Shown here piece by piece: positions 1 to 47,248 of a stretch of 47,248 nt of DNA (position 1 is the first letter of the stretch; every line of letters begins with the position of its first letter). This stretch comes from Drouetiella hepatica Uher 2000/2452 (lineage in GTDB: Bacteria > Cyanobacteriota > Cyanobacteriia > Elainellales > Elainellaceae), in NCBI GenBank assembly GCA_019359505.1, contig JAHHHD010000040.1, forward strand, positions 1-47,248, read 5' to 3'. The notes beneath the pieces are model-generated. The model was not told the DNA's origin and searched no databases. It saw nothing but the letters and a program-made list of their open reading frames with translations. A program made the translations under genes and the position numbers.

Positions 1-62
1 TCACCGCCTTTAACGGCTTCGATTGCTTTTTGGCGCAGGTCGTAACTGTAAGGAGCAGGCAT
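1..62 (-). CDS. IS630-like transposase, N-terminal end (runs off window)
   Basis: The reverse strand from 62 opens with ATG and reads MPAPYSYDLRQKAIEAVKGG before leaving the window. This is the usual beginning of IS630-type transposases of cyanobacteria, where a helix-turn-helix segment (SYDLRQKAIEAV) binds the element ends and a DDE catalytic domain follows. Only about 20 residues are visible, so the catalytic domain cannot be assessed and the element may be intact or broken beyond the edge. The left-hand neighbourhood of this window is therefore probably a mobile element. Confidence 0.7.
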   Translation of the reverse strand, partial: MPAPYSYDLRQKAIEAVKGG

Positions 63-113
63 AGTCGTATTTGAACGCTTCTCTACCTCTACAATAATGT
101 CCTAACTCGTTCT

Positions 114-125
114 CGTAGCGCTATA
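114..125. repeat. Short repeat CGTAGCGCTATA, copy 1
   Basis: The core CGTAGCGCTATA contains the palindrome AGCGCT and recurs at 177-188, and in the longer form TCTAAGCGCGTAGCGCT at 11771 and 38962. The two left copies also share an upstream TGTCCTAAC. All four copies are intergenic. This looks like a small interspersed genomic repeat; function unknown. Confidence 0.6.
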
Positions 126-176
126 CCTTTCGAGATTGCGTTGATGCTGCCTTTAAAGAGTGTCCTAACGTATGTG

Positions 177-188
177 CGTAGCGCTATA
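177..188. repeat. Short repeat CGTAGCGCTATA, copy 2
   Basis: Second copy of the same 12-mer as at 114-125, again preceded by TGTCCTAAC (161-169). See the two extended copies at 11771 and 38962. Confidence 0.6.
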
Positions 189-508
189 TCCCAAAATCCT
201 GACAAAAATCAGGTTTGAATTGTCAACAAAACCCTCAAAACAAGAGAAGGTAGCGTCAGGAAAATCAGGATTTGTTCCGGCGGTAGCTCGCTGGGTGTAC
301 GCCCTTGGCGGGGCGAAGCCCTATGAACGATCGAATGCTTGGATGGAGCGATGTAAAAGTCTAGTGAAAAACTTTGAGCGAACCCTCTCGCGACGACCAA
401 GATCAATCTCTGCTTTTTCAGGCTAATGCTGAAGCGGCTTGCAGCCCCTTCCTAAGATCTCAAATGGGTTCTATATTTTGGGGCGATCGCCACACCTGCT
501 AGTTTTCA

Positions 509-988
509 TCATGGGTTAGGTGGCAGAGGCGTAATCAGAAGGGCGATCGTAATCACAAACGTAATCAAATAAGGAAGATTTGCCCAGGATCTAAGAGTAT
601 TCAGGAATTGACCTAAAAACTTGGTTGACGGATCAGGTTTGACAAAATTTCCTCTCATTTTCTTCATCCATTCATCGTCACCCTCAGAAATATACCCCCC
701 AAGAATCCGAGCTAATCGATTAAAGTTATCTCGAAATTTTCTTTCTAGATACAAGTAATAGATATCCAGCAGACCAAACAAAGCAAATGAGACAAATGCC
801 AGAATGAACAGAGCAGGGTTTCGATTGGTGAACCCAAAACCAACAATCGCTGACCACACCGTTAATCCAACCTGTTTAATTGTTAACGAATGGGTTGCCA
901 TACGGCTGATCGAATTCTGCAACATCTCAGTTTGCTTAATTAAGTATTCTCTATTCTCTTTAATCCAGTCCAGATTGTTGATTGACAT
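509..988 (-). CDS. Small membrane protein, RipA/SLATT-like
   Basis: 159 residues with three hydrophobic segments at about 36-55, 58-80 and 138-155, and a charged cytoplasmic-type stretch between the second and third. After the second segment it carries DIYYLYLERKFRDNF, which resembles the Asp-x-YYL-x-x-E-R-x-F-R signature I associate with small multi-helix proteins of the RipA/SLATT type. SLATT proteins have been proposed as membrane effectors in nucleotide-linked conflict systems. That role is inference here. The gene lies 38 bp downstream of a NUDIX hydrolase on the same strand and is probably co-transcribed with it. It could equally be an unrelated small membrane protein. Confidence 0.65.
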   Translation of the reverse strand: MSINNLDWIKENREYLIKQTEMLQNSISRMATHSLTIKQVGLTVWSAIVGFGFTNRNPALFILAFVSFALFGLLDIYYLYLERKFRDNFNRLARILGGYISEGDDEWMKKMRGNFVKPDPSTKFLGQFLNTLRSWANLPYLITFVITIALLITPLPPNP

Positions 989-1026
989 AGTTTTGAGATT
1001 AGCTACGAGTATCTAGCTCTAGAGGT

Positions 1027-1560
1027 TCAGCCCTTACTAAGCATTTTTTGAAGTTTCAAATATCCAATTTGACAGGCTGAATAGTCATAGGATTCTAGAT
1101 TCTCAAACGGATGCCATTCATTTCTGGCGATCGACTCCATATAAGTTCCATCCTGTTGAGCCACACCCGGTTCAACTCCGGTGACGTCCGCGTAGTACAG
1201 ATAGCAGATCTCATTTACCTGAGTTCCCACAATATACTGACCCAGCGGTGAAACCTGAACCCGATAGCCCGTTTCCTCATACACCTCTCGTTGAGCAGCC
1301 GCTTCCGGCGATTCCCCTTCCTCCATCGCCCCCGTAACCGGACAGGGAAACAGCTTGAACTTTCCATCCACCTCTCGATTATCAATACAAAGATGCTGCT
1401 GGCGAATTAACACCTCATATGCTTCCGGCTTTTCGCTACTTCTTCTCAAAAGAAACACCGAAACGGAATCTTTACCTTTGCGCTCCAAATACTGAAACCC
1501 TCTTGGCGATTCCTTGACCGCAATCCATTGAGTGCTAAAAATAATCCTATCCTTATCCAT
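1027..1560 (-). CDS. NUDIX hydrolase
   Basis: 177 residues with a perfect NUDIX box at about 77-99: G-x5-E-x7-RE-V-x-EE-x-G-Y, seen as GAMEEGE followed by REVYEETGY. NUDIX enzymes hydrolyse a nucleoside diphosphate linked to another group, using the REUxEE glutamates to hold Mg2+. The overall layout, with beta-strand segments before the box and a YLYYADV strand after it, resembles ADP-sugar/ADP-ribose pyrophosphatases, but substrate cannot be read from the sequence. It sits between a small ribbon-helix-helix gene (54 bp upstream) and a membrane-protein gene (38 bp downstream), all on the minus strand, which suggests a three-gene unit. Confidence 0.9.
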   Translation of the reverse strand: MDKDRIIFSTQWIAVKESPRGFQYLERKGKDSVSVFLLRRSSEKPEAYEVLIRQQHLCIDNREVDGKFKLFPCPVTGAMEEGESPEAAAQREVYEETGYRVQVSPLGQYIVGTQVNEICYLYYADVTGVEPGVAQQDGTYMESIARNEWHPFENLESYDYSACQIGYLKLQKMLSKG

Positions 1561-1614
1561 TTTCCATAACCCTGTCAGTTCTCGATCGCCCCAACTCGTA
1601 CAATAGCGCGATCG

Positions 1615-1788
1615 CTACTCCTTCCCGTTGCTCTCAGTTTCTGAAGCCTCTAAGCCTTTAATCAAAACCTCTTCTACAACAAAGCTAAACGATCGCCGCT
1701 CTCGGTCAGCGATCGCCTTAACTCTGTCTCTAATCTCATCTGACAAATATATAGTCACCTGATTTTTCTTCGTGACCACCGCAAACAC
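1615..1788 (-). CDS. Small ribbon-helix-helix (RHH) protein
   Basis: A 54-57 residue frame opening with GTG at 1788 (FAVVTKK...) or GTG at 1779 (VVTKKNQVTIYLSDEIRDRV). A beta-strand (QVTIYLS), a first helix (DEIRDRVKAIADRE) and a second helix (SFSFVVEEVLIKGLE) match the RHH/CopG-Arc fold, which binds DNA as a dimer through the strand. Such proteins are autoregulating antitoxins or small repressors. AGAGG lies 9 bp before the inner GTG. No toxin gene lies next to it in the classical arrangement. The next gene on the strand is the NUDIX hydrolase, 54 bp on. A perfect inverted repeat upstream at 1839-1858 is a plausible operator. Confidence 0.75.
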   Translation of the reverse strand: MFAVVTKKNQVTIYLSDEIRDRVKAIADRERRSFSFVVEEVLIKGLEASETESNGKE

Positions 1789-1838
1789 CCTCTGGCTTAC
1801 CTCTAGTCAAGGTTATTGCCTTATGATTTAATTAGGGT

Positions 1839-1858
1839 AAGGTACTTATGAGTACCTT
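1839..1858. promoter_or_regulatory. Perfect inverted repeat, candidate RHH operator
   Basis: AAGGTACT-tatg-AGTACCTT, two perfect 8-bp arms with a 4-bp spacer, lies 51-70 bp upstream of the outer GTG of the RHH gene. RHH dimers normally bind inverted or direct repeats in their own promoter, so autoregulation is a reasonable inference. It has no T tract that would make it a typical terminator. Confidence 0.45.
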
Positions 1859-2183
1859 TATTGATTCTTGAAGAGTTTTATTGATGATTACCCTCTCTGA
1901 TGACGTTGATAAAGCCCTGGTCATCCTGGAGAAAGCGGATAGAGGAGCCAAAGCGATCGAGCCTTAAAGGTTTCAGTTCTGCACAATCCCTTAAGGCATG
2001 AGAGGCGATCGCCAAAGATGCTAGGTTTCGGGTTCTTCAAGAATCCCGAAATCTGGGCGCTTGAATCTGGTTTTTCTGAGTGTAAAAAATCAACAGGGCA
2101 CATATTTTAGTGGATCGAAAGAGTTTCTTGAGCGATCGCCCAGTAGTATAGTGGGCAATGGCGCGAACAAGGAAGCAGTGCCC
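1859..2183. other. Intergenic region with a 27-codon frame
   Basis: No family recognised. An ATG frame at 1884-1967 encodes 27 residues (MITLSDDVDKALVILEKADR and seven more) with helical character. It might be a gene remnant or chance. The reading frame of the following glycosyltransferase extends open back to 2061, but its real start is assigned at 2184 from the ribosome site. Confidence 0.35.
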
Positions 2184-2924
2184 ATGAAAAACTCAATGCA
2201 GGAATTGCCCCAGGCTAGCGTACTTGGCTTACCTGTTCACATCACCCACTATTTAAGCTGGCTAACGCTGAGGCTAATGCGCCAGCAAAGCGTTCACGTC
2301 GTGACGCTAAATGCCGAAATGGCGATGGCAGCCGAAAAAGACGAGGCGCTAGCCAAGATTATTCATCGAGCCGAGCTTGTCATTCCCGATGGGGCAGGAG
2401 TTGTGCTGTACCTAAAGTTGCGCGGGCACAAAATCAAGCGATGTCCAGGAATTGAGCTATCTGATCTTCTGCTACAGGAGGCTGCCCGCCAAGATCAGCC
2501 TTGTCCTGTATTCTTCTATGGCGGCAAGCCGGGAGTCAGCCAAACGGCAGCTGGAATCTTGCAGCACCGAATGCCGGGATTGACGATCGCTGCTACCCAT
2601 CACGGCTATGGCACTGATGCAGAACAGCAGCAGATTTTGCAGGCTCTCCAAGACTTACAGCCTGCGATCGTTCTAGTGGGGCTGGGCGTGCCGCGTCAAG
2701 AATTCTGGATCGCTGAACATCGCCACCTCTGCCCTCGTGCTATCTGGATTGGCGTGGGCGGCAGCTTTGATATTTGGGCGGGAGTCAAGACTCGCGCTCC
2801 AGGCTGGCTGCGAAATAACCACCTAGAGTGGGTGTATCGGCTCTATCAGGAACCCTGGCGCTGGAAGCGGATGCTGGCGCTGCCGAAGTTTGCCTGGAAG
2901 GCGATCGTCTATCGAGGGGTGTAA
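2184..2924 (+). CDS. WecG/TagA/CpsF-family glycosyltransferase
   Basis: 246 residues from the ATG at 2184, preceded by AAGGAAG 8 bp upstream; this length is normal for the family. Members transfer an N-acetyl-hexosaminuronic or N-acetylmannosamine unit to a lipid-linked sugar in cell-surface polysaccharide synthesis. Family signatures are visible in order: TLNAEM, AELVIPDGAGVV, FFYGGKPGV, HHGYG, VLVGLGVPRQEFWI, GVGGSFDIWAG, RAPGWLRNNHLEWVYRL and the closing EPWRWKR. The gene is directly followed by a BenE transporter 5 bp later. Donor and acceptor are unknown. Confidence 0.9.
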   Translation: MKNSMQELPQASVLGLPVHITHYLSWLTLRLMRQQSVHVVTLNAEMAMAAEKDEALAKIIHRAELVIPDGAGVVLYLKLRGHKIKRCPGIELSDLLLQEAARQDQPCPVFFYGGKPGVSQTAAGILQHRMPGLTIAATHHGYGTDAEQQQILQALQDLQPAIVLVGLGVPRQEFWIAEHRHLCPRAIWIGVGGSFDIWAGVKTRAPGWLRNNHLEWVYRLYQEPWRWKRMLALPKFAWKAIVYRGV

Positions 2925-2929
2925 TTTAG

Positions 2930-4117
2930 GTGGGAAGCGTGACGGGTTTAGCTCAGTTAGTGCGGGATTTTTCTCTCTCTGCGGTGATTGCTGGGTTTGT
3001 CACAGTGCTGGTTGGGTTTACTAGCTCGGCTGTGATCGTGTTTCAGGCGGCTCAGGCTCTGGGTGCCTCGCCGATCGAGATTGGCTCCTGGATGTTTGCT
3101 CTAGGGCTGGGCATGGGCATCACCAGCATTCTGCTGTCTCTGCGCTATCGGGTTCCGGTCGTCACCGCCTGGTCTACGCCCGGTGCCGCCCTGCTGATTA
3201 CTAGCGCGGCGGGGGTATCAATGCCAGAGGCGATCGGTGCTTTTCTAATCTCAGGCGGGCTGATTACGCTTTGCGGCTTTAGCGGCTGGTTCGAGCGGGT
3301 GATTAATCGCATTCCGATCTCGATTGCTTCTGGAATGCTGGCGGGGGTGCTGCTGAGGTTTGGGCTGGATGTGTTTGTTGCCATGAAGACCCAGTTTGTC
3401 ATGACTTTTGCCATGTTTTGTCTGTACCTGCTGATGCGTTCCATCTTGCCGCGCTATGCGGTGGTGTCAGCACTGGCGCTGGGGATTCTGATTGCCGGAG
3501 TTCAGGGTTTACTGCGTGTGGATATGATCCAGCTTCAGTTGGCTCAGCCTGTGCTGACCCTGCCGCAGTTTTCACTAGGGGCGCTAGTAGGGGTTGCCCT
3601 GCCGCTATTTGCAGTGACGATGGCTTCCCAAAATGTGCCTGGAGTTGCCGTGATTCGGGCTTCAGGTTACACAGTGCCCATTTCTCCGGTGATTGGCTGG
3701 ACGGGAGTAGCGACGCTGATTTTGGCTCCCTTTGGTGGCTTTGCCCTCAATCTTGCTGCCATTACTGCCGCCATTTGCATGGGTGAGGAAGCCCACGAAA
3801 ACCCGGCAAAGCGCTATGTGGCTGCTGTAGCGGCTGGCGGATTTTACCTTCTGGTGGGGCTATTTGGCGGCACGGTCGGGGCGGTATTCGCGGCATTTCC
3901 CAAAGAACTGGTGCTGGCGATCGCCGGACTCGCGCTTCTAGGAACGATCGGCAATGGGCTAGCGGCTGCCCTAGCTTCTGAGAAAGAGCGAGAACCTGCT
4001 CTGATCACGTTTTTGGTGACGGCATCGGGCGTGACGCTGGTAGGAATTGGGTCGGCGTTTTGGGGGCTGGTTGCCGGGGCGCTGTCGCTGGCAGTGCTGC
4101 GTTTCAAGCGTACTTAA
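2930..4117 (+). CDS. benE: BenE-family transporter (benzoate/H+ symporter family)
   Basis: Up to 395 residues, with about a dozen hydrophobic segments. Recognisable BenE features include VGFTSSAVIVFQAAQALGAS near the N-terminus, the TAWSTPGAALLITSA segment, and PLFAVTMASQNVPGVAV in the middle. BenE proteins are described as benzoate-proton symporters of the inner membrane; in cyanobacteria the substrate is not established. Start is GTG 2930, or more likely GTG 2939 because AGGTGG ends 5 bp before it. It follows the glycosyltransferase closely and may share its transcript. Its stop codon overlaps that of the opposing gene within a TTAA. Confidence 0.88.
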   Translation: MGSVTGLAQLVRDFSLSAVIAGFVTVLVGFTSSAVIVFQAAQALGASPIEIGSWMFALGLGMGITSILLSLRYRVPVVTAWSTPGAALLITSAAGVSMPEAIGAFLISGGLITLCGFSGWFERVINRIPISIASGMLAGVLLRFGLDVFVAMKTQFVMTFAMFCLYLLMRSILPRYAVVSALALGILIAGVQGLLRVDMIQLQLAQPVLTLPQFSLGALVGVALPLFAVTMASQNVPGVAVIRASGYTVPISPVIGWTGVATLILAPFGGFALNLAAITAAICMGEEAHENPAKRYVAAVAAGGFYLLVGLFGGTVGAVFAAFPKELVLAIAGLALLGTIGNGLAAALASEKEREPALITFLVTASGVTLVGIGSAFWGLVAGALSLAVLRFKRT

Positions 4118-5709
4118 ATTCTTGAACTAATTTGATAAAGAGAAAATTGATTCGTTGTTGCCGGATCTTGAAAAGAATAAACTAGCTGCGGCTCAATGTT
4201 CTGCTGCTTAGCTAGAGACAATAAATGTTCGCTGGGATTGTAGAGAAAAATGTGGCTGAATCCATCTGGCAAATCTAAACGATCAGGTGCAACGTGACTA
4301 AGGAGCTGCATATTAATCTGCGGCTGTAGTTCTTTAGCAAATGGCAGAATAGCGGCTAAAGATTTATCGGAAATTATGAGTGGATGAGGAGCTTTATAAA
4401 TAATTGAGGGAATTTCTACGTCAAATTCTGACCAGCCCCACCAAGTTCGACCCAATGAGCCAATGCTACAGGATAAGAGACTACCTGAAAGCAGAAGAAT
4501 AGTAATCCATTGCCAGAGATGAGGTCTAGAAGCAGGTAATTGGTGGGCCAGTTTTGATGTTAACAAGTAGGCAACTGCAAGGAAGATCATTGTATGACAA
4601 ACTAGAAAATATCTTTCGTTTAAGCTACGCCTACCTCCTAGAGTTAAATCTGCAAATAAAAAAGGCAATGTGGTCAACCCGACTGTTAGGAGAATAAGCA
4701 ACCAGACTCTAACGGGAGCTTTGGAATATAAATAATAAAGTGCGTACAGGATAAAGATCAGAGTTGGAGCTGCCAAGTAAATAAAGGAATAGTGATATTT
4801 CAGATGCCACGCAAAAAAGATATGAGAGATAGCTGTTCCTGCACCTTGCATTAAGTTGATGGGCAGCATGGGCAACCTTGTCCATGCCAGCGTTTGCGCA
4901 GCTATATCTCCATTCAGCCATACGATCGACAGCCAGGGCAGAAGACAGACAATAGTGATTCCTAATGCAGCACCATAAGCCATGACTGTCTTAGTCAACC
5001 GGAAGCGTTCCATACACAAAACATAAAGTCCTTGTGTAATCATCACTAAACCTGTAAGTAAATGGCAGTAAAATGCCATGATTATAGAAAGTGTATAGAG
5101 TCCCCATTTCAGCTTTGCGGGTTGCCGTATAGCTTGAAGCAATAACACAAAAGAGATGAGGCTAAGGGTGAGCCAAAAACTATAGGGGCGAATCTCTTGA
5201 GCATAGCGAAGGTTAATCGGAGATACGGCAAAGAGTGCCATTGCCATCCAGCCTATCGTTGAGGATGCAAAGAGTTCTAAACAAAGCAAATAAATGACCG
5301 GAAAAGATAGCAAACTACCTATCACAGATAGGCTGCGCATTGCAAATTTAGAGCTACCAAAGCACTGCGCCCAGACTCTTGCCACCAGAAAATAGAGCGG
5401 CGGTAACTGAGGCTCTTCTTTGGCTAATCCTGCAATGGTTCCAATTGCCCCTTTCTCTAAAGAGGGAGTCTGATATTTTAGAAAATCGCCAGCCTTGATA
5501 ATCTGTCCATTCAAAAGATCTTTTTCTACATCCTGTGCCGAATAGCCAGATACTCGCAGTAGGGTATAGCTCTCATCAAGCCAGTATGGCTTTTGATCAA
5601 GGTTAATGCATCTCAGAAATACGCCGATCGCCACTACACAAATAAGAAAATAGAGTAATCCTCGTTCTCGTAGCTTAGTTAAGTCTAAAAGCATTGAGCG
5701 CATCTTCAT
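4114..5709 (-). CDS. Membrane glycosyltransferase, ArnT/PMT-like (GT39/GT83 type)
   Basis: 531 residues, strongly hydrophobic with roughly 10-12 membrane segments. The first extracytoplasmic loop carries YWLDESYTL, the acidic DE pair typical of GT-C enzymes that use polyprenyl-phosphate sugars, followed by QLPPLYFLVARVW and LRYAQEIRPYS, which are standard in this cyanobacterial family. It probably glycosylates a lipid or protein outside the inner membrane. The hydrophilic C-terminal tail (about 430-531) would be periplasmic. Start could be ATG 5709, 5703 or 5694. A related but divergent gene lies at 39158-40843. Convergent with benE, overlapping by 4 bp. Confidence 0.85.
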   Translation of the reverse strand: MKMRSMLLDLTKLRERGLLYFLICVVAIGVFLRCINLDQKPYWLDESYTLLRVSGYSAQDVEKDLLNGQIIKAGDFLKYQTPSLEKGAIGTIAGLAKEEPQLPPLYFLVARVWAQCFGSSKFAMRSLSVIGSLLSFPVIYLLCLELFASSTIGWMAMALFAVSPINLRYAQEIRPYSFWLTLSLISFVLLLQAIRQPAKLKWGLYTLSIIMAFYCHLLTGLVMITQGLYVLCMERFRLTKTVMAYGAALGITIVCLLPWLSIVWLNGDIAAQTLAWTRLPMLPINLMQGAGTAISHIFFAWHLKYHYSFIYLAAPTLIFILYALYYLYSKAPVRVWLLILLTVGLTTLPFLFADLTLGGRRSLNERYFLVCHTMIFLAVAYLLTSKLAHQLPASRPHLWQWITILLLSGSLLSCSIGSLGRTWWGWSEFDVEIPSIIYKAPHPLIISDKSLAAILPFAKELQPQINMQLLSHVAPDRLDLPDGFSHIFLYNPSEHLLSLAKQQNIEPQLVYSFQDPATTNQFSLYQISSRI

Positions 5710-5874
5710 CTCTAAAATCTATGAGGAATCCCAGTTAGTAGCTATAAGCCTTTAGCAGTCGTCATATCTAGCTAAAATTGGGGAAAGGGCAATCTGATAA
5801 TACGTGAAATATTGGCTGATACGCGATCGCATTCTCTACGAAGAAACGTGAGCCAGATTCAAGGCAATGTGAAA

Positions 5875-5901
5875 CGATCGCTAGAAATGCTCTAGCGATC
5901 G
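5875..5901. repeat. Inverted repeat containing GATCGC
   Basis: Two perfect 11-bp arms (CGATCGCTAGA and its complement) around AATGC. It lies between the membrane glycosyltransferase and hemA, 73-99 bp beyond the hemA stop. It may form a hairpin in the hemA 3' transcript; it also contains two HIP1-like cores. Confidence 0.5.
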
Positions 5902-5922
5902 CAACGAATGCTTAAACGGGAA

Positions 5923-5946
5923 TAATGACCGTTGCAACGGTCATTA
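5923..5946 (-). terminator. Perfect 24-bp palindrome downstream of hemA
   Basis: The half-site TAATGACCGTTG is followed immediately by its exact complement, 29 bp beyond the hemA stop codon. On the hemA transcript it could fold into a hairpin, but it lacks a loop and a U tract, so a protein-binding site is also possible. Called as a terminator only because of position. Confidence 0.4.
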
Positions 5947-5974
5947 CGAGCCAAGATTATTCAAAACGTAGACT

Positions 5975-7261
5975 TTAAGGGATATTAGAGGCGGTTTCTA
6001 GGTTAAACAGCGTTTGCAAAGTTTGCATGGCGTGGCGACGGGCTTCGATGTCCTGTTGAGCGCGCAGCTGCACCATGGGATCATGCAGAATCTTGTTGAC
6101 AATGCCGCGCGTCAGAGCCTCAATGATTTCTTGATGCTTTTCGCCAAACTCTGAGCCGAGCCGAGACAGCGCTTTCTCTAGCTCCTGAGTGCGGATGGTT
6201 TCAATCTTGTTGCGGAGGCTGCTGATCGTGGAAACGGTTTCGAGCGATCGCCACCAGACATCAAATGCCTCAACTTCTTCATCCAAGATGCCTTCGGCTT
6301 CCATTGCCATCTGGCGGCGGCTTTCCTGATTTTGGGCAACGACGGCTTTCAGGTCATCCACATTAAAGGCGTAGACGTTGTGCAGATCGTTGACATCGGC
6401 ATGGACATTACGCGGCACGGCAATATCAAACAGCATCAGAGAGCAGTGGGCTTCGATCGTTCCTTCAAGCTTGGCGCGATCGAGTAAAGGCTCTGTTGCT
6501 GCTGTGGCGGTAAACACCATATCTGAGGCGGCGATCACCTGCATCATGTCAGACAGGGTATGCAGCTTCAATTCCACGTCTTTGAACTGTCGGGCGAGTT
6601 CCTGTGCTCCTTCAAGCGATCGGTTAACCACGCAAATCTGCGTAGCTCCTTTAGACAGCAAATGCTGCACCACAAGACGCGACATTTTGCCTGCACCCAG
6701 CACGGCAACCCGACAGGCGGAGAGGTTTTGGACTTTAAGTGCAGCAAGCTCAACGGCAGCTGAGCTAATGGAAACAGCTCCGGTGCCAATACTGGTTTCA
6801 GTCCGAACCCGCTTTCCGGCGGTTAGAGCCTGCTTAAACAACTGGTTGAGGATGCGTCCTACGCCGTTGTATTGCTGCCCTACCTTATGGGTGTGTTTGA
6901 CCTGCGCCAAGATTTGCCCTTCGCCCAACACCAAGCTATCTAGCCCTGCCGCTACCCGCATCATGTGCATGACGGCATCCTGGTGCAGCAGCGTAAACAG
7001 GTAGGGGCGAAGCTGATGGACGGGCAACTTGCCATATTCCGCCAAAAACTGCGTTACTTCTCGCACTCCTGGCTCCGTTTCACTCGTGACCACATACACC
7101 TCCAAACGGTTGCAGGTGCTGAGAATGGCGGCTTCTTCAACATGGGGATAGCTGCAAAGATGGGCGATCGCTGCCTCCATTTGCGGGGTGGGAATGCTAA
7201 GTTTTTCGCGCACATCCACCGGGGCTGTTTTGTGACTCAGACCCACAACAACTATATTCAT
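5975..7261 (-). CDS. hemA: Glutamyl-tRNA reductase
   Basis: 428 residues from ATG 7261. GGGAGG sits 4 bp before this ATG; the longer frame from 7273 begins with TTG inside that ribosome site and is rejected. The enzyme reduces Glu-tRNA(Glu) to glutamate-1-semialdehyde with NADPH, the first committed step of the C5 route to haem, chlorophyll and bilins. Visible: [17 protein letters not shown] at the start, STCNRLEVY with the catalytic Cys, the [17 protein letters not shown] signature, the NADPH-binding [10 protein letters not shown], and a long helical dimerisation tail. Full length for the family. Palindromes lie just downstream. Confidence 0.97.
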
Positions 7262-7560
7262 TCGTCCTCCCAAACGATTTTCTCTTTGTGCATGACTGCT
7301 TTAGAGGGTTCCCCTCACGGCAGCCTCAATCAGTCTTTATGGAATGATTTGCACAATTTGCGTTAATAAACTCGACATTAATAAACCTGGCATTAATAGA
7401 CCGAACCTTACTCCTCGGCATAGAGTCTGCGTAGAATCGGTATAGAGAAAGTCTACCAATTCAAGGCAGTTTGTAGAGGAATGGCTTAAGGCTGGAGTAG
7501 GGGCGATCGCGTAAATTTTTATGAATCCGGCGCTTTGACACACAAAACTTGACACACAAA

Positions 7561-7594
7561 AACTGAGAGGAATTGCACACAAAACCTCTCAGTT
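7561..7594. repeat. Inverted repeat with 10-bp perfect arms
   Basis: AACTGAGAGG and CCTCTCAGTT are separated by 14 bp that include ACACACAAAA. The same ACACAAAA motif occurs just outside at about 7539 and 7552. It lies about 300 bp upstream of hemA. It could be a regulatory hairpin or protein site. Confidence 0.45.
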
Positions 7595-7651
7595 ACTTAT
7601 TGAGCCTCAGTAAATCGCAAACCAATGCTCACGCTAGGAATACTTGTGTCT

Positions 7652-7723
7652 GATCCCCCAAAGTCCCTTTTTAAGGGGGACTTTGAGTTCCGAAGCCCCC
7701 TTTTTAAGGGGGTTGGGGGGATC
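7652..7723. repeat. Composite hairpin repeat (CCCCC/GGGGG) after glpX
   Basis: Outer arms GATCCCCC and GGGGGATC enclose two inner hairpins, AAGTCCC...GGGGACTT (7661-7683) and CCCCCTT...AAGGGGG (7696-7712). This is a type of G/C-run interspersed repeat common in cyanobacterial genomes. It lies 44 bp past the glpX stop and may end transcription. Confidence 0.6.
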
Positions 7724-7766
7724 GAGTGTAAGGAACCTAATTAAACTTGATCAAGCCTGTGGATGT

Positions 7767-8807
7767 TTAGTAGTTCAACTGCACCAGCTTAGGACTTTCG
7801 CTCATATGAATGCTGTCTACAAACCGAGCGGTCTTCGACTGGTTGGAAATAACCAGGCTCTGAGTCCGGGCGCCACCCTTAAAGAACTTCACGCCCTTCA
7901 TTAGCGTCCCAGACGTAATGCCGCAGCCCGCAAATAGGACGTTCTTGCCTGAAGCTAGCTCTTCGGCTTCATAGACGCGATCGGGGTCGGTGATCCCCAT
8001 TGAGGTCAGACGCTCGATGTTCGCTTCTCTGCTCTCGCCAATCAGCCCGGTTTTAACGATCGCCGGATCGTAGATCAGCTGCCCTTGGAAGTGTGCGTCC
8101 ATACAGCGCATGGCCGCTGCCGAGATTACGCCCTCTGGCGCAGCGCCAATGCCCATAAGCGCATGGATGCCTGTGCCTTCAAACGCGCAGGAGATTGCTG
8201 CCGATACGTCACCATCCGAAATTAGGCGCACTCTGGCTCCTGCTTCCCGGATTTCTTTGATCAAGTCATTGTGGCGATCGCGTTTCATCACCACCACCAT
8301 TAGCTCATCAATGGGGCGCTCAAGACATTCAGCCAAAATCTTCAGGTTCTCAGTTGCCGACTTGCGAATGTCTACCTTGCCTTTTGCTGCAGCAGGTGCC
8401 GCCAGCTTGTTCATGTAAAAATCGGGTGCAGCGAACAGTCCGCCTTTCTCGGAAATGGCAAGCACAGCCATGGAACCAGGTTGACCGTAGGCGCAGAGGT
8501 TGGTGCCTTCGCAAGGGTCAACGGCAATGTCAATCTCGATTAACTCATTGGGGTTGCTGAGAGTCTTGGCATCCTTACCAGCACCAATGCCCACCTCTTC
8601 GCCGATGTACAGCATGGGTGCATCGTCCCGTTCGCCTTCTCCAATCACAATGCGACCGCGCATGTGAATTTTGTTCATCCGCTCCCGCATGGCTTCTACT
8701 GCCACGCGATCCGCCTCATTCTTGTCGCCTTTGCCCGTCAAATGAGCTGAAGCGATCGCCGCTTGCTCAACCACTTCAATGATTTCTAAACCGAGCGTGC
8801 TTTCCAC
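7767..8807 (-). CDS. glpX: Class II fructose-1,6-/sedoheptulose-1,7-bisphosphatase
   Basis: 346 residues from GTG 8807, which is preceded by GGAGGG 7 bp upstream. Cyanobacterial homologues begin with the same (M)[20 protein letters not shown], so the longer frame to 8864 is rejected. The enzyme removes the C1 phosphate from fructose-1,6- and sedoheptulose-1,7-bisphosphate in the Calvin cycle and gluconeogenesis, and is the redox-regulated form in cyanobacteria. Visible: [19 protein letters not shown], the metal/phosphate motif [20 protein letters not shown], and [17 protein letters not shown]. Full length. Divergent from the gene at 8970. Confidence 0.97.
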
Positions 8808-8969
8808 CGGATTACCCTCCAACTGCTGATTTTGCGTCGTTTTGCGGACTACGCTTCGTATCAAAGTCTATCAGAATTGGGGATCGCGATTTCATCTGCT
8901 CGATCGGATTAGAGCTGTTCGATCGCAAAATAAAGTCTAAGCTCTCTCCCCGCCTTCTTCCCTCCCGAC

Positions 8970-9521
8970 ATGACTCCAACCTCCAACCCCCACTCAGCCA
9001 ATCTTCAACTCATCCTGGAAAATTCTCCCGTCGGCGAAGTCCTGCCCGCGATCGCCCAGCTTCATTTGCCCAACTGGTGGCTGGCTGGGGGGGCAGTGCG
9101 CAATACCGTATGGCGATCGCTTTTCGGCGAAACCTGCAATTTGACGATTAAGGATTTTGATATTGCCTTTTTTGATGGAGAGGGCGATCGCCAACAGGAG
9201 TTAGAGGCAAAAGCGATCTTGACCGAACAGTATCCTCATCACCTCTTTGACGTAAAAAATCAGGCGAGCTTTGCGCGGTGGCGATCGGGACGGCAAGCTT
9301 ACAGCAGCACTGAGGAGGGTATCAGCGATTGGTTGCATACTGCTACAGCCGTGGGGGTGCGGCTGGAGGCTGGCGTGTGGCAGTTTTTTACGCCCTACGG
9401 ATTGGAGGATTTGTTTACGGGGATCATTCGCCCCACGCCGCCCCATGTAGGCGATCCGGTTGCCGAGCAAAAGGGAGCCTCATTTCTCCAGAAATGCACT
9501 GGCTTAACGGTTTTGGGATAG
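8970..9521 (+). CDS. Nucleotidyltransferase-like protein (PF06042, NTP_transf_6)
   Basis: 183 residues. WWLAGGAVRNTVWRSLFG followed by DFDIAFFDGEGD is the family signature: a nucleotidyltransferase fold with a GG motif and paired acidic residues (D-F-D). RWRSGRQAYSSTEEGISDW and a final LEDLFTGIIRPTP also fit. The substrate of the family is unknown. The predicted end, LQKCTGLTVLG, matches the usual C-terminal position. It overlaps the opposing hydrolase gene by 18 bp at the 3' ends. Start ATG 8970 has no strong ribosome site. Confidence 0.85.
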   Translation: MTPTSNPHSANLQLILENSPVGEVLPAIAQLHLPNWWLAGGAVRNTVWRSLFGETCNLTIKDFDIAFFDGEGDRQQELEAKAILTEQYPHHLFDVKNQASFARWRSGRQAYSSTEEGISDWLHTATAVGVRLEAGVWQFFTPYGLEDLFTGIIRPTPPHVGDPVAEQKGASFLQKCTGLTVLG

Positions 9522-10571
9522 CGAACTTCGCTGCTCAAACCATTCTAAAACGCGATTCCACGCCCACCAGAGATCGGGGTCTTTGGCTTGACGCTGACAG
9601 GCTTTGCTGCTGAGGTAGCCGACATGACCCCCTTGTTCGGTCAGAGCTAAGTCGATCGCCGGATTTTGGGCGCAGGCAGTTTCCAGATCAGGGACGATCG
9701 CCGGATCAAACATCGGATCGTCTGCTGCATAAATAATCAGCGTGGGCTTACTGAAAACATCCAGGTGATACAGCGGACTGCTGGCTCTGTAATAGTCCTC
9801 GACAGTAGAAAATCCTAGCTTCCTGATCACCAGCTCTTCGTCAAATGTCCAAATATTGCGGACGCGGGCTAGGGCTTCAGGATCGATCGCCCCCGGATGA
9901 CAGTCGCTAATCCGAGCCGCCAAGATGCGGAGCTGTTTTGTGATTGCCTGATCTAAAGACCTGCCAATCGCGCTTTTATCCAAGTAGCTCAAAGAACGCT
10001 GAGATTCTAGGCTAGGACAGATAGCTGCTCCGCCACCAATTTCTGACTCCGCCAAGCCCAAATCTGCGCCCCATGTCCCGACCGTCTGTGCTGCCTTGAT
10101 TGCCCACAGAGCCAACTGTCCTCCCAGAGAGTAGCCCGTAAACCAAAACGGAGCCGGACAGCCCATCGCCTTGGCTTTTGCAGCAATACGGACAAAGTCT
10201 TCTCCCTCATACAGCCCGTCTGACGTGAGGGTGGGCGATAGCTCCGCCGTTTTGCCATGCGCCCGCCAGTCGAATAGCACGATCGCATAGCCTTGAGCAA
10301 ACGCCTTGCGTCCCAAAATCTTGAGAAACCACTGATTGTCCAAATCGCCCGTAATGCCGTAAGTCGCGACGATCGTGCCTTTGGGGTTTTCAGGGATCGC
10401 CACTTTGCCAAAAATCGGCACCTCCCCTGCACCCACAAAAATCTGCGGCTGGTAGATTGGCTCTGGCACAGCAATATGCTTCTCCCAGTTTTGGCTCATC
10501 TTCAGAGCGGTATGGAGGGTCATGACCAGCCCATTTTGCAGAGTCCAAGGCGGACTATAGAAATAATTCAT
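9504..10571 (-). CDS. Alpha/beta hydrolase, YheT-like
   Basis: 355 residues. GYSLGGQLALW contains the nucleophile elbow (Ser), YAADDPMFDP the acid, and EQGGHVGYLS the catalytic His, in the order of the YheT/UPF0017 branch of alpha/beta hydrolases. GTIVATYGITGDLDNQWF and VLFDWRAHGKT form the oxyanion and strand regions. Probably a cytoplasmic esterase or lipase-like enzyme; substrate unknown. hisC lies 38 bp upstream on the same strand, so the two may be co-transcribed. Confidence 0.85.
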   Translation of the reverse strand: MNYFYSPPWTLQNGLVMTLHTALKMSQNWEKHIAVPEPIYQPQIFVGAGEVPIFGKVAIPENPKGTIVATYGITGDLDNQWFLKILGRKAFAQGYAIVLFDWRAHGKTAELSPTLTSDGLYEGEDFVRIAAKAKAMGCPAPFWFTGYSLGGQLALWAIKAAQTVGTWGADLGLAESEIGGGAAICPSLESQRSLSYLDKSAIGRSLDQAITKQLRILAARISDCHPGAIDPEALARVRNIWTFDEELVIRKLGFSTVEDYYRASSPLYHLDVFSKPTLIIYAADDPMFDPAIVPDLETACAQNPAIDLALTEQGGHVGYLSSKACQRQAKDPDLWWAWNRVLEWFEQRSSLSQNR

Positions 10572-10609
10572 GGAGGGTAGGTAGATTGATACGGACTGTG
10601 AAAGCTAAC

Positions 10610-11665
10610 TTACACCAGATGCAGCAGCGCCTCTAGCAGCATTTGATTTTGTGCCTCTGTGCCCACCGTAATCCGCAGCTTGTCCTCCAGACCCGCCTGC
10701 TTGAAGTAGCGAACTAAAATGCCTCTCTGCTTCAGCGCCAGATAAATTTGCTCGGCACTATTTTTGTGCGTAGGGGGCTGTACCAGCAAAAAGTTGGTTT
10801 GAGAGTCTCGCAGCTCAAAGCCCAACTGCTTCAGGTCGATCGCCAGTTTCGATCGGGAAGCTTTCACCTTTTCGGCACAGGCATTTTTGTAAGCCTGATC
10901 CCGCATGGCGGCAGCGCCAACGGCACAGGCGATCGCGTCCACGTTGTAGCTATCTTTCACTTTAAACAGTCCGCTCAGCAGCTTCGGATTGGCAATACCA
11001 AAGCCCAGGCGCAGCCCCGCCAGAGAATAGCCCTTAGATAAGGTGCGGCTAATCATCACATTCTCAAATTCTTTCACCAGCGGCAGAGCTGTCTCGTTGG
11101 CAAAATCCACATAGGCTTCATCCACAACCAAAACGCCAGTCAGCTTTGCTGCCAACTGCCGCAGATCGTCGATCGGCACCACGTGACCAGAGGGGCTGTT
11201 GGGAGAGGCAATAAAGGTTACGGCTCCGTTTGCGGCAGCGAGTTCGACGATCGGCAGCTCATAGTCTGCCCCATAGGGAATTTCGATCGTTTGTGCGGGC
11301 TGAATTTCCGTCAGCGTTCGGTACAGGACGTAAGTGGGCATAGGGTAAACCACTTTTCGACCTGCCTCGGCACAGGCGCGGATAATCACATTCAGCACGT
11401 CATCACTGCCGTTGCCTACCACAATCCAGTCGGTTGGCACATCCAGCACTTCGCTGATCGCCTGTCGAAACTCATTGGCGTAGGGGTCAGGATAGCGCCG
11501 CAGCAGTTCACCCTCCAGATTTTGTAACACCGCGATCGCCTCTGGAGAGGGAGGATAAGGGTTTTCATTGGTGTTGAGCTTGATAATATTGGTTCCTGGC
11601 TTCGGCTGTTCACCCGGAACATAGCCAGCCATGGTGTCAACGTTGGGGCGAAAGTAGGAAGTCAT
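10610..11665 (-). CDS. hisC: Histidinol-phosphate aminotransferase
   Basis: 351 residues, the normal length. It converts imidazole-acetol phosphate and glutamate to histidinol phosphate in histidine synthesis, with PLP. Visible: KLNTNENPYPPSPEA, VGNGSDDVLNVIIRACAE, ASPNSPSGHVV, VVDEAYVDF and the PLP-lysine segment SRTLSKGYSLAGLRLGFG, all in order. Broad-range class II aminotransferases look similar, but the LNTNENPYPPSP start is characteristic of HisC. Not in a his operon here. Confidence 0.94.
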   Translation of the reverse strand: MTSYFRPNVDTMAGYVPGEQPKPGTNIIKLNTNENPYPPSPEAIAVLQNLEGELLRRYPDPYANEFRQAISEVLDVPTDWIVVGNGSDDVLNVIIRACAEAGRKVVYPMPTYVLYRTLTEIQPAQTIEIPYGADYELPIVELAAANGAVTFIASPNSPSGHVVPIDDLRQLAAKLTGVLVVDEAYVDFANETALPLVKEFENVMISRTLSKGYSLAGLRLGFGIANPKLLSGLFKVKDSYNVDAIACAVGAAAMRDQAYKNACAEKVKASRSKLAIDLKQLGFELRDSQTNFLLVQPPTHKNSAEQIYLALKQRGILVRYFKQAGLEDKLRITVGTEAQNQMLLEALLHLV

Positions 11666-11770
11666 GAATGGGTGGCGATCGAGTTATCGCATCAATAATG
11701 GCACTTGCCTTTAGTGTAAGAAAATTTAGTGCAAAGAGATTTAGTGTATGGCACTACATCATTGAGGAGG

Positions 11771-11787
11771 TCTAAGCGCGTAGCGCT
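11771..11787. repeat. Interspersed repeat TCTAAGCGCGTAGCGCT, copy 1
   Basis: This 17-mer is identical at 38962-38978, 27 kb away, and shares its CGTAGCGCT core with 114-125 and 177-188. It sits between hisC and a diguanylate cyclase gene. Confidence 0.65.
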
Positions 11788-11819
11788 GTGGAAGTCAAGC
11801 GAGAAGTAAAGCGCAATTC

Positions 11820-12815
11820 TCAATCTTCTGCTTCTGATTCAACGGTTGATTGCCCCACAACTCGATTGCGTCCTTGCGCCTTTGCCTGTAACAGGCGATC
11901 GTCAGCCCGCTGTAGAAGACTGGTTCCTTTAGCATCATCGCCCGGTTTCAGCGTTGCGATCCCGGCGCTGACGGTGACGTTCAAATCTAGCTCATCGTTG
12001 ATGGCAAACGGCTGTTCGCTGATGAGCTGACACAGCCGTTTGGCAATCATCAGGGTTTCCCGACCTCCCGTATCGCTCAGAATCACCACAAATTCTTCAC
12101 CGCCATAGCGAAACGGCGTGTCATAAAAACGCAAATTGTGGCGGAGGCGCGCTGAGAAAAGCTGGAGGGCGCGATCGCCTACCAAGTGTCCGTACGTATC
12201 GTTAATGCTCTTAAAAAAGTCTACGTCCAGCATAATGACGCTGACGGGTTCATTGCGGGTGCGGGCATTGTGGATTTGCCGGGGCAACTCCCACTCAAAG
12301 GCGCGGCGGTTGTTGAGTTCGGTGAGCGGGTCAGAAAGGGCGATCGCGGAAAGCACGTCATTGGTGCGCATTAAATCACGATGATTCTGCACTTGGCGCA
12401 GTCCTGCCTGTATCTGTGCCTGAAACCAGCGACTCTGAATAGCGAAGTGGTGGGCGATTTCAGGTTTATAGGCTAAGGGCAGCCAGAGATAGGCATCGGC
12501 TCCTACTTCTAAAGCCTCAATGCGAGCTTTGATCTCGCGATCGCGATCCGGCAGCTCATCCACAGACTGGTCGTCAATCAAAATGCAGTAAATCCAGGCA
12601 ATGCGGTTCTGAGTTTTCACCTGACGGCACAAGTCAAGACCTTCTGCTCGGCTGGCTTGAATCACCAGCAGGTCAGGCTGCTGCGCCTGGATGATTTGCA
12701 TTGCGCCAGAAGGATCGATCGCCCTCTCCACTGCAAGCGTTGTGCGATTAGGAACTAAGTTTAGAAGACTGGCTTGGAAGTCATTGCTTCCTACCAGCAA
12801 AATTGATGCATCCAT
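11820..12815 (-). CDS. Diguanylate cyclase with degenerate receiver domain
   Basis: 331 residues. Residues 1-125 form a receiver-like domain (ASILLVGSNDFQASLLN...), but the usual phospho-accepting Asp is Gln in DLLVIQAS (about residue 53), so phosphorylation in the canonical way is unlikely. Residues 155-320 form a GGDEF domain with the intact active motif RYGGEEF (238-242) and an inhibitory I-site RFYD exactly five residues before it. DPLTELNNRRAFE and LDVDFFKSINDTYGHLVGD are standard. It should make c-di-GMP from two GTP and be product-inhibited. What the receiver-like domain senses is unknown. Confidence 0.92.
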   Translation of the reverse strand: MDASILLVGSNDFQASLLNLVPNRTTLAVERAIDPSGAMQIIQAQQPDLLVIQASRAEGLDLCRQVKTQNRIAWIYCILIDDQSVDELPDRDREIKARIEALEVGADAYLWLPLAYKPEIAHHFAIQSRWFQAQIQAGLRQVQNHRDLMRTNDVLSAIALSDPLTELNNRRAFEWELPRQIHNARTRNEPVSVIMLDVDFFKSINDTYGHLVGDRALQLFSARLRHNLRFYDTPFRYGGEEFVVILSDTGGRETLMIAKRLCQLISEQPFAINDELDLNVTVSAGIATLKPGDDAKGTSLLQRADDRLLQAKAQGRNRVVGQSTVESEAED

Positions 12816-13455
12816 TAACGTTGGGGAAGCCTATCTTGGAATTCATGAACTCACCTACCCTGATGTCTTGAGGAGACACACAAACAATACCACCTCAAAA
12901 TCAATGCTTAATCACACTCTGACCTCTGACCTGATGGAAACAGCTTGCGTTTTGTCCAAGGTGCCATTTCTTGTAAATCTCTTACGCCTTGCGCAATTTT
13001 TTGTGCCTGTGCAATCTCTTACACGCCGCGCAATAGTTATGTGCCGCGTAACACATTTTCACTCAAGCCTTACTCAAGCTGGTGGCAGCTCAGCCTTAGA
13101 GCATCCTAGATTTCTGTGATGGTTCTGTCGCTCAACTTTATAGATCCGGTGGATCTGAGTTTTTTGATAGATAGGTTAGAATACCTCCGTGTTTTCAAGC
13201 TTATTCGTACTTTAAGTTACTTACAAGATTAGCTGTACGGATTCCGAAAACTTTCTAGATTTCATCTGACCCCCTATTCCAGCGTAATTACAGGGATTTT
13301 AGCTCTGTTGGATACAAATGTTACTGAGATAAGTTTTGTATAAAAATTGCATCAGAAGGTTAAGAAAGTCAAACTTTGTCGAATCTGACAACATGATCGA
13401 GAATAGAGAACTATAGCTGTTCATATTCTTCAGTACTGCTACGGAATCGCATCCC
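12816..13455. other. 640-bp intergenic region upstream of alaS
   Basis: Divergent upstream region of the diguanylate cyclase gene and alaS. It holds near-repeats of CTTACRC and TGTGCCKSKG with GCGCAAT at about 12975-13050, and A/T-rich sequence at 13310-13400 including TATAAAAATTG (13337-13347), a possible -10 region for alaS. A plus-strand frame at 12691-13119 overlaps the cyclase start and looks like chance. No gene supported. Confidence 0.5.
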
Positions 13456-16077
13456 ATGGTCTCTTTTCTCAGCGGCACCCAAATTCGACAGACTTTCCTA
13501 GACTTCTATGCCGAAAGAGGGCATCAGGTATTGCCCAGCGCTTCGCTGGTGCCAGAAGATCCGACCGTGCTGCTGACGATCGCTGGGATGTTGCCCTTTA
13601 AGCCCATCTTTCTAGGGCAGCGCCAGTCTGAGTTCCTGCGTGCCACCACCTCTCAAAAATGTATCCGCACCAATGACATTGAAAACGTGGGGCGAACGGC
13701 GCGCCACCACACGTTTTTTGAGATGTTGGGCAACTTCAGCTTTGGAGATTATTTCAAAGAACAGGCGATCGCTTGGGCATGGGAGCTTTCGACTCAAGTG
13801 TTTGGGCTGCCGCCTGAAAATTTGGTGGTCAGCGTGTTTCGGGAAGATGATGAAGCCTTTGCCATCTGGCGCGATCAGGTCGGCATTCCAGCACATCGGA
13901 TTCAGCGCATGGGCGAGGCAGATAATTTCTGGGTGTCGGGCGCGACCGGACCTTGCGGTCCCTGCTCTGAAATTTACTATGACTTTCACCCAGAGCTAGG
14001 CGACGCGCACATTGATTTAGAGGACGACTCGCGCTTCATCGAGTTCTACAATCTAGTCTTCATGCAGTACAACCGGGATGCAGAAGGCAACCTTACTCCC
14101 CTTCAGGCGCAGAACATTGATACGGGTTTGGGGCTAGAGCGGATGGCGCAAATTCTCCAGCAGGTGCCCAACAACTACGAGACTGACTTGATTTTGCCGA
14201 TCATCAAAACGGCTGCCGAGATTGCTGGAATCGACTATGCGCAAGCCGACGAGAACACGAAGGTTTCTTTGAAGGTGATTGGCGATCACGTCCGATCGGT
14301 GGTGCATATGATTTCTGACGGCATCAGTGCCTCCAATCTGGGACGCGGCTATATCCTACGGCGGCTCATTCGGCGGGTCGTGCGGCATGGGCGGCTCATC
14401 GGCATTGAGAAAGAATTTGTCATTGAAGTTGCTGAGACGGCGATCGCCCTTTCAGAAACGGCTTATCCTGCCGTGCGTCAGCGCGAAAAGCAGATCAAAG
14501 CCGAGCTACAGCTTGAAGAATCCCGCTTCCGTGAAACCCTCGATCGCGGCGAGAAGCTGCTGGCGGAAGTCGTGGAAAAAGTGGGTGCAGGGGGCGAAAT
14601 CTCCGGTCACGATGCCTTTGTTTTGTATGACACCTTTGGCTTTCCTCTAGAGCTGACCCAGGAAGTTGCCGAAGAAAAAGGCTTGACGGTGGATGCAGAA
14701 GGCTTTGCCGCCGAAATGGAGCAACAGCGTCAGCGATCGCAAGCTGCCCACGAAACCATTGACCTGACGGTGCAAGGTACCCTAGACACCCTGGCTGAGA
14801 CTTTAGACCAAACTGAATTTTTGGGCTACTCGCAAGTTTCTACTAGCGCCGAGGTGCAGGTGCTGCTGGTGGAGGGACAGTCTGTTGCTACCGCCTCGGC
14901 GGGTAAGGTGCAAATCATCCTTAACCAAACGCCTTTCTATGCCGAGTCGGGCGGACAAATTGGCGATCGCGGCTACCTCTCCGGCAGTGACACTCTGGTA
15001 CGGGTTGAGGATGTTCAGAAAAACGGTAGTCTGTTTGTCCACTATGGGCAAATTGAGCGGGGAACGTTGAAAGTGGGCGATCGCGTCACGGCGCAAATTG
15101 ATTTGGCGTGTCGTCGTCGTGCCCAGGCAAACCACACGGCAACCCATTTGCTTCAGGCAGCATTACGGCAAATTGTCGATGAAAATATCGCACAAGCCGG
15201 ATCGATGGTGTCCTTTGATCGACTCCGCTTTGACTTTAATCTGTCGCGTGCCGTGACTGCTGAAGAGCTGCAAAAAATTGAGGAGCAAATCAACACCTGG
15301 ATTGCGGAAGGGCATCAGGCAGAGGTAGAAATTATGGCAATTGCTGCCGCCAAAGCCAAAGGGGCGATCGCGATGTTTGGCGAAAAGTACGGCGACGAGG
15401 TGCGAGTTATCGACTTTCCCGGCGTATCAATGGAGCTGTGCGGCGGCACCCATGTTGCCAACACGGCAGAAATCGGTCTATTTAAACTGATTTCAGAATC
15501 GGGTGTTGCTGCCGGAATTCGCCGAATAGAGGCAGTCGCAGGTCTGGCGGCGTTGGAATACTTGAGCCTGCGGGACAAGATCGTGCGCGAATTGAGCGAT
15601 CGCTTCAAAGCTAAGCCCGAAGAGCTAACCGATCGCGTCACGGCACTGCAAACAGAGCTAAAGCAAACCCAGAAACAGCTAGAGGTGGTGAAGGGCGAAT
15701 TGGCTCTGGCTAAATCCGATCAGTTGCTCAGTCAAGCAGAAGCGATCGGCTCCTTCAAAATTTTGGTGGCTTCTCTGGTGGAGGTAGATGCAGAGTCTTT
15801 GAAGACTGTGGCAGAACGGCTGCTGCAAAAGCTGGGAGAAGGGGCGATCGTTCTAGGCTCTGCCGAGTCGGATAAGGTCAATCTGGTGGCAGCTTTTAGC
15901 CCTGGCGTGAATCAGAAAGGTTTGCAAGCTGGGAAATTTGTGGGGGCGATCGCCAAGATCTGCGGGGGTGGCGGCGGCGGACGACCTCATCTGGCGCAGG
16001 CAGGGGGAAAAGATGCCAGCAAGCTGCCCGATGCTCTAACAGCCGCTCAGACTCAGCTCCGGGATGGATTGGCTTAG
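13456..16077 (+). CDS. alaS: Alanyl-tRNA synthetase
   Basis: 873 residues, full length. It charges tRNA(Ala) with alanine. Residues 1-250 are the class II aminoacylation core, with [22 protein letters not shown] split over motifs 1-2, [30 protein letters not shown] and the motif-3 area DTGLGLERM. The editing domain shows the zinc ligands NHTATHLLQ and CGGTHVANT. The tail has a coiled-coil-like stretch ([21 protein letters not shown] cut at about 730-750) and the glycine-rich [16 protein letters not shown] of the C-Ala domain. Start ATG 13456. A hairpin repeat (16343-16437) lies between it and the opposing cyclase gene. Confidence 0.98.
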
Positions 16078-16295
16078 GCTTGACTAGGCTTGACGTTCTA
16101 GGTGAGCAAATGTACGCCTGTAATTTCACTGTTTCTGGTCGTTTCTTCATAGCTACTTTGCGTAATTTCCCTCGCTTCAACATTAATCTTGAGGTGAGGC
16201 GAGTTCAGACGCCTGCTTGAGGAAGTGGCAGACAGAAATGGGGGCTCATTATCTGTCTGCCTGCCTTGAGCTATCCCAAGTTTGGGCTAGACAAC

Positions 16296-16334
16296 GATTC
16301 AGAAATACGATTCAGAAATACGGTTCAGAAATAA
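16296..16334. repeat. 13-bp tandem repeat, three units
   Basis: GATTCAGAAATAC is repeated twice exactly (16296-16308, 16309-16321), with a third variant GGTTCAGAAATAA (16322-16334). It abuts the hairpin repeat that begins at 16343. The alaS-cyclase intergenic region holds nothing else recognisable. Confidence 0.7.
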
Positions 16335-16342
16335 ACTCAAAG

Positions 16343-16437
16343 TATAGCTGTCGCCCGTTTGCTTAGGATATTTGTGGTGGGGCGCAAAGCGCCCCACCAC
16401 AAATATCCCCGTCCTAACCGCCTTGGCGATTGCCATA
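16343..16437 (-). repeat. 95-bp hairpin repeat family, copy A (inverted orientation)
   Basis: Read on the minus strand it runs TATGGCAATCGCC...GGTTAGGACGGGGATATTT, then the hairpin TTTGTGGTGGGGCGC / GCGCCCCACCACAAA, then CCTAAGCAAAC and GCGACAGCTATA. The same architecture occurs at 24144, 28412 and 43158, with a fragment at 21369. The stem sequence differs between copies with matching changes on both arms. It lies between two convergent genes and could serve as a two-way terminator. It ends 4 bp before the cyclase stop. Confidence 0.85.
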
Positions 16438-16440
16438 AAC

Positions 16441-17511
16441 TCAAAGTATTCTATCGGTTAGAAAGTAGGTGGTCATTTCGCCTTTACCCTTCACCTCGAT
16501 TGCCCCCCGCAGGTCAAACCTATACTTGTGTTTCAGCAGCTCGTAGGTTTGAGCAGTCACCTGAATGCGTCCTGGCAGACCATGAGACTCCATCCGGCTT
16601 GCAGTATTCACCGTGTCGCCCCAGAGGTCGTAGGTAAATTTTGTGGTGCCAATCACCCCTGCCCGCACCGAACCTGTACTCATTCCCATCCGCATCATGA
16701 GAGGTTGCTCGGCTTGCCCTGGTAGATTAGGTACAGTAAACCGAGCAATTTCTTTTTGCATATCCAGCGCTAGTTCCGCAACGGCTTCCGCATGATCCGA
16801 TCGCGCTGTGGGTAGCCCCCCTACTACCAGATAGGCATCACCAATAGTTTTAATCTTTTCTAAACCATACTGTTCTACCAGGCGATCGAAGGCTGAAAAA
16901 ATTTGGTTTAGCAGCTCGACTAGCTCTGTGGAAGAGAGCGCCTCTGAGAGCTGGGTAAAGCTAACGATATCGGCAAACAAAACTGTGACTTCGGCAAAGC
17001 TGTCAGCGATCGTTTTTTCTCCCTTTTTGAGGCGATCGGCAATCAGTTTCGGCAAAATGTTCAGCAGCAGCCGCTCAGATTTTTCCTGCTCTGCTTGAAT
17101 TTGCCTTAAAAACGCCTGCTCTTGATCGCGAAGTCGCTTTTTTTCCAGACTCGCGCCAATTCGGGCTTTTAGCAGCGTTGGATTAAAGGGCTTAAACAAA
17201 TAATCTTCTGCGCCCAGCTCAATGCACCGTACCACGCTCTCAATATCATCTAAAGCTGAGATCATGATCACAGGAATATGCCGCAGAGCCGCATCAGATT
17301 TGATATGTTCCAAAACCTGATAGCCATTCATTTCTGGCATCATCACATCCAATAGCACCAGATCAAAAGGCTGTTGGCGAAGGGTTTTCAGCGCCTCTAA
17401 TCCATCTTCGGCAACAACAATGGCGTGTCCCTGCTTCACTAGACGGCGCGAGAGCAGATCCCGATTCATTTCGTTGTCGTCTACTACCAGGACAAGACTC
17501 TGGTTAGCCAT
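16441..17511 (-). CDS. Response regulator-adenylate cyclase fusion
   Basis: 356 residues from ATG 17511 (MANQSLVLVVDDNEMNRD). The longer frame to 17586 begins inside a tandem repeat and is not favoured. Residues 5-125 are an intact receiver (Asp 55 in LVLLDVMMPEMNG, Lys in FKPFNP). After a helical linker, residues 170-350 are a class III cyclase with both metal Asp (LFADIVSFT; KIKTIGDAYL), adenine-type Lys and Asp (K221, D295), and transition-state Asn and Arg (DTVNTASRM). This pattern predicts ATP, giving cAMP under control of a histidine kinase. A paralogous single receiver lies 90 bp upstream. Confidence 0.93.
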   Translation of the reverse strand: MANQSLVLVVDDNEMNRDLLSRRLVKQGHAIVVAEDGLEALKTLRQQPFDLVLLDVMMPEMNGYQVLEHIKSDAALRHIPVIMISALDDIESVVRCIELGAEDYLFKPFNPTLLKARIGASLEKKRLRDQEQAFLRQIQAEQEKSERLLLNILPKLIADRLKKGEKTIADSFAEVTVLFADIVSFTQLSEALSSTELVELLNQIFSAFDRLVEQYGLEKIKTIGDAYLVVGGLPTARSDHAEAVAELALDMQKEIARFTVPNLPGQAEQPLMMRMGMSTGSVRAGVIGTTKFTYDLWGDTVNTASRMESHGLPGRIQVTAQTYELLKHKYRFDLRGAIEVKGKGEMTTYFLTDRIL

Positions 17512-17562
17512 ATTGGCATCTCTTGTTGAAGTGGACAGCAGGCGCACTGGCGATCGATCTAC

Positions 17563-17620
17563 GGCTGCATTAAGGGGTGGCTGCATTAGGCAGTGGCTGC
17601 ATTAAGCGGTGGCTGCATTA
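17563..17620. repeat. 16-bp tandem repeat between two regulator genes
   Basis: GGCTGCATTAAGGGGT, GGCTGCATTAGGCAGT, GGCTGCATTAAGCGGT and a partial fourth unit GGCTGCATTA follow head to tail. The last units overlap the 3' end of the upstream response regulator and encode its final residues NAATA and stop. The first units create an in-frame upstream start for the cyclase. Confidence 0.8.
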
Positions 17621-17979
17621 CAGAGTAACATTTGAATTTTGCCCAATAATCGAGGAAATTCTACAGGCTTGGTATCGTAGTCGTCACAACCTGCCTCGAC
17701 ACACTTCTGGCGATCACCCGACATGGCGTGAGCTGTCAGCGCAATGATCGGAATGGTTTGTGTGGTGGGCATTTCTTTAAGGCGACGGGTTGCTGACCAG
17801 CCGTCCAGCACAGGTAGGCTCATATCCATCAAGATCAGGTCAGGCGCATCAGACTGAGCCATGTCAATGCCTTGCTGTCCGTCGATCGCCATCACCACCT
17901 GAAACCCCTTGCGCTCTAGACGGCGAGACAGCATATCCCGATTCATTTCATTATCTTCAACAAGCAATATCTTAGGCAT
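17602..17979 (-). CDS. Single-domain response regulator
   Basis: 125 residues, receiver only. Intact phosphorylation site: acidic pair VEDNE, acceptor Asp in LILMDMSLPVLDG (about residue 53), Thr in IALTAHA and Lys in DTKPVEF. The opening DNEMNRDMLSRRL nearly duplicates DNEMNRDLLSRRL of the downstream receiver-cyclase, which points to related receivers, perhaps fed by the same kinase. With no output domain it would act by protein contact, as in CheY- or DivK-like phosphorelays. A kinase is not encoded nearby. Confidence 0.92.
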   Translation of the reverse strand: MPKILLVEDNEMNRDMLSRRLERKGFQVVMAIDGQQGIDMAQSDAPDLILMDMSLPVLDGWSATRRLKEMPTTQTIPIIALTAHAMSGDRQKCVEAGCDDYDTKPVEFPRLLGKIQMLLCNAATA

Positions 17980-18328
17980 TGCATCCCTCTCCTAGCTCAA
18001 CTTCCTGGCTCAACTTCCTGGCTCAACTTTCTGGCTCAAAAGCGAACTAAACAATTAGCGAACTAAACAATTCAGATTTCAGAACGCAGATCCTAAAACG
18101 TTCCAGAACTGAAATTCCAAAAATTCTTAAATTGGAAGCGGCTTAGCTGCCTGCTGGGGAGCTACACAGGCAACCTGATTCATTTCGGCATCCCGCAATC
18201 CACGAGAAATGGCGTTCAAAATTTCAGACCAGACGCACCTGCCCATAGAATTCCCACGAAATGGCTGGGAGTAACGGTTAATAAGGAATAATCTCTGGAG
18301 GAAAGGTGAACCCCTTACTGCCGAGCGA
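17980..18328. other. Intergenic region with tandem repeats
   Basis: Between two response-regulator genes on the minus strand. It contains the tandem repeats at 17996-18072. A minus-strand 39-codon frame (18127-18246, MGRCVWSEILNAISRGLRDA at the start) is open but has no ribosome site or known family; it could be a remnant. No supported gene. Confidence 0.45.
17996..18072. repeat. Two adjacent tandem repeats (13 bp x3, 16 bp x2)
   Basis: CTCAACTTCCTGG occurs at 17996 and 18009, with a one-base variant at 18022 and a partial unit at 18035. Directly after, AGCGAACTAAACAATT is repeated exactly at 18041-18056 and 18057-18072. They lie just upstream of the single-domain response regulator. Units of 13 and 16 bp also occur in the two nearby arrays. 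Confidence 0.8.
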
Positions 18329-19021
18329 TCAAGCTTTTGGAATCAGCTGCTGCTGTAGAGCGACGACAACTGCCTGAGTCCGATCGCGCACCTCTAGCTT
18401 GTGCAAAATGGCGTGAACATGCACCCGCACCGTACCCGCTGCAATGTAGAGAATGGCAGCTATTTCTTGATTGGTTTTTCCGGTTGCCAACAGCGCCAAA
18501 ATTTCTAGCTCTCGCTGGGTCAAAGGATGGGCTAACTCAACGCACATAGGTTGAGCAGAGGTGGGCTGAACCGAGAGAGGCTGAACTGCATGATTCTCAA
18601 ACGTTGCCCGAATTTCCTGAGTGGCAATTTGATCCCACCATGAAGCCCCAGCTGCAACCGATCGCAGCGCCAGCACCAGTTTTTCAGCTGCCATTCCTTT
18701 CAAGCAGTACCCTTGTGCCCCTGCCTCAATAAGACGGGCAATCAGCGAAGGTTGAGAATGAGAGGTCAGGATCAGAATGGGTAGCTGTGGATGCTGTTGC
18801 TTGAGGTGCCGACAGGCTTCAATGCCGCCAATTCCAGGTAGCCCTACGTCCATTAACACGACGTCAAACTCCTGCTGTTTCGCCAGATCGATCGCCGTTT
18901 CGCCATCTTCTGCTTCCGCAATAATTTCTAGCCCAGGCTCTCTTTGAAGCCGAACCTGTAGCCCCAACCGAAACAGCTCATCATCCTCGACCAGTAAAAT
19001 TCGCAATCCTCTAGAAGCCAT
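18329..19021 (-). CDS. NarL/FixJ-type response regulator
   Basis: 230 residues. The N-terminal receiver has acidic VEDDE, acceptor Asp in VVLMDVGLPGIGG and Lys in GYCLKGM. The C-terminal LuxR-type helix-turn-helix is LTQRELEILALLATGKTNQE with AAGTVRVHVHAILHKL as recognition helix. The linker (about 140-165) has a Ser/Gln/Pro-rich stretch. It should bind DNA when phosphorylated by an unlinked kinase. It starts 15 bp after the ruvB stop on the same strand, so may be expressed with ruvB. Confidence 0.93.
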   Translation of the reverse strand: MASRGLRILLVEDDELFRLGLQVRLQREPGLEIIAEAEDGETAIDLAKQQEFDVVLMDVGLPGIGGIEACRHLKQQHPQLPILILTSHSQPSLIARLIEAGAQGYCLKGMAAEKLVLALRSVAAGASWWDQIATQEIRATFENHAVQPLSVQPTSAQPMCVELAHPLTQRELEILALLATGKTNQEIAAILYIAAGTVRVHVHAILHKLEVRDRTQAVVVALQQQLIPKA

Positions 19022-19036
19022 ATTGAGCGAATCTGT

Positions 19037-20221
19037 TCATCCTCCTAACAATACCAATTGATTGTCCGGCGGTTGGTATCCCAGATGCTTCCAGGCGGCA
19101 GGGGTGGCAATCCGCCCTCTCGGAGTGCGTTGCAGATAGCCAATTTGCATGAGATAGGGTTCGTAGACTTCCTCGATCGTCTGGGCATCTTCGCCTGTGA
19201 TAGCGGCAAGCGTGTCTAGACCTACAGGGCGACCGCCAAAGCTTTCAATCATCACGGTGAGCATCCGCCGATCAGTCCAATCCAGACCGCAAGGATCAAC
19301 GTTGAAGCGCTCTAGAGCCTCTGCGGCGAGTGTTCCGGTAATTGTGGCTCCGTCTAATTTCACTTCTACATAGTCTCGAACGCGCCGCAGGAGGCGGTTG
19401 GCAATTCGGGGCGTTCCTCTGGCGCGCCGCGCAATTTCGGCAGCCCCTTCGGGAGTAATTGCTGTCGAGAGAATTTCGGCAGTGCGCAAAACGATCGGCG
19501 TGAGTTCGTCTAGATCGTAGAACCGCAGACGTTGAACGAGACCGAAGCGATCGCGCAGAGGAGAGGTCAAAGCTCCCACCTTAGTCGTTGCACCCACTAG
19601 CGTAAAACGCTGTAGGTCGAGGCTGCGAGTCTTGGCACTCTGCCCTTTACCAATGGTGATATCTAGCCGAAAATCTTCCATTGCCGCATACAGAATTTCT
19701 TCTGTCACCATGGGTAAGCGGTGAATCTCGTCAATAAACAGAATGTCTCCCGTCTGCATTCCCACTAGCAGACCCGCAATATCTCGCGGACGCTCCAGAG
19801 CCGGAGCCGTTGTGACTCTGCAATTGACCTGCATCTCTTCTGCCAAAATCAGCGCCATTGTCGTTTTACCCAGTCCTGGTGGCCCATAGAGCAGCAGGTG
19901 ATCCAGGGTTTCGCTGCGTTTTTGAGCAGCTTTGATGGCAATGTCCAGCACTTCTTTTAGATCTTTTTGCCCAATGTACTCAGCTAGGCGCTTGGGACGC
20001 AAACTCTCCTCTGGCTTGCCCACCTCATCTAGACGTGCCGCAGGTTGCAGCAGATCGCCCTCTTCAGGCATCCCAGGGCTGAGGGGAGCGGAATTCAAAA
20101 CAGAATTTTTGGGCATAGAATTCTCTTCAGAGGGCAGCCGCTTTTTGCGATCGCCCTTCACCTTGCTATCCTGCCGATCGTCGTCAGGCTGTTTAGAAGA
20201 AATAATTGCCATACTCTCCAT
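19037..20221 (-). CDS. ruvB: Holliday junction branch migration helicase RuvB
   Basis: 394 residues, longer than the usual 330-350 because of a polar N-terminal extension of about 50 residues rich in Lys, Asp and Pro, which is common in cyanobacteria. RuvB is the AAA+ motor that drives branch migration with RuvA. Visible: [13 protein letters not shown], Walker [11 protein letters not shown], Walker [10 protein letters not shown], sensor [19 protein letters not shown] and the winged-helix RTPRGRIAT. Start ATG 20221 or 20212; the GGAGAG lies too close to the second ATG to decide. Confidence 0.97.
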
Positions 20222-20340
20222 GGTACAGGCGTATTTTAGTTTTAGAGAAAAAGTACGAAAATTTTAGTAACCGACAGGGTGCGCTACGCTTGTAGGATAC
20301 CTAGAAACTCTCCATCTCTCGGCTTATTGATTAGCTTCTT

Positions 20341-20871
20341 ATGAGCGACTCTTCGTTAGTGGTGCCCAATCCGGTCACGTTTGAACAGGCGATCGCCATC
20401 ACGCAGTCGCTCCTGGCAGCAATGGAGTCAGGGATATCGGCGGCACAAATTCAGTCTACGATCGCAGATTTAGTCCATAGCGAGAATGGGGCACGCGGAT
20501 TTTTTGTCACTTATTTAACGGACGAGCGATTGCTGGCTGATGAGCCTTCTACTGCCGTTGTTCAGGCACTTCAATCGGCTCCTGAAACTGTGGCAGAACT
20601 GCTGGTCAAGAACCTGGCAATGTCTACCGCAATGGCGATCGCTCATCGACGCAACCACAATGAGGAGATGGCACAAGGATCAGACCGAGTTCAGCGGCGA
20701 ACCACCCAGCTGATTCATCAAGTAAAGCTGTCTGAGGTTAGCTTAAAAGCCCAGAAGCTGCTGCACAGCGTCGTTACAGGAGCCGGGGAATATCAGACAT
20801 TTCTCGATCGCTGGGGCTATGACGACGAGCAGCGTCAACGCATTGGAGAGGCATTGCAGCCCCTTGTATGA
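20341..20871 (+). CDS. Conserved cyanobacterial hypothetical protein
   Basis: 176 residues, soluble, mostly helical by composition, with no membrane segment or signal peptide. I do not recognise a domain. Motif-like stretches are GARGFFVTYLTDERLLADEP and AMSTAMAIAHRRNHNEEMAQ, followed by a basic-acidic helical C-terminus. It opens divergently from ruvB with 119 bp between the starts, and the next plus-strand gene follows 53 bp after its stop. Coding is supported by its clean frame, HIP1-bearing codons and position. Confidence 0.75.
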   Translation: MSDSSLVVPNPVTFEQAIAITQSLLAAMESGISAAQIQSTIADLVHSENGARGFFVTYLTDERLLADEPSTAVVQALQSAPETVAELLVKNLAMSTAMAIAHRRNHNEEMAQGSDRVQRRTTQLIHQVKLSEVSLKAQKLLHSVVTGAGEYQTFLDRWGYDDEQRQRIGEALQPLV

Positions 20872-20924
20872 GCAAACCCTTATGGAAGTAAACCCCCGGC
20901 GCGATTTTGTGAGAACCCTATCCC

Positions 20925-21341
20925 ATGGAGCAGATACTCAGTAACCGAATTGTTGATCGAGTGTTAACTAGCCTAGCTTCACCGTTGCAAAACTGGCTGG
21001 ACGCTCACCCCATGGGATACTGGCTAGTCTCTCATCCGCTCTGGCTAGTGGGGCTAGTTTTGATCGCTTTGCTGCTGCTATCGGGATTGTTTGGAGCGAT
21101 CGCCCAGCTTACCCAAAAGCTATGGATTTTTGTTCTACAAGCGCCCCTTTCGCTGACGCGCTGGATATTTGCTACTCTATTTCAGCTTTTCGCGGCGGTT
21201 TTTCGCTGGAAAGAAGATAGCGGAAAACCGCCTGAAAATGTGCATCGTCTGACCGAAATCTTATCTCGCTTAGAAGTTTTGAGACAAGAGCAGGACGAGC
21301 TAATTCAAGAAGCCAAAACTGTTTTAAAGGAAATGGGCTAA
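20925..21341 (+). CDS. Small membrane protein with C-terminal coiled coil
   Basis: 138 residues. Two hydrophobic stretches, HPLWLVGLVLIALLLLSGLF (about 37-56) and a second amphipathic one at about 66-92 (LWIFVLQAPLSLTRWIF), are followed by a charged helical tail (EILSRLEVLRQEQDELIQEA) typical of a short coiled coil. No family recognised. Likely an inner-membrane or thylakoid protein, placed downstream of the 20341 gene and possibly in one operon with it. Start ATG 20925. Confidence 0.7.
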   Translation: MEQILSNRIVDRVLTSLASPLQNWLDAHPMGYWLVSHPLWLVGLVLIALLLLSGLFGAIAQLTQKLWIFVLQAPLSLTRWIFATLFQLFAAVFRWKEDSGKPPENVHRLTEILSRLEVLRQEQDELIQEAKTVLKEMG

Positions 21342-21368
21342 ATCGCCGCACAAATTTAGCCTTGGGTT

Positions 21369-21406
21369 TATGGCAACCGCCTTAGCGGTTAGGACAGGAA
21401 CATTTA
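21369..21406 (+). repeat. Hairpin repeat family, copy B (5' fragment only)
   Basis: TATGGCAACCGCCTTAGCGG, then TTAGGACAGGAACATTTA, matches the left third of the complete copies at 24144, 28412 and 43158 and stops where their central hairpin would begin. A truncated copy. Confidence 0.7.
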
Positions 21407-21458
21407 ACCCTCATTAATCACTCTATTAGGATGAAAATATAAGCTGTAAGTTGAGCTG

Positions 21459-21650
21459 ATGGACTATGGGGCAGACAAACAGATTCATCTGGTCAGTGAG
21501 TTGCTCAAATCCAGCTTCTAAGGAGGCGATCGGGAAGACTTGTATTCAAGCTTAAAGGAATTGCAATATAAGTTCCCAGTTATCCAAGCCAGCCAAATAG
21601 AGGCAGCGATCGCTCAAAAACTAGAGCTATCTACTGAATGCCCTGGCTGA
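21459..21650 (+). pseudogene. Small gene with one in-frame stop, unknown family
   Basis: From ATG 21459 the frame reads MDYGADKQIHLVSELLKSSF, then TAA at 21519-21521, then continues open in the same frame as GGDREDLYSSLKELQYKFPV and a further 23 residues to TGA at 21648. The second part looks protein-like and helical (IQASQIEAAIAQKLEL). A single nonsense change would explain this. I do not recognise the family. An AAGGAGG at 21520-21526 just after the stop could alternatively serve translation of a shorter downstream product, but no ATG follows at the right distance. Confidence 0.45.
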
Positions 21651-21780
21651 AAGGTAAAACCTTCATGTCCGAGTGGGCGCAATGCCAGCTTCCAAACATC
21701 GCCCTGTTGCGAAATTACTTCTTCTCGATAGCCCCGGACCCGTCTCTTTACCCATTGCCCTGTTTTGCAACACTACCGTT

Positions 21781-22647
21781 TTAAGTCCTCTTAGCAGTTC
21801 CAATCTGCCGATAGCGTGCCTGTACAATGTAGTAGACACCGTAAGCAATCAGCCCAATCGCCACAATGCCTAAAACCCACGAGCCATAGGGTTGCTGCGC
21901 CAGCGATGTCAAAGCACCTCCCAACCCTTTTACTTGATTAGGATTAGACTGCCGTGCTGCCTGAATCAAGAAAAAGCCAATTACTCCAAAGACAACTCCT
22001 CGTGCCGCCAGACCTAGTCTGCCAATCCGAATAGCCCAAGCCTGTTCAACTTCACTCATTTCATTCAGCTTCAACTTCTGTCGAAACTTTGCTTTATAAG
22101 CTTCGTAAAACTGGTAGATTCCAATCCCAATCACTAGCGCACCGATTGTTCCTACTAACCATTGTCCAAAGGGCTGAGCTAGCAGGCGGGCCGTCCAGTC
22201 TCGTGAGGCATTGCTGCTGCTACCCCCAGCACCCAAAACGATTCGTACTGCGGTTAGCGCTAAACTGGCATAAACCAAACCATTGCTCACATAACTACAG
22301 CGCTGAAGAATGCCTTTCACATCTGTGCCCTTGTGATCGGGGTCAGCCACTGCCTCAACTAAGCGCCACAGGGCATATCCGAACAACCCGATCGCCACTA
22401 AGCTCAGCAAAATTTGTCCAAAAGGTTGAGTCACGATTGTTTGTAGGGCACCTTGGGTATCCGTTTTTCTACCCCCTATGCCAAATGCTGCCTGAGCTGC
22501 TAGTAAGCCAACTAAGGCATAAACAATCCCTTTAGCTGCAAATCCTAACCGAGCTAGCCGTTCGACCCAGGGGTTAGCTGCTGTCTTTTGTACAGCACTT
22601 TCTACTTGATTTTCATTGTCTCCGGTTGGTAAATTCTTCTGTTTCAC
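21781..22647 (-). CDS. DUF1206 membrane protein
   Basis: 288 residues from GTG 22647. Three repeats, each with two membrane helices, begin with WVERLARLGFAAKGIVYALV (about 27-46), YVSNGLVYASLALTAVRI (about 120-137) and AIRIGRLGLAARGVVFGVIG (about 211-230); each has a GFAAKG/GLAARG-like turn and ends with QPFGQ or QPYGS before the second helix. This three-fold arrangement is that of DUF1206, whose function is unknown. Hydrophilic first 25 residues. Isolated from neighbours by decayed DNA on both sides. Confidence 0.88.
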   Translation of the reverse strand: MKQKNLPTGDNENQVESAVQKTAANPWVERLARLGFAAKGIVYALVGLLAAQAAFGIGGRKTDTQGALQTIVTQPFGQILLSLVAIGLFGYALWRLVEAVADPDHKGTDVKGILQRCSYVSNGLVYASLALTAVRIVLGAGGSSSNASRDWTARLLAQPFGQWLVGTIGALVIGIGIYQFYEAYKAKFRQKLKLNEMSEVEQAWAIRIGRLGLAARGVVFGVIGFFLIQAARQSNPNQVKGLGGALTSLAQQPYGSWVLGIVAIGLIAYGVYYIVQARYRQIGTAKRT

Positions 22648-22834
22648 AAGTATTACGTCCCCGGTTGTGAGTTTGCGGGTTGATCACAATCAAGTCAGGT
22701 TCAGTATAACAGGAGCCTAGCGCTGCGGAGTCAGGATGACGAAGGCAGATGGGTCTGTACTCAAACTGCAATCGCCAGGATGATCTGAGTTGTATTGGTA
22801 TCCACCACATTGACAAAATACAGCCTCACAAAAC

Positions 22835-23694
22835 GGCGTTGTTGCATAAAGATTATGAAATAAGTGAAATTTTAATGATTTAGCAGTCTCTGTCCATTGC
22901 TGACGATGAAAACAAAACCCAAACCCTGCTACCGAATCCGCAACTGGAGTGAGTATGATGCGGCGCTGAAACAACGAGGCAGCTTGACGTTTTGGATTGA
23001 CGAGACCGTGATTGCCGGGTGGATAAACGCGCAAAAGAGTGGACGACGGGGAGCATCTAGGCACTACAGTGATGGGGCAATTGCCTTGATGGCAACAGTG
23101 CAAGCACTGTTCAACTTGCCCGGACGACAAACCGAAGGGTTCCTAGAGTCGTTGTTTGGTTTGATGGGGATAGACCTGCCGATGCCTGACCATAGTGTGT
23201 TATCGCAGCGCATCGGCAAGGTGGCAGTTGAGATGCCGATCGCCCCAAGTCAAGGTGGCATCCATGTGGTGGTGGATTCCACCGGAGTCAAGGTGTATGG
23301 GGAAGGGGAATGGAAAGTGCGGCAACATGGGGTCGATAAGCGACGCACTTGGCGGAAGTTGCATGTGGGAGTCAAGGAAACCACTGGAGAGATTTCAGCG
23401 GCCGTTGCCAGTACCAACAACGTCAGTGATGAGGAAGCATTTGCCGACATCCTTAAGGAGATTGACGATGAGATTGAGCAAGTCTCAGGTGATGGAACCT
23501 ATGACAAACGCAAGGGTTATGACGAGATCGCCTCACGCGGAGCGAAACCTACAATTCTCCCTCGTGAGGATGCAGCTCGGTGGCAGGACGATCCAGAAAC
23601 GGGGGAAGTCCATCCTCGCAACCGAGTTCTAGAGAGGATTGAGGCCGTAGGACGGCAACAATGGAAACAAGAGAGTGGCTACCATCGACGGTAG
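22835..23694 (+). mobile_element. IS5-family (IS903/IS1031-like) element, right end lost
   Basis: The left end GGCGTTGTTGCATAAA (22835-22850) is the typical terminal inverted repeat of IS5-family elements. The transposase starts 55 bp inside. The homology stops abruptly at 23694, where an alcohol dehydrogenase remnant on the other strand begins. No matching right inverted repeat is present downstream, so the element has lost its right end. Confidence 0.8.
22906..23694 (+). pseudogene. IS5-family transposase, C-terminally truncated
   Basis: 262 residues from ATG 22906 (the frame extends to a TTG at 22897). RNWSEYDAALKQRGSLTFWI is the family N-terminus. First catalytic Asp in IHVVVDSTGVKVYG, second in VSGDGTYDKRK, and the Glu of the DDE triad in QESGYHRR close to the end. 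Intact relatives continue for some 40-60 residues after YHRRS, with the FK/ENQ region and a helical tail, which are missing here. All three acidic residues remain but the protein is probably inactive. Confidence 0.85.
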
Positions 23695-24050
23695 ATCAAG
23701 ATTTTTTGTCCCTTTTGAATAATTCCCTTGTCTCTCAGGAAAAGTAATGAGGTTGTTGCTCCAAAAGGAATGGCGGCGGCTTCCTCATAGGTCATATTGA
23801 CAGGTTGAGTTTCAACTGCGGCTGCTTCAGGTAGACAGATGTACTCAGCGTTAGCACCCTAGTATGGTGTTTTTCTTAGGTCTTTTGAAACCATAGAAAA
23901 ATCGGCATTGCGTATGCGCACATCCGCTGATGTTGCTGTGGTCGCATATATTTTTATCGACACTTCGTTTTCCCTAGGAGTAGGTTTTTCTAGCTCTTTT
24001 AACTGCATAACAGCAGGTGAGCCGTACTCTGTGCAAATCATCGCTTTCAT
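23692..24050 (-). pseudogene. Zinc-independent alcohol dehydrogenase/quinone oxidoreductase remnant
   Basis: From ATG 24050 the minus strand reads MKAMICTEYGSPAVMQLKEL and on through SADVRIRNADF, the N-terminus of MDR-family NAD(P)-dependent oxidoreductases. After a TAG near 23862 a matching later segment, [20 protein letters not shown] and [15 protein letters not shown], follows. About 60 residues with the GxDxAGxVxxVG region are missing between them. The remnant ends at KILIY, where the IS5-like sequence starts. Both an internal deletion and an IS-associated truncation have occurred. Confidence 0.8.
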
Positions 24051-24143
24051 GAATGCTTCTCCAAAATAGTTTTAGTGCAGTTCAACACAATCTTCTATCC
24101 AATGAGTTTGCGAAACCCAACGTTATCCATCACCCATCACAGA

Positions 24144-24238
24144 TATAGCAACCGCCAAGGTGGTTAGGACGGGGACATTTGTGGTGGGGCGCCAAGCGCC
24201 CCACCACAAATGTTCTAAGCAAACTGACAACAGCTATA
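24144..24238 (+). repeat. 95-bp hairpin repeat family, copy C
   Basis: TATAGCAACCGCC, GGTTAGGACGGGGACATTT, the hairpin TTTGTGGTGGGGCGC ca AGCGCCCCACCACAAA, then TGTTCTAAGCAAACTG and ACAGCTATA. It has the GTGGTGGGG stem type of copy A. It lies between the oxidoreductase remnant and the 3' end of the GUN4-like gene. Confidence 0.88.
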
Positions 24239-24289
24239 ACCTTCGCATCCCAACCAATCGACGTCTGGTGGTTAGTGTGCATGGGTATG

Positions 24290-25405
24290 CTAATGATTCC
24301 GAGTCTGGGATACCGGGGAGTCTAACGACAACTCCACCCGTTCCATCAGTTGAGGAATGTAACTATAGAAGCGTTCGTTGCGTAGCTGCATGGCATCGAC
24401 GGTGCAACTGCCACAATGTACCCCTGGCGGTGGAATAGCAACCGATTGCACCACCTCATCTGATACCCCACCCCAGGGCAGATGTCCCTGCGGAGCTTGC
24501 AAGGAGTAGGTCAGCTCCGACTCATTCAACCAGTCACTGCTGATGAAGTCAACCTCAGAGCGAGGAGCAGTGAGTTTCCAGCCTACGCGATCGCGAAAGG
24601 CATTGACAGCCGCTTCACGATTGTTAGGGTGCTCGGTCAATGCTTGCTGCCAAAGACGCAACTGAACACTGAGACCAAACCGTCCGTTGCTGGCCGTTAG
24701 CCACATCTGGTCGATGGCACGAATCATCTCCGGCGGCACGAATACTGGCTCAAACGGCGGCAGTGAGGCCGACTCCGGGGCAAGCAACCGCCGGGTTTCT
24801 CTATCGGCAGCGACCCAGTCTTCAGCCTGGAGTCGTTCTTGCAATCGTTTCAACTGCTCGTCAACAGTCGTGTCAGGATCAGTATTCCCAGTCTGGCAGT
24901 CGCCCACCGTTGAGCGCACATACTCACCAGAGTTCAAGTAGTGGACGGTCTGTATCTGCTGGGGTTTTCCGCTGGTGGGACGCAGACTGACATAGAGTCC
25001 ATGCACCGAAGCTGGTGTTCCATACAGGAAATCGGCATTGTTGGGCTGACCGCGAAACGTTTCTTCAAAGGGCAGTTGAGAATAATCAGCATCAGGAGCT
25101 AGCTGCTCATAATCCCCCAAAGCAGAAGCATTGAGCAACGTTTGAACGCGGCCATTTCGATCTTGCCACTGCACCGTTAGGGTCAAGGTTGTTCCAACAG
25201 GGTTTTGAAGACGTTCCGCCGCAGTGATCTCCGGCAGGCTGCCCGCCAGTCGGTAGGTCAAACTCGCTCCCTGGCTCAGAGAAACCATCGTTTGACAAGC
25301 GACACGGTAAGATCCGGTCTGGGCATCCACGGGTGGCGTCGTAGTTGTGCCTAGGGCTACCGTCAAGACACAGCTTAACGGCTTCAGGATTAGCATTTTA
25401 GACAT
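24290..25405 (-). CDS. Secreted GUN4-domain protein
   Basis: 371 residues from ATG 25405, chosen because GAGG lies 9 bp upstream; the frame opens at 25429. Residues 1-28 (MSKMLILKPLSCVLTVALG, then a DAQ cleavage-like site) look like a signal peptide. Residues 30-180 are unassigned, with SLSQGASLTYRLAGSLP. Residues 190-340 carry GUN4 hallmarks: LQAEDWVAADRETRRLL, IDQMWLTASNGRFGLSVQ, FRDRVGW and ELTYSLQAPQGHLPWG. GUN4 normally binds protoporphyrins and activates Mg-chelatase in the cytosol. An exported version would do something else, so porphyrin binding here is only inferred. Confidence 0.8.
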   Translation of the reverse strand: MSKMLILKPLSCVLTVALGTTTTPPVDAQTGSYRVACQTMVSLSQGASLTYRLAGSLPEITAAERLQNPVGTTLTLTVQWQDRNGRVQTLLNASALGDYEQLAPDADYSQLPFEETFRGQPNNADFLYGTPASVHGLYVSLRPTSGKPQQIQTVHYLNSGEYVRSTVGDCQTGNTDPDTTVDEQLKRLQERLQAEDWVAADRETRRLLAPESASLPPFEPVFVPPEMIRAIDQMWLTASNGRFGLSVQLRLWQQALTEHPNNREAAVNAFRDRVGWKLTAPRSEVDFISSDWLNESELTYSLQAPQGHLPWGGVSDEVVQSVAIPPPGVHCGSCTVDAMQLRNERFYSYIPQLMERVELSLDSPVSQTRNH

Positions 25406-25429
25406 GAACAAGCACCTCGAAACCAGCAC

Positions 25430-25897
25430 GTAACTTAAAAATGGAGAATTTTAATCTCAAAATCGGCTGAAACCTTGATGTTCTGTAACTACTGTTTTGT
25501 AAGGCTTTCCGCGTTAATTTTCCGCTTCAGAATATATGTCTTCAAAACAACACACGATCCCAATGCGATCGCTCATGTGTCCCCAGTAGAATACGAGCTT
25601 CTGCCAGTATTCATCACTTCGAATCAGCTACTTTTTTCGTTGCGTAAATTGATACGAGACCTTGTTGTTTAGAATTCGTTTGAAAAGTGGATTTTTTATA
25701 CGATTGTTTTAACCGGAGTTTAGACTAACGATGAAATAGTCCAGCCAAACGAATTGACAGAGTAAAGATTACATCGGCCTCAAGTTGAGGACTAAGCGAG
25801 CTTAAACCACACTCAGACCTGTATTCCCACAGAAAAACTACAGGTCTGAATATGGTTTGTGCCGTAGCAGAGAACGCTGCGTCACAGTCTGTGAAAC
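25430..25897. other. Intergenic region without a supported gene
   Basis: A/T-rich region holding the promoter side of the GUN4-like gene and the 3' side of the PPC-repeat gene. A 65-codon plus-strand frame (25475-25672) is Phe/Leu-rich and has no ribosome site; I regard it as chance. A strong inverted repeat lies at 25814-25848. Confidence 0.55.
25814..25848 (-). terminator. Hairpin downstream of the PPC-repeat gene
   Basis: CAGACCTGTA and TACAGGTCTG are perfect 10-bp arms around 15 bp; AAACCA and TGGTTT outside them can extend the stem after a small internal loop. It starts 50 bp past the stop at 25898. There is no U tract, so it is a structural or stability hairpin rather than a classical terminator. 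Confidence 0.45.
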
Positions 25898-27004
25898 CTA
25901 TGAGCTAATACTCAACGAATAAGCAGTGTTACTCACGTTGGACTGATTAGCCAACACGTAATACACTCCAGCTTGCAGATCGACAGATCCGTTTGCCCCA
26001 ATGAGCGAACCAATCGACTCGCCAGAATCCAGGATGTTGTTGTTGTTTTTGTCCTGATAGATGGTGACATTCGTGTTGATGTCGCCCGCCACATCCGCCT
26101 TGCCAAACGTGACTCGCCCTGTCTCGTTGAGCGTGAATCGATAGAGGTCATTCTCGTCCACTCTGCCCACGTAGTCTTTTGCTTCCAAGCGTCCACCCTT
26201 GCTCAAACTGCCCAGGTTGAATGCAGTCGTGGGTTCGCTCCCTGGATCGGTGGGAATGTTGCCCGGAACCTGTGTCGTGTTGAACGTAATGTCGTACTGC
26301 ATCGTGCTGGCAGAAAAGTCTCGCACTACTTGCAGGAAGTAAGTCTCTGTGGACGGGAACACCGCAGAAATAGGGCGATTTGAGGATACAGAACCGTCAC
26401 CAGAGTCAATGGTTGATTCGCTGAAATCAAGTACCCCGTTGCGATTAGTGTCGTTGTAGAGGCGCATCGTGCCGCCGCCAGACACTTGGCTGAGCGCAAT
26501 ACTAAGGTCGCTGATCTGCCCCAGCCGGAATTTGTAGAATTTATTTTCTGCATCCGACGTGCCTGCTGTGTCGCGCGATCGCGCAACAGAGCCACCATTC
26601 AAAGTCCCCAAATCAAACGGGTTGCTGCGGGTGCCGTTGCCGCCGCTCCCGCCGCTCCCGCCACCGCCAGCCGTTGTGGAACCCGCCAGTTTGTATCGGG
26701 TGCTCTTGCTGCCACGACCCGACACCTGCACGTAATAGGTGCCCGACTGAAGCTGTCGAGTAATTTGCTCTGCCTGCTTGCCGCCCTTTTGCGACCGCGC
26801 GATCGCCTTACCAGAGCGGTTTAGCAACAGCAAGTCAGCATTTGCTTGCAGGTTAGACAGCTGAAAGTTGACATCACTGCTACGTTTGAGGCTGAACTTA
26901 AAGAAATCGGTGCGATCGCGCGGCCCAACAAGATCCCGCCGCTCAAGGAGTTTGCTACCCAAAACGCCTAGTGGGCGGGCGCTGCTTAGAGAATTATCTG
27001 CCAT
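25898..27004 (-). CDS. PPC-domain (bacterial pre-peptidase C-terminal-like) repeat protein
   Basis: 368 residues from ATG 27004 (an upstream TTG at 27019 is the alternative). Three beta-rich repeats at about 12-105, 130-245 and 265-368, each with a strand such as DFFKFSLKRSSDVNFQLSN, NKFYKFRLGQISDLSIALS or DLYRFTLNETGRVTFGKAD and a closing GTYYVQVS/ETYFLQVV/GVYYVLAN. Between the first two is a Gly/Ser-rich linker (GGGGSGGSGG). The second and third repeats contain DTNRNGVLD and DKNNNNILD, which resemble dockerin/EF-hand calcium loops. No signal peptide is visible, but such proteins are usually exported. Function unknown. Confidence 0.8.
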   Translation of the reverse strand: MADNSLSSARPLGVLGSKLLERRDLVGPRDRTDFFKFSLKRSSDVNFQLSNLQANADLLLLNRSGKAIARSQKGGKQAEQITRQLQSGTYYVQVSGRGSKSTRYKLAGSTTAGGGGSGGSGGNGTRSNPFDLGTLNGGSVARSRDTAGTSDAENKFYKFRLGQISDLSIALSQVSGGGTMRLYNDTNRNGVLDFSESTIDSGDGSVSSNRPISAVFPSTETYFLQVVRDFSASTMQYDITFNTTQVPGNIPTDPGSEPTTAFNLGSLSKGGRLEAKDYVGRVDENDLYRFTLNETGRVTFGKADVAGDINTNVTIYQDKNNNNILDSGESIGSLIGANGSVDLQAGVYYVLANQSNVSNTAYSLSISS

Positions 27005-27310
27005 GTGAATCAAATGCAAACTTTAGTGCATTTCAACGGTAATCGCTCCATTTAATGATTCACTTGACCATACCCGCCAAGAACTTGACCGATCGCGCCA
27101 TCAGCCTTACGGTTCATTTGGATCGCTTAACATTCTGAACGACAAATCGAGAAGCGTATCATTTCAAAAATCTTGTGTTTTTTGCGAAAAGTTTGAGATC
27201 CAGGATGAATCAATAGAGCGAAATAGTTTTCACAGGATGCTTGAAATGCCGCTACGAGCGGACACTTCAGTTCAAACAAATTCAACACGTTTGCAATCTA
27301 CGGTGGATAC

Positions 27311-28366
27311 ATGCAAGAGAGAACCATGACTGTCTACACTACGCGCAACATTCTTCAATTTGCAGCGTATTGTGGCGTAGACCCTGGAGAAATCTGTGCG
27401 GCGGCTGGACTTGAGCCAGAAATGCTGAAAATGCCTGATCAGCGAATTCCAGGGTCACTTCATGCTGCTGTGTGGCGAGAGGCGGTGAAGCAAACGGGTG
27501 ATGAAAACTTTGGACTGCACCTGGGTGAAGCGTTTAATTTAGGAACTTTCGGCATTGTGGGATATATCATGATCAACTGCCAAACGCTAGGAGAAGTCTT
27601 TGACAAGATAGGTCGATACAATCAATTGTTTTGCAAGAGCGCTTCGCTTCACTTTTCGGTGTCCAACGGTATGGTTTTTTTTGATTATGACTACAACATG
27701 ACGAGTCACTTGCAAAACCACTTAGTAGAAGAACTGCGCTATGCCGTAGAATGCACCTTTGTATCGTTGCTCAAGGCAACCGTAGACTTGACGGGAAAGT
27801 CTCTTTCCCTCTCAGCCGCCTGGTTTCAACATACACCGCTTGAAAACACCGCAGAGTACGCTCGCATCTTTCAGACAGAAGTGGAGTTTTTAAAGCCCAT
27901 CAGTTGCCTCATTTTTGATGCAGACTGCCTCGATTGGGCGATTCTATCCAGCAATCCGGCACTGCTGCCGCTGTTTGAGCAATACGCAGAGGGGATGCTG
28001 TCTGACATGCATCTCATCCAAAATTCTACCAAAAACTATACGCAGCGGGTCATGCAGGCGATCGCCCAACAGCTCACCGGAGACTTGCCAACGATTGGGG
28101 CGATCGCCCAAGAGCTAGCTATCAGCGCTCGTCATTTGCAGCGCGAACTACAAGCCGAAGGCACGTCGTTTCAAAAGCTGCTGGATGCTACCCGCAAAGA
28201 ATTAGCGTTGCAGCATCTCAAAAATCCTACTGTTCCGATTCACGCCATTGCGTTTCTGTTAGGTTTTTCGGAACCCAGCGCCTTTAACCGCGCCTTTAAA
28301 CGCTGGACAGGCAGCACGCCAGGAACCTATCGACTCTCCGACGAAACACAAAAAATAACAAGTTAG
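27311..28366 (+). CDS. AraC-family transcriptional regulator (OruR/ArgR-like N-terminal domain)
   Basis: 351 residues. The N-terminal half matches the arabinose-binding-like domain of this subgroup (ILQFAAYCGVDPGEICAAAG; GLHLGEAFNLGTFGIVGYIM; CQTLGEVFDKIGRYNQL). The C-terminal HTH_18 has LAISARHLQRELQAEGTSFQ and the second helix pair IAFLLGFSEPSAFNRAFKRW with the end SPGTYR. It should act as a DNA-binding activator controlled by a small ligand. Start ATG 27311 with GGTGG 5 bp upstream; ATG 27326 is also possible. It is divergent from the PPC gene (306 bp between), which may be a target. Confidence 0.92.
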   Translation: MQERTMTVYTTRNILQFAAYCGVDPGEICAAAGLEPEMLKMPDQRIPGSLHAAVWREAVKQTGDENFGLHLGEAFNLGTFGIVGYIMINCQTLGEVFDKIGRYNQLFCKSASLHFSVSNGMVFFDYDYNMTSHLQNHLVEELRYAVECTFVSLLKATVDLTGKSLSLSAAWFQHTPLENTAEYARIFQTEVEFLKPISCLIFDADCLDWAILSSNPALLPLFEQYAEGMLSDMHLIQNSTKNYTQRVMQAIAQQLTGDLPTIGAIAQELAISARHLQRELQAEGTSFQKLLDATRKELALQHLKNPTVPIHAIAFLLGFSEPSAFNRAFKRWTGSTPGTYRLSDETQKITS

Positions 28367-28411
28367 AAGTTGCGTTGCATCTCAAAACGAATCTCACCAA
28401 TAGAGCTGATG

Positions 28412-28501
28412 TATAGCAACCGCTAAGGCGGTTAGGACGGGCACATTTAGGGTGGGGCGCGCCCCACCCTAAATGTGCTAAGCAAACTGGCAACAGCTAT
28501 A
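28412..28501 (+). repeat. Hairpin repeat family, copy D
   Basis: TATAGCAACCGC, GGTTAGGACGGGCACATTT, then the hairpin TTTAGGGTGGGGCGC / GCCCCACCCTAAA, TGTGCTAAGCAAACTGG and ACAGCTATA. The stem is the AGGGTGGGG type; GCACATTT on the left and AAATGTGC on the right changed together relative to copies C and E. It forms the right boundary of the AraC gene and the 3' boundary of the PH-domain pseudogene. Confidence 0.88.
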
Positions 28502-28715
28502 AATTTCTAATTGACAGTCTCGATCGAGTGTGTCTGAACTTTCTACAGAAACTGTTTGTATTTTGCTGTAGGGGATTGATGTGTAATCAACTTTTTTACC
28601 AGACAACTCTTGTACATTAGCACCGATGATACGCTTGCTAGTGAATACAAGGTGATCACGAACGGTCTTAAACACTGGAAGCAAAGTTTCTTTCTCAAGC
28701 AGGAATTTCCTAGAG
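28502..28715 (-). pseudogene. Bacterial PH-domain protein (bPH_1, PF08000) fragment
   Basis: Between repeats F and D the minus strand encodes SRKFLLEKETLLPVFKTVRD, then HLVFTSKRIIGANVQELSGK and VDYTSIPYSKIQTVSVE with a final LDRDCQLEIY. This is the core of PF08000 (RD-x-x-VFT-x-KR, GKK, SIPY, SVE). Family proteins run about 120 residues with an N-terminal helix and further C-terminal strands, both absent. The open frame continues into hairpin repeat F at its N-terminal side and ends in a stop supplied by repeat D, so both ends have been replaced by repeats. Confidence 0.75.
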
Positions 28716-28800
28716 GACTTACGCAAGCCCTCTAGCTGTAGTGCATTTTTGTTGTGTGTGGTGGGCGCAGCCCACCACACACAACAAAAATGCGTAAGTC
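28716..28800. repeat. Hairpin repeat, type F (GACTTACGCA termini)
   Basis: Ten-base perfect terminal inverted repeats GACTTACGCA/TGCGTAAGTC enclose a perfect 24-bp inverted repeat (28743-28766 and 28770-28793; GCATTTTTGTTGTGTGTGGT at the left) with loop GCA. The central GTGGTGGGCGC resembles the core of the A/C stems, but the ends differ. It looks like a MITE-like or REP-type insertion and interrupts the PH-domain gene. Confidence 0.8.
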
Positions 28801-29087
28801 TTATCCTAATAGCTTCAAGCATTTGATCGGCCGGAATTGACCGGAATTAATTTGAGCTTGAATAAGACACTTTTCTGAAAATCATTTGCCCTGTTTGGGT
28901 CTTAAATTGGTATGAGAATACCCAGAGCTTGAAGCCTTTACCAGGTTAGACTAACCTACCCCAGAAAATAAGTAGCCGAATGAAGAAGACATCGGGCTAG
29001 CGGTGTTCATTCGTTCCTAAATGTTTATGTTTAGAGTTTTGAGGGGTGTGCATCCGAGCATAGTTTGAATGCAAGGTTTAATTGATG
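28801..29087. other. Intergenic remnant region
   Basis: Holds GGCCGGAATTGACCGGAATTAA, a short direct repeat of CCGGAATT, and A/T-rich sequence. The missing N-terminus of the PH-domain gene is not recognisable here. No gene supported. Confidence 0.4.
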
Positions 29088-29721
29088 CTATGGGTCAAGA
29101 GGTTCACCGATATGGAGTTCAAAATCAGTGGGTTGTTGCAATCCACTTTGCAATAGAACTCGGATACACGCCCAAGTGGTGGGATGAGACGCCGCTTCAA
29201 AAAACTTTGTCTCGCTGCTCCCGATGTCTTCCAACGTCGGTAGGCTCGTGCGCTGGCTGATCGATTGTTTTGCTGTAGCGATGGCTTGGCGGTCAAACCC
29301 AGCAATGCGCCGGGCAAGCCGCTCAACAAAGCTGTCCAACTCCGCGTCTGGGATGGAGCGATCGACCCAAGAGGGCGAGGATAAATTTGCTGCCCACCCC
29401 ACGGGCTTGACCGCGCAGAACGCTGTTTGTGACAATCGGCGCGCACTGCAATCGAAGCGTGACATCTGGTCAAGGCGACAGCCCAGTAGGGGCAGACTGG
29501 GTGCTTAGTTCGGCAATTCTGGCGAGATTGACAGGGACCCTGAAATTGTCCGGCACCGCGCTGTCGAAAACAACGACTTTGAGTTCTTGATCACCTCCAA
29601 GCGGCTCAATTGATTCCTGCAACCTATCACTCATCTCCGGATCGAAGAGGTTGAGGGGCGGATTGTGGATCGACATCCGCAGATAGGCGGCGGAATGCCG
29701 GGTGAGCTGTAGTGTCGCCAT
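29088..29721 (-). pseudogene. Enoyl-CoA hydratase/isomerase pseudogene
   Basis: From ATG 29721 the frame reads [20 protein letters not shown] (residues 16-35), [17 protein letters not shown] and PTGLSP, then TGA at 29470 where relatives have Trp. In the same frame it continues as PDVTLRLQCAPIVTNSVLRG, QARGVGSKFILAL, the oxyanion region. A deletion of roughly 70-80 residues then joins, out of frame, to WVDRSIPDAELDSFVERLAR and the C-terminus GLQQPTDFELHIGEPLDP. So one nonsense change and one internal deletion. It starts 4 bp after the SDR stop. Confidence 0.85.
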
Positions 29722-29725
29722 GGGG

Positions 29726-30466
29726 TCAATGCAGCCCTCCGGTGATGTAGAGCGTCTCGCCAGTCATCCAGGAGGAGTCGTCAGAGGCGAGAAAAACGAC
29801 ACCAGGAGCAATGTCCTGAGGTTGCCCTATGCGCCCCAGCGGAGTGGTCGATGCCACGGCATTACCATGGTCTGCGATCGCACTGGCCTGAAACCCTTCA
29901 GTCTCGATCAAGCCGGGATTGATCGAGTTCACGCGGATGTGCCGGGGCGCGAGTTCTTTCGCAAAAGATCGGGTGAGGCCGTCCACCGCCGATTTGGTGG
30001 AGTTGTAAACGGCAGATCCGGCGGGCGACAGCGTGCTGACCACCGAACTCATGTTGATGATCGATCCGCCGTCAGAGCCGATGTGTTTGACGGCTTCCTG
30101 AGTGGTGAGGATCAGCCCCAAAACGTTGAGGTCATACTGGCGGTGAAAGTGCTCCGGGGTGATCTCGGCCAGGGTCAGAAACTCGTAGACCCCGGCATTG
30201 TTGACCAGGATGTCGAGTTTGCCGTAGGTGCCAACGGTTTCTTTGAACAACCGGATGATGTCCGCCTGATCCGAGACATTCGCCTGCACCGCGACGGCCT
30301 TTCCTCCGGCTGCGGTGATCTCTGCAACGACGCGGTCGGCACCCTCCCGGCTGGAGGCGTAGTTGACAATCACGGACGCGCCCTCCGCTGCAAGGTGTTT
30401 GGCGATCGCCGCCCCGATACCTTTAGATGCTCCCGTGACGACGGCTACCTTTGCTTCAAGTTTCAT
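29726..30466 (-). CDS. SDR-family oxidoreductase
   Basis: 246 residues, classical SDR length. NAD(P) motif [22 protein letters not shown], catalytic Ser in NMSSVVST and Tyr-Lys in [10 protein letters not shown], followed by [12 protein letters not shown] and a C-terminal [10 protein letters not shown]. Closest in style to 3-oxoacyl-ACP reductase/glucose dehydrogenase-like SDRs; an Arg/Asn-Tyr pair after strand 2 ([13 protein letters not shown]) suggests NADP preference, though this is inferred. Substrate unknown. The azoreductase gene ends 22 bp upstream on the same strand. Confidence 0.92.
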
Positions 30467-30488
30467 AAGAGTCTCTGAGGGTTAGGAT

Positions 30489-31112
30489 TTAGAATTCGGC
30501 AGCTAGTTTTGCGGCGAAGAGTTTCGCGGCCTCTACGGTCTCATCCTTAGTAGGGGAGAGCGTGGGTTCTACCAAAATCTCTCGGATGTCGGTGAAGCCG
30601 AGAAACCCGAAGATCTGCTTGATGTAGGCGCTTTGCTGGTCGTAGCTTTCTGCCCCGGAGCCTGGGCCATAGGCACCGCCACGAGCGTGGATCACGACCA
30701 GCGGTTTGCCGATGACCAGACCTTTGTAGCCCTCCTCCGGGCTAAAGCTAAACGTCAGCCCTGGCTGGGCAAGGATATCGATGTAGTGTTTCAGCTTGTA
30801 GGGGATGCTGAAATTCCACACCGGCAGCGACAGCAGGATCTTGTCTGCGGATTTGAACTGATCGGCGATTTTTACCACCGCATCCCAGGCTGCGACCTGT
30901 TCTGGGGTATGCTCCTGACCGTTCAAGACGGCGTATTTTGCGTTGATCGTATCGCCGTCGAACTCAGGCAGGGCGGCTTCCCAGAGATCGAGCGTTTCGA
31001 TCCGGTCGCTGCCGTTCGTGGCTTGATAGGTGGCGATGAAATGCTTGGCGACAGCGATGGAGGCGGAGCGATCGCCCCGCGGCGAAGATTGGATGTGGAG
31101 TAGTGTTGCCAT
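30489..31112 (-). CDS. azoR: FMN-dependent NADH-azoreductase
   Basis: 207 residues, flavodoxin-like fold. HIQSSPRGDRSASIAVAKHF binds FMN phosphate, LSLPVWNFSIPYKLKHYIDI is the conserved FMN/dimer segment (MPxWNFSIP in relatives) and HARGGAYG is the third FMN contact. Such enzymes reduce quinones and azo compounds by two electrons and help against electrophile or thiol stress. Cytoplasmic dimer. Between the alpha/beta hydrolase (19 bp upstream) and the SDR, so very likely one operon. Confidence 0.94.
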   Translation of the reverse strand: MATLLHIQSSPRGDRSASIAVAKHFIATYQATNGSDRIETLDLWEAALPEFDGDTINAKYAVLNGQEHTPEQVAAWDAVVKIADQFKSADKILLSLPVWNFSIPYKLKHYIDILAQPGLTFSFSPEEGYKGLVIGKPLVVIHARGGAYGPGSGAESYDQQSAYIKQIFGFLGFTDIREILVEPTLSPTKDETVEAAKLFAAKLAAEF

Positions 31113-31131
31113 GATGGGGGAGTTGAGTGGG

Positions 31132-31956
31132 TCAGGATTTGAGAAATTCGAGCAGATCTTCGTTGAGCTGGTCTTTGCTGGTGTCGCCGAGGCTGTGGGA
31201 ACCGCCCGGATAGATTTTCAAAACGGCGTTGGGGACAAGTTTGGAGGAAAGCAGAGCGGATGCGCCGATAGGGACGATCTGGTCGTCGTCGCCGTGGATA
31301 ATCAGCGTGGGGACGTCGAATTTTTTGAGATCTTCAGTGAAGTCGGTTTCCGAAAATGCCTTGATGCAGTCATAGGCATTCTTGTGGCCAGACATCATGC
31401 CTTGGGTCCACCAGGATTGGATGGTGCCTTGGGAAACCTGTGCACCAGGGCGATTGAAGCCAAAGAACGGACCACTCGCCACATCCAGATAGAACTGCGC
31501 TCGGTTAGCGATGGAGGCAGCGCGGAAACCGTCGAACACCTCCATCGGCAGACCGCCGGGATTGGTTTCGGTCTGGAGCATGAGCGGTGGCACAGCTCCC
31601 ATCAGCACGGCCTTGGCCACACGGCTGGTGCCGTGGCGTCCGATGTAACGCGCCACCTCACCGCCCCCCGTGGAATGCCCGATCAAGGTAACGTCTTTTA
31701 GGTCTAACGCCTCAAACAGCTGCGCCAGATCGTCGGCATAGGTATCCATGTCATTGCCGCCCCACGGCTGGCTAGAGCGCCCGTGACCACGGCGATCGTG
31801 GGCGATGCAGCGGTAGCCTTGGGAGGCGAGAAACAACATCTGCGATTCCCACGCATCTGCCGTAAGCGGCCAGCCGTGGCTAAAGGCAACAACGGGGCCG
31901 CTACCCCAGTCTTTGTAGTAAATACTCGTCCCGTCCTTTGTGGTGATCGTGCCCAT
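31132..31956 (-). CDS. Alpha/beta hydrolase, cofactor-free chloroperoxidase-like
   Basis: 274 residues. [20 protein letters not shown] (oxyanion HGW), the nucleophile [17 protein letters not shown], the acid in [11 protein letters not shown] and His in YPGGSHSLG give a complete Ser-Asp-His triad. The tetrad GHSTGGG and [20 protein letters not shown] are typical of non-haem chloroperoxidases/perhydrolases and arylesterases. The natural role may be ester hydrolysis. It lies downstream of the two-component pair with a 116-bp gap, in which a promoter could lie. Confidence 0.92.
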
Positions 31957-32072
31957 GGCCTGATGATCGGTGGGTTGACAACAGACTCATCATTGCCAAT
32001 TTCCTAGAGTTGGGTCTAGCCAGCGTCAGACCAGATTTTTTCTACTCCTTTTGAAGGAGAGAGAGTCAAGTT

Positions 32073-32720
32073 TCAGGGGTGCAGCAACCCACGTCGGCTG
32101 GCCTCAGAAATGGCCTCGGTGCGGCTAAGCACATTCAGCTTGGGGAAGATATTGCGTAGGTGAGACTTGACGGTGGTTTCGCTAATGAATAGACTCAGAC
32201 CGATTTCTTTATTGCTTTTGCCTTGTGCCAATAGCGCCAAGACGCTCAGCTCGCGCGCGGTTAGCTCCGTGGTGCCGAGGCTAGCAGCCAGCTTTGCCAC
32301 CAGCCCCGGCGCGATGCAGGTTTCACCCCCATGGACTTGCCGGATGCAGCTCAGCAACTCCTCGCGCTGCGCGTCCTTCAGCAGATAGGCTTTCGCCCCC
32401 GCTTTGACCGCCCTGGAAATGTCGTTGTCTGTGTCGAAGGTGGTGAGCACGATGATCCGCGCTGAGTTATCTCTCGTGCGGATGGCTTGGATCGCGCCGA
32501 CCCCGTCGAGCAAAGGCATACGGAGATCCAACAGCGTCACGTCAGGACGGTGCTCGATCCAGGCGGTGACGGCTTCAAGACCGTTGGTCGCCTCGCCCAC
32601 GACGGTCATGTCTTCCTGACGACCGATCATCGTCGCCAGCCCTTCACGCACCACGGCATGGTCATCCCCGATCAAAACACGGATTTTTCCAGGCGGGCGC
32701 AGGGTTGAGGAGGGTCTCAT
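32073..32720 (-). CDS. NarL-type response regulator
   Basis: 215 residues. Receiver: DDHAVVREGLATMI, acceptor Asp in VTLLDLRMPLLDG, Thr in VLTTFDTDND and Lys in YLLKDA. LuxR-type HTH: LTARELSVLALLAQGKSNKE and ISETTVKSHLRNIFPKL. It starts 9 bp after the histidine kinase stop, so the two form a pair. The likely regulated genes are the hydrolase, azoreductase and SDR directly downstream. Confidence 0.95.
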   Translation of the reverse strand: MRPSSTLRPPGKIRVLIGDDHAVVREGLATMIGRQEDMTVVGEATNGLEAVTAWIEHRPDVTLLDLRMPLLDGVGAIQAIRTRDNSARIIVLTTFDTDNDISRAVKAGAKAYLLKDAQREELLSCIRQVHGGETCIAPGLVAKLAASLGTTELTARELSVLALLAQGKSNKEIGLSLFISETTVKSHLRNIFPKLNVLSRTEAISEASRRGLLHP

Positions 32721-32729
32721 AGGGCAGGG

Positions 32730-34901
32730 TTATTTGAATGAAAGGTCGATGCGCACGCGAGTTCCTTCCCCCAGCGCACTGCGAATCAGCAGCTTCCCGG
32801 TCATTCTTTCGACCCGTTCCTGGATGCCGATCAGCCCAAAGCCGTCGTGGATTGCGTTGGGATTGAAGCCGCGACCGTCATCGCTAAGCTCCAAGAAAAA
32901 TCCGTCTGGGGTGAAGGCGATCGCAGCGTCGAAGCGGGTGGCCTCCGAGTGACGAAGGGCATTGTGGAGAACTTCCTGGCCGATCCGCAGCAGGTTTTCC
33001 TCCCATTCCGGCGGCAGTTTTCGACTGGCACCGTGAACGGAGAAATTTAGCTGGAGTGAAGTGCCCACGGTCATTTTCAGGAACAGGGTTTCGAGGGCAT
33101 CCGGTAGCGTTTTGTCCTCCAAGGCCAGGGGGCGGAGGGCGCGAACCGAGCGTCGGGCCTCGCCCAGGCTGTCGCGGGCGAGTTCGCTGGCACGGGCGAC
33201 ATGGGCATCAGATTCTAACCGCATGCCCTTGGCTGTCGCGTCTTCGGCGGCATCGAGCTGAACGATGATGCCGGTAAAGCCTTGAGCCAGGGTATCGTGG
33301 ATGTCACGGGCCAGGCGGTTGCGTTCTTCCATCACGGCGGCGTCGCGGCTTTGGGCGGTCAGACGGATGATCTGAATGGCCAGCATAGCTTGGTGAGCCA
33401 AGGCGCGGGCCAGCTCGATTTCCTGAAAATGGAAGGAACGTTTGCCCCGGAACCGGATACTGATCAGGCCAAGCACCTTTCCGGCTATGAGTATGGGAAC
33501 GCAGAGAGTGGCGACGATGCCTTTCTGGACAATGCGGGCGATGATTTCCCGGACTTCTGGGTTGTCCACAGACTCGCCCATCCAGGGGTGCCAGGGCTGA
33601 TCAGAGGGGGTATGCAGCTTTACGCGGGGCGGATCGGCTTCCAGATCGCCCAGCACACAGTGTTCACCACTTTTGAAAAAGACTGTCCAGATAGGATGAT
33701 GTTCTGGAGGACCCATAGGTTGGGTCATTTTAGCCTGCTCAGGTGTGGCTAAATGAAAGGTCTCATCTTCATAGTTAGCCAACAGCTGAACTCTGCCGAT
33801 TGTCTCGACCATTTCCCAGACCCCAAGGCCATGGGCACCCAATTGCCGATTGATGGTGTGAAGGACATGTTCGAGCAGTTTTTCTGGCTGCGTTTCCTGG
33901 GAGAGTTCGGCTAGGGTGTGGGTGAGGGCACTGAGCTGCCCGCGCGCGAGGTGCTCGGATGCCTGTAGGGCTGACGCTGCCCGGTCGCGTTCGATCGCAA
34001 TGCTGGTGATGTCGGTGAGCTGATCGATGAGATGAAGCTGATGCGCGGTGGGCAGACACGGAGTGCGCGAGTAGGTGGCGAAAACGCCGATCACCTTGCC
34101 ATCCTGAGCGAAAACGGGTGAGGACCAGCAGGCTTTCAAGCCATGGCTAAGGGGCAGATCGGGCAGCTCCTCCCACAGCGGGTCGGCGGCAATATCTGGG
34201 ACGATCACCTGCTCACCCTGCCTGGCTGCCCTTGCACAGGCACCACTGCTAAACTCGAATACCCTGCCATCCATAGCGCGGTTGTAGCTGTCCGGCAGAG
34301 TGGGAGCCGCCCCGTGCCGAAATCGGTACTCATCCCAATCCAGCAGTAGGATCGAACATAGCGAGCCTGGCGACAATTCGCCGACCAAATGGCAAAGCGC
34401 GTCCAGTGTGCGGCAGAGCGGCTGGCTCTTGGCAATCATTTCGAAAATTTGCTTCTCGCCCGCCAGCAGCGCCTCTGCCCGTTTGCGATCCTCGATGTCG
34501 GTGTTCGTGCCATACCATTTGAGAACCGCTCCCGCAGCGTCCCGCAGGGGAATGGCACGGAACAAAAACCAGCGATAGTCCCCGTCATGGCGGCGCAAAC
34601 GAGCCTCTGTTTCTCCTGGTTCGCCCGATGCTAATATTGAGTTCCAGTAGGTCAATAGCCTGACCAGATCTTGCGGCAGCACTGCCTGCTGCCAGCCCCA
34701 ACCGCTGGCTTCCTCCAGATTTAGCCCTGTGTATTCCCGCCATCGCTGGTTGAGAAAATCGATGTGCCCGTCGGAACGCGAAGTCCACACTAGCTCCGGA
34801 ATAGAGTCCACTGCAATCCGGAATGAATCCTCAACTGATGGGGAATTCGATAACCCGGCCGGATGCTGATGGTTCTCATGACGGGTGGTGGGGGTGGACA
34901 T
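32730..34901 (-). CDS. Sensor histidine kinase (PAS-GAF-GAF-HisKA_3-HATPase)
   Basis: 723 residues from ATG 34901. The frame extends to a GTG at 34970 that falls in the upstream palindrome, so the inner start is preferred. No membrane segment: cytoplasmic sensor. PAS at about 25-140 (VWTSRSDGHIDFLNQRWREY; WYGTNTDIEDRKRAE), GAF at about 155-310, GAF at about 345-530, HisKA_3 with EERNRLARDIHDTLAQGFTG (phospho-His in DIHD), and HATPase with GQEVLHNALRHSEA, LSDDGRGFNP and GLIGIQERVERM. This is a NarX/DegS-like kinase paired with the NarL regulator next to it. The signal is unknown. Confidence 0.94.
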   Translation of the reverse strand: MSTPTTRHENHQHPAGLSNSPSVEDSFRIAVDSIPELVWTSRSDGHIDFLNQRWREYTGLNLEEASGWGWQQAVLPQDLVRLLTYWNSILASGEPGETEARLRRHDGDYRWFLFRAIPLRDAAGAVLKWYGTNTDIEDRKRAEALLAGEKQIFEMIAKSQPLCRTLDALCHLVGELSPGSLCSILLLDWDEYRFRHGAAPTLPDSYNRAMDGRVFEFSSGACARAARQGEQVIVPDIAADPLWEELPDLPLSHGLKACWSSPVFAQDGKVIGVFATYSRTPCLPTAHQLHLIDQLTDITSIAIERDRAASALQASEHLARGQLSALTHTLAELSQETQPEKLLEHVLHTINRQLGAHGLGVWEMVETIGRVQLLANYEDETFHLATPEQAKMTQPMGPPEHHPIWTVFFKSGEHCVLGDLEADPPRVKLHTPSDQPWHPWMGESVDNPEVREIIARIVQKGIVATLCVPILIAGKVLGLISIRFRGKRSFHFQEIELARALAHQAMLAIQIIRLTAQSRDAAVMEERNRLARDIHDTLAQGFTGIIVQLDAAEDATAKGMRLESDAHVARASELARDSLGEARRSVRALRPLALEDKTLPDALETLFLKMTVGTSLQLNFSVHGASRKLPPEWEENLLRIGQEVLHNALRHSEATRFDAAIAFTPDGFFLELSDDGRGFNPNAIHDGFGLIGIQERVERMTGKLLIRSALGEGTRVRIDLSFK

Positions 34902-34953
34902 GATCTTAATTCTGGTAATACACCGTTTAGAGCCAGCTGCTAGTCCTGAGTTC

Positions 34954-34995
34954 GTGGCGTCCTGCCTCACATCAGATGTGAGGCAAGACGCTCAC
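34954..34995. promoter_or_regulatory. Near-perfect 42-bp palindrome between divergent operons
   Basis: Inner perfect arms TGCCTCACATC / GATGTGAGGCA around one A (34963-34985) are continued, after one mismatch, by GCGTC / GACGC and, with a single-base bulge, GTG / CAC. It lies 53-94 bp upstream of the histidine kinase start and 223-264 bp upstream of the dCache-cyclase start. A binding site for a dimeric regulator, or a hairpin in a leader RNA, are both possible. Confidence 0.55.
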
Positions 34996-35217
34996 CGCTA
35001 CACCAATGCTTATTGCAATTCAACCTTGAACTTGTTGTCAGACTGGGAACTCGATAACCGCTATTTGAAGGGGGCACGCGTCGCGCGCGCTTTTCAATTC
35101 AACCGATCGCCAATTTCTTAGTCTGCCTGAATCGATACAGTATCGTAAACTACCAAGCTTTAATATTACCTACGGCTATTTTCAGATGACTGCTAAAAGT
35201 CTAGCAGTAATGGTTCT

Positions 35218-37362
35218 ATGCGATTGCTCAACAATTTCAGTATCAAATCAAAGCTTATTGTGATGCTGCTGGCAGTCAGCAGTTGCTCCATTTTATTGAC
35301 GGCATACATAGGTTATCGCAGTGGGCAAACGAACTTGACTAATCGAGTTTTCAACCAGTTAACCAGCGTTCGAGCATCCAAGGCGTATCAAATCGAAGCC
35401 TACTTCAAAAACATTCAAAACCACACCCAAACCTTGAGTGAAGATCCATCAGTGATTGCTGCGATGCAAGAGTTTGACGCAGCGTATCGGCAGCTTCAAT
35501 CTGCTAATGTGCCTGATTTATTTGACGAAAAGATTGCCACCTACTACCGCAACGATTTTTTGCCCCGGTTAGCAAAAGTAGATGAAGGTTCACCCATTCT
35601 TCAATCCTATACGCCAAAAGCGACAGCTTCGCGTTATCTCCAATATCACTATATTGCTGCGAATGCTAATCCAGTAGGCAAAAAACATTTCTTAAATGCT
35701 GCCAAGGATGGTAGTGAATATAGTGACACTCACGCCCGGTATCACCCAATTTTTCGCAAGCTCATTGAGAAGTTTGGTTACTATGACATGTTTTTGATTG
35801 ATCCAGAGGGCACGATCGTCTACACCGTCTTTAAAGAGACCGACTTTGTTAGTAACTTTGAGACTGGTCCTTACAAAGATAGTAACTTGGCGGAACTTAG
35901 CGCGATCGTGCGGGAATCAAAAGAAAGGGACTTCTCAAAAATCGTCGATTTTGCTGCCTATTCTCCATCCTATGGCGCACCTGCTGCCTTCATTGCGGCT
36001 CCCATTTTCAATCAATCCAAACTCATTGGGATTCTGGCGTTTCAAATGCCAGTGGATGAGATTAACAATGTGATGACAGGCAATCGTAACTGGGAAAGCG
36101 ATGGTCTGGGAAAAACAGGAGAAAGTTATCTGGTAGGACGTGACTTTTTAATGCGATCGATTTCTCGGTTCCTAGTGCAAGATCCGAAAGGATATGCTCA
36201 GGCATTGCGATCGATAGGCTTTAAAGAACCAGACATCAACCGCATTCAGCAATACAACACCTCAATTCTGCAACAAAATGTGCAAACAGAGGCAGTGGAA
36301 GAGTCTTTAGCGGGGAGTCAAGGAACGCAAATCATTGATAATTACCGGGGTATTCCGGTTCTCAGTTCCTATGCACCTCTCAAAATTGATGGATTAGATT
36401 GGGTGATTTTGTCAGAAATGGATCTGGCGGAAGCGTATGCCCCGATTTATTCTCTCCAAAACCAGATTCTAGTTTATGCAACCTTACTGATGTTGCTGGT
36501 CACTCTGATTGCGATGGCGATGGCGTATCTATTTGTCAAACCGATTAACAAACTGATTGAGAGTGCCCGCAAAGTTGCAGCAGGTGAACTCACCGCGATC
36601 GCTCCTCTGGAAACCGAAGATGAATTTGGGGAACTGGCGAGATCCTTTAATGCTATGGTTCGCAGTTTGCGGACTCAGACCAACCTAGTGGAACAGAAAA
36701 ATCAGGAAAACGAGCAATTATTGCTGAGTGTGTTTCCGGCAGCGATCGCCAAACGGCTCAAACGAGGCGAGAAGGATATTGCCGAAGATGTGTCCAATGT
36801 GTCGGTTTTGTCCGCAGAACTGACCGGGTTTTCTAAACTATCGGCTTCGCTGACAGCTTACGAAATTGTCGCCATCTTGAATGATTTGGTGACCGCCTTT
36901 GATGAAGTCACAGAACGCTATGGTATGGAGAAAATAAAAACAATTGGCGATAGCTATCTGGCAGTGTGCGGGCTATCGGTGCCCTATCTGGATCATGACA
37001 GACGGGCAATCGATTTTGCCATGGAAATGCTTGCCATCATGCGCCGCTTTACCCATGAAAGGGACTTTAAGTTGAATATTCGGATTGGCATTAATTCGGG
37101 TGATGTGGTAGCTGGAATTGTTGGCAGGAATAAATTCATCTATGACGTTTGGGGCGACACGATTAACCTCGCCAATGCCCTGCGATCGGTTTGCCCCCCT
37201 GGGTCTATCCTCGTGGCACAAGCGGTTCACCATCGTTTACATGATCTCTACGAGTTTGAGGCAATGGGAGAACTGGTTGCGAACGGCAAAACGAAAGTGG
37301 ATGCGTGGCGGTTGAAAAATACCCAGTTATCAGTGCAGCCGGAGGGAGTAAAAATTTCATGA
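35218..37362 (+). CDS. Membrane dCache-HAMP-class III cyclase homologue with altered active site
   Basis: 714 residues. Membrane segment about 13-33, extracytoplasmic dCache-like sensor about 45-400 (AAKDGSEYSDTHARYHPIFR; LIDPEGTIVY; GESYLVGRD), second membrane segment 417-440, HAMP (FVKPINKLIESARKVAAGEL), helical linker with LLLSVFPAAIAKRLKRGEK, cyclase domain about 525-700. Adenine-type Lys 574 (EKIKTIGD), metal Asp 578, Asp 643 (YDVWGD) and Asn 650 are kept. The first metal Asp is Glu 534 (LSAELTGFS) and the transition-state Arg is Ala 654 (INLANAL). Activity is therefore uncertain: it may be weak, pseudo-enzymatic or need a partner. Coupled to the channel gene by an ATGA overlap. Confidence 0.9.
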   Translation: MRLLNNFSIKSKLIVMLLAVSSCSILLTAYIGYRSGQTNLTNRVFNQLTSVRASKAYQIEAYFKNIQNHTQTLSEDPSVIAAMQEFDAAYRQLQSANVPDLFDEKIATYYRNDFLPRLAKVDEGSPILQSYTPKATASRYLQYHYIAANANPVGKKHFLNAAKDGSEYSDTHARYHPIFRKLIEKFGYYDMFLIDPEGTIVYTVFKETDFVSNFETGPYKDSNLAELSAIVRESKERDFSKIVDFAAYSPSYGAPAAFIAAPIFNQSKLIGILAFQMPVDEINNVMTGNRNWESDGLGKTGESYLVGRDFLMRSISRFLVQDPKGYAQALRSIGFKEPDINRIQQYNTSILQQNVQTEAVEESLAGSQGTQIIDNYRGIPVLSSYAPLKIDGLDWVILSEMDLAEAYAPIYSLQNQILVYATLLMLLVTLIAMAMAYLFVKPINKLIESARKVAAGELTAIAPLETEDEFGELARSFNAMVRSLRTQTNLVEQKNQENEQLLLSVFPAAIAKRLKRGEKDIAEDVSNVSVLSAELTGFSKLSASLTAYEIVAILNDLVTAFDEVTERYGMEKIKTIGDSYLAVCGLSVPYLDHDRRAIDFAMEMLAIMRRFTHERDFKLNIRIGINSGDVVAGIVGRNKFIYDVWGDTINLANALRSVCPPGSILVAQAVHHRLHDLYEFEAMGELVANGKTKVDAWRLKNTQLSVQPEGVKIS

Positions 37363-38801
37363 ACAGTGTGGCGCTACAAAACAACTTGCTGATCTGGGCG
37401 ATCGCGCTGGTACTCGGATTTCCGCTGCTGGTGATCATCCTGGGAGAGGCGATTCATCGCTTAAAGCGGCGTGGCAAACCGATCGCCGCAACCCTACGGC
37501 TCGTTCGCAACTTGATTCTGCCCGTTCTCGTTTTTTTGCTGTTCATGCAGCATGTCCTCAAACTTGACACCGATGGCAGATGGGTGAAAAGTATTGAGAC
37601 CTTACTTTGGGTCTGCGTGATTCACGCGGCGCTCTCCCTGCTCAACGTGATTTTGTTTGAACAGGCCGAAGCCGATACCTGGCGTTCTAGGGTGCCCAAA
37701 CTACTGATCGATCTGGCTCGATTGTTTCTGATTTTGCTGGGCACCGCGATCGTGCTGGCAACGGTTTGGAATGCGGATCTGGCAGGATTAGCAACCGCTT
37801 TGGGCGTAAGTTCGATCGTGATTGGTTTGGCACTTCAGGACACGCTGGGTAGCGTCACCTCCGGCATTGCGCTCCTATTTGAGCGTCCCTTTTCGGTGGG
37901 AGATTGGTTAAATATTGGAGACATCGTGGGGCAGGTCACCGATATCAACTGGCGAGCGGTTCGCCTCCAAACCCTGGAACGCGAAATGGTGGTCATCCCC
38001 CACAAAGTCGTCGGCGGTGAAACGATCCGCAACTTCAGCCAACCGCAGCGCCTCCATGCAGAACGAATCCAGATTGGGTTTTCTTACAAGGACCCGCCCA
38101 ATCTAGCAAAGCAAGTATTGAAAAGCACCGCATTGGAAACTCAGGGCATCTTAACCAATCCGGAGCCTCAAATTTTCACCCTTGCTTATGATGATTCTGC
38201 CGTGACCTATGAGGTGAAGTTTTTCATCCAGAACTATGGAGATTTGGAGGAAATTCGCGATCGCTTCATGACTCGCGTCTGGTACGCTGCCCAACGAAAT
38301 AACTTATCTATTCCTTTCCCTATCCGCACGCTTTACCACTTTCACGGTCCCACCACTCAAGCTAAAGGGCTTTCCAAGAGAGTTGCTGATAGCCTGCAAT
38401 CGATTCCAGCCTTTGTGCCCTTAGATAAAGAGGGAAATGGACAGAGTTTGTCTCAAGGAATTGTGCTTCAGCACTTTGGTGCAGGTGAAAAGGTTGTGCG
38501 ACAGGGAGACCCCGATAGTCCCTTGTATATCATTGTTTCAGGACAGGCAATTCTCTCGGTTGTAGATGATCTACATAGAGAACACGAAGTATTGCTCCTC
38601 AAAGTAGGCGAGTTCTTTGGCGAAATGGCGCTCTTTTCCGGTGAAGCCAGCCCGGTATCAGTAACGGCTGCTGACGATCTAGAAGTGATGATGATTTCTT
38701 CCGGTGTTGTTAATCAGATGATTGAACGTCAACCAAGCTTTGCCCGTGAAATTGGTCAAATTCTAGAAATTCGGCGAAGAGCGATTCAATCAGTAGAATA
38801 A
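37359..38801 (+). CDS. MscS-type channel with C-terminal cyclic-nucleotide-binding domain
   Basis: 480 residues from ATG 37359, which overlaps the cyclase stop as ATGA and has GGAGGGAG about 9 bp upstream; the longer frame from 37305 lies within the cyclase gene. Membrane helices lie at about 10-30, 50-70, 80-102 and 118-138. The MscS pore helix and beta-domain entry are GLATALGVSSIVIGLALQDT and FERPFSVGDWLNIGDIVGQV. cNMP domain about 365-470 (VRQGDPDSPLYIIVSGQA; VGEFFGEMALFSGEASPVSV). The phosphate-binding cassette has Ser at 431 where an Arg is usual. This is the layout of bacterial bCNG channels. It likely conducts ions when ligand binds. Confidence 0.92.
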   Translation: MNSVALQNNLLIWAIALVLGFPLLVIILGEAIHRLKRRGKPIAATLRLVRNLILPVLVFLLFMQHVLKLDTDGRWVKSIETLLWVCVIHAALSLLNVILFEQAEADTWRSRVPKLLIDLARLFLILLGTAIVLATVWNADLAGLATALGVSSIVIGLALQDTLGSVTSGIALLFERPFSVGDWLNIGDIVGQVTDINWRAVRLQTLEREMVVIPHKVVGGETIRNFSQPQRLHAERIQIGFSYKDPPNLAKQVLKSTALETQGILTNPEPQIFTLAYDDSAVTYEVKFFIQNYGDLEEIRDRFMTRVWYAAQRNNLSIPFPIRTLYHFHGPTTQAKGLSKRVADSLQSIPAFVPLDKEGNGQSLSQGIVLQHFGAGEKVVRQGDPDSPLYIIVSGQAILSVVDDLHREHEVLLLKVGEFFGEMALFSGEASPVSVTAADDLEVMMISSGVVNQMIERQPSFAREIGQILEIRRRAIQSVE

Positions 38802-39157
38802 AATCCAGTTCAACATCGGGGCTGACAACAATTCGATACCGTTGGCGAATTGACTAGAGGAAAATAAAAGCTTCTGAATCCCATGTTCTCAGGTTAACTC
38901 AGCAACTAAAGTAACCAATGTTATGGCGCTCCGCGCGACTCTCAAAAAATAACTCATTGGATCTAAGCGCGTAGCGCTATATCATCACTCATGACACGTT
39001 TTAGCGTATCTACTCTCTGCAAAGTCTGTCGTGGTTCCAATTCAAATTGGTATAACTTTTTCTTGGAGAAGGTGCAGTTGTAGCCACTTTTTCTTCTTTT
39101 TATGAGTTATCTAGGCAGTAAACTTATACGCGTTTAACTTCACTTAGATATTAGAGC
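38802..39157. other. Intergenic region with one interspersed repeat
   Basis: Between the channel gene and an opposing membrane glycosyltransferase. It contains the 17-mer repeat at 38962-38978 and a GGCGCTCCGCGCGACTC block. No gene is visible. Confidence 0.5.
38962..38978. repeat. Interspersed repeat TCTAAGCGCGTAGCGCT, copy 2
   Basis: Exact match to 11771-11787; followed by ATATC, as at 177-191. Intergenic. Confidence 0.65.
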
Positions 39158-40843
39158 TTACTGGATAGGCGATCGCTGATAGAGGCTTAGAGTGAACTGA
39201 TCCAAATCCATCGTCCCGGATAACGTCTCTGTACGTACCAATTTGTACTGAGACTGCAAAACATTTTTAGCGGCTTGAGTAAACTGTTGCTTCTCAATCT
39301 CAGTTGTGGGTTCATCCCAAACGGGACGTTCAGGGTCAAGCCAAAAGATACGGTCATAAGAAGCTGCCGATGCCAGAGTTTTATCTAGAGCAGGAGCAAA
39401 CTGGTTAGGGGATGCAGCCAACAGGCTAACCGAAATCTTGGGATCAATGTAGTACGCTAGTCGAAGAATATGTCCCCAGGCTTTGGAGTTCATCACAATC
39501 AACGTAGACCGTCCCGCATCTGTTTGAATGGCAGCGCTGATGGTGTGAAACATTTGGCGAGTACGAAGTGTGTAGTCCCCGACCCCAATGCCAAGATACA
39601 GGGCTAACAAAATGGTGATTAAAGGCTTTTGCCATTGTCCAGTTGCTTGTTCTAACCATGACGCTAGCAGTAGTAAACAACCAGGGAGGACGAAAATTAC
39701 GCTTCTTCCATGTCCCCAAGCCAGCGTTGACTTACTCGTGGCAAAATCTATTCCTACTACTAGCAGGAGTGGGAAAATTCCCAAAATAAGCGCAATTCCT
39801 AAAACCTGGCGATCGCCGCTCTGCCAAAGCCTAGTGGCAGCTATGAACAGGAACACAGCCGCGACCATACCCGTTGCAAGCGCAATACCATGGGGTACAG
39901 TGGTTGACCAACCGCCTGAAACAAGCTGAATTCCCAAGACTTCAAGGACATTCTGTACTTGCTTAACCAATCTATCAATCAGTCCTGCGGATTCAGAAAA
40001 ACGGTTCAGATCCGCATTTCGCAGTTGCTGACGAGTTCCCCACAGTAGCCAGGGAACCGTCCCAGTAAGACCTAGACCCAGCAGAGCACCATATTGCCAC
40101 CAGTGTCGTCGATCTAGGTAAAGCGCTAAAACGCCCAATACGATCACCCAGTAGACGAAGAAATAAAAGGTGAAAAAACCACCTGCTACCGAAATAACGA
40201 GCAAACTGCTCCACAACACCTGTTTGCGTCGATCGATTGCGGTGCGATCGCTGTTTATAGCCGACAAGCTGAGAATCGCCCAGGCACTGAGTGTCGTCCA
40301 TAAAACGAGTGAACCATACATGCGGACATTGAGCGAATGAAATAGATAAAAAGGATTGGTTGCCAGTAAAGCGGATAAAATCAGCCCACCCCGATGTCCT
40401 AAGACAGCTCGACCCAGTCCGTAAGCACTAAAGATGGCGCCAAGGCTTAGAAAAATACCTAAACTCCGCACTTGAGCAACGGCATTGCCAAAAAGGCGCA
40501 GCCAGACATGCTGGGTTAGGTAGAAGAGAGGAGGATGTGGTTCACCTCCTGCAATACCTCTAAAAACTTGTTTAAGGGTAACCAGAACGTTATTAAGCCC
40601 AGATTCAAAGGGCAAATTTAGTAGGGATGTATAGTCAGAAAGCAAGACAGGCAAATCACCGGGTGTACGATAGGCAATTTTCTGTCCTCCTGAGATTAAG
40701 AGGGATAGAACTTCGTCATACCAAAATTCTTGGCTGCTCAGATTCAACACTCTTACGAAAACCGCAAATGCAATTGCGGCAACCAGGAAGATTTCTAGGG
40801 AAAAAGATAGCTTGATCTGTTTCATACTTGGGCTTAACAACAT
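39158..40843 (-). CDS. Membrane glycosyltransferase, GT39/PMT-like
   Basis: 561 residues with many hydrophobic segments. The first loop has the acidic pair in EFWYDEVLSLLIS, then GGEPHPPLFYLTQHVWLRLF and FHSLNVRMYGS, in the same order as the gene at 4114-5709, so it is a GT-C enzyme that probably uses a polyprenyl-phosphate sugar at the outer face of the membrane. C-terminal soluble domain about 440-561. Start ATG 40843 or ATG 40825 (MKQIKLSFSLEIF); no ribosome site decides. Acceptor unknown. Confidence 0.85.
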   Translation of the reverse strand: MLLSPSMKQIKLSFSLEIFLVAAIAFAVFVRVLNLSSQEFWYDEVLSLLISGGQKIAYRTPGDLPVLLSDYTSLLNLPFESGLNNVLVTLKQVFRGIAGGEPHPPLFYLTQHVWLRLFGNAVAQVRSLGIFLSLGAIFSAYGLGRAVLGHRGGLILSALLATNPFYLFHSLNVRMYGSLVLWTTLSAWAILSLSAINSDRTAIDRRKQVLWSSLLVISVAGGFFTFYFFVYWVIVLGVLALYLDRRHWWQYGALLGLGLTGTVPWLLWGTRQQLRNADLNRFSESAGLIDRLVKQVQNVLEVLGIQLVSGGWSTTVPHGIALATGMVAAVFLFIAATRLWQSGDRQVLGIALILGIFPLLLVVGIDFATSKSTLAWGHGRSVIFVLPGCLLLLASWLEQATGQWQKPLITILLALYLGIGVGDYTLRTRQMFHTISAAIQTDAGRSTLIVMNSKAWGHILRLAYYIDPKISVSLLAASPNQFAPALDKTLASAASYDRIFWLDPERPVWDEPTTEIEKQQFTQAAKNVLQSQYKLVRTETLSGTMDLDQFTLSLYQRSPIQ

Positions 40844-40856
40844 TAGGCATATGCCT

Positions 40857-41094
40857 ATGAATCCCTCAGATCAGGCAATTAGTGTAATGCCCCCCAAATT
40901 TCAGACAAGTCTGTTTGAGCAAGACGCCCAAAGTAGCTAAGACCAGCAGCGGATTGCCGAGTTAGAGCGGCTAGTTGGACAGTTGCCCATGAAACTGGAG
41001 ATAGCAAAAAAGGTATCGGCACTTGAGCGACAGTAAAAACAGGCGCTAGTGGAGCAGATGCAAGGTGAGTACCCCGAAGTGCCCCCCCTTGCTT
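40857..41094 (+). pseudogene. IS3-family transposase (OrfA/OrfB junction) remnant
   Basis: One frame from ATG 40857 gives MNPSDQAISVMPPKFQTSLF, stop TAA 40938, then DQQRIAELERLVGQLPMKLE and IAKKVSAL, stop TAA 41034, then KQALVEQMQGEYPEV. The leucine-zipper-like IAELERLVGQL...IAKK segment is that of IS3-type OrfA and ALVEQM..EYP that of the OrfB start. Two in-frame stops and no DDE domain show it is dead. It lies upstream of ccmK. Confidence 0.65.
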
Positions 41095-41490
41095 TAGCCT
41101 TCACTGCGATCGAAGTAAGGGGGTTACTTCAGCGAAGCTTAGAGAGACTTCTGCTCTCAATTCCATGTCATGACTGAATAGCGGTACACTTAGTGGTTAG
41201 ATACAGTTTTGAGAAATCAAGATTTTATTTGACACCCTATCCTGAATTTTATTGATAGTGCTGCGCAACGCCATTGAGCGCAGAGGCTTTAGTTGTGGTT
41301 CTCAGAGCTACTACTACCGTACTTAGCTAATACGCACGGCATTCTATAAAACAGGCAACAAAGGAAACCTGATGAATATGGGCTGGTCACCATATCAACC
41401 CATCAGGCAGATTCGTTCCAATGGAAACAGTGACGGATGTCCGGGTGTCTATCAACCCTCAAAACCCTCAAAAAGGTTAGGCGTATCTTT
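41095..41490. promoter_or_regulatory. Upstream region of ccmK with leader hairpin
   Basis: Non-coding. ATTCTATAAAACAG (41341-41354) could supply a -10 element. A hairpin at 41368-41407 has arms CCTGATG / CATCAGG with inner TATGG / CCATA. Both would lie in or before the ccmK leader. No further gene is seen. Confidence 0.4.
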
Positions 41491-41805
41491 ATGTCAATTG
41501 CTGTTGGAATGATTGAAACTCTGGGGTTCCCGGCGGTTGTCGAAGCGGCGGACGCTATGGTGAAGGCAGCTCAGGTTACCTTAGTCGGCTACGAAAAAAT
41601 TGGCAGTGGTCGAGTCACCGTCATCGTGCGGGGCAATGTTTCCGAAGTTCAGGCCTCGATCGCTGCGGGCATTGAGTCGATTAAGCGGGTTAGTGGCGGC
41701 TCTGTGCTGTCAACTCACATCATTGCGCGCCCCAATGAGAACCTAGAGTATGTGCTGCCCATTCGCTACACCGAAGCAGTCGCGCAATTTAGAGCTGTGA
41801 TGTAA
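41491..41805 (+). CDS. ccmK: Carboxysome shell protein CcmK (BMC hexamer)
   Basis: 104 residues from ATG 41491 ([20 protein letters not shown]), the standard CcmK start; the longer frame to 41437 is rejected. One Pfam00936 domain, which forms the hexagonal facets of beta-carboxysomes. The pore loop KIGSGR, HIIARP and the C-terminal [15 protein letters not shown] match CcmK1/CcmK2 rather than CcmK3/CcmK4. No ccmL, ccmM, ccmN or Rubisco gene follows, so it is a solitary copy. A clear terminator follows. Both sides carry transposase remnants, which may explain its separation. Confidence 0.95.
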
Positions 41806-41819
41806 AACGCTATTTTAAG

Positions 41820-41853
41820 AAAAGAGTGTAGCGTGAAGCGCCGCGCTCTTTTT
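41820..41853 (+). terminator. Rho-independent-type terminator after ccmK
   Basis: AAAAGAGTG pairs with CGCTCTTTT (9 bp with one G-U), with an inner GCG/CGC extension, and the stem runs into TTTTTCT. It begins 15 bp after the ccmK stop. Confidence 0.75.
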
Positions 41854-42325
41854 CTCAACTGGGTGCGTTCTTTGATTCGCCTCAAGGGTGGACAAGTGAA
41901 TTGCGATAGATGGCAAAACCCTGCGCCAATCCTACAGCAGTTTTCGGATTGGTAAGCCACAGAAGTAACCTTACACAACAGCTTTTTCTGGCAGTTCTTG
42001 TGGCTTATTCAAGCAGCAACCGCTGTAATACATTGAGATAACTCGTCACTCCAGGCGCTTGAGTCTTCCACAAAACGCCCCAGAACAGCAGTAACAACCA
42101 CTCGAATGTTGCCTCGCGGTTAAAGACGGGACGCAACTCAAGCAGGATTTGCTCAATCCGTTGATAGAGTCTCATAATGGACTTGGCTGATTGTAGTTAT
42201 TCAGCCAGTTTCCGGCATTCCGCCCACTTTGCGGTTGGAATGTCCTTTTTTATTCTTTAGCGTCTATCGCGACAAGAACTTCGCACTGTCCAGCTGAATG
42301 AGCTAATGACCAGAACTCCTTTTTG
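41854..42325. other. Intergenic region with transposase remnant
   Basis: Between ccmK and birA. It holds only the 56-codon transposase fragment at 42005-42175 on the minus strand and A/T-rich sequence before birA. Confidence 0.5.
42005..42175 (-). pseudogene. IS4-type transposase N-terminal fragment
   Basis: ATG 42175 to TAA 42005 gives 56 residues: MRLYQRIEQILLELRPVFNR, then EATFEWLLLLFWGVL and GVTSYLNVL. The R-E-A-T-F-x-W...GVTS pattern is the start of cyanobacterial DDE transposases of the IS4/IS701 kind. Relatives exceed 300 residues, so this is a truncated piece. The frame stops in sequence without further similarity. Confidence 0.6.
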
Positions 42326-43132
42326 ATGTCTCATGAGCTTATCTCAATCGCTCTCGATCGCCCCGCAGCCCCTTGGCTCCACTGGCTAGAGCAATGCCCT
42401 AGCACCAACACTTGGGCGATCGCTCGTTTCTCTACTCTTCAGCATGGCGATGTCGTGTTTACGCGCCAGCAAACTGCCGGACGCGGACAGCAGGGGCGTA
42501 CATGGCAATCGCCCCCTGGAGTGCTAACGGCTAGCGTTGTGCTGTCCATTCCGACGGAGCATCTGCCGGGACTAAGTTTGGCTGCCGGATTGGCGGTGAT
42601 TTATGCGATCGAAGATCTTACTGACCTCCAAGAAACCCTGCGTCTGAAGTGGCCAAACGACGTGATGTTACAGGAACGCAAGTTAGCCGGAATTTTATGT
42701 GAAAGCGTCGCAAATCACCGCAATAGTCAAGTCGCTGTGGGCATCGGACTCAATCGCTGTGCAGACTTCGCCCCATCTTGTTTGGAAGATAGCCTCATCC
42801 AGAAAGTGATTAGCCTCCATCAGGTTAGCGCAATCGTTCCCGATGAGATCGCGCTGCTGGAACGGCTGCGTCACTATCTTCTGGAAACAGCAGGACTCTG
42901 GCGATCGTCTGCTCCTAACTCTTGCCTGATGGCACTACTACCTGCCCTACGTCAGCGAGACTTTTTATGCAGTAAGCTCATTACTATTGAGTTGCTTGGA
43001 GAACAGATCACGGGCAAGGCGATGGGAATGAGCGATCGCGGTGAATTGCTGCTGCGGCTTGCAGATGGCAGCTTACGCGCCTTCACTTCAGGACATGTAC
43101 TTTGGCAAAACCTAGAGCCATCTCAACTTTAG
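42326..43132 (+). CDS. birA: Biotin-[acetyl-CoA-carboxylase] ligase
   Basis: 268 residues from ATG 42326 (a TTG precedes it in frame). It joins biotin to the carboxyl carrier protein AccB through biotinyl-AMP. Visible: CPSTNTWA, the ATP/biotin loop AGRGQQGRTWQSPPG, LRLKWPNDVM and KLAGILCES, VGIGLNRC, and the C-terminal SH3-like part with GKAMGMSDRGELLLRLADG. It lacks the N-terminal helix-turn-helix of the E. coli repressor form, as expected in cyanobacteria. The gene ends 25 bp before hairpin repeat E. Confidence 0.93.
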   Translation: MSHELISIALDRPAAPWLHWLEQCPSTNTWAIARFSTLQHGDVVFTRQQTAGRGQQGRTWQSPPGVLTASVVLSIPTEHLPGLSLAAGLAVIYAIEDLTDLQETLRLKWPNDVMLQERKLAGILCESVANHRNSQVAVGIGLNRCADFAPSCLEDSLIQKVISLHQVSAIVPDEIALLERLRHYLLETAGLWRSSAPNSCLMALLPALRQRDFLCSKLITIELLGEQITGKAMGMSDRGELLLRLADGSLRAFTSGHVLWQNLEPSQL

Positions 43133-43157
43133 ATCAGCAGCAAACGTTTGCCAGGGT

Positions 43158-43252
43158 TATAACAACCGCCAAGGCGGTTAGGACGGGGACATTTAGGGTG
43201 GGGCGCTTCGCACCCCACCCTAAATGTCCTCAGCAAACTGGCGACAGCTATA
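43158..43252 (+). repeat. 95-bp hairpin repeat family, copy E
   Basis: TATAACAACCGCC, GGTTAGGACGGGGACATTT, hairpin TTTAGGGTGGGGCGC ttcg CACCCCACCCTAAA, TGTCCTCAGCAAACTGG and ACAGCTATA. AGGGTGGGG stem type, as in copy D. It lies between the convergent birA and Uma2 genes and ends 2 bp before the Uma2 stop codon. Confidence 0.88.
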
Positions 43253-43254
43253 AC

Positions 43255-43803
43255 TTAGAATTCAGGTGCCCAGATTTCTTCTAGCGGTAGCTCCCATCCA
43301 GGTAAAACATCTGGAACTGTGAGAATATCTTCTCCTTTGAGAAAGATGGCTTCCTGATTGTGACGGCGAATTTCTACCCACTTTTGCTGGGGATGAATCA
43401 GAATCCCTACGGTTGTTCCTTGCTCTAGGAAACTGTCTAGTTTCTCTCTAAGCTTGTCAAGTGAGTCCGTTGGGCTTTTGACCTCTACTGCAATATCTGG
43501 CGCAAGCGGGGCAAAGCTTTCTGGGCTGATGCGTAATCTTTCTGCTTTGACAAAGCTGACATCAGGCGATCGTGTGTCCTGATTGGGAAGGCTGAATCCT
43601 GCGCTAGATGCCGTCACTCGACCTAGCTTACGAGGCTTGACCCAGCTATAAATCTCTCCAACGAAATTGGCAGCAACTTCATCTGAGTTGTACCCTGACG
43701 GACTCATGACAATGATTTCTCCTTGAATTAACTCTAGGCGATGGTCAGGTATCTGAGTTTGTAGCTCTATTAGGTCTTTTGAGGTTAAAGATAGTCCAAT
43801 CAT
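43255..43803 (-). CDS. Uma2-family (DUF820) putative endonuclease
   Basis: 182 residues. LELIQGEIIVMSPSGYNSDE, the acidic RSPDVSFVKAERL and DIAVEVKSPTDSLDKLREKL give the E...D...ExK arrangement of the PD-(D/E)XK fold of Uma2. The family is heavily multiplied in cyanobacteria; biochemical role is not established and no partner transposase is nearby. Start ATG 43803. The stop codon is 2 bp from hairpin repeat E. Confidence 0.9.
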   Translation of the reverse strand: MIGLSLTSKDLIELQTQIPDHRLELIQGEIIVMSPSGYNSDEVAANFVGEIYSWVKPRKLGRVTASSAGFSLPNQDTRSPDVSFVKAERLRISPESFAPLAPDIAVEVKSPTDSLDKLREKLDSFLEQGTTVGILIHPQQKWVEIRRHNQEAIFLKGEDILTVPDVLPGWELPLEEIWAPEF

Positions 43804-43841
43804 TTTTGTAGACTCCTAAGATGACCTAATCAATTTGCTGC

Positions 43842-44147
43842 CTAATCAATTTGCTGATAGTGAGAGCAATCCTGACAAGAACCGCTGGGATTGACTGCAC
43901 AGCGAATATAGCTCGATCGCGCATTAAATTTGCAGGTTAAATCGCCAATAATATAGCCGATGCCCTCGACGTAATGTTGATCGGGCGATCGGAGTGAATG
44001 CTGGAGAGAAGCCAGCCCCCTAGCTGCAAAAGAGTCGATCGCTAGCTGCAACCGCGCTTCTGCTCTAGCGCTAGTTTGTCGCGCAAACCACAGCGATAGC
44101 AGTGAGGGAGTCAAACCTAAGACAAGGATGAAAAACGTGATCATCAC
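43842..44147 (-). CDS. Small cysteine-containing protein (DUF6464-like)
   Basis: 101 residues: a hydrophobic N-terminal segment (residues 3-22, MITFFILVLGLTPSLLSLWF), then a soluble part ending in VEGIGYIIGDLTCKFNARSS and RCAVNPSGSCQDCSHY. Four Cys are spaced C-x11-C-x7-C-x2-C and may bind a metal or form disulphides. From memory this matches the cyanobacterial DUF6464 pattern; not checked. Function unknown. Anchored to the membrane by the first segment. Confidence 0.75.
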   Translation of the reverse strand: MMITFFILVLGLTPSLLSLWFARQTSARAEARLQLAIDSFAARGLASLQHSLRSPDQHYVEGIGYIIGDLTCKFNARSSYIRCAVNPSGSCQDCSHYQQID

Positions 44148-44205
44148 GGGATTCTCGACTGTCGATTAGCGTTGGCTTATTTTTAGAATGATGGGAACAG
44201 ACCTG

Positions 44206-45564
44206 CTAGAGGCAAGCGAGTTGCTTGATCGGCTCACCCGTGAGGCTGAAGGGGCGAATGGTCGTGATTTTAACCGGGACAGTCTGACCCTTGAGCTGAG
44301 CAATATCCCCCTGAAAGAAGGTGAGGCGATTGCCTCTGGTTCGACCCATAACCTGAGTCGGATCTTTGAGATTTTGATCTTCTACCAAGACTTCCTCAAT
44401 GCGACCCAGATAGCGCTGCGATCGCTCCCCTGCCTGCACAGACACCAAATGATTCAGGCGCTGAAGGCGATCGCTCTTCACTTCTTCACTCAGCTGATTA
44501 TCCCAAAGGGCAGCCGGAGTGCCGGGACGCGGTGAATAGGCAGCGGTATTGATCAAGTCAAAGCCAATATCTTCTATCAGCTTCAGGGTATTTTCAAACT
44601 GAGCTTCAGTCTCGCCCGGAAAGCCAGCGATCGCATCGGCGCTAATGGACGCATCGGGCATATAGCGGCGAATCGTGTCAATAATCCGCAAATACTTCTC
44701 GCGAGTGTAGCCCCGCGACATCGCTTTTAGCACGTCATTGTCACCCGACTGAAACGGAATATGAAAATGCTCACAGACTTTAGGCAACTCTGCGCAAGCC
44801 CGAATCAGCCGTTCGGTGAAATAGCGAGGGTGACTGGTGGCAAATCGGAGGCGATCGATTCCCGGCACATCGTGGACATAGTACAGCAAGTCCGTCAAAG
44901 TATGCAGGTGACGACCATCCGCTGTTGACCCCGGTAAATCGCGTCCGTAGGCATCAATGTTTTGTCCCAGCAGCGTCACTTCTCTAAAGCCCTGCTGTCC
45001 TAGTCCTTCCATCTCGGCACGGATGGCTTCGGGTGTACGAGATTGTTCTACGCCTCGGACGTTAGGCACAACGCAATAGGTACAGCGCTCGTTGCAGCCG
45101 TAGATCACGTTGACCCAAGCCGTTACGGTGCTGTCTCGCCGAGGCTTAGTGATATCTTCAACAATCTGAATTGCCTCTTTAGCCACAACCTGATTGCCGC
45201 TAAAGACTTCCTCTAGCAGATCGCGCAGCCGATGAGCATGCTGTGGTCCCATGATCAGGTCAAGTTCGGGCACACGGCGCAGCAGCGTTTCACCTTCTTG
45301 TTGGGCGACACAACCCGCCACAATCAACGTTAGATTGGGCTGTTCGTGCTTTCGCTTAGCCTGTCTGCCCAGGTAAGAATAGACCTTTTGCTCGGCGCTG
45401 TCCCGAATGGTACAGGTGTTGTAAAGAATGACGTCTGCCTGATTGGGATCTTCTGACCACTGAAAGCCCATTTCTTCCAAAATTCCTCCCATGCGCTCAG
45501 AGTCGGCTTTATTCATCTGGCAGCCAAATGTGGTGATGTGATAGCGGCGAGGAGAGAGGGTCAT
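44206..45564 (-). CDS. miaB: tRNA-2-methylthio-N6-dimethylallyladenosine synthase
   Basis: 452 residues, full length. Radical-SAM methylthiotransferase that adds a methylthio group at A37 of tRNAs reading UNN codons. N-terminal UPF0004 domain with three cluster Cys ([40 protein letters not shown]). Radical-SAM cluster C-x3-C-x2-C in [18 protein letters not shown]. Also [11 protein letters not shown] and the [14 protein letters not shown] region; C-terminal TRAM domain ([20 protein letters not shown]). The RG-x-EQSR segment suggests MiaB rather than MtaB or RimO. Confidence 0.96.
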
Positions 45565-45922
45565 GGATGGCTCAGGCTTAAAAAGATTAGGGTTAGAAGA
45601 TACGATTCTTTCCGTAATTTATTATAGAAGTTATGGAAGGCTGATATAGAAGTTATAGAAGGCTGAATTGGCGGATCGTGCAGGGATTAAACCTTAATTG
45701 TCAGAAATCTGGGTAAAAAAAGCCCCCCAACTTTGCAGCCAGGAGGCACATCCCCTATCCGAAGGAACTAAGGTAGTGTGCCCGAATTTACTAAGGGGGG
45801 AACAGTGAAAGAGAGGAATAGCAGCACAATTCAGTAATTTACGACTTCGGGCATAGAGTAGATTTTCCTAGGGCTTGCTAATCTGTGCGAAGTACAGAGC
45901 CAGACAAATTTGGCAGGCAACT
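45565..45922. other. Intergenic region with direct repeat and nested stems
   Basis: Divergent upstream region of miaB and the NTF2-fold gene. A 22-bp direct repeat (TATAGAAGTTATGGAAGGCT plus GA) occurs at 45623-45644 and, with one change, at 45645-45666. Nested pairing segments follow at 45723-45800. No coding sequence is supported. Confidence 0.5.
45723..45800 (+). ncRNA. Candidate structured RNA or leader (nested stems)
   Basis: CCCCCC (45723-45728) can pair with GGGGGG (45795-45800) and, inside, GGCACA (45745-45750) with TGTGCC (45777-45782), giving a two-tier structure of about 78 nt. It lies 123 bp upstream of the NTF2-fold gene on the plus strand. It does not match an RNA family I can name. 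Low confidence. Confidence 0.25.
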
Positions 45923-46339
45923 ATGAACTCATCTACTGACCTGAGTACAGCTTCGGAAAATGCGATCGCTGGGGTCTTGTCTCCCACCATCCTTCGCTAT
46001 TTTGAAACCCTCAATGCTGAAGCTTTTCAGCTCACTGCCCGCCTGTTTGCAGAAACAGGAAAGCTCTATCCTCCCTTTGAAGGGGCGATTGTGGGGCAAG
46101 AGGCAATCGCTGCTTACTTGGAGAAGGAAGCTAGAGGAATGAAGGTCTTGCCTCGTGAGGGGGTTCTCCAAACAGCCGAAGCCGGAACCACTGAGATCAA
46201 AGTCATGGGTAAAGTACAGACAGCACTCTTCAGCATCAATGTGTCTTGGCACTTTAAGCTGGATGCTCAGGCTAAAATCTTGACGGCTCAGGTCAAATTG
46301 CTGGCTGCCTTGGAAGAGCTGCTCAGCCTACAGAAATAG
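45923..46339 (+). CDS. NTF2-fold protein related to the orange carotenoid protein C-terminal domain
   Basis: 138 residues from ATG 45923; an in-frame TTG/ATG-like extension to 45875 is not favoured. The sequence ILRYFETLNAEAFQLTARLF, KLYPPFEGAIVGQEAIAAYL, GTTEIKVMGKVQTALF and VKLLAALEELLSL follows the OCP C-terminal domain closely (LNANDF, PPFQKPIVG, IKVTGKVQTPWF, LLASPKELL). Stand-alone relatives (CTDH) bind and pass carotenoids, but related NTF2 proteins without this role exist. The tryptophan of the core strand (VSWHFKL) is kept. No OCP N-terminal helical domain gene is nearby. Confidence 0.75.
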   Translation: MNSSTDLSTASENAIAGVLSPTILRYFETLNAEAFQLTARLFAETGKLYPPFEGAIVGQEAIAAYLEKEARGMKVLPREGVLQTAEAGTTEIKVMGKVQTALFSINVSWHFKLDAQAKILTAQVKLLAALEELLSLQK

Positions 46340-46376
46340 GACTCACAGAAATAAAATTTGCAGGGCTAGGCGTGAA

Positions 46377-47114
46377 TCAAGCTTTGGCTTTAACGTTGAG
46401 CTTGCCGGGTCTGCGCCGTGCCATCCGCACTGAATAGGGTAACACTCCCACCAGTAGGGCAAACGCTTCATCCGGAATACGGGCGATCGTCTCCTGATCA
46501 AAATAGTTTTCAAACTGATTGAGAATCATTTGGGCACGCTGGAGCGGCACAGACTGGTCAGTAAACTGTTGAGTCAAACGAATCCATTGACGGCGAATTA
46601 GATAGGCATCATGCCGTTCTTCATGCGAGTTGGGCTGGATGATAGACAAATTGCCAACAGGAATTACCGCTTGGCAGTCCAAATCAAAAACTCCTCCTAC
46701 GGCAGCTCCAGGCCCTGCAAACTCGGCATAGAAGGGTTTGTACAAGATTAATCCGTTGCGCCGACGGCTATTCACAACCCAGAGACGACCAGTTTGCAAG
46801 TACTTCAAAATCTGTGCAGCTTCCGCATCTTCAACGGTAGATGGGCAGTGAGTAGGCAAGGAATCAGGGGTCAAAGGGTCAGTGGGCAAGCATTCAGCAG
46901 TTTGAGGGTCGGCAGCAGGGCGATCAATCGAGGCTTCACTCTGGAGCTGGAGTTGGGGCGTATTCATCCGCTGAGGCATTACAGCCTCAGAAACCGTAGC
47001 CTCGGAAACTGTAGCCTCAGAGCCTGTAGTCTCAGAGCCTGTAGTCTCAGAAATAGCATCAGCAGGATGGGTGAAGGAAGTAACCGGATAATGCCACTGA
47101 TTTTGACTAAGCAT
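46377..47114 (-). CDS. Conserved hypothetical protein with repetitive N-terminus
   Basis: 245 residues. Residues 1-95 are low-complexity Ser/Thr/Glu/Pro-rich, including five-residue repeats SETTG and SEATV from a 15-bp DNA array (46985-47050). Residues 97-245 look folded: DAEAAQILKYLQTGRLWVVN, NGLILYKPFYAEFAGPGA, IRRQWIRLTQQF and VPLQRAQMILNQFENYFDQE, ending with a basic tail RRRPGKLNVKAKA. No signal peptide. I do not recognise a family; the C-terminal part has the look of a cyanobacterial conserved protein. Confidence 0.7.
   Translation of the reverse strand: MLSQNQWHYPVTSFTHPADAISETTGSETTGSEATVSEATVSEAVMPQRMNTPQLQLQSEASIDRPAADPQTAECLPTDPLTPDSLPTHCPSTVEDAEAAQILKYLQTGRLWVVNSRRRNGLILYKPFYAEFAGPGAAVGGVFDLDCQAVIPVGNLSIIQPNSHEERHDAYLIRRQWIRLTQQFTDQSVPLQRAQMILNQFENYFDQETIARIPDEAFALLVGVLPYSVRMARRRPGKLNVKAKA
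46985..47050. repeat. 15-bp in-frame tandem repeat
   Basis: CCTCAGAAACCGTAG and variants follow at 46985, 47000, 47015 and 47030, with a partial unit at 47045. It encodes the SETTG/SEATV repeats of the 46377 gene and may vary in copy number. Confidence 0.8.
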
Positions 47115-47248
47115 CTCAACCTAATTTGAGGGATTTCCTAGAGCACAGGGCGATCGATTACAGGAGTTCGAGAAGGCTGTAGGCACGTCTGAAAACTTGG
47201 GCAACTTATCTAAGAGGCTTTTACTTCAGGCAACATAGCTGCTTTTAA
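47115..47248. other. Right edge, no gene seen
   Basis: 134 bp upstream of the minus-strand gene at 46377. One GCGATCG core occurs at 47150-47156. No start of another gene is recognised. Confidence 0.4.

Follow-up and report, generated by a model that had tools for sequence, protein, structure and literature searches.

Does a receptor with a class III cyclase domain signal, through the nucleotide that it makes, to the channel encoded directly behind it? This question is raised by two adjoining genes in the window, the whole stretch of 47,248 nucleotides analyzed here. A sequence-only reading had taken them for a single pathway, in which an outside ligand activates the cyclase and the cyclic nucleotide opens a cyclic-nucleotide-gated MscS channel. 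We compared the domain layout, the active-site residues and the conservation of the pair across cyanobacterial genomes with this proposal.

Overlapping sensor and channel genes

The layout that had been claimed for the two genes is upheld by Pfam and by the sequence itself: the sensor gene ends in the ATGA that starts the channel gene, a ribosome-binding-site-like sequence precedes this start, and the domains follow one another in the stated order (Table 1). In the sensor, Guanylate_cyc and HAMP score 152.5 bits (cut-off, 21.9) and 52.8 bits (cut-off, 25), respectively. The dCache_1 match of the window sensor reaches 32.1 bits, which is below the cut-off of 45. The dCache assignment is therefore based on two paralogous sensors that exceed this cut-off (L104, 46.1 bits; L103, 45.6 bits), together with the mostly confident extracellular part of the AF2 model (pLDDT of at least 85 in 31 of 37 ten-residue blocks). 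This model contains helices at residues 9 to 74, 408 to 454, and 469 to 505, followed by a cyclase-like fold at residues 521 to 699. The class III cyclase fold is supported by Pfam, alignment and Foldseek; among the 50 Foldseek matches listed, the known fold was confirmed and the dCache part has no counterpart.

Both the MscS pore and beta domain and the C-terminal cyclic-nucleotide-binding domain (CNBD) fold were found in the channel, with scores of 66.1 bits for MS_channel_2nd (cut-off, 20.2), 41.5 bits for MS_channel_3rd (cut-off, 21) and 62.8 bits for cNMP_binding (cut-off, 27.5). Foldseek retrieved known MscS-type folds only, and the predicted channel structure is weak (pLDDT, 67; pTM, 0.30). 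An alternative in-frame GTG start at 37305 would lengthen the channel. Both genes were placed in 28 loci of one set of relatives, and 14 of these have an overlap of the ATGA type (gap of -4), as do 3 of 28 phylum-survey loci, one of which (L082) is the same record as L001. For these counts, the start codon closest to the aligned window start was taken as the gene start.

Table 1 Features of the sensor-channel locus, in window positions
Feature	Positions	Strand	Basis
Sensor gene (714 aa; ATG start, TGA stop): TM, dCache, TM, HAMP, coiled helix, class III cyclase-like domain	35218..37362	+	ORF, Pfam, AF2 model
dCache extracellular sensor domain (aa 47-398)	35356..36411	+	Pfam dCache_1 (below cut-off), paralogous sensors L103/L104, AF2
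HAMP domain (aa 435-485)	36520..36672	+	Pfam
Class III cyclase-like domain (aa 523-700)	36784..37317	+	Pfam, Foldseek to class III cyclases, residue states
Glu534, replacing the first metal-binding Asp	36817..36819	+	Alignments
Lys574 (base-recognition Lys) to Asp578 (second metal Asp), both retained	36937..36951	+	Alignments; invariant in alignment A1
Asp643 (adenine-specifying Asp), retained	37144..37146	+	Alignments; invariant in alignment A1
Ala654, replacing the transition-state Arg	37177..37179	+	Alignments
GGAGGGAG, ribosome-binding-site-like	37341..37348	+	Sequence; 10 nt ahead of the channel ATG
ATGA, channel start overlapping the sensor TGA stop	37359..37362	+	Sequence
Channel gene (480 aa): MscS type, CNBD-like domain at the C terminus	37359..38801	+	ORF, Pfam; Foldseek to MscK/MscS/YnaI
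MscS beta and C-terminal domains (aa 162-318)	37842..38312	+	Pfam
Cyclic-nucleotide-binding-like domain (aa 371-457)	38469..38729	+	Pfam cNMP_binding
Ser431, replacing the phosphate-binding-cassette Arg	38649..38651	+	Alignments

Messenger residues on both sides of the pair

Where an active class III cyclase has two metal-binding aspartates, the window cyclase has Glu534 and Asp578. The base-specifying residues Lys574 and Asp643 are both present, and Asn650 of the transition-state Asn-Arg pair is retained, with its Arg gone. The same residue set, EKDDNA, is common to five rows of the alignment (the window, L081, L001, L002 and L023), so the changes are no sequencing error; this sharing and the strong selection described below led us to reject a sequencing error or pseudogene. 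An Arg two residues past position 654 was considered as a compensating residue and discarded as a replacement, since that position carries Arg or Lys beside an intact Arg in Microcoleus-type sequences (NIAHRLK) and Ser in the Cyanobium branch. From these residue states, the window cyclase-like domain is predicted to be catalytically dead or crippled. It may still bind ATP, given the retained base-binding Lys and Asp and one metal Asp. One lost Arg is no proof of lost activity or lost binding. The cyclase Ma1120, which keeps its own Arg, is described as active even though Ala replaces the Asn of that pair (PMC4215837).

The loss extends to most cyclases paired with such channels. The catalytic Arg is missing in 46 of 55, and at least four changes of this residue are placed on the tree. 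The equivalents of Lys574, Asp578 and Asp643 are retained together in 46 of the 55, 37 of which lack the Arg. The first metal Asp is lost in 19 (raw count, 20, including an artefact in L007, whose gene is split by an insertion), with seven changes on the tree, one of them this artefact. The apparent loss of the second metal Asp in L031 is also an artefact, of a masked run in which X was written as A. All six canonical residues are intact in nine of the 55, each beside an Arg-less channel, so that some such sensors may still make nucleotide. Within the window genome, neither the Arg nor the first metal Asp is present in any of the three paired cyclases, and almost no site is left in those of the paralogous pairs in C54 and C11; all six unpaired cyclases keep both metal aspartates and the Arg.

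On the channel side, the cassette Arg is replaced in all 54 type-II channels read, the window channel included (53 Ser, 1 Asn); among other MscS-CNBD channels, 32 of 35 have it. The 54 Arg-less channels form one clade (SH-aLRT, 100), with a single change at its stem. An Arg lies one position past the cassette Arg in three channels (L016, L019 and L088), and the remaining cassette is well kept among near relatives. In CRIS, this Arg is reported to be needed (R288Q; PMC3854790). Judging by these residues, the CNBD-like domain of the window channel would no longer hold cyclic nucleotide in the canonical manner.

Conservation and selection of the pair

To the window channel, the survey added 30 loci, giving 31 type-II channels from 26 of 386 genomes of the phylum (cyanobacteria). 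In 29 of the 31, the channel gene is preceded by a sensor gene in the same orientation. The pair is thus found well beyond the window genome, and confinement to that genome had been named as an outcome that would count against the proposed module. An independent search detected the sensor in 29 of the 386 genomes, namely, all 26 with the channel and 3 of the 360 others, none of these three sensors being full-length and close. Two type-II channels have no nearby cyclase (L100 and L107); for L107, a search limited to two scored candidates per genome revealed no second sensor. In the genome G105, sensor and channel are both present yet unlinked, and six of six key positions of the cyclase domain are changed, as judged by eye. 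The window genome holds three sensor-channel pairs, each type-II channel having a PF00211 gene upstream on the same strand. With only nine PF00211 domains in 6.4 Mb, three of three channels paired here and 29 of 31 paired across the phylum, chance adjacency was rejected. The pairing is real and old.

The altered cyclase domain is under purifying selection. Its dN/dS is 0.026 to 0.039 in three comparisons of the window with its nearest relatives, lower than that of the whole sensor. Three additional comparisons among Arg-less members gave 0.086 to 0.137; every value is far below 1.

A proposed sensor-channel unit with the messenger step lost

Messenger residues are lost on both sides and the pair is retained, suggesting that sensor and channel are linked by another route, perhaps touch. 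We propose, with a probability of roughly one-half (0.48), a two-gene unit that has lost its second-messenger step and in which a pseudocyclase sensor controls the channel by contact, in a KCNH-like manner. The sensor would act as a receptor of the dCache-HAMP type, presumably as a dimer, with a cyclase-like domain that would no longer catalyze and probably still binds ATP through Lys574, Asp643 and Asp578. An outside ligand on the dCache domain would shift HAMP and the pseudocyclase dimer, and protein contact would transmit this shift to the channel's CNBD-like domains. The sensor would thereby bias a tension-gated MscS-type channel. A fuller account is offered tentatively. It describes a receptor-operated bacterial channel: a dCache receptor, its pseudocyclase binding ATP, would sit on an MscS-type channel and gate it by directly touching the CNBD-homology domains. 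The unit would have arisen from an operon of a true cyclase and a cNMP-gated channel that dropped the messenger and was duplicated as a whole; in one branch, a globin would have been added at the C terminus of the pseudocyclase.

Touch might be unnecessary if the CNBD-like domain had a Ser-type pocket for a different small molecule, with the pseudocyclase as a sensor of ATP or another ligand and gene coupling serving stoichiometry or co-expression. CRP-family domains that bind other ligands exist, and Ser in 53 of 54 channels is a non-random replacement, within a cassette otherwise well kept among near relatives. We consider this unlikely as the whole story, as it leaves unexplained why three paralogous pairs, and also the genome with unlinked genes, keep a degenerating sensor along with the channel. 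Loss without new function is a poorer candidate still. As a relic of an ancient cAMP-channel operon, the sensor would be drifting and the channel would be a plain osmotic valve, which agrees with the higher range of dN/dS values and with a loss of catalytic residues that varies in degree among clade members. However, all these values are far from neutral, the window comparisons are the lowest, and the overlapping start is retained in half of the relatives' set.

Two further alternatives keep the nucleotide. In mammalian cyclases, the sites are divided between C1 and C2, and the window domain is nearer to the first cyclase domain of AC9 (108.6 bits) than to the second (75.6 bits). The window sensor might form a heterodimer with one of the cell's intact cyclases, such as that at 16441-17586 in the window; this partner would supply the Arg, and the channel would respond to the cAMP made. 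This is improbable: the first metal Asp is changed too, which would make the window domain a poor C1-type partner as well, the C54 and C11 paralogues lack nearly all sites, and the channel lacks its binding Arg. The original proposal, in which a working cyclase and a cNMP-gated channel form a minimal signalling module, draws on the folds, the domain order, the retained base-binding Lys and Asp, the nine intact-looking paired cyclases and analogous intact-site pairs in another clade. The step from cyclase through nucleotide to channel opening is nevertheless contradicted at this locus by Glu534, Ala654 and the clade-wide change at Ser431, with EKDDNA shared by five rows, and we give the proposal little credence here.

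If the contact reading is true, the locus is a natural case of a second-messenger pathway shortened to direct coupling with the gene pair retained, and living cyanobacteria preserve intact, half-lost and almost fully lost stages of the cyclase. It would offer a system for studying the replacement of a diffusible signal by contact, the roles of pseudocyclases and the command of MscS channels by receptors. The annotation label "adenylate cyclase + cAMP-gated channel" could then be misleading for loci of this kind. PMC13312541 mentions bCNG channels only by citing a paper on them, and PMC2447327 contains none of the terms sought. In literature searches with thin coverage of subscription journals, a degenerate sensor-channel pair was not described among the matches listed, and no match joined bCNG/MscS, cyclic nucleotide and cyclase, or CHASE2, adenylate cyclase and mechanosensitive ion channel.

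Several known systems resemble parts of the pair. The bCNG channels are members of the MscS superfamily with a C-terminal CNBD; Caldwell (2010) and Malcolm (2012), cited in PMC4560390, are the papers on them. The window channel likewise has an MscS core followed by a CNBD, but its clade has the phosphate-binding Arg replaced and, in 29 of 31 cases, a dCache-HAMP-cyclase neighbor. CyaG is a class III adenylyl cyclase with TM and HAMP. The window sensor shares with CyaG-type cyclases the catalytic fold, HAMP and the adenine-type Lys/Asp, and differs in lacking the first metal Asp and the transition-state Arg and in being tied to a channel gene.

Different cyclases adjoin Arg-type MscS-CNBD channels, with both sites intact, in eight cyanobacterial loci of the phylum survey (L114, L115, L117, L124-L126, L136 and L144) and in one from Elusimicrobia (L032). 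Seven of the eight cyanobacterial pairs belong to family code f19, whose hosts are probably picocyanobacteria. As at the window locus, the genes are neighbors, and in L114, L115 and L117 an ATG that would give a 4-nt overlap with the stop is available. Unlike the window pair, they have CHASE2-cyclases in the three pairs tested (L115, L144 and L032), place the channel gene first except in L144, and keep active site and cassette intact. In addition, PMC7522525 places adenylate cyclases near a "cAMP-regulated" MscS channel in islands of marine Synechococcus/Cyanobium. Together with the intact L114-type and L032 pairs, this neighborhood indicates that the coupled cyclase/cNMP-channel module probably exists, though not at the window locus.

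A precedent for the proposed contact is found in the KCNH channels (EAG/ERG/ELK). As described in PMC7515569, their CNBD homologue (CNBHD) is ungated by cyclic nucleotides and interacts with another domain, and by analogy the window CNBD-like domain may do the same. The KCNH proteins differ from the window pair in being voltage-gated K channels, with the contact partner in the same polypeptide and no cyclase.

Sensor and channel genes at the window locus

In the window sequence, the sensor and channel genes overlap as ATGA, with GGAGGGAG located 10 nt 5' of the channel ATG. Pfam assigns HAMP and Guanylate_cyc domains to the sensor and MscS beta, MscS C-terminal, and cNMP_binding (CNBD) domains to the channel. 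ORFs and Pfam thus confirm the domain content and overlap described in the sequence-only reading. The dCache_1 score of the window sensor lies under its cut-off; the dCache assignment is retained because the paralogous sensors of loci L103 and L104 exceed this cut-off and the extracellular fold is mostly confident in the structure model. Foldseek groups the C-terminal end of the sensor with class III cyclases and the channel, whose structure model is weak (pLDDT, 67; pTM, 0.30), with MscK, MscS, and YnaI.

Coordinates of the sensor and channel genes and of related or neighboring features
Feature	Location	Strand	Remarks
Sensor, 714 aa	window 35218-37362	+	ORF
Channel, 480 aa	window 37359-38801	+	ORF
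LuxR-type response regulator and PAS-GAF histidine kinase genes	window 32073-34970	-	9 nt apart; divergent from sensor
Response-regulator-cyclase protein	window 16441-17586	-	Six catalytic residues intact; ~18 kb from pair
BMC-domain protein gene (carboxysome shell type)	window 41437-41805
C11-type sensor with C-terminal globin	L104:1157-3757		PF00042, 49-53 bits (range of three sensors)
C11-type sensor with C-terminal globin	L103:5446-8235	-	PF00042, same range
C11-type sensor with C-terminal globin	L110:5131-7797	-	PF00042, same range
PstS-type phosphate-binding-like gene (by eye)	L107:5448-6539		Adjoins C11-type channel
PstS-type phosphate-binding-like gene (by eye)	L110:1517-2602	-	Adjoins C11-type channel
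Protein with same dCache-HAMP part	L197:1994-5990		46-48% identical over aa 1-481 (both)
Protein with same dCache-HAMP part	L198:480-4445	-	As L197
Second sensor-like gene, two frames	L002:3898-5307 and 5130-5932		3' of channel
Sensor gene split by an ORF, transposase-like by eye	L007:3408-4322	-	Planktothrix rubescens PCC7821; channel ORF whole
Free-standing CNBD protein	L128:3944-4414	-	150-156 aa (both)
Free-standing CNBD protein	L133:3956-4408	+	As L128

Conservation of the pair

The genomes of 84,980 species were scanned with the channel by a pattern method that can pick up close relatives only; this yielded 34 loci, 31 of which are cyanobacterial by title. Two of these (L028 and L033) begin within the channel, leaving 29 that can be assessed upstream, and all 29 carry a sensor-type gene there, in two frames in L006 and split by an insertion in L007. 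In contrast to the split gene of L007, the sensor ORF of P. paucivesiculata (L008) is unbroken.

For a survey of the phylum, 386 genomes were drawn evenly and four candidates were scored in each; at least 58 of these genomes contain a channel match at the E 1e-30 threshold. Neighborhoods were fetched for all 66 listed matches besides the window. Thirty of these are channels of the same kind as the window's, here called type II, and are 31 to 91% identical. Including the window, 31 type II channels occur in 26 genomes, and 29 of the 31 have a same-strand sensor upstream, showing that the pair is conserved beyond the window genome, which itself carries three (C15, C54, and C11). The exceptions are L100 and L107; the genome of L100 (G105) has a sensor on a different contig, with all six key cyclase positions changed by eye. 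At L110, a globin-like ORF (by eye) sits between sensor and channel. A separate sensor search, which cannot show absence because it scored two candidates per genome and overlooked the window genome's own C11 sensor, matched 29 of the 386 genomes: all 26 with a type II channel and three others, in which the match is limited to dCache-HAMP (G074 and G328) or reaches 33% over part (G262).

Residue replacements in channel and cyclase

Of the 54 type II channels, 53 have Ser and one has Asn at the site of the phosphate-binding Arg of the CNBD (the cassette Arg); of 35 other MscS-CNBD channels, 32 have the Arg itself and 3 have Cys. An Arg directly after the site occurs in L016, L019, and L088. When the cassette columns are left out of the channel tree (a quick tree with long branches, as is the cyclase tree below), the 54 form one clade (SH-aLRT, 100), and the cassette state changes twice, on the type II stem and in L140/L141/L146. 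The CNBD proteins of L128 and L133 are 53 to 59% identical to the CNBD of the window channel, with Ser replacing Arg; no channel or cyclase was found in the 8 kb fetched around them.

The window cyclase was aligned with intact cyclases of its own genome and relatives and scored at six key positions, canonically the first metal Asp, a Lys, the second metal Asp, a further Asp, an Asn, and an Arg. It reads E-K-D-D-N-A at 534, 574, 578, 643, 650, and 654, a set common to L081, L001, L002, and L023. Among 55 paired type II cyclases (29 from the pattern scan, 25 from the survey, and the window; close relatives are included and the rows are not independent), Arg is missing in 46 and the first metal Asp in 20 as scored (19 without an artefact in L007). 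Lys, the second metal Asp, and Asp are retained together in 46, of which 37 lack Arg, while all six residues persist in nine. On the C11 branch, where almost all sites are lost, sensors are ordered dCache-HAMP-pseudocyclase-globin, with a cyclase domain devoid of nearly all catalytic residues. The L197 and L198 proteins (two genomes) have no sensor-type cyclase; an adjoining response-regulator-like protein has a cyclase domain.

As a control, both metal Asp and Arg are retained in 6/6 unpaired cyclases of the window's genome and in 47/47 other rows from relatives, four of which repeat one gene. The 47 rows comprise 29 loci (best match per genome first) and 18 further domains of G388 and G396, i.e., the 19 listed less a partial one, with one G388 and five G396 matches unlisted. 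No channel of the window channel's family lies within ~1.5 kb of any of the 6 + 29 loci covered by this check, the 18 rows being bare domains without neighborhood. The residue states predict, rather than prove, inactivity.

With the six key columns likewise removed, the cyclase tree groups the 55 paired cyclases together (SH-aLRT of 88, below the 95 counted as strong) next to intact unpaired cyclases. Arg changes four times and the first metal Asp seven times, one of the seven being an artefact. The main groups match between both trees by eye, indicating that sensor and channel have for the most part been moved and duplicated together. The trees suggest a single Arg loss in the channel, followed by repeated loss of catalysis in the cyclases.

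Nei-Gojobori dN/dS values of the window against L023, L081, and L001 (dS near saturation for the last) equal 0.037, 0.039, and 0.026, respectively, for the cyclase domain, and span 0.065 to 0.073 for the whole sensor, 0.031 to 0.067 for the channel, and 0.037 to 0.093 for its CNBD. The cyclase domain gives 0.086 to 0.137 in three other Arg-less comparisons; L020 versus L022, both with the intact set, gives 0.17 (0.36 for the sensor). The low dN/dS of the altered cyclase domain therefore argues that it is retained for some function.

Proposed coupling without a messenger and comparison with other channels

In mammalian class III cyclases, the Arg and Asn are reportedly indispensable for catalysis (Yan 1997, as cited in PMC4215837). 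In CRIS, the cAMP response needs the cassette Arg (PMC3854790). Given both dependencies, cyclic nucleotide is likely neither made nor canonically held at the window locus. This speaks against the pathway envisaged in the sequence-only reading, in which the cyclase makes a nucleotide that opens the channel, as the window cyclase reads E-K-D-D-N-A and the cassette Arg is replaced in 54/54 type II channels. Nine paired cyclases appear intact next to an Arg-less channel, a caveat for loss of the messenger. The conserved pairing is best explained by direct coupling of the sensor to the channel, without nucleotide, through what we infer to be contact between them. The retained Lys, Asp, and one metal Asp would allow ATP binding by the sensor.

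The remaining 34 survey loci (66 less 30 type II less two CNBD-only) include eight in which a same-strand cyclase adjoins the channel (L114, L115, L117, L124 to L126, L136, with a gap of 732 nt, and L144). All eight combine the cassette Arg with a cyclase that retains the Asn, the Arg, and the two metal Asp. In L114, L115, and L117, the channel gene comes first and one of the possible cyclase starts is an ATG that overlaps its stop by 4 nt. An opposite-strand cyclase is nearby in six loci (L116, L129, L134, L135, L139, and L143), and in Elusimicrobia L031 and L032 the cyclase lies 3' of the channel. The three cyclases tested (L115, L144, and L032) are CHASE2-cyclases. Similar neighbors in marine Synechococcus/Cyanobium islands are remarked on in an earlier paper (PMC7522525). 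An Arg-type channel paired with an intact cyclase is the module originally envisaged for the window; however, the cassette Arg and the first metal Asp and Arg of the cyclase, retained in the eight survey pairs, are replaced in the window pair. For a CNBD homologue independent of cyclic nucleotides, as proposed for the type II channel, KCNH channels offer a precedent, since theirs works without these ligands (PMC7515569).
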